The notes beneath the pieces are model-generated. The model searched no databases and was not told the DNA's origin. It saw only the letters and a list, made by a program, of their open reading frames with translations. The position numbers and the translations under genes were made by a program. A DNA stretch of 64,000 bases from Bacteroidales bacterium (GTDB taxonomy: Bacteria; Bacteroidota; Bacteroidia; Bacteroidales; Marinilabiliaceae), in the NCBI GenBank assembly GCA_024401335.1, contig JAKSLH010000001.1, forward strand, positions 62,001 through 126,000. Reading direction: 5' to 3'. Positions 1-64,000 of this stretch are shown here, piece by piece (the stretch's first letter is position 1; the number at the start of each line of letters is the position of its first letter).

Positions 1-1
1 T

Positions 2-1684
2 ACCGACCTCATCGCGATGAACGCCCTCTACCGTCCGGGCCCTATCGGTTATATCCCTAACTTTATCGCACGTAAACACGGTCGCGAGGAGATTAAGTAC
101 GACCTCCCTATTATGGAGAAGTACCTGGGCGACTCCTATGGCGTTACGGTCTATCAGGAGCAGGTGATGCTTCTGTCACGTCTGCTTGCGGGGTTCACTC
201 GTGGTCAGTCCGACTCGCTTCGTAAGGCGATGGGTAAGAAGATCTTCAAGATGCTGGAGGAACTGAAGCCTAAGTTCATCGAGGGCGCTATGAAGAACCC
301 TCATATCCGCGATGGCCTTACCGAGGAGATGAGCGACGAGAAGCTGAAGGAGACTCTCGAGAAGATTTGGAAAGACTGGGAGGCTTTTGCCTCTTATGCC
401 TTCAACAAGAGTCACGCGGCTTGCTACGCTTGGGTGGCATATCAGACGGGCTATCTTAAAGCTCATTTCCCTGCCGAATATCTGGCGGCCAACTTGACCA
501 TATCTAAGGATACCATTACCGAAGTCCAGAAGTTTATGGAAGAGTGTAAGGCTATGGGCATCAAGGTTAAGGGACCTGATGTCAACGAGTCTATGATCGA
601 CTTTACCGTAAACGATAGGGGAGAGATTCTCTTCGGTATGGGTGGCGTCAAGGGCGTTGGCGAGGGACCTGTCCTCGCTATCATCAGGGCTCGCGAAGAG
701 GGTGGTCCGTTCACGTCTATATATGACTTTGTCGAACGTGTCAATCTTCAGACTTGTAACCGTAAGGCGATTGAAAGTTTGGCTCTGGCTGGCGCTTTCG
801 ACGGAATAGAAGGTATTGTGCGCGAACAGTTCTTCGCTCCTATGAACTCTAAGGGTCTTACGGGTAGCGAAGTGCTTGTTCAGTATGGCAACAGCTATCA
901 GCAAGATAAGAATAGAAACCAGGAGTCTCTCTTTGGCGATATGTTTGGTGGCGTGGAGATTGCGCGACCTGTCCTCACTAAGGTTGTCCCTTGGACCGAC
1001 CTCGAACGTCTCAACAAGGAGAAGGATGTTGTCGGTATCTATCTGACTTCTCACCCTCTCGATATGTATAGGTTCGAGATGAAATATGTGATGAATACAC
1101 GTGTGTCTGAATTGACAAAAGAGAACTTGCCTAATCTTCTCGGACGTAATTTCGTCACTGGCGGTATCGTTACTAATACGCGTCCCGGACTTACCCAAAA
1201 GGGCGATCCTTTCCTTATCGTTACCATCGAGGATATGGAGGGACCGGGCGAAATTGCTCTGTTCAGTAAGGATTATGCTAATTATGCTAATTTCTTCACT
1301 CAACATGCGTATGTCTGTATTATGGGTAATGTCGCTAAATCTACCTACAATGATAGCGTAAGGAAGAATATAACTAAGGTGATGTATATGTCCGATTTGC
1401 TGACGCAGAATCGCTTCAGGTCAATGACTCTTACTATGGACTATAATTCTGTCGATAAGATATTTATTAATGACTTGAAGAAAATACTGACTCGTAATAA
1501 GGCCGGACGTGCAGTCGCCAACTCCGATAGTGGCCATAATATGGTCCCTGTGAGCTTTGTTCTCAACGATGTTCAAAACAGGCGTCAGTTACGACTGTTC
1601 TCACGCACTCATAGTGTGGAACTGGGCCCTGATATAATGAAGTTTGTTGAGGAAACTCCTGGAGTGGAAATGGTTTTGCAATAA
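2..1684 (+). CDS. dnaE: DNA polymerase III subunit alpha (3' portion)
   Basis: Replicative DNA polymerase III catalytic subunit. Only the C-terminal ~560 residues lie in the window; the reading frame is open from base 2, so the ATG at base 17 is internal. Visible in order: the conserved NALYRPGP segment of the polymerase palm/fingers; the SYAFNKSHAACYA segment and following helical region; a helix-hairpin-helix-like stretch (GMGGVKGVGEGP); and a C-terminal OB-fold region (FVTGGIVTNTRPGLTQKGDP). The PHP domain and the catalytic aspartates are upstream of the window. The gene ends in TAA 13 bases before the next ORF, so the downstream acylation genes may be cotranscribed. The family assignment is secure; the partial state is caused only by the window edge. 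Confidence 0.96.
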   Translation, partial: TDLIAMNALYRPGPIGYIPNFIARKHGREEIKYDLPIMEKYLGDSYGVTVYQEQVMLLSRLLAGFTRGQSDSLRKAMGKKIFKMLEELKPKFIEGAMKNPHIRDGLTEEMSDEKLKETLEKIWKDWEAFASYAFNKSHAACYAWVAYQTGYLKAHFPAEYLAANLTISKDTITEVQKFMEECKAMGIKVKGPDVNESMIDFTVNDRGEILFGMGGVKGVGEGPVLAIIRAREEGGPFTSIYDFVERVNLQTCNRKAIESLALAGAFDGIEGIVREQFFAPMNSKGLTGSEVLVQYGNSYQQDKNRNQESLFGDMFGGVEIARPVLTKVVPWTDLERLNKEKDVVGIYLTSHPLDMYRFEMKYVMNTRVSELTKENLPNLLGRNFVTGGIVTNTRPGLTQKGDPFLIVTIEDMEGPGEIALFSKDYANYANFFTQHAYVCIMGNVAKSTYNDSVRKNITKVMYMSDLLTQNRFRSMTLTMDYNSVDKIFINDLKKILTRNKAGRAVANSDSGHNMVPVSFVLNDVQNRRQLRLFSRTHSVELGPDIMKFVEETPGVEMVLQ

Positions 1685-1697
1685 CTTTGACGAATAA

Positions 1698-3122
1698 ATG
1701 AAACTGCGCTATTCCATTCTGTTTATCTTGGCCGTCATTCTTATGCTGGCTATGATTAGTATGTTCTTCCCTCAGCCTTCGTTGCCTGTGGGTGGATATG
1801 AATTGCGTTTCCCTTCATTCGACAAGATGTTCAGCCATAGCGCGACTGCCGATAGCATGGCCTCTGCCGACGAGATGCTCCTTGCTGCCGAAACGTCTCT
1901 TACTATGCAGGTTGTCGACTCTGCTCAGCAGGCTAGGGAAGACTCTTTGGCGTTCTACCGTAATTTCTTCGCTAATAGCCCTACCCGCATTTGCTGCCCT
2001 AATGATAATGATCCTGAGTTTTTCTATCCTTTCTTTGAGGCTCTCGATAACGCATCTTCCTCTTTCGTTCATGTGATGCACTATGGCGACTCGCAGATCG
2101 AAGGTGATAGAATTACTGGTTACCTCCGTTCTATGTTCCAAAAGCGCTTCGGAGGTGCCGGACCAGGCTTGCTGCCTCTCCGTCAACCGGTAAGCGCTAT
2201 GCATGTCCAGCAGTCTCTGTCTGATAGCGTGACGATGTACTATGCGGGCGGAATGATGGGCAACCGTGCTCCCGATAAGCGCTATGGTGCTATGGCTCAG
2301 GTTGCTCATGTCGCTACTCGCGATACTTTGGTCTTTTCTGCTAAAAGTCGTCGTGGCAAGGATTTCAAGCGTGTGACGGTGTTCGCCTGCGGTGCCGATT
2401 CTGCCCTTAGCGTGAGCATTCAAGATGAAACGCAGGTATTCTCTCCTGGGTACGATTTTCAGTCTGTCATTTTCGACCTCGGCAGCCGCAGAAATGCTTT
2501 CTCTATGCAACTCAGCGGACGCGGTATGGTCTATGGTGTCAACATATCCGACCCTAACGGTGTCTCGGTGACTAACCTCCCGCTGCGTGGCTCCGATGGT
2601 ACTTTCTTTAGCCGTATCGAACCTTCTGCTATGAAGGCTATGCTTCATCAGCTCAATACACGTATGGTGATAATGGAGTTCGGCGGCAATGCTCTACCTA
2701 TGATATCCGATTCCGCTAGCGTCAACCGCTGGTGCAATTTCTTTAAGGCGCAGATTGGCTACGTCCGCCGTATGTTGCCTCAGGCTGCCGTGTTGGTTAT
2801 TGGTCCGGCCGACATGTCAACTAAGGTCAATGGTGAGTTGCAGACTCATCCTATGTTGCCTTATCTCGTTCAGCAGATGCGAACATCTACGGTGGAGGCT
2901 GGTGCGGCTTTCTGGGATATGTATTCTGTCATGGGCGGATATAACTCTATGATTGCTTGGGTCGGACATAAGCCTTCTTGGGCGGCTTCCGACTACGTGC
3001 ATTTTACTAAAAGGGGCGCCGACAGGATATCTGAGGTTCTTTGGGAGTCTCTTATGGTCTATTATGACTACCGCGATTTTATAAGTAATATGCCAAACGG
3101 CACTAGTGACGATGAAGAGTAG
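1698..3122 (+). CDS. SGNH/GDSL-family hydrolase, membrane-anchored (first of pair)
   Basis: 474 residues with an N-terminal hydrophobic segment (about residues 5-24) that would act as a signal anchor and place the enzyme in the periplasm. SGNH blocks are readable: HYGDSQIEGD with the candidate nucleophile Ser132, a GGN block with Asn331, and SDYVHF giving the Asp432/His435 pair. Such proteins commonly act as O-acetyl transferases or esterases on cell-envelope polymers. It starts 13 bases after dnaE and overlaps the next SGNH gene by a few bases; an MBOAT gene follows, the usual partner that carries acyl groups across the membrane. I infer acyl transfer or removal on a surface glycan; the substrate cannot be read from sequence. 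Confidence 0.85.
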   Translation: MKLRYSILFILAVILMLAMISMFFPQPSLPVGGYELRFPSFDKMFSHSATADSMASADEMLLAAETSLTMQVVDSAQQAREDSLAFYRNFFANSPTRICCPNDNDPEFFYPFFEALDNASSSFVHVMHYGDSQIEGDRITGYLRSMFQKRFGGAGPGLLPLRQPVSAMHVQQSLSDSVTMYYAGGMMGNRAPDKRYGAMAQVAHVATRDTLVFSAKSRRGKDFKRVTVFACGADSALSVSIQDETQVFSPGYDFQSVIFDLGSRRNAFSMQLSGRGMVYGVNISDPNGVSVTNLPLRGSDGTFFSRIEPSAMKAMLHQLNTRMVIMEFGGNALPMISDSASVNRWCNFFKAQIGYVRRMLPQAAVLVIGPADMSTKVNGELQTHPMLPYLVQQMRTSTVEAGAAFWDMYSVMGGYNSMIAWVGHKPSWAASDYVHFTKRGADRISEVLWESLMVYYDYRDFISNMPNGTSDDEE

Positions 3123-4473
3123 GTGTTGCTGTATATATAATGGACTTCGCAGATTGTTTGTCGCTATCTGCTGCTTTTTATCGTTTGTCGTTAGCTTGGC
3201 TCAGTCGTATGCCGATATCGACATCAATGCTGTGCTGGCCGATACTGTTGGCATAATGAGTGCCTTTGATGGTCATAGTATTCGTCAGCAGGTGGCGTTG
3301 CCCGAATGTGCTCAGCCCGACTCTAATTTCTTGCGTTTCCCTGTGGGTGAGTCTAGCGAGGTGATGCGTTTCGTTGAGAAGATGGACTCGGTGCTTCTTT
3401 TCCGTAAGGGACGTGTCAATATCCTCCATATCGGTGGATCACATGTGCAGGCCGATATGTACACCCATGTCTTCCGTCTTAATATCGACTCACTGAATGG
3501 TGAATTGATGCCGCCTCGCGGTCTGCTGTTCCCTTATTCTGTGGCTAAGACTAATAACCCGTCCAATTATAAGGTGCGTTATGGTGGGGAATGGACAGGC
3601 GCTCGTAACTCGCTCCGACAGTTCTCGCTGCCTCAGGGCTTGTGTGGCATTCTGTCCTACACTGTTGATACATCGGCTTGGTTTAGCGTAGATCTCAATC
3701 CTGACTCTACATTGCGATGGATGACGAATCATCTTCATGTCCTGTGCTCTTCTACTCAAGGTCGAGCTTACCCTGCTGTTGTCCTGGAAGACTCGACTTT
3801 GCTGTCTCCTGTGCGCGAAGAGACGGGCTATCGATTCGACCTTAAGGAGTCTCTTGGCAAGTTCTCACTTAAGGTGGTCTATGATAGTCTCCAGGCTCAA
3901 TACCCCGACACGTTTATCCTCAATGGCGTTTTTGCCGACAATGATGAGCCTGGCATCGTCTATAGCTCTATTGGCGTCAATGGCGCTTCTGTGCCGTCAT
4001 ATCTCGGCTGTGTCAACCTCGAACGCGACTTGAAGCTTGTGAAGCCCGACTTGGTTATCTTCGCTATTGGCATCAATGATGCTACCATGCCTAACTTCAG
4101 CGACTCTCTGTTTGTCGCCAACTACGATTCTCTTATTACTCGCATCCGTAGCGTCTCTCCTGAGTGTGCCTTCATTTTCATAACCAACAACGACTCTTTC
4201 CTTCGCGCTCGCCGTAGATACTATGTCAATACGAATGGTGAAGTCGCTCGCGATGGTTTTTATCAGCTGGCTCGTCAATGGAGGTCTCCTGTGTGGGATC
4301 TCTATGAGATAATGGGTGGACAGAGTTCTATGCAACAGTGGCAGAACGATAAGTTGGCTCAACGCGATAAGGTGCATTTCACTAGGGCTGGCTATCTGGT
4401 CGTCGGACAGCTGTTCTACGATGCATTCCTTGATTTTTATTTAAATTCCGACATTAAGCTCTATGAATACTGA
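3112..4473 (+). CDS. SGNH/GDSL-family hydrolase, secreted (second of pair)
   Basis: About 453 residues from the ATG at 3112; a GTG at 3106 in the same frame is an alternative start. The N-terminus has a signal peptide (basic MKSR start, hydrophobic core to about residue 28, then SLAQS), so the product is periplasmic or lipid-exposed. SGNH residues: GGSH with Ser110, GIND with Asn322, and the Asp419-x-x-His422 pair in DKVHF. The nucleophile block is GGSH rather than GDS. The gene overlaps the upstream SGNH gene by 11 bases and its end overlaps the MBOAT start by 11 bases, which suggests translational coupling of all three. Two divergent SGNH paralogues side by side suggest non-redundant roles in one acylation pathway. 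Confidence 0.84.
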   Translation: MKSRCCCIYNGLRRLFVAICCFLSFVVSLAQSYADIDINAVLADTVGIMSAFDGHSIRQQVALPECAQPDSNFLRFPVGESSEVMRFVEKMDSVLLFRKGRVNILHIGGSHVQADMYTHVFRLNIDSLNGELMPPRGLLFPYSVAKTNNPSNYKVRYGGEWTGARNSLRQFSLPQGLCGILSYTVDTSAWFSVDLNPDSTLRWMTNHLHVLCSSTQGRAYPAVVLEDSTLLSPVREETGYRFDLKESLGKFSLKVVYDSLQAQYPDTFILNGVFADNDEPGIVYSSIGVNGASVPSYLGCVNLERDLKLVKPDLVIFAIGINDATMPNFSDSLFVANYDSLITRIRSVSPECAFIFITNNDSFLRARRRYYVNTNGEVARDGFYQLARQWRSPVWDLYEIMGGQSSMQQWQNDKLAQRDKVHFTRAGYLVVGQLFYDAFLDFYLNSDIKLYEY

Positions 4474-6331
4474 TTGGCTACTCGATATATTTAATAGCGC
4501 TAGACATCTGCTTGCGTTCGACGAGAGTGCCCCGCTGCTCTTTACGGAGTTCTATTTTTGGGCGTTCTTTGCTTTTGTCATGGTGGTGTTCTCTGTCCTT
4601 CAACGCAAGATCCTGGCCCGCAACACTTTCCTTTTCGCTGTAAGCCTCTTCTTCTATTATAAGACAAGCGGTATCTTTATCCTTATTCTGCTGTTCGCTA
4701 CTCTGGCTAGTTTCCTTGTCGGACGCGCCATATACGCTTCTCGCAAGGGTGCTGCCCGCAATGCTGTCCTGGCTCTTGGTGTAGCGGTCAATCTTCTTGT
4801 CCTTTGCTATTTCAAATATGCTTATTTCATAACCGACATGGTCAACGGTATCTTCAATACCGATTTTGCCGTGATCGACTACTTCGCTGTCATTGGTAAT
4901 GCACTGACTGGCTCTGCCGCGTTTTCTGTCGAGACGATAATGCTTCCTGTCGGCATATCTTTCTATACTTTCCAATGTATAAGCTATCTGATGGATATCT
5001 ACCGTGAGCGTATAAAGCCTGTTGATAACATACTCAACTATGGCTTCTATGTCTCGTTCTTCCCTCAGCTGGTTGCCGGACCGATTGTTCGCGCCAATGA
5101 GTTCATTCATCAGCTCTATCGCCCTTATTCTCTCTCGCGCCGTCATTTCGGTATGGCGGTCTTCTGGATTGTCAACGGCCTGGCTAAAAAGATTATCTTG
5201 TCCGACTATATTGCGGTCAATTTCATCGATAGGGTGTTTGAGAACCCAATAATGTATTCGGGATTCGAGAATCTCACGGCTTTGTTTGGCTACTCTCTTC
5301 AGGTGTACGCCGACTTCTCTGGCTATACCGATATAGCAACGGGCGTGGCGCTGATGATGGGCTTCTATCTGCCACAGAACTTCAACTCGCCTTATAAGGC
5401 TCCTAATGCGGCTAACTTCTGGAAGCGTTGGCACATGTCGCTCTCCCGCTGGCTTCAGGATTATCTCTATATCTCTATGGGCGGTAATCGAAATGCCTCT
5501 TTCGGCACTTATTTGGTTATCGCTACCGTGGCTGTTGTGGCGACTATCCTTTCTGGTAACATATGGGTGGCTGTCGTCATTCTGACTCTGGCTTCCAGCC
5601 TTGCCATATTTGTGGTCCTGCGTCCCGATAAGAGGAAGTTTATAACTACTAATATCAACTCTATGAACACTATGCTTCTCGGTGGCTTATGGCATGGTGC
5701 GAGTTGGAACTTTATGATATGGGGTGGCCTCAATGGCATCGGAATGATAATATTCAAGATATGGAAGCCTATGGGCATATACGTGAGGGCTATCGTGTCT
5801 GTCGCGATATGTGCTCTATGCTGTTATATAGCCTACACTACCCAATGGCCTTTCTTCAACATAGCTGTTGTGTGGATGGGGGCTATTGCTCTCGGCGCTG
5901 TGCTGAGGGCGTTGTATAACATCTGTCGCATACCATTCCAGCTCTCTTGGCTCGAACGGGCTTGGGCTATATCGCAGACTTTTGTGTTCATCACTTTCAC
6001 TCGTCTCTTCTTCCGATCTGGCTCTAACCTCGATCCTGCAGAAGCTAATGAGACAGCGTGGAATACGGCTAAGAATATGGTCAATCAGATAGGCGGTCAC
6101 TGGAATATCTCTCTGATACCTGAAATGACTGTTCACTATGCTAATATCTTCGCTCTGATTGTCATCGGCATGATTATACATTGGCTGCCTAGCCGACTCA
6201 AACGCCGCTACAGACTCTGCTTCGCTATGCTGCCTCTGCCTGTCATGGCTGTCGCTGTCGTAGCCATAGTCTTTGTGGTCTACCAGTTCGTGACGGCCGA
6301 CTTGCAGAAGTTTATCTACTTTCAGTTCTAA
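4463..6331 (+). CDS. MBOAT-family membrane O-acyltransferase (AlgI/DltB-like)
   Basis: 622-residue polytopic membrane protein of the membrane-bound O-acyltransferase family. Diagnostic segments are FWKRWHMSLSRWLQDYLY, with its conserved Trp-His, and LLGGLWHGASWNF, with the presumed catalytic His411. Multiple hydrophobic helices span the sequence. AlgI/PatA/DltB proteins move acyl groups from a cytoplasmic donor across the membrane to a periplasmic transferase, which here would be one of the two SGNH proteins just upstream. The start ATG overlaps the previous gene's end. At 622 residues it is longer than the ~470-500 of many AlgI proteins, with an extra hydrophobic region near residues 340-400. 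The acceptor polymer is unknown. Confidence 0.9.
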   Translation: MNTDWLLDIFNSARHLLAFDESAPLLFTEFYFWAFFAFVMVVFSVLQRKILARNTFLFAVSLFFYYKTSGIFILILLFATLASFLVGRAIYASRKGAARNAVLALGVAVNLLVLCYFKYAYFITDMVNGIFNTDFAVIDYFAVIGNALTGSAAFSVETIMLPVGISFYTFQCISYLMDIYRERIKPVDNILNYGFYVSFFPQLVAGPIVRANEFIHQLYRPYSLSRRHFGMAVFWIVNGLAKKIILSDYIAVNFIDRVFENPIMYSGFENLTALFGYSLQVYADFSGYTDIATGVALMMGFYLPQNFNSPYKAPNAANFWKRWHMSLSRWLQDYLYISMGGNRNASFGTYLVIATVAVVATILSGNIWVAVVILTLASSLAIFVVLRPDKRKFITTNINSMNTMLLGGLWHGASWNFMIWGGLNGIGMIIFKIWKPMGIYVRAIVSVAICALCCYIAYTTQWPFFNIAVVWMGAIALGAVLRALYNICRIPFQLSWLERAWAISQTFVFITFTRLFFRSGSNLDPAEANETAWNTAKNMVNQIGGHWNISLIPEMTVHYANIFALIVIGMIIHWLPSRLKRRYRLCFAMLPLPVMAVAVVAIVFVVYQFVTADLQKFIYFQF

Positions 6332-6359
6332 ACTATCACCTTTGGTCGCAATAATTTGC

Positions 6360-6367
6360 TAACTTTG
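6360..6367 (+). promoter_or_regulatory. Probable -7 promoter element of hisS
   Basis: TAACTTTG matches the Bacteroidetes -7 consensus TAnnTTTG, 37 bases before the hisS start. A TTTG at 6341 is closer than the usual 19-21 base spacing, so only the -7 element is claimed. Confidence 0.55.
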
Positions 6368-6404
6368 CAGCCGTAAATGTGTAAACGATAAAACAATATA
6401 TAAT

Positions 6405-7763
6405 ATGAACGTCACAAAACCATCCATACCAAAGGGTACTCGAGATTTCTCACAGCTCGAGATGACACGCAGAAACTATATCTTCGATACTATCCGAGGC
6501 GTGTTCCAGCGACATGGCTTCCTCCCTATAGAGACGCCTGCGATGGAAAATCTCTCTACATTGCTTGGTAAGTATGGTGACGAGGGTGATAAGCTCCTCT
6601 TTAAGATCTTGAATAGCGGCGATTTCCTTTCGGGTGCTAACGCTCCTCTTAGCCCTAACTCCGACAAGGCGTCTCTCCAGATCTGCGAAAAGGGTCTCCG
6701 CTACGACCTTACCGTTCCTTTCGCTCGCTATGTCGTTCAGCATCAGGCTGAGCTCACTTTCCCTTTCAAGCGCTATCAGATACAGCCTGTATGGCGTGCC
6801 GACCGCCCTCAGAAGGGCCGCTACCGCGAATTCTATCAGTGTGACATCGATATATGTGGCTCAAATAGCCTGCTCAACGAACTTGAACTTATACAGATTG
6901 TTGCAGAGGTCTATAAGAAACTTAATATCAACGTTAAGCTCCTTATCAACAACCGTAAGGTTCTTGCCGCTATCGCAGAGGCTATCGACGCTCCCGACCA
7001 TATCGTCGACATTACTGTCGCTATCGACAAACTCGACAAGATTGGTATCGAAAACGTCAATGCCGAACTTGCTTCCGACGGACTCTCTCAAGCTCAGATC
7101 GATAAGCTTCAGCCTATCCTCAACCTTGAGGGCTCTCGTGTCGAGAAGATTGCTGCTCTCCGCAACATATTGACTACCGAGACAGGACAGAAGGGCCTCG
7201 ATGAACTCGAGACTCTCTTCCGCTATGTCGACTCTCTTAATATCGATCTCAATATCGAATTCGATATCCGACTTGCTCGTGGTCTCAACTACTACACTGG
7301 CGCTATATTCGAGGTTAAGGCTCTCGATGTTCAGATCGGTAGCATCACTGGCGGTGGCCGCTACGATAACCTTACTGGCATCTTCGGCCTCGATGGCATG
7401 AGCGGTGTCGGCATCTCTTTCGGCGCCGACCGCATCTACGACGTGATGACTCAGCTCGACCTCTTCCCATCCGACGCTGTGGCTACCACTCGTCTGCTCT
7501 TCGCCAACTTTGGTGCCGACGACGAGCTCTACTCTCTACAGCTCCTTGCCGCCGTTCGCGAGGCTGGCATAAGCGCCGAGATCTATCCCGATGCTGCCAA
7601 GATGAAGAAGCAGATGCAATATGCCGACAAGAAGGGTATTCCTTTCGTCGCTCTTTGTGGCGAGAACGAACGCAACGCCCAGACTATCACTCTCAAGGAT
7701 ATGGTCAAAGGCGAACAGATGACAGTCTCTCTCGCTGAGGCTATAGCTATGATTAAGGCTTAG
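6405..7763 (+). CDS. hisS: Histidine--tRNA ligase
   Basis: Cytoplasmic class II aminoacyl-tRNA synthetase that charges tRNA-His. 452 residues, usual for Bacteroidetes HisRS. Motif 1 is in the first 70 residues (KGTRDF start, then ETPAMEN); motif 2 is [19 protein letters not shown]; the histidine-specific signature RGLNYYTG and motif 3 [10 protein letters not shown] follow; the C-terminal ~95 residues form the anticodon-binding domain. It stands alone between its own -7 element and a strong terminator, so it is likely monocistronic. Function is secure. Confidence 0.97.
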
Positions 7764-7786
7764 GTTTATTAATAACCATACTTCCT

Positions 7787-7821
7787 AAGGCGCTGCTCTC
7801 TCCACAGACAGCGCCTTTTTT
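7787..7821 (+). terminator. Rho-independent terminator of hisS
   Basis: A perfect 9-bp stem (AAGGCGCTG at 7787-7795 with CAGCGCCTT at 7809-7817), a 13-base loop and a T run to 7821. Confidence 0.9.
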
Positions 7822-7919
7822 GTTGTCTGTATGACAGATTATATGCTCTTTGTCTGATTTTCATAGTGTTAAAATGCCTCAATAATTCATATCGGGTGAC
7901 AATATGGTGGATTTTGTTG

Positions 7920-7927
7920 TATATTTG
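7920..7927 (+). promoter_or_regulatory. Probable -7 promoter element of the giant repeat protein gene
   Basis: TATATTTG is an exact TAnnTTTG match 104 bases before the start codon, implying a long AT-rich 5' leader (about 7933-8030). No TTTG is seen at the right distance upstream. The 7822-8030 interval holds nothing else recognisable. Confidence 0.5.
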
Positions 7928-8030
7928 CGCTTTTGTATGATCGATATGTAGTTTTTCTATAACTATATTCTATTGAGATACATATACCTTACTTTGTCAA
8001 TTTATTTTTAGAATAAAACACGAACAATAT

Positions 8031-11000
8031 ATGAAGCATTTTTACAAATTACTATTACTAGCACTTTTGGCAGTAAGTAGCTCCCTGTCCTGGGCTCAGA
8101 ACTACAATGTCGTTTACGGTGAGGGTTCCTCCTCGATGTACTTCAAGGTATATCCTAATAGTGACCCTGATAAGAGGTATGCAGAAATGGTGGCCGGCGA
8201 ATATCAGTATTCTGGAGTTGTCATGGTTCCAGACGAGGTGACATTGGACGACGTAGAATATCCTGTTAAAATTATAGCATCTAAATGTTTTGCTAACTGT
8301 AAGCTTTTGAAGCAGGTTGTTCTTGGCGATAATGTCACGACAATCAAGAATCAGGCATTTTACTATAGTGGTGATGCATCAGAAATACTGGATTATAAAG
8401 GTGTAAAACGGAATGGTGTGACGGTCAATCTCGACGCTCCATCTCTTACCACTATTGAAGCTGGTGCTTTCTCCTCTACTAGTTTGACCCCTCCTGATGG
8501 TATTTTGACCATAGGTAAGAATGTGACGAGTATAGGCGATACTAAAACATCGTTATTCAGCTGGGCACGTTTTTATGGATATAAGGTTGTGGTTGCTGAT
8601 GGCAATACTAGCTACGTTGTGGGTTCTGACGGTGTTTTGTATGACAAGGACAAAACAAAACTTGTGCTCTTCCCTTACTTTGCAGGTGGTGTCGATTATA
8701 CAACACCTGCTTCTGTAACAAGAGTGTTGTCTCACTCTATGTATGATTTTTCTTCATCTCTAAAGTCGTTCACCGACGGTGGTGGATTGGAATATGTAGG
8801 TAGCATTGGATGGGGCTGTGCCAAAATCTCTTTGGGATCAAAATTGACGACCTTGAGCGAACAGTATCGTCTATGTGGCGCGACAAATCTTAATTTGACA
8901 ATAGACGCTGCTAACCCCCAATATAAGGTCATTGAAGATGCTAATGGAAACAGAGGCCTTTATGAGTTGAATGATAGCGGTGTAGCTTACAAACTTCTCA
9001 AGGCTTTTCAGACTAATGGTAAAAGTGGTAGCTATGGCTCTGATACTTTCATCCTTCCAACAACGGTTTCTCATATTGTTAGTCTCGCTTTCTATCAATG
9101 TACTTCGCTAAAGTATGTTGATTGTCAAAACAACACGGTTCTTTCGGCTGACAATATAGACAACAGTGCCGCTCCAGCTCCTGTTTCTATCACATATACC
9201 AATATCTCACTTTATGCAGAACGTGATGGAGAGGAAGGCATTGAGTATACCAAGGACATGAAGAAGTTGGTCAATTGGAGTAGCAATGCCAATGTGGTCA
9301 ACTATGTGATGCCAGAAACGGTTACAACAATTGCTGGTTCTGGTCTGCATGATAATAAGTATGCCAAGACATTTGATATCGGTCCAAATCTCTCACTTTC
9401 AGGTAATGAGGGAGATGGCTATTTCTGGAGATTAACTAACTTGGAGAAGTTTACCAATTCACGCAACAACACTAAGGGATTGTTTGTTTTCGATGATGCG
9501 TTGTATAGAAAAAGCGATGGTAAAATCACATTGGTATCTTATCCTTCGGGGAAAAAGGCATATACATATACTGTTGCAGATGGTACGAAGGAACTCTCTG
9601 GTAATACTGGAACACCTGACTTGAGAGCATTCAACAAAACCAATCTGTATGCTGTTGACCTGGGCGATGACGTGACGACCATTCGTTATAAGGCGATGAG
9701 AGATATGAGCAACTTGGCAGTGCTGAGACTTGCTTCACCGGTTGTCCCTACAGCTTCCAGTGGATCATTTTATGGAACCGCAAGCGTAGACAATCAGAAG
9801 GTATTGTGTGTGCCTCATGATTTACAAGACATATATAAAGCTAACTCGGTTTTCAACACATGCTTTAAGTTTGTTGATGACGAAGATAAATATTATGAAT
9901 ATATAAAGGCTATTGTTATCAAGTATGACATAGAGCACCTGAAGCAGAATATAGACAACGATGATTACTCTTCAACTGCTGAGACAGGTGTTGTTGGCAA
10001 TCTTATGTGCAAGACAAAGGCCGAAGAACATGTCCTTACTGGTGCAATGATCAAGGGCTTCCATGTGGTAAATGTGGAGGATATCATACTCGAAGAGAAA
10101 GGTGCTACAGCTAAGATATACTATGACAGAGATCTCTATACAGTTACATGGAAGAATGGCGCCACAACAGTGGCAACAGGTACTGAGCGCTATCAGACGC
10201 CTCTTGCTGCTCCTGATGCTTCTGAGGTGACTCCTCCTGCTGGTAAGAGCTTCTTCGGATGGCATACTAACCCTGAGTCTTCTATGGCTCTTTCACTTAC
10301 TGATGCTATATATGAAGGTGATGTGACTTACTACGCTTTGTTCGCCGACAACGCGAAAAAGAAATATATAGTTAAGCATCTGTTGCAGAATATCGACGAC
10401 AACGACTATACCGAGGATGTTGCCTCAAGAACTGAAGGTGAAGCTGCATGGGGTACACAAACAACTGCTAGCGCGAAGTCATTTACTGGTTTTACTGCTA
10501 AGGCTTTTGAACAGAAGACTATCGCTGAAGATGGCTCTACTGTCGTTGAGATCAAATACGATCGCAACAGCTATACTGTGACATGGATGAACGGTAGCAC
10601 TAAGTTGTCTTCCGCTACTAAGCGTTATGGCGTCGCTCTGACTGCACCTACCGCTCCTGCCGCTGCCGCTGGTAAGCATTTCGTTGGATGGAATACCGAC
10701 AAGACTGCAAGCTCTGCTGTCGTGGTTCCTGCCCAGTACGAGGCTAATGCTACTTACTATGCTATATATGTCGACAATGCTTCGGTTAGCTATTCTATCA
10801 AACATATGCTCCAGAACATTGCCGGTACTTCGTATGTCCTCGATGAGACTGAAAGTGGTCATGGCATTGCGGGTACTCAGACCGATGCTAGGGCTAAGAC
10901 TATTACTGGCTTTACTGCTAAGGCTGTTACTCAGAAGACTATCGCTGAGAATGGATCAACGGTTGTCGAGATCCAATACGATCGTAATAAGTACGATGTA

Positions 11001-14000
11001 GTATGGATGAACGGAACGACGGAATTGTCTTCTGCTAAGGTTGCCTACGGTGCTGCTATTACTTCTCCTGCCGCTCCTGCCGCTGTGGCTGGTAAGCACT
11101 TCGCTGGTTGGAATACTGTCACTAACGCTACTGAGGTTCTCGATCTCTCGGGCGCTACTGTTTCTGCCGATGTGACATACTACGCTACTTTCTTCGATAA
11201 TGCTACTGTTAGCTACTCTGTAGTTCACATGACTCAGAAGCTCGACGGTACTTTCGAGGAGAGGGCTAACTCTACAGGTATGGGCGTCGCTGGCTTGATG
11301 ACGGCTGCTTCTGCTGTCGAATACGATGGTTTCACTGCTCAGACTTTCGACCAGAAGGTTATTGCCGAGAATGGTTCGACTGTTGTCGAGATTCGCTATA
11401 CTCGTAATAGCTACGCTCTCGCTTACGATAATTTACAGGGTGCGACGATTAAGAATTCTTCTGGCTATACTAAAGCTGGTGCTGTGAAGTTTGAGTCTAG
11501 CCTCGTCATGCCTGTTTTGGTGAGAACGGGTTATACCTACCAGTGGAGCACTATCCCTCCTACTACAATGCCTAGCGAGCCGGTTACTATGACTGCCGTG
11601 TGGACTGCTAATACTTATAAGGACTATTGGGACTTCAACGATGGTAAGAGCGGTGCCGTTACTGGTGAGACGAAGTTCGGCGAGGTTATTAGAAAGCCTG
11701 ATGCTATCCTCTCTAAGGAGGGCTATAATTTCATCGGATGGGCTCGCAAGGAGACTCCTACCGTTGTTATCGCTGATGACAATTTCGGTACCATGCCTGC
11801 TAACGATGTTTACTTCATCGCTGTTTGGGAACTCAAGGATGTTACTTATTCTGTAAAGCATAACTTTGAGAACCTCGATGGATCTTTCGTCGAAAACGAA
11901 ACATTGAGGGAGTCGGTTACTACTAAATATGGTTCGTTGTCACAGGCTGTGGCTAAGTCTGTCGATGGATTCACCGCTCAGACTATCGCTCAGAAGGTTG
12001 TCGAGAACGATGGCGTGGTGATCGAGGTCAACTATATGCGCAACTCTTATGTCCTTACTTGGATTAACGAGAAGCCTGAGGCTACTACAACCAACGAGAG
12101 CTCTTACACTAAGAGCGGCTCTGTGAAATATGGCGCTCCAATTGTAGCTCCTGTTTATGTCCTCGAGGGATATACTTGCTCTTGGAATGCTTCTGTCCCA
12201 TCGACAATGCCTGCCGCTAATGTGACGCTCACTGCTCAATACACTGCTAATATCTACAATATCAGTGTTGCCGATGCTGAGGGTTGCCTTAAGGTGACTG
12301 TGGCGTCATCTGCTGCCTACGGCTCTACTGTGGTGATTAACCCTATCACTGCTAAGGAGGGCTACGAGCTTAAGTCTATCGATGCCGATAAGGCTACCAT
12401 CGAAATGGTGGATGGTAAATATAGCTTCACAATGCCTGCTAGCAATGTTGTCATCACTCCTGTCTTCAAGAAGTCTCTCTACGATATCACTGTCGAGACG
12501 GTGTCTGGCGGTAAGGTGACTGCTTCGGCTGCTAGCGCTACTATGGGCGAGACGGTGACCTTCGCTATTGAGGCTAATACTGGTTGGAAGCTAACTAGTC
12601 TGACTAGCAGCGACGCGACGGTGAACGTTGCTGCCGACAAGCTCTCTGCTTCTATCACAATGCCTGCTAAGGCGGTGACTGTTACTCCTCTGTTCGAGAA
12701 GATCAACTATAATATATCTGTTGGTGAGGTGAACCATGGTAGTGTGTCTGTAGCTGGTGGTAAGACGAGCGCTCAGTATGGCGATATGGTGACTGTCGAA
12801 ATAACTCCTAGTGCGGGCTATCACTTCACTGCTTTCATGGTTAACGGTGAGACTTATGTCCTTAGCGACAACAAGTTCGAAATGCCAGCTTCCGATGTGA
12901 CAATATCTGCTACTTTCAGCGCAGAGGGTTATGGTATCACTATAATGCCTGTCGAAGGTGGTTCCGTTACTGCTGAGAAGAACAATGATGTTATCATCGA
13001 CGAAAAGGTTAACCTGACTATTACTACAAATCCTGGATATGAGTTTGTCGGAATGACGGCTTCTAACGGTGCTACGATAGCTGTCGCTGCCGACAAGAAT
13101 AGCGCTGTTCTGACTATGGGCGCCGACAATACTACTGTTACTCCTCAGTTCAAGAAGCTTGGCCTTTCTGTTGGCTTTACTGCTAACGATGGCAATGAGG
13201 TCGAGGTTTACGTTGGTGATGTCAAGACTGATGTCGCTGGTGTTGGCGATGAGGTTGTCCTTGTCTTTAAGCCAGCTAAGGGCTACGTGTTCGATATGGT
13301 GACTGCCGATGGCATCGACTTCATAATGACTGCCAATGGCGCTAAGTTCACTATGCCAGCTAGCAATGTTACTGGCTCTGTGAAGTTCAACAAGATAATA
13401 TATAGTATCAAATATAAGGATGCTGACCACGGTAAGATCTCGGGCGCTGAGTCTGCTAGCTATAAGGACAATGTGATCGTTGCTATCGATGCCGATGAAT
13501 ACTACGAGATTGTGTCTCTGACTGCCGAACATGGTGAGGTGACGATATCTGATGATAAGTCTTCGGCTACTCTGGTTATGGATGCCGAAGATGAGACGCT
13601 CTCTGCTGTGTTCGCTAAGAAGCAATATCGCATCCAGGTGTCTGCTACTGGCAGTGGTTCTTTGGTTCCTAGCGTTGAATATGCGGGTATTGGCGATGTG
13701 GTGAATGTCGCTATCAACCCTGAGACTGGTAACGCTCTCGATGGTGATGTGAGCGTTGTTGGCGCTACTTGGGAATATACTGCCGACAAGCAGGGCGTCA
13801 TACTTACTGTGACCGACGAGGTTGTTGTGGTAAGCGCTACTTTTGTCGAGAAGCATTACCTTGTCAACTACGAGGGCGCCCACTGTGATGTCAAGGCTCC
13901 AACAAGCGCTCTCTACAATGAGAACATAACGATTACTGTTACTCCTGGTCTGGGCTATGAGATTGTCTCTGTGACAATCAATGATGCCGATGTTACTTTG

Positions 14001-15761
14001 TCAACTGATGGATCTTGTAGCTATATCATGCCTGACAACGACATAATGATAAGTGTTGTTACCGCAGCTATCGATTATAACGTGTCTGTTGTTGATGGAG
14101 AAAATGGTGATGTCAAGGTATATAGGTCTATTGCTCATGTGGGCGATGAGATCGAAGTGGGCTACGAGCCTGCTGAGGGCTTCCACCTTATTAATATTTA
14201 TGTCAACGGCGAGGTTAAGGGCTTGAGTGAAAGAAATACGTTCATCATGCCTGCCGAAGATGTTGTCGTTACAGCTAAGTTCAGCGAAACGGGCTATGGC
14301 ATCTCGGTTCTCGATGTCGAAGGTGGTACAGTGATACCTTCTGTCAATGAGGCTAATATCGGCGATGTCGTGGATCTTAAGATAGTGCCTTCTGCCGGAT
14401 ACGAATTTGTATCTCTTAAATTGGCCGAGGGACAGAATGGTAAGATAACCGATGTCAACGCTGACGCTCTTACTGCTAAGCTGGAGATGGCTGCTGAAAA
14501 TGCTACTATCGTTCCTGAATTTAGAAAGAGTGCTTTCAAGATTTCTTTCACTGCCAACGCTACCAACTCTGTCGAATGTGTGGAAACGGCTAACCTTGGC
14601 GATAAGGTGACGGTGTCTTTCACTGCCGATAAGGGCTATAAGTTCGAGTCTATTGCTGCTGAAGGTATCGAATTCGTCATCGCTGCCGACGCTCTGAGCG
14701 CAACGTTCACAATGCCTGCCGCTAATGTTACGGGTTCTGTGACTTTCGCTAAGATCGACTACTCTATCCTCTATGCTGAAGCTGATAATGGTGCGATAAA
14801 CGGTGCTGTTGTGGCCAACTATGGCGATGTGGTGGAAATCAAGATACAGCCTGCTGATAACTACGAATTGGCTGGCATCACTGCCGCTAACGGTAGCTCG
14901 ATAACTGTAAGTGAGGATAAGCTTACTGCTGAACTTACTATGGGGGCTGCCAACGAGATTATCACGGCTACCTTTGCGAAGCGTCTCTTTGCTGTCACTC
15001 TTGTTGAGTCCGACTATGGCTCTATGGAGGCTGATAAGGATAAGGCTGGCTTTGGCGATAAGGTGACTGTCATCGTGAAACCTGTCGAGGGCTATACTGT
15101 TGACAAGGTGCTTGTCAATGGCGTTGAGTATATGGTCGACGAGAGCAGAACTGTCATTTTTGATATGCCTGCTGAGGCTGTCGAAGTGGAGGCTCAATAT
15201 ACTAAGAGTGGAGTTGATCCTATCGTCCCTAGCTGCTTCAATGAGGCTAAGGCTGTTGCCTACTACAATTGGCTGTTGATGGTCGACAAGAACGACCTTG
15301 AGGCTAAGGGTGCGGTTGTCGACGAATCAATGGTTACCTGGTATAAGGTGGTCGGCGATCTCGATGATCCTTGCGATGACAACGCTATATTGGATGATGA
15401 GCCTGTCAAGACTGGTTTCTACTTCACTTCTGATACTAACCTTAAGGGCTCGGGCGATTATTACGCTGTTATTGTGACTAAAGACGCTAAATACCGCACT
15501 GAGGTATTCTACTTTGCAGATAAGAAGGCTCCTATTTCTATGGCGCCTACTAGAGCTTCTCGTGGCCAGATAATTAGGGTTAAGGGCTTGGCTGACGAGG
15601 CTACTATCGCTGTATATGATATGAATGGTCGTCTGTTGAAGGTTATCAATACCGAAGGCACTCAGACCTACGATTTGCAGGCTGAAGATAATAGCGGCAT
15701 GTATATCGTTAATATCATCACCGATGGTGAAGAACGCTCGATTAAGTATATAGTGAAATAA
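8031..15761 (+). CDS. Giant secreted repeat protein: BspA-type LRR, InlB/MucBP-like and ~75-residue beta repeats, T9SS-like tail
   Basis: 2576 residues. Signal peptide (residues 1-22, ending SWAQ). Residues ~45-610 carry BspA-type leucine-rich repeats (LTTIEAGAF, NVTSIGD style). From ~632 come about five copies of a ~140-residue unit that begins with a Y-x-[IV]-K/E-H-[LM]-Q-N segment and continues into an InlB B-repeat-like Y-x-V-T-W...G-W part (starts near 632, 779, 921, 1062 and 1273). From ~1410 to ~2395 come 13 tandem ~75-residue repeats (Y-x-I-x-V...GYE...MPA.NVTI..F). A unique domain follows, then a C-terminal ~65-residue segment with IAVYDMNGRLLK and GMYIV resembling a type IX secretion sorting tail. 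Probably surface-exposed, perhaps adhesive. The barrel gene starts 28 bases downstream. Function is inferred from architecture only. Confidence 0.88.
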   Translation: MKHFYKLLLLALLAVSSSLSWAQNYNVVYGEGSSSMYFKVYPNSDPDKRYAEMVAGEYQYSGVVMVPDEVTLDDVEYPVKIIASKCFANCKLLKQVVLGDNVTTIKNQAFYYSGDASEILDYKGVKRNGVTVNLDAPSLTTIEAGAFSSTSLTPPDGILTIGKNVTSIGDTKTSLFSWARFYGYKVVVADGNTSYVVGSDGVLYDKDKTKLVLFPYFAGGVDYTTPASVTRVLSHSMYDFSSSLKSFTDGGGLEYVGSIGWGCAKISLGSKLTTLSEQYRLCGATNLNLTIDAANPQYKVIEDANGNRGLYELNDSGVAYKLLKAFQTNGKSGSYGSDTFILPTTVSHIVSLAFYQCTSLKYVDCQNNTVLSADNIDNSAAPAPVSITYTNISLYAERDGEEGIEYTKDMKKLVNWSSNANVVNYVMPETVTTIAGSGLHDNKYAKTFDIGPNLSLSGNEGDGYFWRLTNLEKFTNSRNNTKGLFVFDDALYRKSDGKITLVSYPSGKKAYTYTVADGTKELSGNTGTPDLRAFNKTNLYAVDLGDDVTTIRYKAMRDMSNLAVLRLASPVVPTASSGSFYGTASVDNQKVLCVPHDLQDIYKANSVFNTCFKFVDDEDKYYEYIKAIVIKYDIEHLKQNIDNDDYSSTAETGVVGNLMCKTKAEEHVLTGAMIKGFHVVNVEDIILEEKGATAKIYYDRDLYTVTWKNGATTVATGTERYQTPLAAPDASEVTPPAGKSFFGWHTNPESSMALSLTDAIYEGDVTYYALFADNAKKKYIVKHLLQNIDDNDYTEDVASRTEGEAAWGTQTTASAKSFTGFTAKAFEQKTIAEDGSTVVEIKYDRNSYTVTWMNGSTKLSSATKRYGVALTAPTAPAAAAGKHFVGWNTDKTASSAVVVPAQYEANATYYAIYVDNASVSYSIKHMLQNIAGTSYVLDETESGHGIAGTQTDARAKTITGFTAKAVTQKTIAENGSTVVEIQYDRNKYDVVWMNGTTELSSAKVAYGAAITSPAAPAAVAGKHFAGWNTVTNATEVLDLSGATVSADVTYYATFFDNATVSYSVVHMTQKLDGTFEERANSTGMGVAGLMTAASAVEYDGFTAQTFDQKVIAENGSTVVEIRYTRNSYALAYDNLQGATIKNSSGYTKAGAVKFESSLVMPVLVRTGYTYQWSTIPPTTMPSEPVTMTAVWTANTYKDYWDFNDGKSGAVTGETKFGEVIRKPDAILSKEGYNFIGWARKETPTVVIADDNFGTMPANDVYFIAVWELKDVTYSVKHNFENLDGSFVENETLRESVTTKYGSLSQAVAKSVDGFTAQTIAQKVVENDGVVIEVNYMRNSYVLTWINEKPEATTTNESSYTKSGSVKYGAPIVAPVYVLEGYTCSWNASVPSTMPAANVTLTAQYTANIYNISVADAEGCLKVTVASSAAYGSTVVINPITAKEGYELKSIDADKATIEMVDGKYSFTMPASNVVITPVFKKSLYDITVETVSGGKVTASAASATMGETVTFAIEANTGWKLTSLTSSDATVNVAADKLSASITMPAKAVTVTPLFEKINYNISVGEVNHGSVSVAGGKTSAQYGDMVTVEITPSAGYHFTAFMVNGETYVLSDNKFEMPASDVTISATFSAEGYGITIMPVEGGSVTAEKNNDVIIDEKVNLTITTNPGYEFVGMTASNGATIAVAADKNSAVLTMGADNTTVTPQFKKLGLSVGFTANDGNEVEVYVGDVKTDVAGVGDEVVLVFKPAKGYVFDMVTADGIDFIMTANGAKFTMPASNVTGSVKFNKIIYSIKYKDADHGKISGAESASYKDNVIVAIDADEYYEIVSLTAEHGEVTISDDKSSATLVMDAEDETLSAVFAKKQYRIQVSATGSGSLVPSVEYAGIGDVVNVAINPETGNALDGDVSVVGATWEYTADKQGVILTVTDEVVVVSATFVEKHYLVNYEGAHCDVKAPTSALYNENITITVTPGLGYEIVSVTINDADVTLSTDGSCSYIMPDNDIMISVVTAAIDYNVSVVDGENGDVKVYRSIAHVGDEIEVGYEPAEGFHLINIYVNGEVKGLSERNTFIMPAEDVVVTAKFSETGYGISVLDVEGGTVIPSVNEANIGDVVDLKIVPSAGYEFVSLKLAEGQNGKITDVNADALTAKLEMAAENATIVPEFRKSAFKISFTANATNSVECVETANLGDKVTVSFTADKGYKFESIAAEGIEFVIAADALSATFTMPAANVTGSVTFAKIDYSILYAEADNGAINGAVVANYGDVVEIKIQPADNYELAGITAANGSSITVSEDKLTAELTMGAANEIITATFAKRLFAVTLVESDYGSMEADKDKAGFGDKVTVIVKPVEGYTVDKVLVNGVEYMVDESRTVIFDMPAEAVEVEAQYTKSGVDPIVPSCFNEAKAVAYYNWLLMVDKNDLEAKGAVVDESMVTWYKVVGDLDDPCDDNAILDDEPVKTGFYFTSDTNLKGSGDYYAVIVTKDAKYRTEVFYFADKKAPISMAPTRASRGQIIRVKGLADEATIAVYDMNGRLLKVINTEGTQTYDLQAEDNSGMYIVNIITDGEERSIKYIVK
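9924..12257 (+). repeat. Five ~140-residue MucBP/InlB-like coding repeats
   Basis: In-gene repeats beginning near 9924, 10365, 10790, 11215 and 11848. Copies 2 to 4 are spaced by ~425 bases and share AKxFxQKTIAExGSTVVEI-type text; copies 4 and 5 have an altered second half with an extra insert. Confidence 0.75.
12258..15215 (+). repeat. Thirteen tandem ~75-residue coding repeats with six-unit super-period
   Basis: About 13 units of ~227 bases each. Units 3-6 and units 9-12 correspond one to one: for example the unit starting with Tyr1634 matches that starting with Tyr2089, 455 residues or six units later. This implies block duplication as well as single-unit expansion. Confidence 0.75.
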
Positions 15762-15789
15762 TTGTGAGGATTAAAGAATAACTGACAAA

Positions 15790-16728
15790 ATGAAAAGAAT
15801 ATTATTTGTGACCATCCTTCTTTTGCTTTGCATGGGCAATGTGATGGGACAACGTAATAATGACAAGTCTATGAGATGGACTATCGGCGCTGGTATGAGA
15901 GTCGGTATGGGAACAATGAAGCAGGAGACTGATGCCGCTCAGAGCGATGCGGGTAAGGGATTCGATGGTGCTGCCGAAGGCATCTATACTATCTATTTCC
16001 CGAAGAAGTGGAACGGCCCTTCTCTTGGTGTCAGAACGGGTCTTACTATGGGCTATCGACAGAACTCGCTTACTATGCCTATCGACCTGGAATATAAGAT
16101 GACCGACCCTGAAGGCAACCCTATAACCTACCACGTTACCGCTGATAAGGTTAAGGAGACCGACCGACAGTTCTCTGCCGAATTGCCTGTGATGTGCGCG
16201 GCCTACTACAAGAATTTCGTAGTCAATCTCGGTGTTAAGGTCGGCTTCCCTGTGCTGTCCAGATACGAGCAGAAGATGACTAATCCTCAGCTTACTGCTA
16301 CCTACGACGACCTTGGCGTTAGCATCTCTGGCGAAAAGGTTACTGGTGTGATATCTACCGATGATAATCATACTAAGGCTAAGCTCGATGCTGCCGGATT
16401 TAATATGTGCCTGTCGTTGGAAGCTGGCTACGAACTGCCTTTCAGGATTCTCGGAGGTAAGCTTCAGGCTGGCATATACGTCGATTATGGTCTGGTTGAC
16501 AATTTCGACTCTAAGGGCGAGAAATTCACCGAGGCCGATCCTTCTACTATCGATGGCGATACTAATACTCCAACTCTCGTTGTCGTGAGAACACTGACCG
16601 ACTCTTATGTCAATAATGTCGGTATCTTCGATGTCGGTCTCCGCGCGGTATATGTGTTCGACTTCAATAAGAAGAAGGGCTCTTCTGGTGGCCGTCAGCG
16701 TAACAACGGTTTTAGCAACTGGAAATAA
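15790..16728 (+). CDS. Putative outer-membrane beta-barrel protein
   Basis: 312 residues with a signal peptide (MKRILFVTILLLLCMGNVMGQ). The mature part alternates glycine/aromatic-rich strands (TIGAGMRVGMGT, LGVRTGLTMGYR, VVNLGVKVGFPV, CLSLEAGYELPF, FDVGLRAVYVFDF) as expected for a small outer-membrane barrel, and ends in a basic GRQRNNGFSNWK tail after the last strand. It lies 28 bases after the giant repeat gene with no terminator between them and has a strong terminator after it, so the two form an operon. The pairing suggests the barrel anchors, exports or assists the giant protein; this is inference. It is not recognisably a PorV, PorP/SprF or OmpA protein. Confidence 0.72.
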   Translation: MKRILFVTILLLLCMGNVMGQRNNDKSMRWTIGAGMRVGMGTMKQETDAAQSDAGKGFDGAAEGIYTIYFPKKWNGPSLGVRTGLTMGYRQNSLTMPIDLEYKMTDPEGNPITYHVTADKVKETDRQFSAELPVMCAAYYKNFVVNLGVKVGFPVLSRYEQKMTNPQLTATYDDLGVSISGEKVTGVISTDDNHTKAKLDAAGFNMCLSLEAGYELPFRILGGKLQAGIYVDYGLVDNFDSKGEKFTEADPSTIDGDTNTPTLVVVRTLTDSYVNNVGIFDVGLRAVYVFDFNKKKGSSGGRQRNNGFSNWK

Positions 16729-16748
16729 TACTTCCCGATCTATTATAG

Positions 16749-16788
16749 ACGAAGGCTTTCAATAGACGTTGAAAGCCTTCGTTTTTTT
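16749..16788 (+). terminator. Terminator of the repeat-protein/barrel operon
   Basis: A perfect 14-bp stem (16749-16762 with 16769-16782), a 6-base loop and a run of seven T. Confidence 0.92.
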
Positions 16789-16849
16789 GCTTGTATATGT
16801 GGAGCCGATGAATAACTGCTCTTTGCAAATATGTCCCGTATTTTCGCAT

Positions 16850-16882
16850 AAAAAAGGCGTTACCCCTTTGGGAGTAACGCCT
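16850..16882 (-). terminator. Terminator of pgk
   Basis: On the minus strand a 9-bp stem (AGGCGTTAC at 16855-16863 with GTAACGCCT at 16874-16882), extended by an inner CCC/GGG pairing, is followed by a T run (A's at 16850-16855 on the plus strand). It faces the terminator of the convergent operon. Confidence 0.85.
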
Positions 16883-16914
16883 CGGTATTTATAGAATTGT
16901 TATTCTATAGACGA

Positions 16915-18198
16915 TTACTTGTCGCCACGGATAGCTGCGATACCTGGGAGAACCTTGCCTTCCATGTACTCGAGCATTGCACCACCACCTGTAGATACGT
17001 AAGATACCTTGTCAGCGAGGTTGTTCTTGTTGATAGCAGCAACTGAGTCACCACCACCGATGAGTGAGTAAGCACCCTTAGCAGTTGCAGCAGCAACAGC
17101 CTTAGCGATAGCAGTAGTACCAGCAGCGAACTTGTCAAACTCGAATACACCCATAGGACCGTTCCAGATGAGTGTCTTAGAGCTTTCGATAACCTTCTGG
17201 AAGTTAGCGATTGACTTAGAAGCGATATCAAGACCCATCCAGCCGTCAGGAGTCTGGTCGATAGCTGTCTCGTTTGTAGCTGCGTCCTTGTCGAACTTGT
17301 CAGCGTTGATTGCGTCAACTGGGAGGAGGAGGTTTACACCCTTAGCCTTAGCCTTAGCGATGATGTCAAGAGCAAGGTCAAGCTTGTCAGCCTCACAAAG
17401 TGAGTTACCGATCTGGCCACCCTGTGCCTTAACGAATGTATAAGCCATACCACCACCGATGATGAGGTTCTCTACACGGTCGAGGAGGTTAGTGATGATG
17501 TTGATCTTGTCAGAAACCTTTGAACCACCCATGATAGCTGTAAAGCCTTCCTTCTTTGCTGCAAGAACACCGTCCATTGCTGTGAGCTCCTTGTTGATAA
17601 GGAAACCGAACATCTTCTTGTCATCAGCGAATGAATCAGCGATAACTGCTGTAGAAGCGTGCTTACGGTGTGCTGTACCGAATGCATCGTTTACATATAC
17701 CTCTGCGTATGAAGCGAGCTTCTTAGCGAAAGCAGCCTGCTTTGTCTTCATCTCCTTCTTTGCAGCGTCGAATGCAGGATCTTCCTTCTCGATGCCACGT
17801 GGCTTACCCTCTTCCTCAGCATAGTAACGGAGGTTCTGAAGGAGAAGAATCTCACCTGGCTTAAGAGCTGCTGCCTGAGCATCAGCGTTAGCGCAGTCCT
17901 CTGCGAACTGGATAGTAGGAACACCAAATTCCTTAGTATACTTCTCAATTGCAGGGATGATCTGCTTCAAAGAGAACTTTGCGTCACCTTCCTGTGGGTT
18001 TACGTTCTTTGGCTTACCCATGTGTGACATGAGGATAGCACAACCGCCATCAGCGATGATCTTCTTGATTGTAGGCAATGCACCACGGATACGAGTGTCA
18101 TCAGAAACCGCACCAGTCTGCTTGTCCAATGGTACGTTGAAGTCAACGCGAACGATGACCTTCTTGCCAGCGAAGCTGTAGTTGTCAATTAAAGTCAT
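16915..18198 (-). CDS. pgk: Phosphoglycerate kinase
   Basis: Cytoplasmic glycolytic enzyme converting 1,3-bisphosphoglycerate and ADP to 3-phosphoglycerate and ATP. 427 residues, slightly longer than the ~395-residue E. coli enzyme, as in other Bacteroidetes. The N-terminal signature [12 protein letters not shown], the substrate-binding LMSHMGKP, the hinge/nucleotide segments GGSKVSDKI and GPMGVFE, and the C-terminal GGGDSVAAI and STGGGAMLE loops are all present. Monocistronic between its own promoter and terminator. Translation starts at the ATG at 18198, about 35 bases after the predicted -7 element. Confidence 0.97.
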
Positions 18199-18232
18199 GA
18201 CTTTGTTGTTTTTATATTTATAAATATTGCTA

Positions 18233-18263
18233 CAAAATTACTTTACAGATTAAGAATAACAAA
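18233..18263 (-). promoter_or_regulatory. Promoter of pgk (Bacteroidetes -33/-7 type)
   Basis: Reading the minus strand, TTTG (18263-18260), a 19-base spacer, then TAATTTTG (18240-18233), a full consensus match with ideal spacing. Confidence 0.8.
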
Positions 18264-18317
18264 ATATTTGTGTTTAAAAAAACGATAACCTACGGCCACG
18301 AACTGCGTAAAAGAATT

Positions 18318-18325
18318 TATCTTTG
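18318..18325 (+). promoter_or_regulatory. Probable -7 element of the sensor kinase gene
   Basis: TATCTTTG fits TAnnTTTG. The implied transcript start, near 18332, lies about 20 bases before the TTG codon taken as the start. Confidence 0.55.
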
Positions 18326-18352
18326 CAATTCATTAATTAAAACCATACCCAC

Positions 18353-20326
18353 TTGAACGCAGTCAGACACATATTAACTATCTTCTCCGCGCTTCTGATG
18401 ACCATGTTTTCTTGTGTCGAGCTAAGCGCAAAGAACGATCCGCGCGTACTGATTGTCAGCTCATACAACCCTGATGCTGTGTCTGCGTCGAAGACTATTA
18501 ATGCTTTTGTTGACCATTTCAACGAACGTTGTCCCGACGCGACTATACTCATTGAGAATATGAACTGCAAGAGCTTGTCTGAGGCTCATAGCTGGACAAG
18601 TAGAACGCGAGATATTCTCAATAAGTATTCTGAAACTAATCATAAGCCTGACATCATTGTCCTTCTGGGACAGGAGGCGTGGGCTTCGTTCCTCTCTCTC
18701 AATCCGTCGGAGATCAATAGCCAGATCCCTGTCATGTGCGCTATGGCTTCGCGCAATATCGTGCGTATGCCTTCCGATACATGCCGTCTCGACACATGGA
18801 TGCCTTCTTCTATCGACTATACTTTCCTTCGATCGCGCTACAACATTGTTGGTGGCACTCTCTACGAATATGATATAGATAAGAATATTGAGCTCATCCG
18901 TCGCTTGTATCCTGAGACTAAGAACATAGCTTTGCTTACCGACAATAGCTATGGCGGACTTACTCTTCTCGCTCATGTCAACGACTGTATGCGCCGCTAC
19001 TCGGAATATAATCTTATTCTTCTCGATGGACGTGTCGAGACTATCTACTCTATGTCCGAGCGTATCTCTAATCTCCCTGAGAATACTGTTATGCTGGTTG
19101 GTACATGGCGTGTGGATATGACGGAAAGCTATTATGTGAAAAACTCTACGCGTCTGCTCAAGGATGCTAACCACGATGTTCCTGCTTTCGCTCTCTCGGC
19201 TGTCGGACTCGACTATTGGGCTGTCGGCGGATTCTTGCCTGACTATCGCTCACAGGGTATTGAGATTGCCGAAAAGGTGCTCGATTATTTAGACGACTTG
19301 CAGCATGATAAGATAAGGACTTCTTCTGATGCTATGACGGTTGTTGGCGGACATTATGTCTTCGATAGGGATGTCGTGAACGAGAGTAATATCGACGAGT
19401 CTGTTATACCTGACGATGTCGAATGGGTCAACTACCGACCTTCTTTCTATCAGCAGTATAGGTACTATTTCTGGGCGATGTCTTTCGCTTTCGTCGGACT
19501 GCTCTTCATTATCCTTGTCCTTACTTATTTCTTTAGGCGCACTCGCAAACTTACGGCTTCACTCAAGGAGTCGCAGGCTGAACTTATTGCCGCAAGGGAC
19601 AAGGCCGAAGAGGGTAACAAGCAGAAGACGGCTTTCTTGGCCAATATGAGCCATGAGATACGAACTCCTCTCAACGCGATTGTGGGATTCGCTGAAGTGC
19701 TTACTACCGACGAGTCGCTGTCTGCTGCCGACCGTATGCAGATCAATGATATCATAGGCAAGAACTCTCAGATGCTGCTCGGTCTTATCAATGACATCCT
19801 CGATATGTCCCGCCTCGAAAGTGGTAGGACGAAGTTCGAGTCGGCTCCTTGTGATGTCATGTCTCTCTGTGCCGATGTACTTGAGACGTGCAAGACGGCT
19901 TCGCGTCGTGATGATGTGGATTTTATCCTCGATGCTGTGCCTAACCATCTGAGGGCTGTCGTCGATGCTCAGCATCTCCGTCAGGTGCTTATCAACCTCT
20001 TGTCTAACGCTAATAAGTTCACTAAGTCGGGCTCTATATGCCTTACCGTTCGACGTAAGATACATGTTATCGAGTTCTCGGTTACCGATACTGGCATTGG
20101 CGTGCCTAAGGATAAGCAGAAGCTGATTTTCAACCGTTTTGAAAAGGTTAATGAGACATCTCAGGGCTTTGGCATCGGTCTCTCGCTCTGTAAGAGCATT
20201 GTTGAGCATTTCGGTGGCGAGATCTATCTCGATCCAAGATATACTAAGGGCGCTAAGTTCGTATTTACTCTTCCTTTTATCGAACCATCCGACGATGGTT
20301 GGACCGACAACTGCGGCCTTCTCTAG
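18353..20326 (+). CDS. Sensor histidine kinase with periplasmic substrate-binding-like domain
   Basis: 657 residues from a TTG start at 18353, chosen because it yields a hydrophobic signal segment (residues ~6-25); the first ATG, at 18398, would cut into it. Residues ~30-345 resemble the ABC substrate-binding-like sensor fold (VLIVSSYNPD, DIIVLLGQEAW, NIALLTDNSYGG). A transmembrane helix at ~371-393 is followed by a coiled linker, then the kinase core: H-box FLANMSHEIRTPLN with phospho-acceptor His434, N-box LLSNANKF, G1 DTGIGV and G2 GFGIGLSL. There is no receiver or output domain and no response regulator next to it, so it is an orphan kinase here. The ligand is unknown. Divergent from pgk. 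Confidence 0.88.
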   Translation: MNAVRHILTIFSALLMTMFSCVELSAKNDPRVLIVSSYNPDAVSASKTINAFVDHFNERCPDATILIENMNCKSLSEAHSWTSRTRDILNKYSETNHKPDIIVLLGQEAWASFLSLNPSEINSQIPVMCAMASRNIVRMPSDTCRLDTWMPSSIDYTFLRSRYNIVGGTLYEYDIDKNIELIRRLYPETKNIALLTDNSYGGLTLLAHVNDCMRRYSEYNLILLDGRVETIYSMSERISNLPENTVMLVGTWRVDMTESYYVKNSTRLLKDANHDVPAFALSAVGLDYWAVGGFLPDYRSQGIEIAEKVLDYLDDLQHDKIRTSSDAMTVVGGHYVFDRDVVNESNIDESVIPDDVEWVNYRPSFYQQYRYYFWAMSFAFVGLLFIILVLTYFFRRTRKLTASLKESQAELIAARDKAEEGNKQKTAFLANMSHEIRTPLNAIVGFAEVLTTDESLSAADRMQINDIIGKNSQMLLGLINDILDMSRLESGRTKFESAPCDVMSLCADVLETCKTASRRDDVDFILDAVPNHLRAVVDAQHLRQVLINLLSNANKFTKSGSICLTVRRKIHVIEFSVTDTGIGVPKDKQKLIFNRFEKVNETSQGFGIGLSLCKSIVEHFGGEIYLDPRYTKGAKFVFTLPFIEPSDDGWTDNCGLL

Positions 20327-20355
20327 TCAGCTCAATAATTCGTAGTTTACTATCG

Positions 20356-20389
20356 CCGAACTCCGTTTCGTATTTCGTAACTCGTTATT
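20356..20389. repeat. Short intergenic repeat (CCGAACT...TTTCGTA type)
   Basis: A CCGAACT block followed by TTTCGTA/TTCGTAA units. 24 of 29 bases match the element at 31661, 11 kb away. It lies between the kinase stop and the tRNA-Arg gene. Confidence 0.5.
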
Positions 20390-20394
20390 ATTAG

Positions 20395-20466
20395 TGATCC
20401 CGAGGGGAATCGAACCCCTATCAGCAGAACCGGAATCTGATATTCTATCCATTGAACTACGGAACC
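20395..20466 (-). tRNA. tRNA-Arg (anticodon CCG)
   Basis: 72-base cloverleaf on the minus strand: acceptor GGTTCCG paired with CGGGATC, D-arm GTTC/GAAT, anticodon loop TTCCGGT with CCG at 34-36, T-arm AGGGG-TTCGATT-CCCCT, discriminator A. The top pair of the anticodon stem (27-43) is a mismatch. No CCA is encoded at the 3' end. It reads CGG codons. Confidence 0.93.
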
Positions 20467-20480
20467 GTAAAATCATGTGT

Positions 20481-20488
20481 CAAAGTTA
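20481..20488 (-). promoter_or_regulatory. Probable -7 element of tRNA-Arg(CCG)
   Basis: On the minus strand TAACTTTG, 15 bases before the tRNA 5' end, fits the -7 consensus. Confidence 0.5.
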
Positions 20489-20524
20489 TACAGAAAAAAG
20501 GAAATTTGCTAATTTCGTACCATT

Positions 20525-22669
20525 ATGAATTTAGCCGAGATAAAAGAAACATATAGCCGGCTCCAATCTCTTCTCGAAAAGGGTGAGATAGGCTCGGTAA
20601 TTAGCAAGTTGTCGTCTGAAAATATGGCTGTTACGGCATCTGTCCTCGACGATGTCCGTTATTCATATAACTCTCTTCTCGATTTTTCCTCGACTGGCGT
20701 GGTCGATCCTCTTAGCAAAAACATTCTCGTCAATATAATCGAACAGCTCTATTCTATCGTTGATGAATGGCGCGACCGCGAGTCTTTGCGCTGTGGCGCT
20801 ACGACATTACGTTTCAAGGCTATGCGTGAATGGCAGGACGAGGTGGGGTCTGCCGACTGGTCGGCTTTTGAGAGATGGACGTCCGACTATGCCTCTGCAT
20901 TGGCGGAGGACGACACGACGAGACTCGATGATATATCGCAACATATCTTCAACGCTATATGGGCATCGCGCGACGATGATAATGTTATCAACCTCCTCCG
21001 ACGTGTGTTCGGCGAAGGGTCTGATGTGCGTAGGCGCGACCGTGAGTTGTTTATCGGCGCACTCCTGATGAGCCTCGAGAGTAGCTTCTCTTCGGGCTAT
21101 CTTGAAATGCTTATTGAGTTGTGCAGCTCGTCTGATGTCCATATCCGCGCAAGGGCTATGGTGTGCGTTGTCGTGACTATGGTGTGGTATCATAAGAGAC
21201 TGGCCCATTTCCCGTCTGTCGTGGCGCAGATCGACTTCCTCATGGAGGATGCTTCGTCGCGTAAGGAGATGCTGACTGCTATACGTAGCGTTCTTCGTAG
21301 CCCTCAGGCTTCTGCCATAATGGATAAGGTGACCAACGAGATAACTCCACAGATATCGGCTCAGATGGATGTCCTCGAGCGTCGTGGCTCGTTCCATGCT
21401 ACAGCTGAAGACTGGGCCGAGATGACGAGCGACAACCAGGCTCTTAGCAAGAGTATGAAGCAGCTCGATAAGTGGCATGACGAAGGTGCCGACATTTTCT
21501 TCGCTACTGTGTCGCATCTTAAGAGCTTCGGCTTTTTCCGACGTCTGTCAAACTGGCTTGTGCCTTTCACGAGGGATAATAATGAGATACAAAGTGCTAT
21601 AGCTCGCTTGGCCGACGATGTGCGCGAGGCGTTTGTTGAAAAGATAAGTGAAACGGCTACTCTTTGCGAATCCGACAAGTTCTCGGTGCTGCTGAGCATC
21701 GCTGTTATCCCTGAGGCTCATAGGGGCTCGATATGTACTGTCTATCTGCGCGAACTCGACCTGGCATCTGACATTAAGTCGGATGACGGCCTCGACGAGG
21801 TGGATGCTGGCTTCTGCAAATATGTGACTTCGTTCGTTCACGATATATACCGCTTGTTCAATGTTCACCCGTCAAAGCGCGACATGAACAATCCGTTCGA
21901 CGCTCTCTCTCCGTTTGTCCAGAGCAGGTCTTTCATGAAGTATCTGTCTGACGACGAACTCTATGGCATGGCCGACTATTGCGTCGAACACGATGTGATA
22001 AATCTTGGAACAGCGATGTATCGCATCCTTATTCTCAAGGATTCTGAAAATATCGATCTGTGCAAGAAGATGGCCTACTGCCTTATCAAGGTGGGCGACT
22101 ACCGTCTTGCTGTAGATTATCTTGACATGGCTGAGATGCTTGGCGACACTAAGCTGTGGACGGTCAAGAAAAAGGCTCTCTGCTATTCTAAATTGGGCGA
22201 TGTCAAGGGCGAACTCGAATGTCTCCTTAAGATTGCCTCGTCTCGCCCCGACGACATGTCGGTTGTCGAGAGTATCGCGAGATGCTACGAGTCACTCGCT
22301 CTCTACTCTGAGGCTTTGCGCTACTATTTCGAGGCCGAATATAAGCAGAGCAGCTCCTCGCTCAAGAGCAGCATTGTCCGCTGCTACTATTTCCAGGAGA
22401 AGTTCGACCAGGCATTGGCGCAGATCAAGAGGATTGAAAACAAATGTAGTGACGACTTCATCATTGAAGGTCATATATATAACATTATGCAACAACAGGG
22501 CGACGCTATCAAGTCCTATCTTAGCGGCGCTATACAGTGTAAGTCTGTTGATGAGTTCATCGATAAGTTCGATGTGAACGCTACCGTGGCAGCACGTCAT
22601 GGACTGACAAAGGAAGATAGGATATTGGTATGCGAAATAGTTCGCAAGATTAAAGAAGGAGAAAAATGA
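20525..22669 (+). CDS. TPR-repeat protein of unknown function
   Basis: 714 residues, no signal peptide, so cytoplasmic. The first ~430 residues are helical, acidic and unlike any family I can name. The last ~250 residues contain degenerate tetratricopeptide repeats (for example LCKKMAYCLIKVGDYRLAVDY, KKALCYSKLGDVKGELECLL, SIARCYESLALYSEALRYY), a protein-interaction scaffold. A TAATTTCG element at 20510-20517 is so close to the ATG that the mRNA may have almost no leader. The stop codon overlaps the next gene's start (ATGA at 22666-22669), so it is translationally coupled to the HD phosphohydrolase and may partner with it. Confidence 0.8.
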   Translation: MNLAEIKETYSRLQSLLEKGEIGSVISKLSSENMAVTASVLDDVRYSYNSLLDFSSTGVVDPLSKNILVNIIEQLYSIVDEWRDRESLRCGATTLRFKAMREWQDEVGSADWSAFERWTSDYASALAEDDTTRLDDISQHIFNAIWASRDDDNVINLLRRVFGEGSDVRRRDRELFIGALLMSLESSFSSGYLEMLIELCSSSDVHIRARAMVCVVVTMVWYHKRLAHFPSVVAQIDFLMEDASSRKEMLTAIRSVLRSPQASAIMDKVTNEITPQISAQMDVLERRGSFHATAEDWAEMTSDNQALSKSMKQLDKWHDEGADIFFATVSHLKSFGFFRRLSNWLVPFTRDNNEIQSAIARLADDVREAFVEKISETATLCESDKFSVLLSIAVIPEAHRGSICTVYLRELDLASDIKSDDGLDEVDAGFCKYVTSFVHDIYRLFNVHPSKRDMNNPFDALSPFVQSRSFMKYLSDDELYGMADYCVEHDVINLGTAMYRILILKDSENIDLCKKMAYCLIKVGDYRLAVDYLDMAEMLGDTKLWTVKKKALCYSKLGDVKGELECLLKIASSRPDDMSVVESIARCYESLALYSEALRYYFEAEYKQSSSSLKSSIVRCYYFQEKFDQALAQIKRIENKCSDDFIIEGHIYNIMQQQGDAIKSYLSGAIQCKSVDEFIDKFDVNATVAARHGLTKEDRILVCEIVRKIKEGEK

Positions 22670-23901
22670 ACAACTGGTTTCCGACAAACAAGATAGTCAA
22701 CGACCCGGTGCACGGCTTTATAACTATCGAATATAAGCTTCTGCTCGATATTCTTAACCACCCTTGGATGCAACGCCTTCGTCGTATCCATCAGCTCGGC
22801 ATGACAAGCCTTGTCTATCCTGGTGCGCTCCATACCCGTTTCCAGCATGCCCTGGGAGCTATGCATCTTATCCATCTGGCTATGGATACGCTTCAGAATA
22901 AGGGAACTCTCATTACCGAAGATGAACAACGTGCTGCTATGGCGGCTATGCTGCTCCACGATATCGGACATGGCCCGTTCTCTCACGTGCTCGAGCGTTC
23001 TATTGTCAATTCGGTAACTCATGAGGAGATCTCTAAGGTCCTCATGGAACGAATGAACCAGATGATGGGCGGACGTCTGGACCGTACCATCGACATATTC
23101 GAGGGCCGATGCAAGCCTTTCCTCCACCAGCTTATCTCGAGCCAGCTCGATACCGACCGTCTTGACTACCTCAAGCGCGATAGTTTCTATACTGGCGTGT
23201 CTGAAGGTACTATCGGCTCCGACCGTATCATCAAGATGCTCGATGTTCACGACGATAAGCTCGTTGTTGAGGCTAAGGGTATCTACTCTGTCGAGAAGTT
23301 CCTCATCGCCCGCCGTCTCATGTATTGGCAGGTCTATCTTCACAAGACTGTAATGTCGGCTGAACGAATGCTTACGAGTATTCTCCGACGTGCTAAGAAC
23401 CTTACTCGTCAGGGTAAGCCTCAGTTCGCTCCTCCTCACTTGGCCTATTTCTTCGAGAATGAAATAGATAAGGATAACTTCGACGAATATGAGACGATAC
23501 GTAACTTCACACTCCTCGATGACAATGATATTATGTCGGCTATCAAGGTGTGGACTATGAGTGACGACCGTATCTTGGCAACTCTCAGTACGTGGTTTAT
23601 CAACCGTCATCTGCTCCATATCGACATCAGCGAGAATAAGTTCTCCGACGCTATTGTCGAGGAGGCTTGCAAGAAGACGGCTCTCTTCCTTAAGATATCC
23701 GAACACGACGCTCGCTACTTCGTTATCACTGGTCGTGTGAAGAGCAATACTTACAACTCATTCGGCAATGATACAATCAATATCATCGGCAGGGATGGCG
23801 ACATATATGATGTCTCGGAGAAGTCCGAACTCGACTTCGATTTGCTGGGTGACAAGGATTCACGATGGTACCTCTGTTACCCTCGCGGGGTGACTCTCTA
23901 A
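22666..23901 (+). CDS. HD-domain phosphohydrolase (SAMHD1/dGTPase-like)
   Basis: 411 residues, cytoplasmic. Begins with the family opening KIVNDPVHGFI. Metal-binding HD residues are visible: His61 (HTRFQHALG), His98-Asp99 (LLHDIGHGPFSH) and the Asp-rich QLDTDRLDYL near residues 161-169. Relatives of this architecture hydrolyse nucleoside triphosphates or other phosphoesters; the substrate here cannot be assigned. Its ATG overlaps the TPR gene's stop by four bases. An uncoupled histidine kinase begins 66 bases downstream. Function at the superfamily level is confident, substrate unknown. Confidence 0.88.
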   Translation: MNNWFPTNKIVNDPVHGFITIEYKLLLDILNHPWMQRLRRIHQLGMTSLVYPGALHTRFQHALGAMHLIHLAMDTLQNKGTLITEDEQRAAMAAMLLHDIGHGPFSHVLERSIVNSVTHEEISKVLMERMNQMMGGRLDRTIDIFEGRCKPFLHQLISSQLDTDRLDYLKRDSFYTGVSEGTIGSDRIIKMLDVHDDKLVVEAKGIYSVEKFLIARRLMYWQVYLHKTVMSAERMLTSILRRAKNLTRQGKPQFAPPHLAYFFENEIDKDNFDEYETIRNFTLLDDNDIMSAIKVWTMSDDRILATLSTWFINRHLLHIDISENKFSDAIVEEACKKTALFLKISEHDARYFVITGRVKSNTYNSFGNDTINIIGRDGDIYDVSEKSELDFDLLGDKDSRWYLCYPRGVTL

Positions 23902-23967
23902 ATCAAAGAAAAATTTGTGAGTCTTAAATATTGTTTGTTTCTTTGTAAATATTGAAGCACTACGGAT

Positions 23968-25281
23968 ATGGGTTTCCTAGATATATTTTTCAAGAATAAG
24001 AATTCGGAGAGGGCGCACAAGGTGAACAACTATTCCGACATGTCGGAGTTCGTTTCTGAGAATTTCTCTGACCTCAAAAGACTGCTCTCGTCGGGCGGCT
24101 ACAACGACCGGCATAGACGACTTGTTGACATGGCGGGCATGTGCGGCTGTCATTGCCTCCTCTTATGCCGAAAGGATGCTCAGGATAAGTTTGTTGTCGT
24201 TGAATCGTCTGACAAGTCTTTCCAGGTCGAAGACCGCACGTTTACATGGATGCATAGCCAGCCTGTGGCTTCCAACGACGCAGCAGCCATGCTTAGCGGT
24301 CTGCCATTCCCTAAGATCGGTGCAGTAGGCTTCATCTCCGTCCCTATCAAGAATAGCAAGAACGCACAGACGGGACTTCTGCTTGGTCTCGCCGTGAGCG
24401 ACATATCCAATATCGACGCTAAGACGCGTCTGCTTCATCTTCTGGCCCCTACTTTCGAGGCCGACATCGAATGTGAGAAGCTTAAGCAAGGACGCGCCGC
24501 CTACGAACAGCGTATCGTCTCTCTCCGTCAGAATGTCGAGGTGCTTACCAACGACCTCAAGATTGAGAAGGAGAAGTCGGCTGAAAACAAGGAGCTTAAG
24601 TCGATATTCCTTACCAACCTCTCTCATGAGATACGTACTCCTATGAACGTTATCATGGGCTTCGTCGATCTGCTCGAGACTGTAGATAATGAGAGCGATC
24701 GTACCGAGTTTATCAGTATTATCAAGCAGAACTGCGATATGCTTCTTAAGGTAATCGACAATCTTATCGATATATCAAAGCTCCAGTCGAGCTACATGTT
24801 CAAGGCTGCATCTCCTATCCAGCTCAACGATATTCTTGTCGAGATTAAGGAGCGCTTCCAGGGTGTCCTCCGCGAAAAGGGTAAGCAGGTCGATATCGAG
24901 ACGTCATTCGGCCTCGAGGCTCCATTTGATACTATCTGGAATAGCGACGAGATTATCAATAAGGTCTTCGACCAGCTCCTCGACAATGCTTGCAAGTTTA
25001 CCGAAAAGGGTAAGATATCTTTCGGCTATTCTGTTGACCATAAGGAGGCAACTTTCTTCGTCAAGGATACTGGCTGCGGCATAAAGAGCGGCAACGAAGA
25101 TAAGATATTTAGCATGTTTAGCGCTACCGAAAACGCTCTCACTCGTCAGATGAACGGCACTGGCATCGGATTGGCTGTTGCCAAGCGTTATATAGAGTTG
25201 GCTAATGGCCGTATATGGTGCGATACTGGCTATAAGGGCGGTGCATGCTTCTATTTCACGATACCAACAGAAAAACTCTAA
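23968..25281 (+). CDS. Cytoplasmic sensor histidine kinase
   Basis: 437 residues with no signal peptide or transmembrane segment. Residues ~25-170 form a GAF-like globular sensor region (LVDMAGMCGCHCLLLCR, FISVPIKN, GLLLGLAVSD); residues ~170-210 are a coiled-coil linker; the kinase core follows with NLSHEIRTPMN (phospho-acceptor His220), LLDNACKF, DTGCGI and GTGIGLAVAKRY. No receiver domain and no neighbouring response regulator. It precedes glgB by 12 bases, so kinase, glgB and folE probably share a transcript. A TTTG at 23914 spaced 20 bases from TTTCTTTG could be its promoter. A cluster of Cys/His around residues 54-60 (MCGCHC) might bind a metal or sense redox; this is speculative. Confidence 0.87.
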   Translation: MGFLDIFFKNKNSERAHKVNNYSDMSEFVSENFSDLKRLLSSGGYNDRHRRLVDMAGMCGCHCLLLCRKDAQDKFVVVESSDKSFQVEDRTFTWMHSQPVASNDAAAMLSGLPFPKIGAVGFISVPIKNSKNAQTGLLLGLAVSDISNIDAKTRLLHLLAPTFEADIECEKLKQGRAAYEQRIVSLRQNVEVLTNDLKIEKEKSAENKELKSIFLTNLSHEIRTPMNVIMGFVDLLETVDNESDRTEFISIIKQNCDMLLKVIDNLIDISKLQSSYMFKAASPIQLNDILVEIKERFQGVLREKGKQVDIETSFGLEAPFDTIWNSDEIINKVFDQLLDNACKFTEKGKISFGYSVDHKEATFFVKDTGCGIKSGNEDKIFSMFSATENALTRQMNGTGIGLAVAKRYIELANGRIWCDTGYKGGACFYFTIPTEKL

Positions 25282-25293
25282 TTCTCTAGGTTT

Positions 25294-27297
25294 ATGAACA
25301 GATTGCCAATATATAAGAGTGACTCATATCTTGAGCCATACGCTAATATCATTAATGATCGTCATAAGAAGATCCTTTCACGCATCGAAGATATCAAGTC
25401 TGACTTCGGTTCGCTTATGGAGTTCGCTACTGGCCATCATTACTATGGTTTGCATAAGACGAAAGATGGATGGGTGTTCCGCGAATGGGCGCCTAATGCC
25501 ACTCAGATTTTTCTTATTGGCGAGTTCTCTGGCTGGAAGGAGAAGAAAGAGTATGAACTTAAGCGTATTGAGTTTGGCAACTGGGAGATAACGTTGCCGG
25601 CCGACGCTCTTAAGCATCAGGATAAATATAAGCTCTCTATGCATTGGAACGGTGGTCAGGCCGATCGTCTGCCTGCCTATGTTACGAGAGTTGTTCAGAA
25701 TGAAGATACTAAGCTCTTCGACGCTCAGGTGTGGGAACCGGAGAAGGCTTTTAAGTGGACTGACAAGAATTTTAAGGTCAACCCCGAAAATGCTCGTCTC
25801 ATATATGAGGCTCATATCGGTATGAGTGGCGAGGGTGAGGGTGTGGCTACCTACGAGGATTTCCGCAAGAATGTGCTTCCTCATGTCATCGAGACTGGCT
25901 ACAATACGCTCCAGCTCATGGCTATACAGGAACATCCCTACTATGGTAGCTTCGGCTATCATGTGAGCAATTTCTTCGCTGCCTCTTCGCGCTTCGGTAC
26001 ACCGGAAGACCTTAAGCGTCTTATCAATGAGGCCCATGAGAATGGCATTGCTGTTATCATGGATATCGTCCACTCTCATGCCGTGAAGAACGAGAATGAG
26101 GGCTTGTCGAAGTTCGACGGTACAACCGACCTCTACTTCCATTATGGCGATAGGGGCAACCATCCTGCTTGGGATAGCCGCTGCTTCAACTATGGCAAGA
26201 TCGAGACTTTGCGTTTCCTCCTCTCTAACGACCGCTTCTGGCTCGAGGAATACCATTTCGACGGCTACCGCTTCGATGGCGTGACGAGTATGCTCTACTA
26301 TGATCACGGACTGGGCAAGGACTTCACTTGCTACGCCGACTATTTCTGCGCTAACGAGGACGAGGATGCTATTGTCTATCTCGCACTTGCTAATATACTC
26401 ATCCATGAGGTTAAGCCTTATGCTGTTACTATAGCCGAGGAGATGAGCGGCTTCCCTGGTATCGCTGGCGACATAGAGGCTGGTGGCTTGGGCTTCGATA
26501 TGCGTCTCTCTATGGGTATTCCTGACTATTGGATTAAGCTTATCAAGGAGGTCCCTGATGAGAAATGGCCTGTAGGTAAGATCTTCTACGAACTGCAGCT
26601 CCATCGACCTGAGGAGAAGACGGTTAACTATGCCGAGAGTCACGACCAGGCACTTGTGGGCGACAAGACGATTATATTCCGCCTTATCGACAAGGATATG
26701 TACACCGACATGAACTGCGAAAGCCAGAACATGGCTGTCGATCGTGGTATGGCGCTGCATAAGATGATTCGTCTCGTTACGCTCTTTACGTCGAATGGCG
26801 GCTACCTTACGTTTATGGGTAACGAATTTGGCCATCCTGAGTGGATCGACTTCCCTCGCGAGGGCAACGGATGGAGCTATAAATATGCGCGTCGCCAATG
26901 GGATCTGGCTAAGGCGGACTATCTGCGCTATCATTTCCTTCAGGACTTCGAGACTGAGATGCTTAAGCTCTATAAGGAGGTGCCTCAGCCTACCTATCCT
27001 TATCGTCTCTACGACTACGACGGCACTCAGGTGCTGGCCTTCATGCGCGGCGACTTGCTGCTCGTGTTTAACTTTAGCCCTACGAACTCTTATACCGACT
27101 ATGGTATCCCTGCACCTAAGGGACGCTATAATATTGTTCTCTCTACCGACGAGGGCCGCTTCAACGGCTTCGACCGCAACGATATGTATTTCGTGTTCTA
27201 CACTCAGCCTGAGGGCGACCACGATGTGCTACATCTCTACATCCCATCACGCTCGGCTATGGTACTCAAGAAGAGAGATATTGTAAGAATCAGATAA
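25294..27297 (+). CDS. glgB: 1,4-alpha-glucan branching enzyme
   Basis: Creates alpha-1,6 branches in glycogen. 667 residues, the shorter eukaryote-like type common in Bacteroidetes. N-terminal CBM48-type domain (WVFREWAPNATQIFLIGEFSGW), then the GH13 barrel with DIVHSHAVKN, the nucleophile segment GYRFDGVTSM, the acid segment TIAEEMSGFPG and the YAESHDQALVG His-Asp region; a C-terminal all-beta domain completes it. It starts 12 bases after a histidine kinase and ends 9 bases before folE. The rest of the glycogen genes lie 20 kb away on the other strand, so branching is expressed separately from synthesis and degradation. Confidence 0.97.
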   Translation: MNRLPIYKSDSYLEPYANIINDRHKKILSRIEDIKSDFGSLMEFATGHHYYGLHKTKDGWVFREWAPNATQIFLIGEFSGWKEKKEYELKRIEFGNWEITLPADALKHQDKYKLSMHWNGGQADRLPAYVTRVVQNEDTKLFDAQVWEPEKAFKWTDKNFKVNPENARLIYEAHIGMSGEGEGVATYEDFRKNVLPHVIETGYNTLQLMAIQEHPYYGSFGYHVSNFFAASSRFGTPEDLKRLINEAHENGIAVIMDIVHSHAVKNENEGLSKFDGTTDLYFHYGDRGNHPAWDSRCFNYGKIETLRFLLSNDRFWLEEYHFDGYRFDGVTSMLYYDHGLGKDFTCYADYFCANEDEDAIVYLALANILIHEVKPYAVTIAEEMSGFPGIAGDIEAGGLGFDMRLSMGIPDYWIKLIKEVPDEKWPVGKIFYELQLHRPEEKTVNYAESHDQALVGDKTIIFRLIDKDMYTDMNCESQNMAVDRGMALHKMIRLVTLFTSNGGYLTFMGNEFGHPEWIDFPREGNGWSYKYARRQWDLAKADYLRYHFLQDFETEMLKLYKEVPQPTYPYRLYDYDGTQVLAFMRGDLLLVFNFSPTNSYTDYGIPAPKGRYNIVLSTDEGRFNGFDRNDMYFVFYTQPEGDHDVLHLYIPSRSAMVLKKRDIVRIR

Positions 27298-27306
27298 ACA
27301 ACAGAT

Positions 27307-27930
27307 ATGACAAAGATTTTATCAGCTTCAGAGCTTCAGGACAACAGTAACATATACAAGGAGAAACTGACCTCTAGTGTGGGCTCACATGTGAAGTCTA
27401 TTCTCGGACTCATGGGTGAAGATGTCAACCGCGAAGGTCTCGTGAAGACTCCTGAACGAGTGGCTAAGGCTATGCAGTTCTTGCTCAAGGGCTACAATGA
27501 AGACCCTGAGGCTATATTGCGCGGAGCAATGTTCAAGGAGCCTTACCAGCAGATGGTTGTTGTTAAGGATATAGAGGTCTATTCTATGTGCGAACACCAT
27601 ATGTTGCCTTTCTTCGGTAAGGCTCATATCGGCTATATCCCTCGCGACTATATTACAGGGTTGAGCAAGCTCCCTCGCGTTGTCGAGGCTTACGCTCGCC
27701 GCCTTCAGGTCCAGGAACGTCTCACTACACAGATCAAAGAGTGCATTCAGAACACTCTCAACCCTCTCGGTGTGGCTGTGGTAATCGAGGCTCAGCACAT
27801 GTGTATGCAGATGCGTGGCGTGCAAAAGCAAAACTCGTTTACTACTACTAGCGATTTTACCGGCGCTTTCGCTACAAGCATCGCTACTCGCGAGGAGTTC
27901 TTTAATATCATCGGCAGAAAAATGCATTGA
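27307..27930 (+). CDS. folE: GTP cyclohydrolase I
   Basis: Converts GTP to dihydroneopterin triphosphate, the first step of folate (and queuosine-type) biosynthesis. 207 residues, normal length. The zinc/active-site segment [19 protein letters not shown] and the C-terminal [16 protein letters not shown] segment supply the conserved Cys and His ligands; QERLTTQI is also typical. It sits 9 bases after glgB and ahead of a hairpin terminator, so it is the last gene of that transcript. No functional link to glycogen is implied. Confidence 0.97.
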
Positions 27931-27952
27931 TGCCTTTCTGGGTTTAGCATAT

Positions 27953-27982
27953 TGGCCTCCGACTTTGTCTGGGGCCATTTTT
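27953..27982 (+). terminator. Terminator after folE
   Basis: A GC-rich hairpin (TGGCCTC... pairing with ...GGGGCCA) with one internal mismatch, followed by TTTTT. Confidence 0.7.
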
Positions 27983-28028
27983 GTTTCCCCCCATGGCCTC
28001 TTGTGATTGTAAGTTGGCAGATTTTTCT

Positions 28029-28036
28029 TACCTTTG
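28029..28036 (+). promoter_or_regulatory. Probable -7 element of lepA
   Basis: TACCTTTG fits TAnnTTTG, with an imperfect ATTG 19 bases upstream (28006-28009). It lies downstream of the TTG codon at 27981, which argues against that codon as the lepA start. Confidence 0.6.
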
Positions 28037-28058
28037 CCACACTACGAATATTATTGAA

Positions 28059-29852
28059 ATGAAACACATACGTAATTTCTGCATAATAGCGCATATCGAC
28101 CACGGTAAGAGTACTCTTGCCGACCGTCTGCTTGAATATACTAAGACTGTGACTGGCAAGGATCTGCAGGCTCAGGTGCTCGATGATATGGATCTCGAGC
28201 GCGAGCGCGGTATCACTATCAAGAGTCACGCCATACAGATGGACTACGTGGCGCAAGATGGACAGAAATATGTGCTCAACCTTATCGATACCCCGGGCCA
28301 TGTGGACTTCTCTTATGAGGTGTCTCGTTCTATCGCTGCCTGCGAAGGCGCTCTGCTCGTGGTGGACGCTACTCAGGGTATTCAGGCTCAGACAATATCT
28401 AACCTCTATCAGGCTATCAATCACGACCTGGAGATCATACCGGTTCTCAATAAGATGGATATGCCTAACGCTATGCCTGATGAGGTGGAGGATCAGATAA
28501 TTGAACTCATAGGCTGTAAACGTGAGGATATAATACACGCAAGTGGACGTACCGGTATGGGCGTGCCAGAGATTCTCGAGGCTATCGTAAGCCGCATCGC
28601 TCCTCCTGTGGGCGATCCTGAGGCTCCTCTGCAGTGCCTTATCTTCGACTCGGTGTTCAACTCTTTCCGCGGTATCATCGCTTACTTCAAGGTTGTCAAC
28701 GGTACTATCCGCCCTGGCGATATGGTTAAGTTTGTGGCTACCGGTAAGGAGTATGATGCCGATGAGGTGGGCGTACTCCGCCTCGACCTCGAGCCTCGTA
28801 AGGAGGTGAAGGCTGGCGACGTGGGCTATATTATCAGTGGCATAAAGACTAGTAGGGAGGTTAAGGTGGGCGATACCATAACTCATCGTGATAACCCTTG
28901 TGAAAAGGCTATCGACGGATTCGAAGAGGTGAAGCCTATGGTCTTCGCCGGTATCTATCCTATCGATACCGAAGATTACGAGGATCTGCGTGCTTCTATC
29001 GAAAAGCTACAGCTTAACGACGCTTCACTTACTTTTACCCCAGAATCGTCTCTCGCTCTCGGCTTCGGCTTCCGATGTGGCTTCCTCGGACTGCTGCATC
29101 TCGAGATTGTGCAGGAACGTCTCGACCGCGAATTCAACCAGGCGGTGATCACTACTGTGCCTAACGTGCCTTATAAGGCTTATACGAAGAAGGGCGAACT
29201 TATAGAGGTTCACATGCCTTCGGCCCTGCCTGAACCTACCGTACTCGACCATGTCGAAGAACCTTATATCAAGGCTCAGGTGATTACTAAGAGCGAATTT
29301 GTCGGCACGATAATGACTCTCTGCATGTCTAAGCGTGGTACGCTACAGAAGCAGACTTATCTCACTTCCGACCGTGTGGAACTGGAATATGATATGCCAC
29401 TGGCTGAGATTGTGTTCGACTTCTACGACCGTCTTAAGAGCCTCTCTCGCGGATATGCGTCGTTCGACTACTATCCTATCGACTACCGTCCTAGCCAGCT
29501 CGTTAAGATGGATATCCTCCTCAATGGTGAAAAGGTTGACGCTCTTTCTACTCTTACCTTTATCGATAACGCTGTGATTATCGGACGTAAGATGTGCGAA
29601 AAGCTTAAGGAACTGATACCTCGCCAGCAGTTTGAAGTGGCGATACAGGCGGCTATCGGCGCTAAGGTTATCGCCCGCGAGACTATCAAGGCTGTACGTA
29701 AGGATGTGACAGCTAAGTGTTATGGTGGCGACGTGTCGCGTAAACGTAAACTTCTCGAGAAACAGAAGGAGGGTAAGAAGCGCATGAAGCAGATCGGTAG
29801 GGTAGAGGTGCCTCAGAAGGCTTTCCTCGCCGTGCTTAAACTTGACGAATAA
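28059..29852 (+). CDS. lepA: Elongation factor 4 (LepA)
   Basis: Ribosome-associated translational GTPase, 597 residues from ATG 28059. I chose this start because it gives the standard family N-terminus ([19 protein letters not shown]) and follows the predicted promoter; an in-frame TTG at 27981 would add 26 atypical residues. G-motifs are readable: AHIDHGKST (G1), [10 protein letters not shown] (G2), DTPGHVDF (G3), NKMDMP (G4). The LepA-specific C-terminal domain ([38 protein letters not shown]) is complete. Stand-alone unit with a terminator after it. Confidence 0.97.
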
Positions 29853-29875
29853 TCATTTCTTTAGATTTATATGTC

Positions 29876-29919
29876 GATGCCGACTGTGCCTTTACTGGTA
29901 TAGTCGGCATCTCTGTTTT
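29876..29919 (+). terminator. Terminator of lepA
   Basis: A perfect 10-bp stem (GATGCCGACT with AGTCGGCATC) followed by TCTGTTTT. Confidence 0.75.
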
Positions 29920-29994
29920 CTGATGCTTTGCTTCGTATGTAAAAAAAGACTAAAAATCGTATAGAAACAATTATCGTATTTGACGGCGTTTGGT

Positions 29995-30002
29995 TATCTT
30001 TG
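29995..30002 (+). promoter_or_regulatory. Probable -7 element of trpB
   Basis: TATCTTTG, 39 bases before the start codon, fits the -7 consensus. No well-spaced TTTG is present. Confidence 0.5.
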
Positions 30003-30040
30003 TGCAGAAAACCTTAAATTAACAACACAAGAATAATACT

Positions 30041-31408
30041 ATGACTAAACAGAAGCGTTTTTTCCTCGAGGAGGATGAGTTGCCACGCCAGTGGTATAAT
30101 ATCCAGGCTGATATGATTAATAAGCCTATGCCTCCACTCAACCCTGCAACTAAAGAGCCTTTGCAGCCTAAAGATCTCTATCCTATCTTTGCAGAGGAGT
30201 TGTGTAACCAGGAACTTGATCAGGAAAATGCTTGGATCGATATCCCTGATGAGGTGCGCGAGATGTATAAATACTACCGTTCTACTCCTCTTGTTCGTGC
30301 TTACGGACTAGAAAAGGCTCTCGGTACTCCTGCACATATCTATTTCAAGAATGAGAGTGTGAGCCCTGTTGGTAGCCACAAGCTTAATTCGGCTCTTGCT
30401 CAGGCTTATTACTGCAAGAAGCAGGGTATCACAAATGTGACAACAGAGACTGGCGCTGGCCAGTGGGGTGCGGCTCTCTCGTATGCTGCTAAGGTGTTCG
30501 GACTCGAAGCTGCTGTTTACCAGGTTAAGATATCTTACAACCAGAAGCCTTACCGCCGTATGATAATGCAGACTTATGGTGCTCAGGTTACCGCTTCTCC
30601 TTCTATGTCAACTCGTGCCGGTAAGGATATCCTTACTAAGGACCCTAACAACCAGGGATCACTTGGTACAGCTATCTCTGAAGCTGTTGAGCTCGCTATC
30701 AATACCCCTAACTGCCGCTATACTCTCGGCTCTGTGCTGAGCCACGTGACTCTTCACCAGACTGTCATCGGCCTCGAGGCTGAGAAACAGATGGAGAAGG
30801 CTGGCGAATATCCTGATATCGTGATAGGGTGCTTCGGTGGCGGTTCTAACTTCGGCGGTATTAGCTTCCCATTCATGCGTCATAATATCAAGGACGGCAA
30901 GAAGACTCGCTTCATAGCTGCTGAGCCTGCTAGCTGCCCTAAGCTTACTCGCGGTGTGTTCCAGTATGACTTCGGTGACGTGGCTGGTTATACTCCACTC
31001 CTCCCTATGTTTACTCTCGGACATAACTTTATGCCTGCTAATATCCACGCCGGTGGTCTCCGTTACCATGGCGCTGGCGTTATCGTGAGCCAGCTCCTTA
31101 AGGATGGACTCATGGAGGCTGTCGATATCAAGCAGCTCGAGAGCTTCGACGCTGGTATGCTCTTTGCTCAGGCTGAAGGTATCATCCCTGCACCAGAAAG
31201 CTGCCACGCTATTGCTGCCACTATCCGCGAGGCTAATGAATGTAAGAAGACTGGCGAAGAGAAGGTTATCCTCTTCAACCTCTCTGGACATGGCCTTATC
31301 GATATGACTGCTTACGATCAGTATATGTCAGGTTCCCTCCAGAACTATGAGGTGACAGATGAGGATGTTCAGAAGAATATCGCTGAACTCGAAAAGGTGA
31401 TTAAGTAA
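30041..31408 (+). CDS. trpB: Tryptophan synthase beta chain, TrpB2 type
   Basis: PLP enzyme condensing indole with serine to tryptophan. 455 residues, longer than the ~400 of TrpB1, with the long N-terminal extension and the sequence style of the TrpB2 class. The PLP lysine is Lys114 in VGSHKLNSA; ETGAGQWGAA and FGGGSNFGG are the substrate and phosphate loops. It is not adjacent to trpA or other trp genes; TrpB2 enzymes are often stand-alone and thought to salvage indole. Expressed from its own promoter. Confidence 0.94.
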   Translation: MTKQKRFFLEEDELPRQWYNIQADMINKPMPPLNPATKEPLQPKDLYPIFAEELCNQELDQENAWIDIPDEVREMYKYYRSTPLVRAYGLEKALGTPAHIYFKNESVSPVGSHKLNSALAQAYYCKKQGITNVTTETGAGQWGAALSYAAKVFGLEAAVYQVKISYNQKPYRRMIMQTYGAQVTASPSMSTRAGKDILTKDPNNQGSLGTAISEAVELAINTPNCRYTLGSVLSHVTLHQTVIGLEAEKQMEKAGEYPDIVIGCFGGGSNFGGISFPFMRHNIKDGKKTRFIAAEPASCPKLTRGVFQYDFGDVAGYTPLLPMFTLGHNFMPANIHAGGLRYHGAGVIVSQLLKDGLMEAVDIKQLESFDAGMLFAQAEGIIPAPESCHAIAATIREANECKKTGEEKVILFNLSGHGLIDMTAYDQYMSGSLQNYEVTDEDVQKNIAELEKVIK

Positions 31409-31563
31409 TATCACTTCCAACGGGTACATTCTCTCCACACCAGGAAAAAGTACCTCGCCAACTTGTCGTAGAGATGGTGCGTGCACCGTCTTCGAATAGC
31501 CTGGTCTTCAAACAGCCTGGCTAACGCGAACTGAGACGTGACGTGCCGCATCTACATGATAAA
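31409..31563. other. Non-coding stretch after trpB
   Basis: No convincing ORF. It contains one copy (31499-31532) of a ~33-base direct repeat whose second copy is at 31636-31668, sharing the 12-mer GCCTGGTCTTCA, and a short GGTGC-GT-GCACC palindrome. Confidence 0.4.
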
Positions 31564-31601
31564 AACAAGCCCTCTAGTGCAAAAGCATCAGAGGGCTTGT
31601 T
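31564..31601. terminator. Strong bidirectional hairpin
   Basis: A perfect 12-bp stem (31564-31575 with 31590-31601), with a further 4-bp inner pairing. The T run is clearer on the minus strand (AAAAA at 31561-31565 on plus), but it could also end the trpB transcript. Confidence 0.6.
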
Positions 31602-31660
31602 ATCTTTGGTATATTAGTGACTGTTATTCCTCCCCGCCTGGTCTTCACAAACAGCTAACA

Positions 31661-31725
31661 CCGAACTTCATTTCGTAATTCGTAATTCCCCAATGTTTCG
31701 TAATTCGTATTTCGTAATTATTCCC
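31661..31725. repeat. Cluster of TTCGTAATT intergenic repeats
   Basis: Several near-identical TTTCGTAATTCGTA units in 65 bases just upstream of the -7 element of the next gene. The first part matches the element at 20356 in 24 of 29 bases. Confidence 0.55.
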
Positions 31726-31732
31726 GTTTTTG

Positions 31733-31740
31733 TATATTTG
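31733..31740 (+). promoter_or_regulatory. Probable -7 element of the Ala-rich protein gene
   Basis: TATATTTG, 32 bases before the ATG at 31772, is an exact consensus match; the TTCGTAATT repeats occupy the -33 area. Confidence 0.55.
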
Positions 31741-31771
31741 TTTGTTGTCTAAACTATCAAAATTTATAGGT

Positions 31772-32293
31772 ATGAAAAATGTCGTAGCAATCCTTGTCGC
31801 CTTTATTGGCTTGTCTTTCGCCCATATCGCTGAAGCTCAGGATACTGTAGTGATGAAAAATGGCGAAACGATATCTGTTGATGTGTTTAAGATAGATGTC
31901 AATAACATCTACTACAAATACAAAGGAGAAGCTCTAGAATATCAAATGCCCAAATCACAAATACGCGAAGTCACATACCGTAACGGCCGTAAGGAGACGT
32001 TCAGCACGTTGTCCGAGTCGGTTGTGAAGGCAGAAACCGAGATTCTCGATTTCGTAGAAACTGCCGCCAAGGCCAAAGTTGAGGCTGTCGAAGCTGTCAT
32101 TGCCATTGTCAACGCCTTCGCCGATGCAGCCGTGTCCGAAGCCGAAGTTATCGACGAGAGTAAGGCACAGGCTAAGGCTGCCGCACAAGCCGCAATGACT
32201 GAGGCTGGTAAGGCTCTCGAAAAAGTCAAGATAGAGATTGGTATAGCTATCGAGGAGTCAAAGAAGGCCGCAGCTGAAGCACAGACGAAATAG
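31772..32293 (+). CDS. Secreted protein with small beta domain and Ala-rich helical C-terminus
   Basis: 173 residues from ATG 31772; an in-frame TTG at 31730 lies upstream of the predicted promoter and is rejected. Signal peptide 1-23 (ending AEAQD). Residues ~24-80 form a small beta-rich domain (DTVVMKNGETISVDVFKI, YYKYKGEALEYQMPKSQI) of a kind seen in Bacteroidetes envelope proteins. Residues ~83-173 are a continuous Ala/Glu/Lys-rich helix without Gly or Pro breaks except one Gly, resembling LEA or apolipoprotein-like amphipathic repeats. No family recognised. Monocistronic. Possibly a periplasmic or membrane-surface helical protein. Confidence 0.75.
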   Translation: MKNVVAILVAFIGLSFAHIAEAQDTVVMKNGETISVDVFKIDVNNIYYKYKGEALEYQMPKSQIREVTYRNGRKETFSTLSESVVKAETEILDFVETAAKAKVEAVEAVIAIVNAFADAAVSEAEVIDESKAQAKAAAQAAMTEAGKALEKVKIEIGIAIEESKKAAAEAQTK

Positions 32294-32317
32294 TCGCTGT
32301 TGTATTGCGATTGGCGC

Positions 32318-32598
32318 CTATTTGTATTTTATCGTGTAAGTCTTCTTGTTGCCGACTGTCTCACAATCGGTGACATAGTAGCTGTTCTCCTTGTAGAACT
32401 TATACATATGCACCCATGAGTAACAGAAGACACAGGTAAAGGCCAATGGAAGAAATCTCTTCCAGAAAACGCATTCACCATATAAGCAGTCTATTGTACA
32501 CGCTACGGAATCTAAGATACAGATAACGGCCGCGCACGCACATAGGGAATATTGCCACTTTGGCCTATAGTGTACTTAACTCCTTCACCGAGCAACAT
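32318..32598 (-). pseudogene. Remnant of a small membrane protein gene (frameshifted)
   Basis: On the minus strand a stop-free frame of 85 codons runs from 32575 to a TAG at 32318, encoding two hydrophobic segments and a YKFYKENSYYVTDCE-like tail, but it has no start codon at its head. An ATG at 32598-32596 opens a second frame (MLLGEGVKYT) that runs into the first if one base is inserted near 32572. The simplest reading is a ~93-codon gene broken by a one-base deletion, or a sequencing error. Not recognisable by family. It lies head to head with the small membrane protein at 32640. Confidence 0.5.
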
Positions 32599-32639
32599 TT
32601 TGTTGCAAAAAAGCGTACACTGAGTAAAAAGTTATATTC

Positions 32640-33023
32640 ATGAATATAGAACTACTCAAGAAGCTCAGCACGCTGATGAAATACACTATGTTTGCGGCGT
32701 GTGTCATCATGACGGCCCATGTTGTCGGTCTGTTGTGCGGCAAAAATTTCTTTTTCGCTGAATGGTTTTGCGGATTCTCGGTATTGGGTTTCGCTATGCT
32801 CTTCATAGCATCATACGTGCTCAGCTACGACAATATGTTCAGAGCGTTGCTGGTATATGATTTCGCCATTAACCAATGTATCGTATTTCAGCGCTCGTTT
32901 AACATCTTCGGCGAATTCCTCACGACAGCTCGCCTGATAGCTGCAACAATTGGCATTATACTCATAGTGATCTTCATTCTTACAGCTAACACTTATAAAG
33001 AAGATGATACATTTGAGGAGTGA
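32640..33023 (+). CDS. Small hypothetical membrane protein
   Basis: 127 residues with about three transmembrane helices (residues ~14-33, 42-61 and 96-115) and an acidic tail (KEDDTFEE). No family recognised. Preceded by a divergent broken gene of similar character and followed by the rimP promoter. Likely an inner-membrane protein of unknown role. Confidence 0.7.
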   Translation: MNIELLKKLSTLMKYTMFAACVIMTAHVVGLLCGKNFFFAEWFCGFSVLGFAMLFIASYVLSYDNMFRALLVYDFAINQCIVFQRSFNIFGEFLTTARLIAATIGIILIVIFILTANTYKEDDTFEE

Positions 33024-33068
33024 TAAGAACCTATTTTGGTGTTAAAATCAATATTTTACAAAAAAAGA

Positions 33069-33099
33069 TTTCGTATTCGGCTGAAAATGTATATATTTG
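33069..33099 (+). promoter_or_regulatory. Promoter of the rimP-nusA-infB operon
   Basis: TTTC (33069-33072), a 19-base spacer and TATATTTG (33092-33099) match the Bacteroidetes consensus with one change. Confidence 0.7.
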
Positions 33100-33127
33100 C
33101 AACTGAAAATACAATACAACTCACTTG

Positions 33128-33154
33128 TAGGGGACTTTTCAGGTCCCCTATTTT
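33128..33154 (+). promoter_or_regulatory. Leader hairpin with T run (candidate attenuator)
   Basis: A perfect 8-bp stem TAGGGGAC/GTCCCCTA (33128-33135, 33143-33150), a 7-base loop and TTTT directly after, lying between the promoter and the rimP start. It looks like an intrinsic terminator inside the 5' leader. Confidence 0.65.
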
Positions 33155-33180
33155 ATTGTAACAAACTGAAAATATCAGAA

Positions 33181-33648
33181 ATGATAACCGTAGATACAGT
33201 TGGTAAGATAGTTGAAGCAAAACTCGCCGAAGATGGCGTGTTCGTGGTAGAGCTGACAGTAAGCGCCGACAATTCTATCCGCCTTGTCGTTGACAAGAAG
33301 GAGGGTGTTGACATCGACTACTGCGTGACCCTCACCCGCATGATCGAGGAAGCTCTCGACCGTGATGTGGAGGACTATGACCTCGAGGTGTCGTCGGCTG
33401 GTATAGGCTGCGAGCTTAAGGTGCTCGGACAGTTCGAGAAGAACCTCGGCAACGAGGTGGAGGTGACCTACGCCAACGGCTCTCATAAGAAGGGTATCCT
33501 TACAGCAGCCGACGCTGAAGGGTTTGAGGTGGACATCGAAGAAAAGATTGTTGTCGAAGGCGCTAAGAAGAAGCAGACGGTGACTAATCATTACCGCTAC
33601 GCATATAATGAAGTGAAACTAGTAAAAGACGTAATATCGTTTAAGTAA
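33181..33648 (+). CDS. rimP: Ribosome maturation factor RimP
   Basis: 30S subunit assembly factor, 155 residues from the ATG at 33181. An in-frame upstream codon at 33097 overlaps the promoter and leader hairpin and is rejected. The RimP pattern is clear: VDKKEGVDIDYCVTLTR, then the YDLEVSSAG segment at the N/C domain boundary, then the Sm-like C-terminal domain. First gene of the rimP-nusA-infB operon (18-base gap to nusA), the common bacterial order. Confidence 0.94.
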   Translation: MITVDTVGKIVEAKLAEDGVFVVELTVSADNSIRLVVDKKEGVDIDYCVTLTRMIEEALDRDVEDYDLEVSSAGIGCELKVLGQFEKNLGNEVEVTYANGSHKKGILTAADAEGFEVDIEEKIVVEGAKKKQTVTNHYRYAYNEVKLVKDVISFK

Positions 33649-33666
33649 GATAAAAATAAGCGAGAT

Positions 33667-34902
33667 ATGGAAAAGATTAATCTGATAGACACATTCGCTG
33701 AGTTCAAAGAGCTTAAGAACATCGACCGTGCGACTCTCATCCGCATCCTCGAAGATGCTTTCCGTAGCATCCTTGTTAAGACTTATGGTACTGACAAGAA
33801 CTATAACGTCATCATCAATACTGATAAGGGCGACTGCGAGATTTGGCGCAACCGTAAGGTCGTTGAAGATGGTGCTGTTGAAGATTCTAACCTCGAGATC
33901 TCTTTGACCGACGCAAAGAAAATCGACGCAGATTTCGAAATTGGTGAGGATGTTACTGAGCCAGTTCTCATGAAGGACTTTGGCCGCCGTGCTATCCTTA
34001 GCCTCCGTCAGCAGCTTGCTGGCTGCATCATGGAACTCGAGAAGGACAATATCTACCAGCTCTACAAGGACAGAATTGGACAGGTTGTCGTTGGTGAGGT
34101 TTACCAGGTTTGGAAGCGCGAGGTGCTCGTGCGCGACGAAGAGGGTAACGACCTTATCCTCCCTAAGACTGAGCAGATCCCTTCCGACTTCTTCCGTAAG
34201 GGTGATACCCTCCGCGCTGTCGTTGTTCGTGTAGAGATAAAGAACAACAACCCACTCATCATCCTCTCGCGTACTTCTCCTATCTTCCTTGAGCGTTTGT
34301 TCGAGTCGGAAGTTCCTGAAATCTTCGACGGTCTTATCACTATCAAGAAGATTGTCCGCATGCCAGGCGAACGCGCTAAGGTTGCCGTTGAGTCATACGA
34401 TGACCGTATCGACCCAGTTGGCGCTTGCGTTGGTATGAAGGGCTCACGTATCCATAGCATTGTTCGTGAACTTCGCAACGAGAATATCGACGTTATCAAC
34501 TTTACTAATAACATTCAGCTCTATATACAGCGCGCTCTCAACCCTGCTCGCATCAACTCTATCAAGGTAGATGAAGAAAAGGGTCGCGCTGAGGTATATC
34601 TTGACGCTGATCAGGTGTCATTGGCTATCGGCCGTGGCGGTAGCAACATCAAGCTTGCTATGCAGCTTTGCGGATACGATATCGATGTATATCGTGAGCA
34701 GTCGGAGGGTGAAGAGGATGTTCAGCTCGAAGAGTTCGAAGACGAAATCGACGGCTGGGTTATCGACGCACTCAAGCAGATCGGTTGCGATACCGCTAAG
34801 TCGGTTCTCGAACTCGGCCGTGAAGAGTTGCTTCGCCGTACCGACCTCGAAGAGGAGACTATCGCCGACGTTCTGTCTATTCTTAAGGCTGAATTCGAAT
34901 GA
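33667..34902 (+). CDS. nusA: Transcription elongation/termination factor NusA
   Basis: RNA polymerase-associated factor modulating pausing, termination and antitermination. 411 residues: N-terminal RNAP-binding domain, S1 domain (GQVVVGEVYQV... VRDEEGNDLILPK), KH1 and KH2 (CVGMKGSRIHSI, IGRGGSNIKLAMQL), then a short acidic/helical C-terminus (IADVLSILKAEFE). It lacks the two long acidic repeats of E. coli NusA, as is usual outside Proteobacteria. Central gene of the operon. Confidence 0.96.
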   Translation: MEKINLIDTFAEFKELKNIDRATLIRILEDAFRSILVKTYGTDKNYNVIINTDKGDCEIWRNRKVVEDGAVEDSNLEISLTDAKKIDADFEIGEDVTEPVLMKDFGRRAILSLRQQLAGCIMELEKDNIYQLYKDRIGQVVVGEVYQVWKREVLVRDEEGNDLILPKTEQIPSDFFRKGDTLRAVVVRVEIKNNNPLIILSRTSPIFLERLFESEVPEIFDGLITIKKIVRMPGERAKVAVESYDDRIDPVGACVGMKGSRIHSIVRELRNENIDVINFTNNIQLYIQRALNPARINSIKVDEEKGRAEVYLDADQVSLAIGRGGSNIKLAMQLCGYDIDVYREQSEGEEDVQLEEFEDEIDGWVIDALKQIGCDTAKSVLELGREELLRRTDLEEETIADVLSILKAEFE

Positions 34903-34917
34903 TACCCCTGCGGTCCC

Positions 34918-34951
34918 GCCACCTTGGTTGATGGATAGCGAGGTGGCTTTT
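34918..34951 (+). terminator. Weak intra-operon hairpin between nusA and infB
   Basis: A 7-bp stem GCCACCT/AGGTGGC with a 16-base loop followed by TTTTG. It may give partial termination before infB. Confidence 0.45.
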
Positions 34952-34980
34952 GTTTAACGTAAAAAGGTTATGAAAAAAAT

Positions 34981-37761
34981 ATGGCAGAAGGAAAAAGAGT
35001 GAGCAAGTTGGCAAGCGAATTGAACGTTGGTGTCAATTCAATAGCTGACTTCTTAAAAAGCAAAGGATATAACGAGGAAGTCACCCCAAACACTAAGGTC
35101 CCTGATGAGTTTTGCGCTATGTTGGAGGAGAAGTTCAATCCCGACAGAAGCCTCAAGAAGCAGTCTGAAAAGATTGGCGAAGAGCAGAAGCACAAGCAGA
35201 AGAAGGAGACTATAAGCATCCAGCCAACGGTGGAAGCAGAACTTGTCTCGCCTGATCCTATCAAGGCACCTAAGGTTGTCGGTAAGATAGATCTGAGCAA
35301 CGGCAAGAAGCCTGCCGCACCTCAGCATAATAATAACAACAACAATAATAAGCAGGAACAGAAGCCTGCTCAGCCTAAGCCTCAACAGCAGCAGCCTAAA
35401 CCTGCCGAGGCTCAGCCTAAACCACTGCAACAGCCAAAGCCTCAGCAGGCTGAGGAAGAAGAGGATGTTTTCAAACTTCCTAACCAGCCTAAGCTTAGCG
35501 GACCTGTTGTGCTTGGCAAGATCGACCTCCCTGTTGGCAAGACCGACGCTTATGGCCGTGGCAACAAGAAGAACGATAAGAAGAAGCGTCAGCGCATCCA
35601 GAAGGAGAACGAGCGCGTGGACCTCTCTTCACCTAATACTATCAAGCAGGTCAACAACGCTATCAACCGCGATAAGCAGAAGAAGAACGGTGGCCAGCAG
35701 AATGGTGGTAATAACAATGGCCAGCAGAAGCAGAATGGTGGCCAGAACAACAATAATTTCAAGCAGAATGGTGGCCAGCAGAATGGTGGTAACAACAACA
35801 ACGGCCAGCAGCAGCGTAACAAGGACAAGAAGAACAAACGCCCTCAGCACCAGGAGGTGAACGAGGAAGATGTTCAGAAGGAGATTAAGGAAACTCTCGC
35901 TCGCCTTACTGCTAAGGGAGCTAAGAGCCAGCACTCTAAGCATCGCCGCGACAAGCGTGAGGAACTTAGCCAGCGCCGCGCCGAGGAAGAGGAGCGCATG
36001 GAGGCTGACAAGAAGATTCTCAAGGTGACTGAGTTCGTGACAACAAGCGAACTCGCTAGCATGATGGGTGTCCCTGTCAACCAGGTTATCGCTACCTTCA
36101 TGTCTCTCGGTACTCTCGTGTCTATCAACCAGCGTCTCGACGCCGAGTCTATGGCTATCGTTGCTGAGGAGTTCGGCTATAAGGTTGAATTCGTTAGCGT
36201 TGAAGTGGCTTCTGCTGAAGAGGAGATCGTCGATGATGAGGCTGACCTCCAGGAACGTCCTCCTATCGTGACTGTCATGGGTCACGTCGACCATGGTAAG
36301 ACTTCCCTCCTCGACTATATTCGTAAAACAAACGTTATCTCGGGTGAGGCCGGCGGTATAACTCAGCATATCGGTGCTTATAATGTGACTCTCGAAAGTG
36401 GCCGTCATATTACTTTCCTTGATACCCCAGGTCACGAGGCCTTCACTGCCATGCGTGCCCGCGGTGCTCAGGTTACCGACGTCGCTATCATCATCGTCGC
36501 TGCCGACGATAGCGTCATGCCACAGACTGTCGAAGCTATAAACCACGCTTCAGCAGCTAATGTGCCTATTATCTTCGCTATCAACAAGATTGATAAACCA
36601 GGCGCTAACCCTGATAAGATACGTGAGGCTCTCGCTAATATGAACTACCTCGTTGAAGAATGGGGCGGTAAGTATCAGTGCCAGGAGATTTCTGCTAAGA
36701 AGGGCCTCAATGTTGATAAACTTCTCGATAAGGTGCTTCTCGAAGCTGATATGCTCGAGCTTAAGGCTAACCCTAACCGTCAGGCAGTGGGTAACGTTAT
36801 CGAGTCTTCTCTCGATAAGGGCCGCGGATATATCGCTACTCTCCTCGTTAGCAACGGTACTCTTAGTGTTGGTGATATGGTGGTTTGCGGTTCTAACTAT
36901 GGCCGCGTTAAGGCTATGTTCAACGAACGTAACCAGAAGGTCGAGAAGGCTGGTCCTTCTGAACCAGTTCTCGTTCTCGGTCTCAACGGCGCTCCAACAG
37001 CGGGCGAGAAGTTCAATGTGTTCGCTGACGAACGTGAGGCTAAGGAGGTTGCTACTAAGCGCGACCAGCTTATCCGCGAACAGCAGAAACGTACTCATAA
37101 GCATCTTACTCTCGATGAGATCGGACGCCGTCTCGCTATCGGTAACTTCCAGGAACTTAACGTTATCGTTAAGGCCGACTTCGATGGTTCTGTACAGGCT
37201 CTTAGCGAATCACTCATGAAGCTCTCTACTGAAGAGATTCAGGTTAATGTGGTTCACTCGGGCGTAGGTCAGATATCTGAGGCCGACGTTAACCTCGCTG
37301 CAGCTTCTAACGCTATCATCGTTGGCTTCCAGGTTCGCCCTTCTAGCGAGGCTCGTAAGCTCGCTGAACGTGAGGAAATCGATATACGTCTCTACTCTAT
37401 CATCTACGACGCTATCGAGGAACTTAAGGACGCTATGGAAGGTATGCTCTCTCCTGAAATCAAGGAGCAGGTTAACGGTAACGTCGAGGTTCGTGAGACA
37501 TTCAAGATCTCTAAGGTCGGTACTATCGCTGGCTGCTTCGTCAACGAGGGTAAGATCAAGAGCAAGTCTAAGGTTCGTGTCATCCGCGATGGTATCGTTG
37601 TCTATACCGGCGAACTCGGATCACTCAAGCGTTTCAAGGATGACGCTAAGGAGGTCGTTGCTGGTCTCGATTGCGGTCTGTCTATCACTAACTACAACGA
37701 TATACAGGTCGGCGATATCCTTGAGGCTTACGAAGAGATCGAGATTTCTAGAAAGCTCTAG
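34981..37761 (+). CDS. infB: Translation initiation factor IF-2
   Basis: GTPase that delivers initiator tRNA to the 30S subunit. 926 residues. N-terminal IF2N-like domain ([22 protein letters not shown]), then a long low-complexity linker (~110-305) with Asn/Gln/Gly/Lys-rich tracts, including repeated [11 protein letters not shown]-type text; a second IF2N domain; the GTPase core ([28 protein letters not shown]); and domains II-IV ending in EISRKL. The linker is much longer and more Asn/Gln-rich than in E. coli. Third gene of the operon, ending in a terminator. Confidence 0.97.
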
Positions 37762-37798
37762 TTTTAAGTATTCTGACTATAAGAATAATAATAGAAGT

Positions 37799-37825
37799 GC
37801 CTGCTCCCGTAAGGGGCAGGCCTTT
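37799..37825 (+). terminator. Terminator of the rimP-nusA-infB operon
   Basis: A stem GCCTGC(T)CCC/GGGGCAGGC with a GTAA loop and one bulged T, followed by TTTCGTTT. Confidence 0.75.
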
Positions 37826-37851
37826 CGTTTAATTACTAAATATATAGTGAT

Positions 37852-39075
37852 ATGAGAAAGGGTTGGAAATGGATCCCTACACTCTATTTTGCCGAGGGAT
37901 TGCCTTATGTGCTGATAATTACCGTTTCTGTCATCATGTATAAGAATCTGGGGGTCTCAAATGCCGATATTGCTCTCTATACTAGCTGGTTCTACCTGCC
38001 TTGGGTGATTAAGCCGTTGTGGAGCCCGGTCGTCGATCTCCTGAAGTCTAAGCGATGGTGGGTGATCACTATGCAGACTTTGCTCGGCGTCGGATTCTCT
38101 TGTATGGCGTTCTTTATCCCTACGTCTTTCTTCTGGCAAAGTACTCTCGCTCTGTTGTGGCTCTTGGCTTTCTGCTCTTCTACTCACGATATAGCAGCCG
38201 ATGGCTATTATATGATCGCTCAGGATGAATCCGACCAGTCTTTCTTTGTCGGTGTCCGCAACATTTTCTACCGCGTGGCTATGGTGTTCGGACAGGGTGT
38301 GCTTGTCATGGCTGCCGGATCGTTGAGCCATTATGTCGATGGCATGCAGGAGGCTTGGGCTATCGTCTTTGGTGTTGTAGGTGTCCTGACTCTGTCAATA
38401 GCGGTATATCACTATTTTACTCTCCCTAAGGCTAAGGAGGTGGCTTCACGTTCTCTTGGTAATGTGCGCGACTTGTTCGTCTCTTTCTTTAAGAAAAAGG
38501 GTATCGTTGTCGCTATGCTCTTTATCCTTTTCTACCGCTTCGGCGAGGCTCAGCTTTCTAAGATCGCGTCCCCTTTCTTGCTCGATGGGCAAGAGGCTGG
38601 TGGACTGGGACTGGATAACGAACATGTGGGTTTCATATATGGCACTATAGGTGTCATTGCTCTCCTTGCTGGTGGCCTGCTGGGAGGTTTTGTTGTGGCT
38701 CGCGATGGCTTGAAGAAATGGCTGTGGCCTATGGTCTTTGCTATGAATGTCCCTAATTTGGTTTATGTGTTTCTCGCATTTACACAAACGGCCGATGTCT
38801 GGGTCGTGAGCTCTTGTGTGGCACTCGAACAGCTGGGCTATGGATTCGGTTTTACGGCGTTTACGCTCTATCTGATACATTTCTCCCAGGGAGAGTATAA
38901 AACGGCTCATTATGCCCTATGTACGGGCTTTATGGCGCTCGGTATGATGTTGCCTGGTATGGTGTCGGGATTCGTGCAGGAGGCTCTCGGATATAGCATG
39001 TTCTTTGTCTATGTTATCATCTGTTGCATACCGGGTATGGTTATCGCTAAATGGCTCGACATTGATGCTAAATAA
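37852..39075 (+). CDS. AmpG-like MFS transporter
   Basis: 407-residue inner-membrane protein with about 12 hydrophobic helices. The N-terminal WKWIPTLYFAEGLPYVLI signature is typical of the AmpG/SLC33-like branch of the major facilitator superfamily, which imports anhydromuropeptides for peptidoglycan recycling. The STHDIAADGYY segment in the middle of the first half also fits that branch. No ampD or ampR neighbours, so muropeptide transport is inferred by family only. Begins 90 bases after infB, past that operon's terminator. Confidence 0.82.
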   Translation: MRKGWKWIPTLYFAEGLPYVLIITVSVIMYKNLGVSNADIALYTSWFYLPWVIKPLWSPVVDLLKSKRWWVITMQTLLGVGFSCMAFFIPTSFFWQSTLALLWLLAFCSSTHDIAADGYYMIAQDESDQSFFVGVRNIFYRVAMVFGQGVLVMAAGSLSHYVDGMQEAWAIVFGVVGVLTLSIAVYHYFTLPKAKEVASRSLGNVRDLFVSFFKKKGIVVAMLFILFYRFGEAQLSKIASPFLLDGQEAGGLGLDNEHVGFIYGTIGVIALLAGGLLGGFVVARDGLKKWLWPMVFAMNVPNLVYVFLAFTQTADVWVVSSCVALEQLGYGFGFTAFTLYLIHFSQGEYKTAHYALCTGFMALGMMLPGMVSGFVQEALGYSMFFVYVIICCIPGMVIAKWLDIDAK

Positions 39076-39096
39076 TGATAAATTTGTAATATTGTT

Positions 39097-39127
39097 GTTG
39101 CCAATTATCAATTAATATGTATCTTTG
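39097..39127 (+). promoter_or_regulatory. Promoter of tRNA-Arg(TCT)
   Basis: GTTG (39097-39100), a 19-base spacer and TATCTTTG (39120-39127), 18 bases before the tRNA. Confidence 0.65.
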
Positions 39128-39144
39128 CAACGCAAAAAAGGGAT

Positions 39145-39218
39145 GGTCTAGTAGCTCAGCTGGATAGAGCAGCAGCCTTCTAAGCTGCGGGTCGTGGGTT
39201 CGAGTCCCGCCTGGATCA
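39145..39218 (+). tRNA. tRNA-Arg (anticodon TCT)
   Basis: 74-base cloverleaf: acceptor GGTCTAG/CTGGATC, D-arm GCTC/GAGC, anticodon stem GCAGC/GCTGC with loop CTTCTAA (TCT at 34-36), T-arm GTGGG-TTCGAGT-CCCGC, discriminator A. A CCA follows at 39219-39221, so the 3' end may be genome-encoded. Reads AGA codons. Confidence 0.95.
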
Positions 39219-39225
39219 CCAAAAT

Positions 39226-39257
39226 AGGCAAGTGAATTTATGTCGCTTGCCTTTTTT
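39226..39257 (+). terminator. Terminator after tRNA-Arg(TCT)
   Basis: AGGCAAG/CTTGCCT stem followed by TTTTTT. Confidence 0.75.
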
Positions 39258-39327
39258 GTTTGTATATGATTCCCTCCAGTATATAACTTGCTATAGTATA
39301 AACTTGCCCTAGATATAACCTGCTCTA

Positions 39328-39368
39328 TAAAAAAAGAGAGAGATGGAAAAACCTTCCATCTCTCTCTT
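39328..39368 (-). terminator. Terminator of the PdxA-like operon
   Basis: On the minus strand a 14-bp stem (39334-39347 with 39355-39368) with a 7-base loop, followed by a T run. Confidence 0.85.
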
Positions 39369-39389
39369 AGTGTCGTGTATGTGTCGCAA

Positions 39390-40385
39390 CTATGCGTTCT
39401 TTTCTGTCTCGTTGTGAGAGCGAGTCTGCATAGGGTTGGCAGATATCTCCTTGTTTATCTTGCGGTTTCTGAATGTGTTGATGGCAAGATAAAGGGCGTT
39501 GTTAAACGACTCGCATGAGGCCATGTCTTGTCCTGCCTTCTCATATTCCGGACCGTGAGCTGTTCTTGTCTCAATCTGGTCGTTACCTATTGTGAGCGTT
39601 GCTCCACTCTCGTAGGCAAGAGCCTTGAAAGGTGCTATGCCCTGGTCAGAATACATGGCGAGAATGGCGTCAAACTTGAATGCTGCGTCACTACCAAAAA
39701 GGGCGTCGGCAGAATATGGACCCATGGCGTAGATGTTTTCTGCACTTACCTCTTCGATGGCTGGTGTGATGATGTTCTGCTCCTCTTCGCCCATCTTAGG
39801 GTTGAGACTCAAAACGGCTATTCTAGGACGACGTATTGTGAAGTCGTTCTTGAGCGACTTGTCAAGTGTGCGTAATGCCGATGTGATACGCTCCTTGGTG
39901 ATGTATTGAGCGACGTTGTTGATGGATACGTTGTCGGCTACTACACATACTCTCAAGTTGTCTTTCACATATAGCTGCAGCCCCTCTGGCTTGTTAGGGT
40001 CCGATACGTTCATAGGAGCACATACGAGAACGTCAATCTTGCCGTTCCTTAAGTCCTGACGTGCTGCCTTGAGGGCCTCGAGAGCTGCCTCGTCGGCAAA
40101 CTGAGATGTCTTGCCCAATTCTACATGGATGTTGTCGTCGGCACATGTCACAATATTGGCACGCTTATTATGAGCCTCCGATGCCTCGCGTATGTTGTTG
40201 AGGCTGAAATTCTGTATGTTGAGAGCTTTGCGATGGTATGCGGCAGCCTTTGGCGAACCATAGATGATAGGTACGAAGTTGTCGTATGCCTCTGGCTCTG
40301 CCAAGGCTTTTAATATTAGTTCGAAACCTATGCCGTTAACGTCTCCCTGCGCTATACCTACTCGTATTTTCTGTTCTTCTTCCAT
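39390..40385 (-). CDS. PdxA-like protein lacking the metal-binding histidines
   Basis: 331 residues, clearly homologous to 4-hydroxythreonine-4-phosphate dehydrogenase of vitamin B6 synthesis (IRVGIAQGD, PIIYGSPKAAAYHRKAL, SLNPKMGEEE, YSDQGIAPFKAL). The three histidines that bind the catalytic metal in E. coli PdxA (positions 166, 211 and 266) align with Asn152, Lys197 and Ser246. The Gly-His-Thr-Glu segment before the first is missing, with a deletion of about 25-30 residues near residue 130, and the DHG loop is altered (AHG at 276-278). I therefore do not expect normal PdxA activity. The frame is intact, so this is a divergent paralogue rather than a pseudogene by stop codons. It follows a DUF4837 lipoprotein gene by 15 bases. 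Confidence 0.85.
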   Translation of the reverse strand: MEEEQKIRVGIAQGDVNGIGFELILKALAEPEAYDNFVPIIYGSPKAAAYHRKALNIQNFSLNNIREASEAHNKRANIVTCADDNIHVELGKTSQFADEAALEALKAARQDLRNGKIDVLVCAPMNVSDPNKPEGLQLYVKDNLRVCVVADNVSINNVAQYITKERITSALRTLDKSLKNDFTIRRPRIAVLSLNPKMGEEEQNIITPAIEEVSAENIYAMGPYSADALFGSDAAFKFDAILAMYSDQGIAPFKALAYESGATLTIGNDQIETRTAHGPEYEKAGQDMASCESFNNALYLAINTFRNRKINKEISANPMQTRSHNETEKNA

Positions 40386-40400
40386 ATTTTTGATATGTCT

Positions 40401-41420
40401 TTATTTCTCGTTTATCTTCATTGTATACATTATACTCTCTAGCTGACGTATGAGGTTGCGTTTCTTGTCTCGGCTAGGGTAATATACAAATCCGTCGGTT
40501 ACTATTATTCTATTGTTTATCGTGTCATGATGTGCCCTGAGGATGAATGGACCACCCATTGCATAGCCTTCCATGCGCCATAGACCTCTCAACTCGGCTA
40601 CTTCCATGCCTCTGTATTTGCCGCTCTTATAGAGTGTCTCGTCTAGACCGAAACGTACCTCAGTACACATGAACGAGCCGTCAGGTCCCTCGATGTTCTC
40701 TCTCAATAGCGAGTCGCGCTTGTTGAGTATATATGGCATGGAGAGCGAGCTTTCACCTACGTATGGGAAGTCATACGTGAGGAGGTTCACATTCGACTCA
40801 TCCGTGTCTATCCTTATCCACGACATGTCCTCCTTGTTCTTCGGATTGCATTTCGTGAATGTGTTTGGTATGATGATGTCCATGCCCCATTTCTCGGATA
40901 GTTCGCTCTGGATGGCAAAATGCTGAATACGCTTGTTGTAGGCTATCATTCTGTCTCTTTCTGACTTAGACAGGTAACTTACTACTTTGATGTGGTTGCG
41001 CTCCACTAGCTTAAGTAATGATGCCTTTGATTTGGCTTTTATAGAGATATACGCCTGCGGACGGGCCCACATGTCATCAAAGCACATGAGTGTGTCTTTG
41101 CTGATGGTGTCGGCTACTACAACGTCTATGATGTTTCTAAACTTTGCCATCGTCTCGTTGAAATATCCGTGTGGTACCGTCTGAACATCAAAGATAGGTT
41201 CTGCCGCTGCCAAACCCAAGTAGTTGTCGTTAAGCATGGCTGTAATATATCTTCCTGCTGTGTCTGCCTTTATGTCGTCGTTGATGATGACGAGAACTTC
41301 GCCGTTTTTGCCGGTGACGCTCGACTTGAATACTTCGCCATTGCCCGATTTAGATTCGCATGAGCAAAGAATCGCTATTATCGCGATCTGGCTTAGGATG
41401 ATTGGAATGTACTTTTTCAT
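40401..41420 (-). CDS. DUF4837-family lipoprotein
   Basis: 339 residues from the ATG at 41420; the longer frame from 41489 would overlap the upstream vsr gene and add a non-signal N-terminus. The N-terminus is a lipoprotein signal (hydrophobic SQIAIIAILC then SC). The body (NGEVLVIINDD, DETLYKSGKYRGMEVAELRGLWRMEG in shortened form, FVYYPSRDKKRNLIRQLESI) matches the DUF4837 family of Bacteroidetes envelope proteins, whose role is unknown. Upstream gene of the PdxA-like protein in a two-gene operon. Confidence 0.8.
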   Translation of the reverse strand: MKKYIPIILSQIAIIAILCSCESKSGNGEVFKSSVTGKNGEVLVIINDDIKADTAGRYITAMLNDNYLGLAAAEPIFDVQTVPHGYFNETMAKFRNIIDVVVADTISKDTLMCFDDMWARPQAYISIKAKSKASLLKLVERNHIKVVSYLSKSERDRMIAYNKRIQHFAIQSELSEKWGMDIIIPNTFTKCNPKNKEDMSWIRIDTDESNVNLLTYDFPYVGESSLSMPYILNKRDSLLRENIEGPDGSFMCTEVRFGLDETLYKSGKYRGMEVAELRGLWRMEGYAMGGPFILRAHHDTINNRIIVTDGFVYYPSRDKKRNLIRQLESIMYTMKINEK

Positions 41421-41472
41421 GGCGATTTTTTTTTTTGATGAAAGCAAATTTACAATAACAAAACTTATTTTC

Positions 41473-41970
41473 CTATTCTTCCGCTGCATATTTCATTGGC
41501 TCATCGTCTGTAGAATAGGCTTTTATAGGCTTGGCACCCATGTTGATCAGCATGAGATGGTTGAGCGTATAAAGCAGACTGTCGAGGTGCTTCTGTCTGT
41601 TCTTCGACGTGAGCTGGCATTCCCATAGCCTTATGACATGCCATCCCATCTTCTTGAGCTGACTATATGTCTTCTCGTCTCTCTCTTTGTTGCGCGTTAT
41701 CTTGTCCTGCCAGAACTGGGTGTTGGTCTTCGGCAATACGTAGAGGCTGCAGTCGCTGTGACCATGCCAGAAGCATCCGTTGACAAAGATGACTGTCCTG
41801 TATTTGCGCATGACGATGTCGGGCGTGCCAGGCAACCGCTTGACGTGTATGCGAAACCGGTAGCCGCTGGCATGCAGGAAGCGTCTGACTATCAGTTCGG
41901 GCTTCGTGTTCTTGCCTCTGATATGACTCATGCATATATGCCGTTGCTGAGGTGTCAGCTTGTCTGCCAT
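41473..41970 (-). CDS. vsr: Very-short-patch (Vsr) mismatch endonuclease
   Basis: 165 residues. Vsr nicks next to T:G mismatches produced by deamination of 5-methylcytosine. The fold and catalytic residues are readable: GTPDIV with Asp51, and VNGCFWHGH with His69 and His71, numbered as in E. coli Vsr; position 64 is Asn where E. coli has His. HIRGKNTKPE near the N-terminus and WHVIRLWECQL are also characteristic. There is no DNA cytosine methyltransferase in this window, which is unusual because vsr normally sits beside one. It directly follows leuS, after that gene's terminator. Confidence 0.92.
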   Translation of the reverse strand: MADKLTPQQRHICMSHIRGKNTKPELIVRRFLHASGYRFRIHVKRLPGTPDIVMRKYRTVIFVNGCFWHGHSDCSLYVLPKTNTQFWQDKITRNKERDEKTYSQLKKMGWHVIRLWECQLTSKNRQKHLDSLLYTLNHLMLINMGAKPIKAYSTDDEPMKYAAEE

Positions 41971-41983
41971 CGTTATCTTGATA

Positions 41984-42019
41984 TGAAAAGAGACGAAGTG
42001 TTTCCGCGCTTCGTCTCTT
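41984..42019 (-). terminator. Terminator of leuS
   Basis: On the minus strand an 11-bp perfect stem (41988-41998 with 42009-42019) followed by TTTT. Confidence 0.75.
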
Positions 42020-42042
42020 CAGTTGTTATATGTCTTTGATTG

Positions 42043-44868
42043 TTATCCCTTGAGGGCTATGTTGACAATCTTGCCAGGAACGACAATCACCTTGGCGATT
42101 GTCTTGCCGTCGATGTACTTCTGAGTCTGCTCATTTTCAAGAACTGTCTTCTCTACCGCTGCCTTGTCCATGTCAAGTGGCAATTCAAGCATGAAGCGTG
42201 TCTTGCCGTTGAATGAGATAGGGTAGTTGAATGAGCTCTCGACAAGGTTCTTCTCATCGAATACTGGCCATGCTGCATCGAGAACGGTTGTGTCGTGACC
42301 CATCTGATGCCAAAGCTCTTCAGCGATATGTGGAGCAAATGGAGTGAGGAGAACTACAACTGGCTCGAATATCTCTTTCTTGTTGCACTTGAGGTCGCCA
42401 AGTTCGTTGAGCAGAATCATGAACTGGCTGATACATGTGTTGAATGAGAAGTTCTCGATGTCTGATGTGATCTTCTTGATGGCCTTGTGAAGCGACTTGA
42501 GCTCCTTGGCGTCGGCCTTGGCTTCTACAAGTCCGCCGTCGAATACTCGCCAAAGCTTCTTGAGGAACTTATGCACTCCGTCTATGCCGTTTGTATCCCA
42601 TGGCTTAGAGAGCTCTACAGGTCCGAGGAACATCTCGTACATACGAAGTGTGTCGGCACCATATTTCTCTACTATCATGTCTGGGTTGACTACGTTGTAC
42701 ATTGACTTCGACATCTTCTCAACTGCCCATCCACATACATATTTACCGTCCTCAAGGATGAACTCTGCTGTCTCAAACTCAGGACGCCACTTCTTGAATG
42801 CTTCGAGGTCAAGTACGTCGTTTGAAACGATATTCACGTCAACATGAATAGGTGTCACGTCATACTGGTCCTTGAGGTTGAGGCTCACGAAGGTATTGGT
42901 GTCCTTGATACGATATACGAAGTTGCTTCGACCTTGTATCATGCCCTGGTTGACGAGCTTCTGGAATGGCTCTTCTGTTGAAGATACTCCCATGTCGAAG
43001 AGGAACTTATTCCAGAAACGTGAGTAGATGAGGTGGCCGGTAGCATGCTCTGAACCGCCTACATAGAGGTCTACATTCTTCCAATAGCCGTTAGCTTCCT
43101 TTGAAACAAGTGCTTCCTCGTTCTTGTTGTCCATATAACGGAGGTAGTATGCACTTGAACCGGCAAAGCCTGGCATTGTGTTGAGCTCAAGTGGGAAGAT
43201 GGTCTTGTTGTCAACAAGCGCCTTGTCTACTATCTTGCCGTTCTTCTCGTCCCATGCCCACATCTGAGCACGTCCGAGTGGTGGCTGACCGTCTTCTGTT
43301 GGCTTGTATTCTGATATCTCAGGAAGTTCGAGTGGCAACTTGTCTGCTGGTACCATATATGGCATCTCATTCTTGTAATATACAGGGAATGGCTCGCCCC
43401 AGTAACGCTGACGTGAGAAGATGGCGTCGCGGAGACGGTAGTTGACCTTTACTCGGCCAAGGTTGTGCTCCTTGACATATTTCTTGGTTGCTGCTATGGC
43501 TTCCTTGATTGTAAGTCCGTTGAGCGTGAAGTCGATATATGGCTTCACTCCTGCACGTGGCGAATTGCTTACTATGCCTTCCTTTGCGTCATAGCTTTGT
43601 TCGCTTACATCTGCTCCCTCGATAAGTGGTATGATTGGCAGGTTAAAATGCTTTGCAAAGGCGTAGTCGCGACTGTCGTGGGCTGGTACGGCCATGATGG
43701 CTCCTGTGCCATAACCAGAGAGTACGTATTCGCTGACCCAGATTGGAATAGCCTCGCCTGTGAATGGGTTGATGGCGTATGAACCGGTAAAGACACCGGT
43801 AACCTTGCGGTCTGATATACGGTCGCGTTCTGTACGCTTCTTTACGTATGTGATATACTCATCTACGGCTGCCTTCTGGTCGGCTGTTGTGACCTGAGCT
43901 ACATAGTCGCTCTCAGGTGCAAGTACCATAAAGGTGACACCAAACATGGTGTCGGCACGTGTGGTGAAGATGGTGAACTTAACGTCAGAGTCTTTTACAG
44001 AGAACTGTACCTCTGTACCCTCAGAACGACCTATCCAGTTCTTCTGAGTCTCCTTGATTGACTCGCTCCAGTCGATAGTCTGAAGTCCGTCGAGCAGACG
44101 CTGTGCGTATGCGTTTACTCGCAAACACCATTGGCGCATTTTCTTCTGAACAACAGGATAGCCACCTCGTACAGAGACACCATCAACAACTTCGTCGTTG
44201 GCAAGTACTGTTCCGAGCTTTGGACACCAGTTGACCATTGTCTCGCCAAGGTATGCAAGGCGATAGTTCATGAGGGTCTCCTGCTTCTCTTTCTCGCTCT
44301 TGGCATTCCATTCTGCTGCTGTGAATGTAAGCTCCTCACTTTGCGCTATGTCGAGATTCTGTGTGCCCTCTGTCTCAAAATGCTTGATGAGCTTCTCTAT
44401 TGGCTGGGCCTTCTGGCAACTGTTGCAATAGAATGAGTTGAACATCATGGTGAATGCCCACTGTGTCCACTTGTAGTATATTGGGTCACATGTGCGAACC
44501 TCGCGGCTCCAGTCGAAGCAGAAGCCTATCTTGTCGAGCTGCTCATGGTAACGGTTGATGTTTTGGTCGGTTGTTATTGCTGGATGCTGACCTGTCTGGA
44601 TTGCATATTGCTCGGCTGGCAGGCCGTATGCGTCATAACCCATAGGATGAAGCACGTTGAAGCCATTGAGACGCTTGTAGCGTGCGAAGATATCACTTGC
44701 GATGTATCCGAGTGGGTGGCCTACGTGAAGGCCGGCGCCCGATGGATAAGGAAACATGTCAAGCACATAGTATTTTGGCTTGCTCTGGTCTACATTTACC
44801 TTGTAAACATTGTTATCGGCCCAGTATTTCTTCCACTTGGCCTCTAATTCCTTGAAATTATATTCCAT
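42043..44868 (-). CDS. leuS: Leucine--tRNA ligase
   Basis: Class I aminoacyl-tRNA synthetase charging tRNA-Leu. 941 residues, usual for the phylum. HIGH-type motif [12 protein letters not shown] near residue 43; CP1 editing domain in the middle; KMSKS motif [12 protein letters not shown]-terminal anticodon and LeuS domains. Its leader, between a TATCTTTG element at 44914-44907 and the start codon at 44868, carries a perfect 20-bp palindrome. Confidence 0.97.
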
Positions 44869-44875
44869 TGTGTGT

Positions 44876-44895
44876 ATTTATTTGCGCAAATAAAT
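44876..44895. promoter_or_regulatory. Perfect 20-bp palindrome in the leuS leader
   Basis: ATTTATTTGCGCAAATAAAT is fully self-complementary. It lies 7 bases from the leuS start codon and 12 bases after the -7 element, so it is in the mRNA leader over the ribosome-binding region. Either an operator or an mRNA hairpin. Confidence 0.7.
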
Positions 44896-44906
44896 TCTAT
44901 ACCATG

Positions 44907-44914
44907 CAAAGATA
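44907..44914 (-). promoter_or_regulatory. Probable -7 element of leuS
   Basis: TATCTTTG on the minus strand, 38 bases before the leuS ATG. Confidence 0.55.
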
Positions 44915-44946
44915 ATGCTTTATTGTGATATATCACCTTTTTTTGC

Positions 44947-45402
44947 CTATGTAAGTGAATGGTCATACATCAGGTAATGGCTCTCTTTCATGCCTACTTT
45001 CTTGTATGTCTCTTGTGCTGTCTTGTTGCTGTTCTCTACATACAGCCGTATCTCTTTGGCGTTGTCTTCGTGGGCTAGTCTGACGGCCTCTCTGTATAAC
45101 GACTTGAAGATGCCATTCCCGCGATGCTCTTTCTTTACAAATACGCTTTGTATCCACCAATACCATGACGCTCTCCAGTCGCTCCATTCCTTGGTTATCA
45201 TCAGGCTCGCGACGGCCGACCCCTCTTCGTCTCTGGCAACAAGGTATAGCCCTTTGCTAGGGTCGTTCATGACACTTCTGACTCCTAGGGTGACGGTCTC
45301 CTCGTTGAGGGTGATGTTTTCGGTCTCTAGGGCCATCTCTAGCTGGAAATCTACGATATTGTCAATATCCCCTACCTTGCCTTTGTCTATGCTGTATCTC
45401 AT
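44947..45402 (-). CDS. GNAT-family N-acetyltransferase
   Basis: 151 residues from ATG 45402; the longer frame to 45447 would begin upstream of the predicted promoter (TATTTTTG at 45429-45422) and inside the glgP terminator. Acetyl-CoA-binding motif A is readable as IQSVFVKKEHRGNGIFKSLYR and is followed by NKTAQETYKKVGM, the typical motif B. The substrate (small molecule or protein amine) is unknown. Single gene between glgP and leuS. Confidence 0.85.
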   Translation of the reverse strand: MRYSIDKGKVGDIDNIVDFQLEMALETENITLNEETVTLGVRSVMNDPSKGLYLVARDEEGSAVASLMITKEWSDWRASWYWWIQSVFVKKEHRGNGIFKSLYREAVRLAHEDNAKEIRLYVENSNKTAQETYKKVGMKESHYLMYDHSLT

Positions 45403-45421
45403 GATTGTATGTTGTTGTGGA

Positions 45422-45429
45422 CAAAAATA
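45422..45429 (-). promoter_or_regulatory. Probable -7 element of the GNAT gene
   Basis: TATTTTTG on the minus strand, 20 bases before the ATG at 45402. Confidence 0.5.
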
Positions 45430-45432
45430 AAT

Positions 45433-45465
45433 AAAAAAACCGCACAAGGGGTTCCTTGCGCGGCT
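45433..45465 (-). terminator. Terminator of the glycogen operon
   Basis: On the minus strand a 10-bp stem (45440-45449 with 45454-45463, one wobble) followed by a seven-T run. Confidence 0.85.
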
Positions 45466-45490
45466 TTTGATTGTTATTCTGTTTGACAGA

Positions 45491-48031
45491 TTAGATCCAC
45501 TTCAACAATGGGAAGTCCTGCTTATGAGGCAAGAGGGCATTGTTAGGGAAGATACGTATGCCGAACTTGAATACACCAGGGAAGTTGAGTGAAAGGCCAA
45601 CTGTATAAGTAACCTTTGTTCCCTTCTTCTCTGCTACGGCAAACTGCTCTGAATGAACTACCTTCATGTTGTCGTCTGCACCGCTTGTGAACACAAGCTC
45701 CATGCCGAGCTCAACATCAGGGTTCTTGTTGTCGAGGATGATTGAGATGTTGTAGATGTCGCCGATACCAAGCTCGTTAACTGCGATGTCTGGCATGTCA
45801 ACGCTTACAACCTCGATGTTGTCCCAGTTCTCCTGAACACTCTTCTTCCATGCTGCAAGATCCTTTGCATTCTTGAATGAATCAGCCTTCAAGATAGATG
45901 CACGCTTCTCCTGTGGGATGTAGAACTTGTTGAGGTAGTCTGTGATCATTCTCTTTGTTGTGAACTCTGGAGCAATGTTGTTGATAGAGTTCTTGATATA
46001 CTGTACCCACTTTGTAGGAACGCCGTTCTTCTGGTCGTAGTACAAAGGAATGATTTCGCTCTCGAGCATATGGTAGATTGTTGCAGCATCGAGCTCATCC
46101 TGATACTTGTGGTCTGCATAAGTCTGCTTGTCAGTAAGAGCCCAACCAGCACCTTCCTTATAGCCTTCATACCACCAGCCATCAAGAACTGAGAAGTTCA
46201 ATACACCGTTCAACTCTGCCTTCTGACCAGATGTACCTGATGCCTCGAGTGGACGTGTTGGCATGTTCATCCATACGTCAACACCACTCACAAGACGACG
46301 AGCCAACTCCATGTCGTAGTTCTCGAGGAAGATGATCTTGCCAAGGAACTCAGGACGATGTGATATCTCAACGATATTCTTGATGAGTGCCTGTCCGCCA
46401 CCATCTGCAGGGTGTGCCTTGCCGGCGAAGATGAACTGTACAGGACGCTCAGGGTTGTTGACAATCTTCTTCAATCTCTCAAGGTCTGAGAAGAGAAGGT
46501 GCGCACGCTTATATGTTGCGAAACGACGAGCGAAACCGATTGTGAGGGCGTTTGGCTTGATGCCTTCGAGAACCTCAAGAACACGTGCTGGATCATCAGT
46601 TGTGTTCATGTTGTTAACCTTACGCTGCTTAACGTAGTCGAAGAGCTTCTTCTTCAAAGTACGACGAACTGTCCACAAAGCCGAATCGTCAACGTTCTGT
46701 ATCTTTCTCCAGTAATCCTTGTTAGATACATCCTTAAGCAGATGAGTGTCGAGATGCTCCTCGTAGAAACGCTGCATTTCGCTTGATGTCCATGTGCCGA
46801 AGTGTACACCGTTTGTTACATAGTTGATGTGGAGCTCGTCTGATGTGAAGCCTGGCCAGAGGTGACGGAACATGTCCTTTGATACCTCGCCATGCAACCA
46901 GCTCACACCGTTCATCTCCTGTGATGTCTTAGCAGCAAGTACACTCATAGAGAACTTGCCGTCGTTTTCGCGACCAAGATCGAAGAACTCGTCCCATGAG
47001 ATGTTCAAGAGCTCAGGTATGTGGTTCAAGTACTTGCCTACGATTGAAGCCTCGAACTTGTCGTGACCTGCAGGTACTGGAGTGTGTGTAGTAAAGAGTG
47101 ATGATGCACGTACAATCTCAAGTGCCTCCTTGAAGTTCAAACCCTTATCTGTAAGGTTAACCAAACGCTGGAGGTTGAGGAGTGCTGCGTGACCCTCGTT
47201 GCAGTGGTAGATGTCGCTTTCGATGCCAAGGGCGTCCAAAAGTCTAACACCACCCATGCCGAGAACCATCTCCTGCTTCATTCTGTTCTCCCAGTCGCCA
47301 CCATACAAAGCATGTGTGATTGTACGGTCATCTGGGTTGTTGAGAGCATGGTCTGAGTCAAGGAGGTACAATGGTACACGACCTACGCTTGCTTTCCAAA
47401 CCTTAAGCTGTACCTGACGGCCTGGCAAGTTGATAGGGATATAGAGCTGCTGACCATCTGCTGTGCGTACCTCTTCGATTGGCAAGCTCTGGAACTCCTG
47501 TGGCTCGTAGATAGCCTGCTGCTCGCCGTTGATTGAGAGCGACTGCTTGAAGTAGCCATATCTGTAGAGAAGACCGATAGCTGTAAGGTCAACGCGGCTG
47601 TCAGAAGCTTCCTTGATGTAGTCACCGGCAAGAATACCAAGACCACCAGAATAGATCTTCAAGATGTTCGACAAACCATACTCCATTGAGAAATAAGCGA
47701 TTTTTGGCTTGTACTCGAATGGCTGCTCAAGATATGTCTTGAACTTAGTATATATCGCATTCAATCTACCTACGAAGTGCGAGTCTGATGCCAATTCGCT
47801 AAGTCTTGCGTATGATACACGCTCGAGAAGCAAGATAGGGCTCTTTTCTACTTCTTCCCACAAGTCAAGGTCGATGCTCTCGAACAACTCGATTGCTTCA
47901 TAGTTCCAGCACCACCAGAGGTTGCGCGAAATCTCATGCAAGCATGCGAGTTCCTTTGGGAGTTTGGATTTGACGATGATCGACTTCCACATTGGTTCAG
48001 CCGATGGCGCAAAATTCTTCTTGTTTTCCAT
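45491..48031 (-). CDS. glgP: Alpha-glucan (glycogen) phosphorylase, GT35
   Basis: Releases glucose-1-phosphate from alpha-1,4-glucan ends. 846 residues, of the DUF3417-containing type of alpha-glucan phosphorylase rather than the E. coli GlgP/MalP type. The N-terminal ISRNLWWCWNYEAIELF is the DUF3417 start; AYFSMEYGLSNILKIYSGGLG and the PLP-lysine region EASGTSGQKAELNGVLN are diagnostic. Last gene of the glycogen operon, 9 bases after the GH57 gene, with a terminator following. Confidence 0.94.
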   Translation of the reverse strand: MENKKNFAPSAEPMWKSIIVKSKLPKELACLHEISRNLWWCWNYEAIELFESIDLDLWEEVEKSPILLLERVSYARLSELASDSHFVGRLNAIYTKFKTYLEQPFEYKPKIAYFSMEYGLSNILKIYSGGLGILAGDYIKEASDSRVDLTAIGLLYRYGYFKQSLSINGEQQAIYEPQEFQSLPIEEVRTADGQQLYIPINLPGRQVQLKVWKASVGRVPLYLLDSDHALNNPDDRTITHALYGGDWENRMKQEMVLGMGGVRLLDALGIESDIYHCNEGHAALLNLQRLVNLTDKGLNFKEALEIVRASSLFTTHTPVPAGHDKFEASIVGKYLNHIPELLNISWDEFFDLGRENDGKFSMSVLAAKTSQEMNGVSWLHGEVSKDMFRHLWPGFTSDELHINYVTNGVHFGTWTSSEMQRFYEEHLDTHLLKDVSNKDYWRKIQNVDDSALWTVRRTLKKKLFDYVKQRKVNNMNTTDDPARVLEVLEGIKPNALTIGFARRFATYKRAHLLFSDLERLKKIVNNPERPVQFIFAGKAHPADGGGQALIKNIVEISHRPEFLGKIIFLENYDMELARRLVSGVDVWMNMPTRPLEASGTSGQKAELNGVLNFSVLDGWWYEGYKEGAGWALTDKQTYADHKYQDELDAATIYHMLESEIIPLYYDQKNGVPTKWVQYIKNSINNIAPEFTTKRMITDYLNKFYIPQEKRASILKADSFKNAKDLAAWKKSVQENWDNIEVVSVDMPDIAVNELGIGDIYNISIILDNKNPDVELGMELVFTSGADDNMKVVHSEQFAVAEKKGTKVTYTVGLSLNFPGVFKFGIRIFPNNALLPHKQDFPLLKWI

Positions 48032-48040
48032 AAATATGCG

Positions 48041-49429
48041 TTATTTCGTTTCTTTCTTTGTTGTTTTTTTAGTAGTTGTTTTATCTGCCGCTTTCTTTGT
48101 CGAAGCCTTCTTTGCTGGAGCTTTCTTCTTTGGTGTGAGTTCTACTCCTGCCTTTACAAGCTGCTTCTCAAGTGACGAGAGTTCTGCCTGCTGCTTCTTG
48201 ATGAGTTCCTTGAGTTCTGATACCTCTTCACTTTCGCTGCTTGGTACACTCTGGTGCAATCTTTGCGAGAAGTCTGTCAATACATTCATGTAGTTGATGA
48301 ATGCATCGTAAGGTGTCTGATATGGATTCTGATATGCTCTGTTGCCGCCGTTGGCAAAGAACTTAGTTGCCATATAGTAGAAATGGTCGCTCGACTGCAA
48401 GAACTGCCAGTCCTTCAAAAGATCTTCGTCGTTGCACTTCGCAACGAGATCGCTAAGCTTATACAATGTGTCAACAGCTTCGTTCTGCATCTCGTTGCCG
48501 AGCCATACTGTAACGTCTCGCTCCTCATCACCCCAGCTTGTTGCGCTTGGAACGTTGATTGCCGATACTGGCTGGAGCTTAGAGATAGCCTTGCTTGGTG
48601 TTGTGAATGCATAGCCCTTGTCGTTCAATACAACTTCTGGCAGTGCCTTCAAGAAGTCAAGTATGCCGCTCTCCTTGCTGTGGTTTGCACCGAATGTCTC
48701 GTAGTTCATGAATAGATTGATAATCTCTTCATTGTCTGCAAGACCGTCAAGCCATCCTTTGAACTTCTCGGCTGTCAATGGCCATGATGGCCAGCTCTGG
48801 TTGCTGAAGCGGAGCGCAATGTCGTCACTCATGTGATAGTTTCTCAAAAGAACCTTCAAGCGTGGCTCTATAGCGTTGCAATACATGAAGTTGGCGCTCT
48901 TCCAGCCCAACACCTGCTTTGCACCTTCTGCAAGCATACCCTTGAAGCCCATCTGAGCTACCTGCTCGCCAATCCAGTCAGAATAGATAAGCTCTGTATT
49001 TCTGAACACTGTTGGCACCTGGCCGAATGTCTCTTCGATGGTCTTGACCTGCTCTGCTATCTGACGCTTGAACTCGTCTGCGTTACGAAGTGATGCCAAA
49101 GAGTGGCCTGATGTTTCTGCAAGGAATTCAACCTGCTTAGTGTCTGCAAGAGCCTTGAAGCTGTCTATCACTTCTGGCGCATATATCTTGAGCTGATCAA
49201 GTAATGTGCTTGAAATAGAGAATGCTACAGAGAACTTGTTCTTGTGCTTCTTGATGAGTTCAAGCAACAACTTGTTTGTTGGCAAATAACATGTGTGTGC
49301 CAACTTGTTGATGTTGCTTTCGTTCGCATAGTCATCATAGTAGTAATGGTCGTTGCCTATGTCGAAGAATCTGTATCTGCGCAGTTTCACTGGCTGGTGC
49401 AACTGGAAGTATAAGCAAATATTTTTCAT
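48041..49429 (-). CDS. GH57-family protein with atypical active site and Lys-rich tail
   Basis: 462 residues. Residues 1-~380 are a GH57 barrel of the Bacteroidetes alpha-amylase-like type (CLYFQLHQPVKLRRYRFF, FRNTELIYSD with the presumed nucleophile Glu146). In conserved region 4, where GH57 enzymes carry the acid/base Asp (D-x-E-x-F-G), this protein has Asn242 (MNYETFG). Residues ~395-432 are coiled coil; 434-462 are a Lys/Ala/Thr tail (KKAPAKKASTKKAADK style) resembling histone-like tails. It sits in the operon between glycogen synthase and phosphorylase, so a role in glycogen handling is likely, but hydrolytic activity is doubtful. It may be a binding or assembly protein. Confidence 0.88.
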   Translation of the reverse strand: MKNICLYFQLHQPVKLRRYRFFDIGNDHYYYDDYANESNINKLAHTCYLPTNKLLLELIKKHKNKFSVAFSISSTLLDQLKIYAPEVIDSFKALADTKQVEFLAETSGHSLASLRNADEFKRQIAEQVKTIEETFGQVPTVFRNTELIYSDWIGEQVAQMGFKGMLAEGAKQVLGWKSANFMYCNAIEPRLKVLLRNYHMSDDIALRFSNQSWPSWPLTAEKFKGWLDGLADNEEIINLFMNYETFGANHSKESGILDFLKALPEVVLNDKGYAFTTPSKAISKLQPVSAINVPSATSWGDEERDVTVWLGNEMQNEAVDTLYKLSDLVAKCNDEDLLKDWQFLQSSDHFYYMATKFFANGGNRAYQNPYQTPYDAFINYMNVLTDFSQRLHQSVPSSESEEVSELKELIKKQQAELSSLEKQLVKAGVELTPKKKAPAKKASTKKAADKTTTKKTTKKETK

Positions 49430-49466
49430 AATTCTTATTGTTTTAATTGTTGTTGGCTCCGCATTA

Positions 49467-50759
49467 CTACTTGTATACTACGGAATCATAGATTTTCTTG
49501 ATTTTCTTGGCTGAGTTTTCCCACTGTAGTGAATCAACCTCTTCTTTGCCGAACTTGGCAAACATCTTGCCGAGGGCAGGGTAGTTCAATACGGCATACA
49601 TGGCATCTGCCATCGCGTCAATATCCCAATAGTCGGTCTTGATTGCGTATGTGAGAATCTCGGCAACACCCGACTGATGCGATATCAATACAGGCACGTC
49701 AGTCTGCATGGCTTCAAGTGGTGAGATACCGAAGGGCTCACTTACAGATGGCATGACGTATAGGTCGCTCATTCTAAGCATAGAATAAACATCCTGACCA
49801 CGCAAGAAACCTGTGAAGTGGAATCTGTCGGTGATCTTCAAGCTTGCTGCTCGTCTGATCATCTTCTCCATCATGTCACCAGAACCTGCCATGACAAATC
49901 TTACGTTGTCCATCTTGGCAAGCACCTTAGCGGCAGCCTCGATGAAATACTCAGGACCCTTCTGCATCGTGATTCGACCAAGGAAGGTGATGAGCTTTTC
50001 GTTCAATCCCTTTGGTGAGTAGTTCTTCATCTCTGGCTTCAAAGGATCAACAGCGTTATAAACTGTTACTACCTTCTCTGCTGGAATGCCATACTTCTCA
50101 ATAACTATGTTTCTTGTGAGGTTACTTACGGTAATGACCTTGTCGGCCGCTTCCATTCCTCGCTTCTCTATCTCGTAAACTGTTGGGTTTACCGAGCCAC
50201 CGCTTCGGTCGAAGTCTGTCGCGTGTACATGTACCACAAGTGGCTTGCCTGTTGCTTCCTTCGCAGCTATTCCCGCAGGATATGTCAACCAGTCATGCGC
50301 GTGGATCACGTCAAATGTGTGCTCCTGGGCAATGATGTTGGCAATAATAGCATAGTTGTGAATCTCCTGCAGAAGCGTTGTTCCGTATTTTCCAGTAAAG
50401 CTGAATTTGCCTTCACCGTCTGTCTGCAAGAAGCGGAAATCTTCACCTACGTTGAGTGAGCGTAGCTTGTAGTAGTCTTCTGGATCAACATAAGGCACGA
50501 GCTTCGAATCAACCTCAAGGTATTCGAGGGTCTTGCTCAATTGTGACATACGCAGTCTCTTGTTTTTGACCGATATGTTGTTTGCTCCTATGATGTCCTC
50601 GACTTTGCTCTTGTCCTCGTCACCAAACGCTTTTGGTACGACGAAGAGAACGTCCAAGTCGGGTACGGAAGCCATACCTCGTGTAAGTCCGAAGCATGCT
50701 GTTCCTAGACCTCCTGAAATGTGAGGTGGGAACTCCCATCCGAACATTAGTACTTTCAT
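49467..50759 (-). CDS. Glycogen synthase-like glycosyltransferase, GT4
   Basis: 430 residues. The N-terminal GWEFPPHISGGLGTA is the sugar-nucleotide-binding loop in the style of glycogen synthases; DVIHAHDWLTYPAG and the C-terminal SEPFGISPLEAM (E-x7-E motif) are typical GT-B/GT4 features. At 430 residues it is shorter than E. coli GlgA (477). Because it is cotranscribed with debranching enzyme, GH57 and phosphorylase, I infer that it extends alpha-1,4-glucan from a nucleotide sugar. Cytoplasmic. Confidence 0.88.
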   Translation of the reverse strand: MKVLMFGWEFPPHISGGLGTACFGLTRGMASVPDLDVLFVVPKAFGDEDKSKVEDIIGANNISVKNKRLRMSQLSKTLEYLEVDSKLVPYVDPEDYYKLRSLNVGEDFRFLQTDGEGKFSFTGKYGTTLLQEIHNYAIIANIIAQEHTFDVIHAHDWLTYPAGIAAKEATGKPLVVHVHATDFDRSGGSVNPTVYEIEKRGMEAADKVITVSNLTRNIVIEKYGIPAEKVVTVYNAVDPLKPEMKNYSPKGLNEKLITFLGRITMQKGPEYFIEAAAKVLAKMDNVRFVMAGSGDMMEKMIRRAASLKITDRFHFTGFLRGQDVYSMLRMSDLYVMPSVSEPFGISPLEAMQTDVPVLISHQSGVAEILTYAIKTDYWDIDAMADAMYAVLNYPALGKMFAKFGKEEVDSLQWENSAKKIKKIYDSVVYK

Positions 50760-50780
50760 AGTAGATCTATTTTGAATGTG

Positions 50781-52706
50781 TTACTTCGTTTCTATTAACT
50801 TCATTAACTTGAGTATAGCTGCAACATTCCATGCCATGGAAATTGCTCCCTTGACCTGATGAGGTGGGTTTCCGTTGTAGCGTTCTCCGATAGTTCCAAG
50901 TCCGTGGTCTTGTAATTCAGGCTCCCATGTCTCGACTATTCTCTTGATCTGGCTGATGCCGCTGTTGTGGTGAATGTCTACCATGAGGTCTCCATAGAAT
51001 GAAAGTAACCATGGATATGCTGGACCCTGGTGAAGTCTCAAAAGTCTTTCGTTCTCGTTGCCGTCAATTGAAGCAAGGTATTTCTCGTCATTTGGAGAGA
51101 GGCTTCGTATGCCTCGAGGTGTCAGAAGTTCTCTTGTTGTTGTGTCAAGCACCTGCTTCTTCTGCTCCTTGCTTAATGGACTGTACTTTAATGCCGCTGC
51201 TATGAGCATGTTTGGTCTGACGCTCTCTGACTTATAGTCGCAGTCAACATAGTCATAAAGATATCCCTTGTCGTTGCAGAATGTGTTTATGAATGCGGCA
51301 CCTACCTGGTCGAGTCTTGGCTGCCATGTGTCTATGAAGTCTTTCTTCTTGAGCTTCTTTGCTACTTCAAGTGTTGTCGCAATCGCATTATACCATAATC
51401 CGTTTACTTCAACAGCACATCCATATCGTGGAGTTACAAGCATGCCCCATGATGTCTTGGCGTTCATCCAAGTCTGTGGTTCACCTTCGTTGCGGGCATA
51501 TATCAGTCCGTTGTCCTGTCTGTGCATCTTGCCAGGAACGCCGTTCCAGTAATGGTTCAAGAGGGCGTTCATCAGGTCGAAATGCTTCTTCGCGTCGATT
51601 TGCTTTGGCATGAAGCGCTCCATCTCGTTGATGCAGTAGAAGAACCACAGTGGCACGTCGATAGAGGTGTTGTTCATGGCAGCTTCGTCGATATACAGCT
51701 TCTTGAGGTTCTTAAGGCTCTCCTCGAAGATCTCTGCATAGACCTTCTTGTCGTCCTGGTATGCAGCAAGACCAGCAAGTGCTACATACATGTCACGAAG
51801 CTGTGGCTTCTTCCAGTGATATCCGGCCTTCAGCATGATGGTGTCGTTCTTTCTTTCGATGAACTGCTGGCCTGCATTCATAAGGAAGTGCAACATGCTG
51901 TCTTTTGGAGTGCGGTGCTTCACCTCGTTGGTGAACTTTGTCTTCAAGCCACCAGGTGCAGCCTCAAACAACGACGCTGATACTACGACGCTCTCTCCCT
52001 TCTTGATTGGGAATTCGAAGTATCCAGGAACATAGAGGTCTTCTGTGTAGTCATATCCTCTATATCTCTCCTTGATGTACTCAACATCTCTATACCAGTC
52101 TGGCATAGCTATGTAGTCAACCTTCTTGTTCGCTTGTATATAGAGCTCTGGCAGTTCCTTGTAAAGCTGGAACTTTACGCCGTTCTCGACTTCTGTATAG
52201 TGAGTGTCGGCAACCATGTTCTCGTGTGTGAGCTCATGTATGCTTCTGAATGCCAGGAATGGCTTCAAACGTAATGTCGTTGGTGTGTGCGCGTCCTCAA
52301 GTGTGTACTTGATCAACACCTGATTCTCATGGCCCGCCAAGATGAACTCCTGTGAAATGACTACGCCACCTACGCGATGTGTCAACTTTGTTGTTGGGGC
52401 AGCTGAATAGTCACACATGTACTTGTGGCCTTTGGGCTCGAAGTAATCACCCTTGTACTGCTGAATGCCAAGGTTGAAGATCTTCTCGTTCTGTATTACA
52501 GAGCATTGAAGTGATGATAACATCACGTAGCTCTCACCTCCAAACTTCTCAAGTGGGCATACCAACAAGCCGTGGTATTTGCGGGTGTTGCAGCCCAATA
52601 TTGAAGTACTCATGTATGCTCCCGATCTGTTTGTTCTCACAAATTCTTTGAATAGTGAGTACTCCAGGTTTGGTAGCTTTGAGGTATCAAATTGGATGTA
52701 GTTCAT
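50781..52706 (-). CDS. Glycogen debranching enzyme
   Basis: 641 residues. N-terminal domain with NRSGAYMSTSILGCNTRKYHGL, characteristic of bacterial/archaeal glycogen debranching enzymes (GH133, amylo-alpha-1,6-glucosidase), followed by an (alpha/alpha)6 catalytic domain (WYNAIATTLEVAKKL, LTPRGIRSLSPND, HQGPAYPWLLSFYGD). Removes alpha-1,6 branches so that phosphorylase can continue. First gene of the four-gene operon, starting downstream of a strong consensus promoter. Confidence 0.93.
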   Translation of the reverse strand: MNYIQFDTSKLPNLEYSLFKEFVRTNRSGAYMSTSILGCNTRKYHGLLVCPLEKFGGESYVMLSSLQCSVIQNEKIFNLGIQQYKGDYFEPKGHKYMCDYSAAPTTKLTHRVGGVVISQEFILAGHENQVLIKYTLEDAHTPTTLRLKPFLAFRSIHELTHENMVADTHYTEVENGVKFQLYKELPELYIQANKKVDYIAMPDWYRDVEYIKERYRGYDYTEDLYVPGYFEFPIKKGESVVVSASLFEAAPGGLKTKFTNEVKHRTPKDSMLHFLMNAGQQFIERKNDTIMLKAGYHWKKPQLRDMYVALAGLAAYQDDKKVYAEIFEESLKNLKKLYIDEAAMNNTSIDVPLWFFYCINEMERFMPKQIDAKKHFDLMNALLNHYWNGVPGKMHRQDNGLIYARNEGEPQTWMNAKTSWGMLVTPRYGCAVEVNGLWYNAIATTLEVAKKLKKKDFIDTWQPRLDQVGAAFINTFCNDKGYLYDYVDCDYKSESVRPNMLIAAALKYSPLSKEQKKQVLDTTTRELLTPRGIRSLSPNDEKYLASIDGNENERLLRLHQGPAYPWLLSFYGDLMVDIHHNSGISQIKRIVETWEPELQDHGLGTIGERYNGNPPHQVKGAISMAWNVAAILKLMKLIETK

Positions 52707-52794
52707 ATCTTAGAAGTTTTATTATTCTTTTTCTTGTTATAGTGTTTGTGTTTCTTCGTTCCCTCGCTTAGATTCTGTCTCGCTTTTATAGTGC

Positions 52795-52825
52795 CGAAAT
52801 TAGTAATAAAAACCTTAATTTCAAA
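52795..52825 (-). promoter_or_regulatory. Promoter of the glycogen operon
   Basis: On the minus strand TTTG (52825-52822), a 19-base spacer and TAATTTCG (52802-52795), leaving a leader of about 80 bases before the debranching enzyme gene. Confidence 0.72.
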
Positions 52826-52882
52826 GCAATACTATGCCCACGAGTTGTGAATTATCTATTTTTAGCTGCTATTTAATATCAT

Positions 52883-53863
52883 TTAATATTTTAACAGCTT
52901 GTTAATGCCATACATATCGTTTCTGATATTGTACTTATTCACGAATTCCTCTATGCGTTTCGCTGTCGCTTCGACAAATTTACGGTATTCTGTTTCGCTT
53001 CCCATGGGTCTGTGGTTTAATGCTTGGGTCAGCTTCTGCCCCTCTCTTACCATCTGCCTGGTCTCGTCGCTCAGATACGCCTCGGCAAAGTGTTCGTAGA
53101 TGTAATCTACGGCAACCGCACTCGGATGTATCATGTCGTCAGCATAAAACCTGTAGTCCCTTAAATCATCAAGCAACAACTCATATGCCTCGAAGTAACT
53201 TGTTTCAATGTTCTTTCCGACGATCTCGTCTACTGCCTCCAACAATATGGCCTTGCTTACCTGGTTGCCATGCATGGTGTCTTTTACATGCCTTATCGGA
53301 CTTACAGTGAAAATCACATGCACATCTTTGTTCAGGTCTCGTAGCTCACCTATCGTTTCGTTCCACATGCCTACTATCTCGTCTTTCGTCAGCCTTGCTC
53401 TCTCAAACATATTGGCCGGCATCTTGTGACAATTGGCTACTATGGTACCGTTGGTCTGCAGTTTATACGTCCAACTTGTGCCAAAGGTTATAGCTATTGT
53501 GTCTGCTTTTTTGACGAAATCATGCATTTTGCATGTTTGTTTGTCTATCTGTTCTTTGATAAGTTCTTTAGATGAATCAAATAACTTAGTGTTAGACAGC
53601 CAACTAACCCATGAGTTACCGTTGTAGAAAATATCCTCATTTTTGCATGGTGCATTGCGTATTATTGCCGATAATTGGGCACTTATGCTTGCCGGATTGT
53701 ATGATGTGCCGTACGGATTGGCTTGGCAATCCATCATTCCGTCTTTCAGCTTCTGACTGATGCTGTCGGCAAAACATGAACCAATGAAGAATATCTTGCC
53801 GTTTGGTCTGATGCTTCTTACATTTTGTCGTGTCTCTATCGTCGTTCTAAATATGTTTTGCAT
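52883..53863 (-). CDS. GSCFA-domain protein
   Basis: 326 residues. The N-terminal FFIGSCFADSISQKL carries the GSCFA signature that names the family, which is thought to be related to SGNH-type hydrolases; DDMIHPSAVAVDYIYEHFAE near residue 235 would supply the Asp/His of such an active site. No signal peptide is visible, so cytoplasmic. No experimental role is known to me. It has its own promoter upstream (TACCTTTG at 53944-53937) and is separate from the glycogen operon promoter downstream. Confidence 0.85.
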   Translation of the reverse strand: MQNIFRTTIETRQNVRSIRPNGKIFFIGSCFADSISQKLKDGMMDCQANPYGTSYNPASISAQLSAIIRNAPCKNEDIFYNGNSWVSWLSNTKLFDSSKELIKEQIDKQTCKMHDFVKKADTIAITFGTSWTYKLQTNGTIVANCHKMPANMFERARLTKDEIVGMWNETIGELRDLNKDVHVIFTVSPIRHVKDTMHGNQVSKAILLEAVDEIVGKNIETSYFEAYELLLDDLRDYRFYADDMIHPSAVAVDYIYEHFAEAYLSDETRQMVREGQKLTQALNHRPMGSETEYRKFVEATAKRIEEFVNKYNIRNDMYGINKLLKY

Positions 53864-53936
53864 GTGCCTCTATTATATATAGGTATATAACGCCTTGAAA
53901 AAGCGTCTTCATATGTGTTGTTAATCTTGCTTTTTG

Positions 53937-53944
53937 CAAAGGTA
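53937..53944 (-). promoter_or_regulatory. Probable -7 element of the GSCFA gene
   Basis: TACCTTTG on the minus strand, 74 bases before the start codon. It shares the 243-base divergent region with the GH43-like gene promoter. Confidence 0.5.
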
Positions 53945-54054
53945 ACACTTTTTAATAAATGGTTGGACCATTGCGATAGCTCTTGTTCTCTTTCTTTTTG
54001 TCTGCTCGATTGCTCTATATGTAACATTTTCTAACAATCGTGTAACATGGTTGC

Positions 54055-54085
54055 CTTGCTTATTATGTGCTTTGGCCTATTTTTG
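54055..54085 (+). promoter_or_regulatory. Promoter of the GH43-like gene
   Basis: CTTG (54055-54058), a 19-base spacer and TATTTTTG (54078-54085), giving a transcript start about 15 bases before the ATG at 54107. Confidence 0.6.
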
Positions 54086-54106
54086 CTCATGTTAAATCAA
54101 TACAAT

Positions 54107-56152
54107 ATGAAACGTTTTTTTCTTACCTTATCTGTCGCTTTGACGTCGTTGACGCTCTGGGCGCAAAATCCTTACTTGCCTCTGTGGGAACATCTTCCTG
54201 ATGGCGAACCTCGCGTGTTCGAGGATCCTGATCAACCTGGCAAATATCGCGCCTATATCGTGGGGTCTCACGACCTGGCTTTTACTCAATATTGTGGACC
54301 TGATATCCGCATCTGGTCGGCTCCTGTCGAAGATCTTAGCCAATGGCGCGACGAGGGTCCTGCTTTTACTTATTTTATTGATGGACAGTGGGATACCATG
54401 TTTGCTCCTGATCTTGTAGAGGTTGTCGATAAGGCTACTGGCCAAAAGATATATTACCTCTATCCTCATTCTCGTGGCCATCGACGTGTTCCTATGGTAT
54501 GTAAGGGCGATCGCCCTGATGGTCCTTTTGTTCCGGTTAATATTGCTGATAATGGTCGCGAATGTTTGCCGGGCTCTATCATCGACTTCGACCCTTCGGT
54601 CTTCGTTGAAAATGTTACAAGTAAGAAGGATAAGGATTTCGCTAAGGGGTTCCGCGCTTACGTATTCTATGGCTTCCAGCATTCTACAGCTTTCGAACTT
54701 GATCAGGATAATATGTATGCCGTGCGTCCGGGTACTGAGATTCATGATAATTTCATTCCTGCTAGTAGACGTTATGGCGAACCTCGTGATCCGGAAGGAA
54801 CTCAATATCCTGCTCTCTATAAGGGACAGAATCCTGGTGATTTCAATTTCTTCGAGGCTTCATCTATTCGACAGGTTGGAAATAAATACGTGATGGTCTT
54901 CTCTGGCTATTCTGGCCCTGACTATGGTTTGGGTTCTACCAACTCTGCTCTCCGATATGCCTTTGGAGATTCTCCTCTTGGTCCATGGCGTTCGGGTGGT
55001 GTGCTTGTCGATTCTCGTGGCGTTGTGCTGGGCGAAGATGGAGAACATCTGGTTACGACAAATGCTGCTCATAACACTCATGGCTCTCTTCAGGAGATCA
55101 ATGGACAGTGGTATGTCTTCTATCATCGACCTCCACGTGGCTTCGGCTATGCTCGTCAGCCTATGGTGGCTCCTGTTAAGATCGAGTGGGATAAGAAGAA
55201 GGTGGCCGATGGCGGTGTTGTGAAGATTACAGCCTACGATCCGTTCGCGGCTGATGAGAAGTGGACTGCTGAGGCTGCAGATGGTATGAAATATACTGGT
55301 GCTGAGGTGACTTCAGAGGGCTTCCAGATATTTGGCCTTGACCCATATAAATACTATTCTGCTGGTTATGCGTGCTATATGACTGGTAACGACTGGATGC
55401 AGGATTCATGGGACAATTGGGATAACCACATGGATCTTGCCGGTATTACTAATAAGGGCATTGTCGGTTTTAAGTATTTCGGCTTTGGTGGCCTGCAGCA
55501 GAATGCTAAGGGCGTTAAGGCTTTCAGCGGTGCTGTGGCTGGCAATCAGACTAAGATCAATGTGTGGATTACTCCTACTACTAAGGAGGCTTTCAAGATA
55601 CGTGTCATGTTGGACGCTCCTTATGCTAATGATATACATCATGGCAAGGAAATAGCCGTTATCGAAGTGCCTGCCAATTCTGCTCAGCAGCCAACAAAGT
55701 TGAGTGCTGATGTAGCCGGATATGTTGAGGGTTTGAGTGGCAAGCATGCTATTTACTTGGTTGCTGAGGGCCCTGAAATAGAGCAGCCACGCAACGACCG
55801 TCCTCGTTGGCCTGGTATGCCTCCTATGCGTCCTCGTGGCCTCTTTGATATGCAGGGCATTTCGTTTAGTAGCGTGACTTGTGATCCTGAACGTCCTGTT
55901 CCTCCTGTCGTGTCTATTGCTGTCGATGGCAAGGATCTCGTCATTCCAGCAACTCCTATTCGTTCTACAAACTTTAATGGTTATACAGATGTGACTCGTT
56001 ATCAGGTGTTCGGGCCGTTGACTTACAATTCTGTTATCGACGCTAAAGCAAGCGATCCTTCGGTGAAGATCACTGTTGGTAAGATTGCAGATGGCCGCGC
56101 AACGGTTAAGTTCGAATATAAGGGTATGGTTAAGATATTTCTTATTAATTAG
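54107..56152 (+). CDS. Secreted GH43-like glycoside hydrolase with C-terminal beta-sandwich domain
   Basis: 681 residues from ATG 54107. An upstream in-frame ATG at 54047 precedes the predicted promoter and is rejected; the chosen start gives a clean signal peptide (MKRFFLTLSVALTSLTLWAQ). Residues ~22-365 form a five-bladed propeller typical of GH43: FAPDLVEV, IIDFDPSVFVE (candidate Asp) and FFEASSIRQVGNKYVMVFSGY (candidate acid Glu). Residues ~400-560 resemble a CBM6-type module, and the C-terminus is beta-rich with a Pro/Arg-rich insert (RPRWPGMPPMRPRG). GH43 enzymes usually cut arabinan or xylan side chains. Monocistronic; no SusC/SusD pair adjacent. Confidence 0.85.
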   Translation: MKRFFLTLSVALTSLTLWAQNPYLPLWEHLPDGEPRVFEDPDQPGKYRAYIVGSHDLAFTQYCGPDIRIWSAPVEDLSQWRDEGPAFTYFIDGQWDTMFAPDLVEVVDKATGQKIYYLYPHSRGHRRVPMVCKGDRPDGPFVPVNIADNGRECLPGSIIDFDPSVFVENVTSKKDKDFAKGFRAYVFYGFQHSTAFELDQDNMYAVRPGTEIHDNFIPASRRYGEPRDPEGTQYPALYKGQNPGDFNFFEASSIRQVGNKYVMVFSGYSGPDYGLGSTNSALRYAFGDSPLGPWRSGGVLVDSRGVVLGEDGEHLVTTNAAHNTHGSLQEINGQWYVFYHRPPRGFGYARQPMVAPVKIEWDKKKVADGGVVKITAYDPFAADEKWTAEAADGMKYTGAEVTSEGFQIFGLDPYKYYSAGYACYMTGNDWMQDSWDNWDNHMDLAGITNKGIVGFKYFGFGGLQQNAKGVKAFSGAVAGNQTKINVWITPTTKEAFKIRVMLDAPYANDIHHGKEIAVIEVPANSAQQPTKLSADVAGYVEGLSGKHAIYLVAEGPEIEQPRNDRPRWPGMPPMRPRGLFDMQGISFSSVTCDPERPVPPVVSIAVDGKDLVIPATPIRSTNFNGYTDVTRYQVFGPLTYNSVIDAKASDPSVKITVGKIADGRATVKFEYKGMVKIFLIN

Positions 56153-56175
56153 TTTAAGTATTCTAGTTTGGTTTG

Positions 56176-56202
56176 GGTTGCTCTTTCGGGCAACCTTTTT
56201 TT
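56176..56202 (+). terminator. Terminator of the GH43-like gene
   Basis: A GGTTGC/GCAACC stem followed by seven T. Confidence 0.8.
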
Positions 56203-56213
56203 GTTTGGTGTCG

Positions 56214-56256
56214 GTAAAAATGAATATGGGACGCGACCTTGATGTCACGTCCCATA
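56214..56256 (-). terminator. Terminator of the TonB-dependent receptor gene
   Basis: A TATGGGACG/CGTCCCATA stem with a T run on the minus strand (A's at 56216-56220). It lies back to back with the convergent terminator. Confidence 0.7.
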
Positions 56257-56290
56257 CTCGAGACTTAATACTCTGTATTCTATGTTTTAT

Positions 56291-59224
56291 CTAGAATCCG
56301 AAGTTTACACCGAATGTATAAACACCGCCGACCTTGTCTGTGAATACAAACTCGTTCTTCTGGTTGTTAAAGAGGTTGTGAGCATTAGCAAACAATTCAA
56401 CATTGTCAACAGGTTTATAGCCAATCTTCATGTTCACTGTGAAGTGATTCTTGAGCTCTGTCGATCCGTATGTGGTGTCCATTGTACGCTTGCCAAGGAA
56501 ATTTCCGAAGGCTGAGACGGTCATCCTCTGCATTGGCTTGTAGATAAGACCAATCATGCCATAAATTGATGGCGTTGCCTTGTGCTTGTGTCCATTGATC
56601 TGGTCCTTCTTGAGCGCTGTTGTAGAGCCGATGAAGAACTCGTCAGTCTCCATGCTGCGAAGTACGTTATACTTTATAGCGTAATACATGTTGAGAGGAT
56701 TCTCTACACCATCCATTGTCTCGCCCTTGAGGCCGGTTGCCTTAAGTTGATTGAGGAGGGCTTCCTGCTGTGCCTCGTTCATGTTGCTCCAGCCAATGTT
56801 GTTCATATAGTTCTCTACGAGACTGTGACCTGTTATGGTGGCGAGGAGCTGCTGTGCTTTGTTGACGTCACCCTGTGAAGCTACCGCAACAGTTTGCATG
56901 ATGTCGCCGAAGAGACGTCCGCTTACGAGGTTGTTGGTGAAAGATGCTGTTGCATTGCCTACCTGCATAGCTATTTCCTGAGTCTGGCTATACTGGTAGT
57001 AGTCGTCGATGCGAGTCTGCTGCGCGTTGGCGTTGATTTTAGCGATGAGCTTAGGAGAGATGATCCAGTCCATGTTGATGCTAAATCCATACTGATTGAC
57101 CTTATATGGAAGGTTGTTGTACTGAACGTATGTTCGTGTTGTTGCACTTCCGGCTGTCATTCCAGAGCTCTGAGCAATAAGACCCTGCAAAAGTCCCTGC
57201 TGTGCCTCTGGAGAAGGTGCGTTGAGTATGGCATTGAACTGGCCAAGTGCGTTGCCCATGATAGCCTGCAACATAGGTGCGTCGACAACGTGCATTGTGC
57301 GGTTTGCCATCAAAGCGCCGTAATCTTCGGAGTGTGACATGAAGAGTTCTGCATCAATGAGGATGTTTGAGATAGGCTTCCAGCGATAACCTAGTTCATA
57401 GCTGTCGGCATGAACAAGGTCAGCATCTTCGTTGCCCACAAAAACCATCTTCTCTGGTGTCATATATGTGCGGACCCACTGGTAGTTGGCACTTGAGTTG
57501 ACCATCGTTGCACCACGGTTGGCACGCCCATACACAAAACGTATGAAGTTGTTTTCGTTGATTTTGTAGTTGGCGCTTGCCTGCCATGAATGGTTCCACT
57601 TGTCTGGAATGCTGGTCTTGTCTGAGCGGAAGGCACCGCTGAATCGGAAGTCGCCCACTTTGTAGTCAACGCGTACAGATGGTGCTATGTTTGTGATCTT
57701 GGCCTCTGTGTCGAAGAAGCCGTAGAGACGGTTCTTGGAGTCGCCTGGCTTGCCGTCCTTCACGTAGTACCATGTGTAGTCGCCACTCTGCTTAGGGTTT
57801 TCAGAGTTGTATACTGGCAAGTAGTCGTTGTACTTTACCCATTGTGCTGCTATACCTGGCTTGATGTGGAAATCGTTGATGTCTATGTCATATTCGGCAC
57901 TCGCATTGAGCGAGTTGTGACCAACTTTAAAGCCTGGAACACCGTTTGAGTAGTTCTGTGGACCGAAGTCGTAGCTTGCGTTGAGCGAGAGCCCGTGGAT
58001 GCCTGCATTGAGGTTGACGTAGCCACCCTTAGAGATACGGTTGTTGAGTGAGAATACATCGTCGCCCATAGGTGTAGAGATGACGTCAGAAGTCTGGTAG
58101 CCTGCCTGAAGGTCAATGCGTACATCACTGTTTGGCACAAAGCTGAGGTAGCCATTGAAGCCGAAATTCTTACGTGCCTTACTGATGTTGTTGAACATCT
58201 CGTTTACAGGGGTCTGTGGCTCTGTTGCGTTCATGATCAAGTAAGTTGGAATAGGTGTTGGCATGGCTGTTCGACGAACAAAACGAAGGTTGTTAACTTC
58301 GTCAACTGTCATCCAACCTCCTTTCGACACGTTAGTGTAGTTGCCTTCTGCTTCAAAAGCGTTGATGTCGGCAATCTGCACCTGCGAGTATCTGTTGGCC
58401 TGTGCTTCTGGAGTGTTTGCTCTGTAGAGGTCGTTTTGTGCCATGACATATAGTTTGTCGGTGCCACGGCCACGATTCTGCATGTTCATTGTGAGACCTG
58501 CTGCGATCTTGCCGTTTTTCCAGGCGTTGCGTATCGCTATATCGCCTACGACAGTCTCTTTTGTACCCATCTGTATGCTGCCTGAAACGAGGTTCGAACT
58601 TTCACCTGGCTTCTCTGTGATGATGTTGATGACGCCTGTTACTGCATTGGCACCATAGAGTGCGCTACATGCACCGCGAACAACTTCTATTCGTTCAACA
58701 TCTTCTATCGATATCTGAAGCATGTCCATTGTCAATGCACCCATCGCATAGTTCTGTACCGGACGGTTATCTACCATGAGAAGTGTGTTTGCGTTCTCCG
58801 AGTAGAGGAGCATGTTGTTGTCTGGTATGTTGTTGAGGCCGCGCATCTGAATGTCATATATGCCGTTGGTCTTTTCTGTTACAATCATACCAGGGATCAG
58901 ACGAAAGGCCTCTTCGATAGTTGAAATGCCGTATGTGCGCATCTCCGCACGGGTGATGACGGTTGTTGAAAGTGGGGAAGTGAACGAGTTTTCCTCTGTC
59001 TTTGACGCTGAACTTACGTTCTTGTTCATGATCATGGCAAACAACTCGTCAACGCTTGATACACCAAGCGTTTCAACTGCTTCCATCAGATCCTCTAATG
59101 GTAGTTCTGACAATTCGTCTATGCTCATCGTCATGATTTGTTCCTTTGTCAATTTGCTTTGTGCAAAAGTGTTCGTGCACATAAGGACTGACATCATTGC
59201 CGTTGCGATGTACTTAAGTCTCAT
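56291..59224 (-). CDS. TonB-dependent outer-membrane receptor
   Basis: 977 residues with a signal peptide (ending NTFAQS). Between it and the plug is a conserved acidic helical segment (SIDELSELPLEDLMEAVETL) instead of the carboxypeptidase-like domain of SusC proteins. The plug domain is clear: STTVITRAEMRTYGI, SIEDVERIEVVRGACSALYG, NAVTGVINIITEKPG. The rest is a 22-strand-type barrel ending in an aromatic residue (GVNFGF). Imports an unidentified large or scarce substrate using TonB energy. No SusD partner, so the ligand may be a cofactor or siderophore-like molecule; this is inference. Confidence 0.92.
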   Translation of the reverse strand: MRLKYIATAMMSVLMCTNTFAQSKLTKEQIMTMSIDELSELPLEDLMEAVETLGVSSVDELFAMIMNKNVSSASKTEENSFTSPLSTTVITRAEMRTYGISTIEEAFRLIPGMIVTEKTNGIYDIQMRGLNNIPDNNMLLYSENANTLLMVDNRPVQNYAMGALTMDMLQISIEDVERIEVVRGACSALYGANAVTGVINIITEKPGESSNLVSGSIQMGTKETVVGDIAIRNAWKNGKIAAGLTMNMQNRGRGTDKLYVMAQNDLYRANTPEAQANRYSQVQIADINAFEAEGNYTNVSKGGWMTVDEVNNLRFVRRTAMPTPIPTYLIMNATEPQTPVNEMFNNISKARKNFGFNGYLSFVPNSDVRIDLQAGYQTSDVISTPMGDDVFSLNNRISKGGYVNLNAGIHGLSLNASYDFGPQNYSNGVPGFKVGHNSLNASAEYDIDINDFHIKPGIAAQWVKYNDYLPVYNSENPKQSGDYTWYYVKDGKPGDSKNRLYGFFDTEAKITNIAPSVRVDYKVGDFRFSGAFRSDKTSIPDKWNHSWQASANYKINENNFIRFVYGRANRGATMVNSSANYQWVRTYMTPEKMVFVGNEDADLVHADSYELGYRWKPISNILIDAELFMSHSEDYGALMANRTMHVVDAPMLQAIMGNALGQFNAILNAPSPEAQQGLLQGLIAQSSGMTAGSATTRTYVQYNNLPYKVNQYGFSINMDWIISPKLIAKINANAQQTRIDDYYQYSQTQEIAMQVGNATASFTNNLVSGRLFGDIMQTVAVASQGDVNKAQQLLATITGHSLVENYMNNIGWSNMNEAQQEALLNQLKATGLKGETMDGVENPLNMYYAIKYNVLRSMETDEFFIGSTTALKKDQINGHKHKATPSIYGMIGLIYKPMQRMTVSAFGNFLGKRTMDTTYGSTELKNHFTVNMKIGYKPVDNVELFANAHNLFNNQKNEFVFTDKVGGVYTFGVNFGF

Positions 59225-59326
59225 GGTTTCTATTTAGTTTGTGTTTCTTGTTCTGTTTTTATTAATTATTACGTGATATAGGATTAAAGGTTGTGCATTT
59301 ATGCATATAAAATGTTCTATTTAGAC

Positions 59327-59364
59327 ATAAAAATAGGCGTGATTCGCTTGAATCACGCCTATTT
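59327..59364 (-). terminator. Terminator of the NifX-like/C_GCAxxG operon
   Basis: A perfect 15-bp stem (59331-59345 with 59350-59364), a 4-base loop and a T run on the minus strand. Confidence 0.9.
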
Positions 59365-59385
59365 ATTGTTTTGTTGTTAGTGTGT

Positions 59386-59859
59386 TTATCTTTTGCTGTC
59401 TAGTATCTCCGCCCATACTCGTGCTGCGCTTTCTACTTTTCTGGCGCATGGTCTTAATTTGTAGTATTCTGCGTTTCTCTCATCTGGCACGTTTGTGTCT
59501 GTGGCTACCTTACACCCGTTCATCGCTAGTAGCTCGGCGCAAATGTACGAGCCATTTCTCTCCTTGAATGTTTCTAGTGCTTCTCTGACAAGGTCGTAGC
59601 ATGCAGCTTTGCCCTCTTTGTCTGATCCTTCTGTCTGGCCTTTCTCCATTCCTGCTAGCATAACCATGCCCGATGCTGCGCCGCATATCATTCTTAGGCG
59701 ACCGATGCCTCCTCCGAAACCGGCTGATATTTTCTTGGCAGTTGTGTCGTCTATGCCATACATGTCCGAGAAGGCTGCGAATACACTCTGGCTGCATCCG
59801 TAACCTTGCATGAATAGCTCTACGGCTTTTTGCACTCTGTCTTCGAGGTCTTGTCTCAT
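59386..59859 (-). CDS. C_GCAxxG_C_C-family redox-type protein
   Basis: 157 residues, cytoplasmic. The family's conserved cysteines are in place: YGCSQSV, RMICGAASGM (the GCAxxG-like core, here CGAASG), GSYICAELL, NGCKV and RPCARKV. Members are thought to bind a metal or iron-sulphur cofactor and often sit near redox genes; the biochemical role is not established. Transcribed with the NifX-like protein, whose stop lies 5 bases upstream of this start. Confidence 0.9.
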   Translation of the reverse strand: MRQDLEDRVQKAVELFMQGYGCSQSVFAAFSDMYGIDDTTAKKISAGFGGGIGRLRMICGAASGMVMLAGMEKGQTEGSDKEGKAACYDLVREALETFKERNGSYICAELLAMNGCKVATDTNVPDERNAEYYKLRPCARKVESAARVWAEILDSKR

Positions 59860-59864
59860 GTCTA

Positions 59865-60260
59865 TTATAAAGCTAGTTTGAATGCGTTGCCAGATTCTGT
59901 TCCATGGTTTCCGCAGTCGTGGTGGTCACATGTCTCGGCATTGTCCTTGAGCTTGCCATTAAGAAAGGCTTGCAAAACGTCTTCTACGTCCCCTTCACAT
60001 CCTCTTATGACTTCTATGCAGTGTTCACTCAGCTTGTTGAATGCTCCTTGTCCCATGTTGCCGGCGAGCATCAGGCTGATACCCATCTCCTCCATGGTCG
60101 AGGCTATGTTCGACTTGCAACCGCATCCTTGAGGCGAGTCTAGTCTTTCGCGTTTTGTTATATTGTTCGTTTCGTCTATACTGATCACGGTGTAGTGGTC
60201 GCAATGGCCAAAGTGGCTGTCCACCTTGCCGTCTCTTGTTGGTATCGCGATAATTTTCAT
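59865..60260 (-). CDS. NifX/NifB-like dinitrogenase cofactor-binding domain protein
   Basis: 131 residues from the ATG at 60260; the longer frame to 60290 overlaps the -7 element. Resembles the small NifX/MTH1175-type fold (IAIPTRDGKVDSHFGHCDHY, IRGCEGDVEDVLQAFLNGKL). Cys- and His-rich, with PQGCGCKS in the middle and a CDHHDCGNHG tail, suggesting metal or Fe-S binding. No nitrogenase genes are present, so a nitrogen-fixation role is not supported; such stand-alone proteins may insert or carry metal clusters. Operon with the C_GCAxxG protein. Confidence 0.88.
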   Translation of the reverse strand: MKIIAIPTRDGKVDSHFGHCDHYTVISIDETNNITKRERLDSPQGCGCKSNIASTMEEMGISLMLAGNMGQGAFNKLSEHCIEVIRGCEGDVEDVLQAFLNGKLKDNAETCDHHDCGNHGTESGNAFKLAL

Positions 60261-60287
60261 ATATGTTGAGTATGATTGTTTTCTTTG

Positions 60288-60319
60288 CAAATATACTCTT
60301 TTTAGTATTGTCTGCCAAT
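60288..60319 (-). promoter_or_regulatory. Promoter of the NifX-like operon
   Basis: On the minus strand ATTG (60319-60316), a 20-base spacer and TATATTTG (60295-60288). Confidence 0.6.
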
Positions 60320-60323
60320 AAGT

Positions 60324-60355
60324 AAAAAGGCCCTGCAGTTTTTAATTGCAGAGCC
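60324..60355 (-). terminator. Terminator of the small membrane protein gene
   Basis: A 9-bp stem with one mismatch (60329-60337 with 60347-60355) followed by a T run on the minus strand. Confidence 0.65.
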
Positions 60356-60381
60356 AGAAGTCTATTTGGTTTGTTGTGTTG

Positions 60382-60768
60382 TTAATGTTCTACTACGCTT
60401 TCGCCAACGGCTTGAGGGTAGTTGAGGTAGTTCTCGTAAAACTTCACCTGTTCAAAATAGGTGAGTCTCACTTTTGTAGGCTTCATCAGAAAGTCTCTTA
60501 TTCCGCTATCTGAATGGGCGTGAAGATCGATTATTTGAAGTCCTTTGATTTTAAGATAATAGTCAAGGATGTCTTCCCTGCTGAATCTGTTCTGTGTGAT
60601 ACTTGCAATCTCGTTCAGTACTTCGTTTTTCTGCTCTTCACCCGATGGAAATAAAATAGCCGACAATCGCTCGATTGTCTTCCGCTCTGAGTAGCGTAGG
60701 ATGAGTGCTCTCCCTACGAATAAGGCTACTGCAGATACCGCTATTATCAAAATAAATTCTATAATCAT
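60382..60768 (-). CDS. Hypothetical single-pass membrane protein
   Basis: 128 residues: an N-terminal transmembrane helix (residues ~3-24) followed by a soluble, charged ~100-residue domain (ERLSAILFPSGEEQKNEV, NRFSREDILDYYLKIKGL). No family recognised. A PurR/LacI-like operator palindrome lies ~45-57 bases upstream of its start, which suggests regulation by a LacI-family repressor. Monocistronic. Confidence 0.65.
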   Translation of the reverse strand: MIIEFILIIAVSAVALFVGRALILRYSERKTIERLSAILFPSGEEQKNEVLNEIASITQNRFSREDILDYYLKIKGLQIIDLHAHSDSGIRDFLMKPTKVRLTYFEQVKFYENYLNYPQAVGESVVEH

Positions 60769-60811
60769 ATACTTTCAGTGTTCTTTGGTCAACCCGTGAC
60801 ATGCATTATTA

Positions 60812-60825
60812 CGCAAACGTTTGCG
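60812..60825. promoter_or_regulatory. LacI/PurR-like operator palindrome
   Basis: CGCAAACGTTTGCG, a perfect 14-bp palindrome with a further TTGCG half-site at 60831-60835. It closely resembles the E. coli PurR box (ACGCAAACGTTTGCGT). It lies upstream of the gene starting at 60768 (minus). Confidence 0.6.
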
Positions 60826-60852
60826 AATGGTTGCGTATTTATGAAAAAAATA

Positions 60853-61809
60853 TCAGAATTTTTTAAATCCGTACTTCTCCATCCTTTTTTCTAGGTATTC
60901 TTGTTCGGCTTGCCCGTTTGTTGCTCTTAGAGATGCTCGTTTGTTTAATGCCCAGAGGTCCATTATTGTCGAATAGCCCGATCTGCAGTATATGTCATCG
61001 GCATTGTCTATTAGGTCTCTGAGTTGTTGTGCGTCGCAATGGTCTATGTACTCTATACCGTTCTTCTTTGTTTTGCTTTGTTTGTCGCTTACGATGCCTC
61101 TTACTATTACGTTGTTGCCTGTAGTCCCTTCGAATATCTTTGTTATGTCTTCTTCCAATATGCTGCGTTGTGGCTCTGGTCCTGATATGATGGCTAGTCT
61201 GTCGATATGTGTTCCTTCGGCGTGTCTCTCTGTCAGATTCATCCTCGATAAGATGCCGATGGTCTTTGTTCTGGCCGTGATGTTTTTGCAGTTCGACAGC
61301 TCTCCTGCTAGTCCGTTAGGGTAGGGGGCTATGTCTGGTATCCACACTTCGTCAAACTTGTTTATCCACAATGATAGACATCTGGCGAATATGTTGTTGA
61401 ATGTCTGTGGAGCCCAGCTTGCTGTTGTCGGTGTCGTCTGATGTGTTATGAGAATGCTCTCGCATTTGTTGCTTCTGACTCCATATCTGTTGTCAGATAT
61501 GATTCTCTCTATGCCTTCTCTCTCTACTATCTTCTGAGTGTCTCTGTTCTCTTTATATGTATAATATACTATCTTGGGCACTTGCAGGGTTATTGCTACC
61601 CATTGCGGAAGGTGACGGGTGAACCATGGTGAAAATGATTTGAGCTTTATGGCCCTGAGCTGTGGGTGATCGCTTGATATCAACTCTAATGAACGTCCTG
61701 AGCCTGCAAGTATCACCTCGTTGCCTGCCGCTATCTCTCTGCTGACTATTTCACTCGTTCTTGATGCATGTCCTAGGCCCCAGTCAAGAACTGATACCAG
61801 TACTTTCAC
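60853..61809 (-). CDS. MurG-like (GT28/UGT-type) glycosyltransferase
   Basis: 318 residues. Starts with the glycine-rich donor loop VSVLDWGLGHASRTSEI and ends with the acceptor/donor segment DDIYCRSGYSTIMDLWAL, typical of the MurG/UDP-glucuronosyltransferase fold. Acts on an unknown acceptor; Bacteroidetes carry many such stand-alone enzymes for envelope glycolipids or glycans. At 318 residues it is compact. A -7 element TATATTTG lies at 61832-61825 on the minus strand, divergent from metA. Confidence 0.85.
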   Translation of the reverse strand: MKVLVSVLDWGLGHASRTSEIVSREIAAGNEVILAGSGRSLELISSDHPQLRAIKLKSFSPWFTRHLPQWVAITLQVPKIVYYTYKENRDTQKIVEREGIERIISDNRYGVRSNKCESILITHQTTPTTASWAPQTFNNIFARCLSLWINKFDEVWIPDIAPYPNGLAGELSNCKNITARTKTIGILSRMNLTERHAEGTHIDRLAIISGPEPQRSILEEDITKIFEGTTGNNVIVRGIVSDKQSKTKKNGIEYIDHCDAQQLRDLIDNADDIYCRSGYSTIMDLWALNKRASLRATNGQAEQEYLEKRMEKYGFKKF

Positions 61810-61824
61810 GTCGTTAATTTTCTA

Positions 61825-61832
61825 CAAATATA
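61825..61832 (-). promoter_or_regulatory. Probable -7 element of the MurG-like gene
   Basis: TATATTTG on the minus strand, 16 bases before the start codon. Confidence 0.5.
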
Positions 61833-61858
61833 GGCATTTGTGAACATCTTTTGCTACT

Positions 61859-61892
61859 TTTGTGAACTTTACACTTATTAAGCGTACTTTTG
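61859..61892 (+). promoter_or_regulatory. Promoter of metA
   Basis: TTTG (61859-61862), a 22-base spacer and TACTTTTG (61885-61892). The spacing is slightly long. No riboswitch-sized leader is present between it and the start at 61927. Confidence 0.5.
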
Positions 61893-61926
61893 CGCAATAA
61901 CACAGTTTGTATTAAAGGAAGACAAA

Positions 61927-62835
61927 ATGCCAATAAAGATACCAGACGCACTCCCTGCTCGCAAGATTCTTGAAGGTGAAAATGTGTTCGTAATGAGCGA
62001 ATCCCGTGCTCATCACCAGGATATACGAGCTCTTCGTATTCTTATCCTTAATCTTATGCCTGTCAAGGTCACGACCGAGACTCAGATATTAAGAAATCTG
62101 TCCAACTCACCTCTACAGGTCGATGTCGAGTTCCTTATGACTAGCACCCATGTGTCTAAGAACACTTCCAACGAACATCTGTCTACTTTCTATAAGAGTT
62201 TCGCCGAAGTTCGTAACCAGAAATATGATGGTATGATTATTACTGGTGCTCCTGTAGAGCAAATTCCGTTCGAGGAGGTTGACTATTGGAACGAACTGGT
62301 CGAGATCATGGAGTGGACTAAGTCTAATGTGACTAATACGTTCCATATCTGTTGGGGTGCACAGGCTGGCTTGTACTATCATTACGGGATCGACAAGCAC
62401 CCTCTTCTTCAGAAGATGTTCGGCGTGTTCGACCATCATGTTGTCGATGATTGTAACGAACCTCTTGTCCGCGGTTTCGACGACGTGTTCAAGGCTCCTC
62501 ACTCGCGACATACTGGTGTGAGCCGCGAGCAGATTGCTTCACATCCCGACCTTATGATATTGGCGGAGTCCGATGAAGCTGGCGTCTATATCGTGGCTTC
62601 AAAAGACCGTAAGCAGATCTTTGTGACAGGCCATAGCGAATACGATCGCGATACCCTGGCTGGCGAATATGCTCGTGACGTGGCTAAGGGACTACCTATT
62701 CAGGTCCCTGCTAATTACTTCCCCGATGACGACCCAACTAAGACTCCTGTTGTGTCTTGGAGAAGCCATGCTCACCTCATCTATTCTAACTGGCTTAATT
62801 ACTACGTATATCAGGCTACGCCTTACGAACTCTGA
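61927..62835 (+). CDS. metA: Homoserine O-acyltransferase (predicted acetyltransferase)
   Basis: First committed step of methionine synthesis: acylates homoserine. 302 residues, standard length. Catalytic Cys142 lies in [16 protein letters not shown], Lys47 in [11 protein letters not shown], and His236/Glu238 in TGHSEYDRD. The substrate-determining position 111 is Glu ([11 protein letters not shown]); in this family Glu111 goes with acetyl-CoA use and Gly111 with succinyl-CoA, so homoserine O-acetyltransferase activity is predicted. Stand-alone gene divergent from the MurG-like enzyme. Confidence 0.95.
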
Positions 62836-62865
62836 TTTGAGTCTTTAGAAAAAGTCTAGGTAAAG

Positions 62866-62897
62866 TTTGCAGAAACAAAAAAATAAGCATACCTTTG
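62866..62897 (+). promoter_or_regulatory. Promoter of tRNA-Lys
   Basis: TTTG (62866-62869), a 20-base spacer and TACCTTTG (62890-62897), a full consensus match. Confidence 0.75.
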
Positions 62898-62931
62898 CAT
62901 CGCTTTTGGGAAGACCAAGGCATTTTAGGGA

Positions 62932-63004
62932 GATTCAATAGCTCAGCAGGTAGAGCACAACACTTTTAATGTTGGGGTCCTGGGTTCGAGCCCCAGTTGG
63001 ATCA
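62932..63004 (+). tRNA. tRNA-Lys (anticodon TTT)
   Basis: 73-base cloverleaf: acceptor GATTCAA/TTGGATC, D-arm GCTC/GAGC, anticodon stem CAACA/TGTTG with loop CTTTTAA (TTT), a complete T-arm and discriminator A. The 3' flank is CCG rather than CCA, so the end is not fully encoded. Confidence 0.95.
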
Positions 63005-63012
63005 CCGCTTCC

Positions 63013-63049
63013 AGAGGGATTCGTTTTAGAACGAGTCTCTCTTTTTTTT
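63013..63049 (+). terminator. Terminator after tRNA-Lys
   Basis: AGAGGGATTCGTT/AACGAGTCTCTCT hairpin (with wobble/mismatch positions) followed by a long T run. Confidence 0.7.
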
Positions 63050-63077
63050 GTCTATATTGGGTGAGATTGTGTAAAAA

Positions 63078-63121
63078 CGAACATATATAGAGAAATTATG
63101 GACATTCCATGAATATGTTCG
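63078..63121. promoter_or_regulatory. Nested inverted repeats upstream of the AraC-type gene
   Basis: CGAACATAT (63078-63086) and ATATGTTCG (63113-63121) form a 9-bp inverted repeat; inside it ATGGA-CAT-TCCAT (63098-63110) is a second. They end just before the -7 element, where an operator would sit. Confidence 0.6.
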
Positions 63122-63126
63122 TTGTA

Positions 63127-63134
63127 TATCTTTG
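63127..63134 (+). promoter_or_regulatory. Probable -7 element of the AraC-type gene
   Basis: TATCTTTG, 31 bases before the ATG at 63165. Confidence 0.55.
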
Positions 63135-63164
63135 TGAGGTAAAATAGAACATAATTACCTAAAT

Positions 63165-64000
63165 ATGACAAAATCTGTGAGGTCTACAAATGTTGTCTCT
63201 GACGCGAGTGTTTATGAGATAACTGCCGATGATATCTTTAAGTACTCAAAAATAATGCTTGGCAAAGATATCGCCTTCTTCGATGAGTGGTTTAATGTTC
63301 GTACTTTTGCTCGCATTAAAGATGGTATGGCTGTCATTATTTGCAGAAAGGGACGGGTGGATTTGTCTATAAATGCTCGCGATTACTCGGTTGAAGAAAA
63401 CTCGTTCTGCGTGTTGTCGTCTAATGTCGTTATCGGACCATCCCGCTCGAGTGACGATTTCCAGTGCTCTTTCTTCTATCTCTCTAATAAATATGTTCAG
63501 GATATTCTCCTTGTTCGTAACCGAAAGATTGTCATCAAAGACTTGTTCGTCCGACCTATTGTTAATCTGACTCCTGATGCATTGGCTGTCTTTGATAACT
63601 ATTACCGATTCATTGAAGATAGAATGAGCGTTGTTGGTAATGACTATCAGCCTAATATCGTTAGGTCTCTCGTATGTGCCCTGTTCTATGAGCTGTTCTC
63701 TTTCGCTAAACAATACTCTGCTGAAGATGATGAAGAAGTCGTTTCATCTCGACATAGCGATCAGCTCTTTAAGGCTTTTGTCGATGCTCTACACTCTGAT
63801 GGCGTAAAACGTCGTTCCGTGGCCTCCTATGCTGCCGACCTGTGCATAACTCCTAAATATCTCTCTGTTATCTGTAAGGATAATACCGGACTGACTGCTA
63901 TGGACTTTATCAACGAGTTTGTTATGCAAGACGTCCGTCGTATGCTCGTCTATTCCGATAAAAGTATCAAGGAAATATCTAACGAACTGGGCTTCCCTAA
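63165..64000 (+). CDS. AraC-family transcriptional regulator (3' end outside window)
   Basis: Open from ATG 63165 to the window end, about 278 codons. The N-terminal ~190 residues are a cupin-like sensor domain (RKGRVDLSINARDYSVEENSF is a typical beta-barrel stretch). From ~residue 205 comes the helix-turn-helix region: SVASYAADLCITPKYLSVICKD matches the first HTH and the second begins SIKEISNELGFP just before the edge. This is the Bacteroidetes AraC type with an N-terminal cupin. The target is unknown; the nested inverted repeats in its own promoter suggest autoregulation. Confidence 0.9.
   Translation, partial: MTKSVRSTNVVSDASVYEITADDIFKYSKIMLGKDIAFFDEWFNVRTFARIKDGMAVIICRKGRVDLSINARDYSVEENSFCVLSSNVVIGPSRSSDDFQCSFFYLSNKYVQDILLVRNRKIVIKDLFVRPIVNLTPDALAVFDNYYRFIEDRMSVVGNDYQPNIVRSLVCALFYELFSFAKQYSAEDDEEVVSSRHSDQLFKAFVDALHSDGVKRRSVASYAADLCITPKYLSVICKDNTGLTAMDFINEFVMQDVRRMLVYSDKSIKEISNELGFP

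What the first reader, a model, noticed from the sequence alone, without database searches (positions are those of the whole stretch)
39390..40385. Degenerate PdxA paralogue with all three metal ligands lost
His to Asn152, Lys197 and Ser246, loss of the Gly-His-Thr-Glu loop with a ~25-30 residue deletion, yet an intact frame and good overall similarity to PdxA. This points to a new function (binding, regulation, or a different dehydrogenase chemistry) or loss of B6 synthesis with the gene retained in an operon with a DUF4837 lipoprotein.
Basis: partly seen in the sequence, partly recalled or inferred. Interest (0 to 1): 0.7.

Follow-up and report, generated by a model that had tools for sequence, protein, structure and literature searches.

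The report
Dead vitamin-B6 enzyme kept by selection
A gut bacterium seems to have lost the usual way to make vitamin B6 but still carries, under strong natural selection, one of the pathway's enzymes with its active site destroyed; the same thing is seen in several related families, which suggests that this protein has a second, unknown job.

Summary

The gene is not decaying: dN/dS = 1 is rejected in every pair tested. Constraint has left the catalytic segments but stayed at residues 7-95 and in the C-terminal helix. It is the last gene before a terminator-like stem, so polarity does not explain its survival.

It is not unique. In a 393-genome survey of the order, PdxA without any metal ligand is seen in seven families including this one (one of them on a single very diverged sequence), in different gene neighbourhoods. 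Best reading: a pseudoenzyme keeping a non-catalytic binding or regulatory role that ordinary Bacteroidales PdxA probably also has. The partner is unknown.

The parts
39390..40385 (-). PdxA-family pseudoenzyme CDS (331 aa)
   Evidence: only PdxA found in the genome, active site lost, open frame
39930..39932 (-). codon of N152 (E. coli metal ligand H166)
39795..39797 (-). codon of K197 (E. coli metal ligand H211); a 6-residue deletion lies between residues 196 and 197
39648..39650 (-). codon of S246 (E. coli metal ligand H266)
39987..39992 (-). codons 132-133, the junction where the 18-residue His-Thr (GHTE) loop is missing
39597..39599 (-). codon of T263 (E. coli substrate residue N283)
39570..39572 (-). 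codon of E272 (E. coli substrate residue R292)
40206..40367 (-). codons 7-60: beta1-alpha1 (GIAQGDVNGIG) and beta2-alpha2 (YGSPKAAAYHRK), a part under strong retained constraint in the altered lineages; candidate functional surface
40401..41489 (-). DUF4837 gene (lipoprotein by eye), 15 bases upstream of pdxA; usual neighbour in this genus and in many other Bacteroidales loci fetched
   Evidence: PF16125 1.1e-73; 13 of 15 genus loci
39334..39368 (-). terminator-like stem (16 pairs) followed by a T run, just after the pdxA stop: pdxA looks like the last gene of its unit
   Evidence: consensus scan

Best explanation
The gene encodes a catalytically dead PdxA (pseudoenzyme). Shown: the residues that bind the metal and the substrate are lost; the partner enzyme PdxJ was not found; the protein is predicted to keep the PdxA fold; it evolves under purifying selection after the loop and H166 were lost; and similar states recur in other Bacteroidales families. 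Inferred: loss of activity (not assayed), and that the protein is kept for a non-catalytic job, most likely as a scaffold or regulatory partner that binds another protein (or a nucleotide-type ligand) through its N-terminal part (the GDxNG loop, the YGSPKxxxYHRK helix) and its C-terminal helix. Further inferred: ordinary, active Bacteroidales PdxA already does this job alongside its B6 step, so lineages that obtain B6 by salvage or by PdxST can lose the active site but not the protein. The binding partner is unknown.
Against: No partner, ligand or phenotype is known. G008 has a degraded PdxA yet an intact-looking PdxJ (long branch, possibly acquired or a contaminant). Of the 29 low scorers 6 keep all three metal histidines (f99: 4 of 5; f4: G396, G271) and 3 could not be judged, so some cases may be altered enzymes and not dead ones; G396 and G271 are inside several of my altered sets. 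f52 shows no constraint shift (1.03). A clade of f1 and f52 altered rows together is not formally rejected (p 0.09), and the placement of most other altered lineages is poorly resolved. pdxJ could not be looked up outside the family. Retained residues may partly reflect folding and dimer constraints only. G000, G009 and G014 are 81-85% complete, so single absences are weak.
Confidence: 0.6

Rival explanations
1. Neofunctionalised enzyme: the protein catalyses a different, metal-independent reaction in the same cleft.
For: The fold is predicted intact; K254 (E. coli K274), N195, D239 and Q248 remain. In family f99 the ligands are kept in 4 of 5 rows while H136 is C or Y and R292 is Y in those four, which looks like a changed substrate.
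Against: In the window's genus the cleft segments are the fastest-evolving part of the protein (identity 0.23-0.52 for the loop, H166 strand, H211 loop and R292 region, against 0.73-0.77 in residues 7-95); a new active site should be conserved. The replacements differ among species (H211: K, E, gap, T, H; H266: S, Y, H, H, G).
Confidence: 0.17
2. Lineage-specific co-option: after B6 loss each lineage reused PdxA separately, for example as a regulator of B6 salvage or of the pyridoxamine kinase.
For: PdxK-like kinases occur in the six genus members whose PdxA is altered in any way (G006 included) and not clearly in the other nine.
Against: The kinases of G005 and G006 are only 30% and 28% identical to that of G000, so one shared partner is unlikely; residues 29-60 stay conserved (0.73-0.84) in all seven altered sets, which suggests one shared ancestral role.
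Confidence: 0.13
3. Relic: a pseudogene in slow decay that has not yet acquired stop codons.
For: Loss of the active site after loss of pdxJ is what decay would start with.
Against: dN/dS = 1 rejected in all pairs tested; open frames in all five altered genus members although synonymous sites are near or at saturation; core and C-terminus conserved.
Confidence: 0.04
4. Still a PdxA enzyme with residual or heteromeric activity.
For: Above the Pfam cut-off; automatic annotation could well call it PdxA.
Against: Below the NCBIfam equivalog cut-off (200.5 against 290.35); no metal ligand, no H136/T137, N283 or R292; no second PdxA found for a heterodimer; no PdxJ found to use the product.
Confidence: 0.03

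Closest known systems
PdxA, 4-hydroxythreonine-4-phosphate dehydrogenase (PF04166, TIGR00557; E. coli 1ptm)
   Same: Homology over nearly the whole length, predicted fold, synteny with pdxA of relatives
   Different: No metal ligands, no equivalents of H136/T137/N283/R292, no PdxJ found, below the equivalog cut-off
D-threonate 4-phosphate dehydrogenase and terephthalate cis-dihydrodiol dehydrogenase (PdxA-superfamily enzymes with other substrates)
   Different: That they keep the metal site is recalled; score to NF002891 is 99.8 against a cut-off of 583
Regulatory beta/gamma subunits of NAD-isocitrate dehydrogenase (IDH3) and the PTA domain of malic enzyme MaeB: members of the wider fold (regulatory roles recalled; for IDH3 a listing with titles and abstract starts was seen)
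   Different: They act inside a complex with a catalytic partner; here no catalytic PdxA was found
PDX1.2 of Arabidopsis, a B6 pseudoenzyme (seen only as a title in the reference list of PMC6071262)
   Same: A catalytically dead protein of B6 synthesis that is kept
   Different: Unrelated family (PdxS type, recalled); its title says it boosts B6 synthesis; here the pathway itself seems gone

Membership tests
PdxA enzyme (4-hydroxythreonine-4-phosphate dehydrogenase) | Match to the family profile PF04166 above cut-off | tested here: met
   219 bits against 27
PdxA enzyme (4-hydroxythreonine-4-phosphate dehydrogenase) | Above the equivalog cut-off TIGR00557 | tested here: not met
   200.5 against 290.35 bits
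PdxA enzyme (4-hydroxythreonine-4-phosphate dehydrogenase) | Three metal-binding histidines (E. coli H166, H211, H266; role recalled) | tested here: not met
   N152, K197, S246
PdxA enzyme (4-hydroxythreonine-4-phosphate dehydrogenase) | Substrate residues H136/T137, N283, R292 (roles recalled) | tested here: not met
   Loop deleted; T263; E272. K274 is kept as K254
PdxA enzyme (4-hydroxythreonine-4-phosphate dehydrogenase) | PdxA fold | tested here: met
PdxA enzyme (4-hydroxythreonine-4-phosphate dehydrogenase) | Works with PdxJ in the same genome | tested here: not met
   No PdxJ found in G000 (84.6% complete) nor in G009, G014
PdxA enzyme (4-hydroxythreonine-4-phosphate dehydrogenase) | Catalytic activity | not testable with these tools
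   Needs an assay
Pseudoenzyme | Homologue of an enzyme with key catalytic residues lost | tested here: met
Pseudoenzyme | Retained by purifying selection after that loss | tested here: met
   shared deletion in G000, G009, G014
Pseudoenzyme | Demonstrated non-catalytic function | not testable with these tools
   No partner known
D-threonate 4-phosphate dehydrogenase | Above cut-off of NF002891 | tested here: not met
   99.8 against 583 bits

The most novel reading that the evidence does not exclude
PdxA of Bacteroidales has an ancestral second function that does not need its active site and is close to indispensable. When a lineage obtains vitamin B6 another way the catalytic site erodes while the protein stays, and this has happened repeatedly, in up to seven or more families, possibly including genomes of about 1 Mb that still carry a barely recognisable PdxA.
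Probability: 0.5. Interest if true: 0.85.

Novelty: new variant of a known kind. Interest (0 to 1): 0.68.

Why it matters
If true, a textbook biosynthetic enzyme has a hidden second job across a major order of gut bacteria, and nature has already made separation-of-function alleles in several families. It also warns that annotation by PdxA presence can overcall B6 synthesis. And it gives a direct experiment: compare loss of pdxA with loss of pdxJ when B6 is supplied.

Tried and rejected
Assembly error: rejected, because MAGs G009 and G014 share the deletion. Paralogue: rejected, only one PdxA found in G000. Operon polarity as the reason for retention: rejected, because pdxA is last before a terminator-like stem and DUF4837 is directly upstream in only 2 of the 29 low-scoring loci (0.7-1.4 kb of upstream DNA held); the other neighbours were named by eye only. 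Neutral decay: rejected. IQ-TREE codon fits gave no neutral comparison and one search failed; a pairwise GY94 maximum-likelihood script replaced them. dS is saturated in many pairs, so omega there is not to be quoted; the likelihood ratios are. LeuRS as species tree: it conflicts with the ribosomal tree (G000 had only 992 residues in it, G010 none) and was not used. The alignment was wrong (strand), one search lacked three genomes; both were superseded.

Sets used. One search aligned 124 rows. The 76 'canonical' rows are those with H136, three ligands and R292 and include 5 genomes twice (as G and as L rows). Its 28 'altered' rows were chosen by me: none keeps R292, two (G396, G271) keep all three ligands. 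Left out of both: the 5 f99 rows, G209, G394 (truncated), G155 and G377 (too diverged to align safely), duplicates L044, L045, L046, L049, and G006, L063, L072 (only H136 changed) and L109, L110, L114, L122 (only H266 changed). The 29 genomes were picked by eye as the low scorers. Of these 29: all three ligands lost in 15, one or two in 5, all kept in 6, not judged in 3 (G394, G155, G377); the mechanical count, gaps counted as lost, is 17, 6 and 6. In one search the f16 set leaves out G192 and the f4 set G073 and G184. In one search one f5 pair includes L112, which is placed with f5 by the tree only. Three f99 pairs (2dlnL 263-367) are not in the count of 15. The genus association of pdxJ loss with changed PdxA (5 of 5 against 1 of 10, G006 counted as changed; Fisher p 0.002) ignores shared ancestry.

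Literature. P. gingivalis pdxA is listed among essential genes of a transposon screen (PMC3547785, one passage; pdxJ not seen). The main text of the B. fragilis screen holds no word beginning with pdx or pyridox (PMC4072883). The searches (listings; passages of PMC3547785, PMC10470040, PMC4403557, PMC6593275, PMC6232779 and PMC6071262 read with find; the find in PMC4072883 gave none) showed no paper on a PdxA pseudoenzyme or second function; 'DUF4837' finds none. Foldseek against the PDB was not run.

Full report
What is there. The window lies in G000, contig 1. The ORF 39390..40385 on the minus strand encodes 331 residues, matches PdxA (PF04166, 1.1e-64) and is the only PdxA found in this 84.6% complete genome. 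It lies 15 bases after a DUF4837 gene, the neighbour seen in 13 of 15 genus loci, and just before a terminator-like stem. It is therefore the orthologue of pdxA and looks like the last gene of its unit.

Active site. Aligned with its genus and, through, with E. coli PdxA, the metal ligands H166, H211 and H266 are N152, K197 and S246. The H136/T137 loop is deleted (18 residues), 6 more residues are missing at the H211 loop, N283 is T263 and R292 is E272. Roles of the E. coli residues are recalled. In the genus, 10 of 15 genomes keep the three ligands and R292. H166 and R292 are changed in the other five (G000, G005, G008, G009, G014); all three ligands are gone in G000 and G014, two in each of G005, G008 and G009. 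Of the ten, G006 has GQTE for GHTE.

Pathway. PdxJ is present in 10 of 15 genus genomes; it was not found in G000, G005, G006, G009, G014, the only 5 of 71 in the family. PdxK-like kinases are found in those five and in G008; the other nine have only ThiD-like partial hits or none (whole ORFs of G009, G014, G008 66-76% identical to that of G000, those of G005 and G006 30% and 28%). NCBIfam's best name for the kinases of G000 and G005 is pyridoxamine kinase (228 and 311 bits; cut-off 231); those of the other four were not scanned. PdxS occurs only in G006 and G014 of 15, next to PdxT and a ThiD-AraC fusion (identified by profile in G014; by similarity in G006). No PdxH was above cut-off in any of the 15, four had weak hits. 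G008 keeps an intact-looking PdxJ on a long branch. So in the window's lineage the DXP-dependent route seems gone and B6 comes from salvage or, in G014, PdxST.

Not decaying. For the six pairs among G000, G009, G014 and G008, dN/dS = 1 is rejected with 2dlnL of 164 to 311; the DUF4837 neighbour gives 239 to 414. G000, G009 and G014 share the loop deletion and the VCAPMN sequence before it, so their divergence follows the loss. Among the five altered genus proteins, identity in the catalytic segments is 0.23-0.69, against 0.74-0.98 among seven active relatives; residues 29-60, 61-95, 291-316 and 317-331 are instead more alike among altered proteins (0.73, 0.76, 0.63, 0.69) than among active ones (0.58, 0.64, 0.56, 0.57), although the altered proteins are less alike overall (0.58 against 0.70).

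Recurrence. Of 393 Bacteroidales genomes, 383 have PdxA (353 of 359 good-quality ones). I picked 29 low scorers by eye and read their residues: all three metal ligands lost in 15, one or two in 5, all kept in 6, not judged in 3. Families with at least one member lacking all three, besides the window's f1, are f4, f5, f16, f52, f86 and f104; f104 rests on one very diverged sequence (G331, E 2.4e-23). Named examples are L112 (horse-faeces MAG, all three lost), L118 (Bacteroidales MAG Gx481_bin123, all three lost) and L074 (Sanguibacteroides massiliensis, two lost). Fifteen pairs of altered proteins from f16, f5, f94, f52, f86 and f4 reject dN/dS = 1 (2dlnL 159-426); some f4 members among them keep their ligands. 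Gene neighbours differ between these lineages (read by eye).

Independence. One clade of all 28 altered rows is rejected (AU p 1.7e-44, log-likelihood 244 lower); one clade of the f1 and f52 altered rows is not formally rejected (p 0.09, 46.6 lower) (quick tree). In f52, altered G121 and G360 sit beside G297 and G416 of the same genus, which carry the full HHHHR set. f5, f86, f94 and f104 also hold genomes with ordinary PdxA scores, whose residues I could not fetch. Altered rows of f4, f5, f16, f86, f94 and f104 lie together with f99 in a poorly resolved part of the tree, where long-branch attraction is likely. So the exact number of losses is uncertain. In the genus, the ribosomal tree puts G000, G008, G009 and G014 on one side of a fully supported branch and G005 with G001 and G004 (72), so G005 may be a separate case.

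Where the retained function may lie. The ratio of conservation in catalytic to non-catalytic segments is 1.32 and 1.12 in two canonical sets, 0.60-0.89 in six altered sets and 1.03 in f52. Residues 29-60 stay conserved (0.73-0.84) in all seven altered sets. In the 76 rows of the tree set, N17 is kept in 75 (1 gap), K46 in 75, K53 in 73, D181 in 76, R308 in 75. N17 and D181 are not shared by E. coli PdxA in the alignment (A and K there), which suggests constraints particular to this group and away from the metal.

Limits. No partner, no assay, no PdxJ data outside the family, MAG incompleteness (G000 84.6%, G009 85%, G014 81%), and some altered lineages (f99, part of f4) that may be changed enzymes and not dead ones.

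Noticed in passing
   Followed up: partly
L176 (G155) and L177 (G377): Genomes of about 1.2 and 1.0 Mb, rated 99% complete, still hold an open frame with a faint PdxA match (E 3.7e-11 and 1.2e-4, the latter under the family cut-off).
   Followed up: no
L192 (G014) and L193 (G006): PdxS-PdxT pair next to a ThiD-like kinase fused to an AraC-type domain: replacement of the DXP route by the R5P route inside the genus.
   Followed up: partly
G008 contig 15, L148 and L023: Intact-looking PdxJ on a long branch (0.83) in a genome whose PdxA is degraded: acquired gene or contaminant contig.
   Followed up: partly
genus g1 (15 genomes): No PdxH above the TIGR00558 cut-off in any of 15, including those with PdxA and PdxJ; weak hits in four. 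The PNP oxidase step may be done by another protein.
   Followed up: no
L109, L110, L114, L122: PdxA with H266 changed to Y and the other four checked residues canonical: a possible early or tolerated step.
   Followed up: no
window 41473-41970: Vsr-like very-short-patch endonuclease ORF (name by eye) between DUF4837 and leuS; it overlaps the longest DUF4837 ORF by 17 bases, so the true DUF4837 start is probably further in, at the lipoprotein signal.
   Followed up: no
genus g1, leuS (L124-L137): The LeuRS tree conflicts with the ribosomal-protein tree, suggesting transfer of leuS, the neighbour of this locus, within the genus.
   Followed up: no
family f104, genomes G173, G262, G389 against G331: Three members show two PdxA matches each while G331 has a single very degraded one: perhaps a duplication that separated two functions, or split hits.
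   Followed up: no
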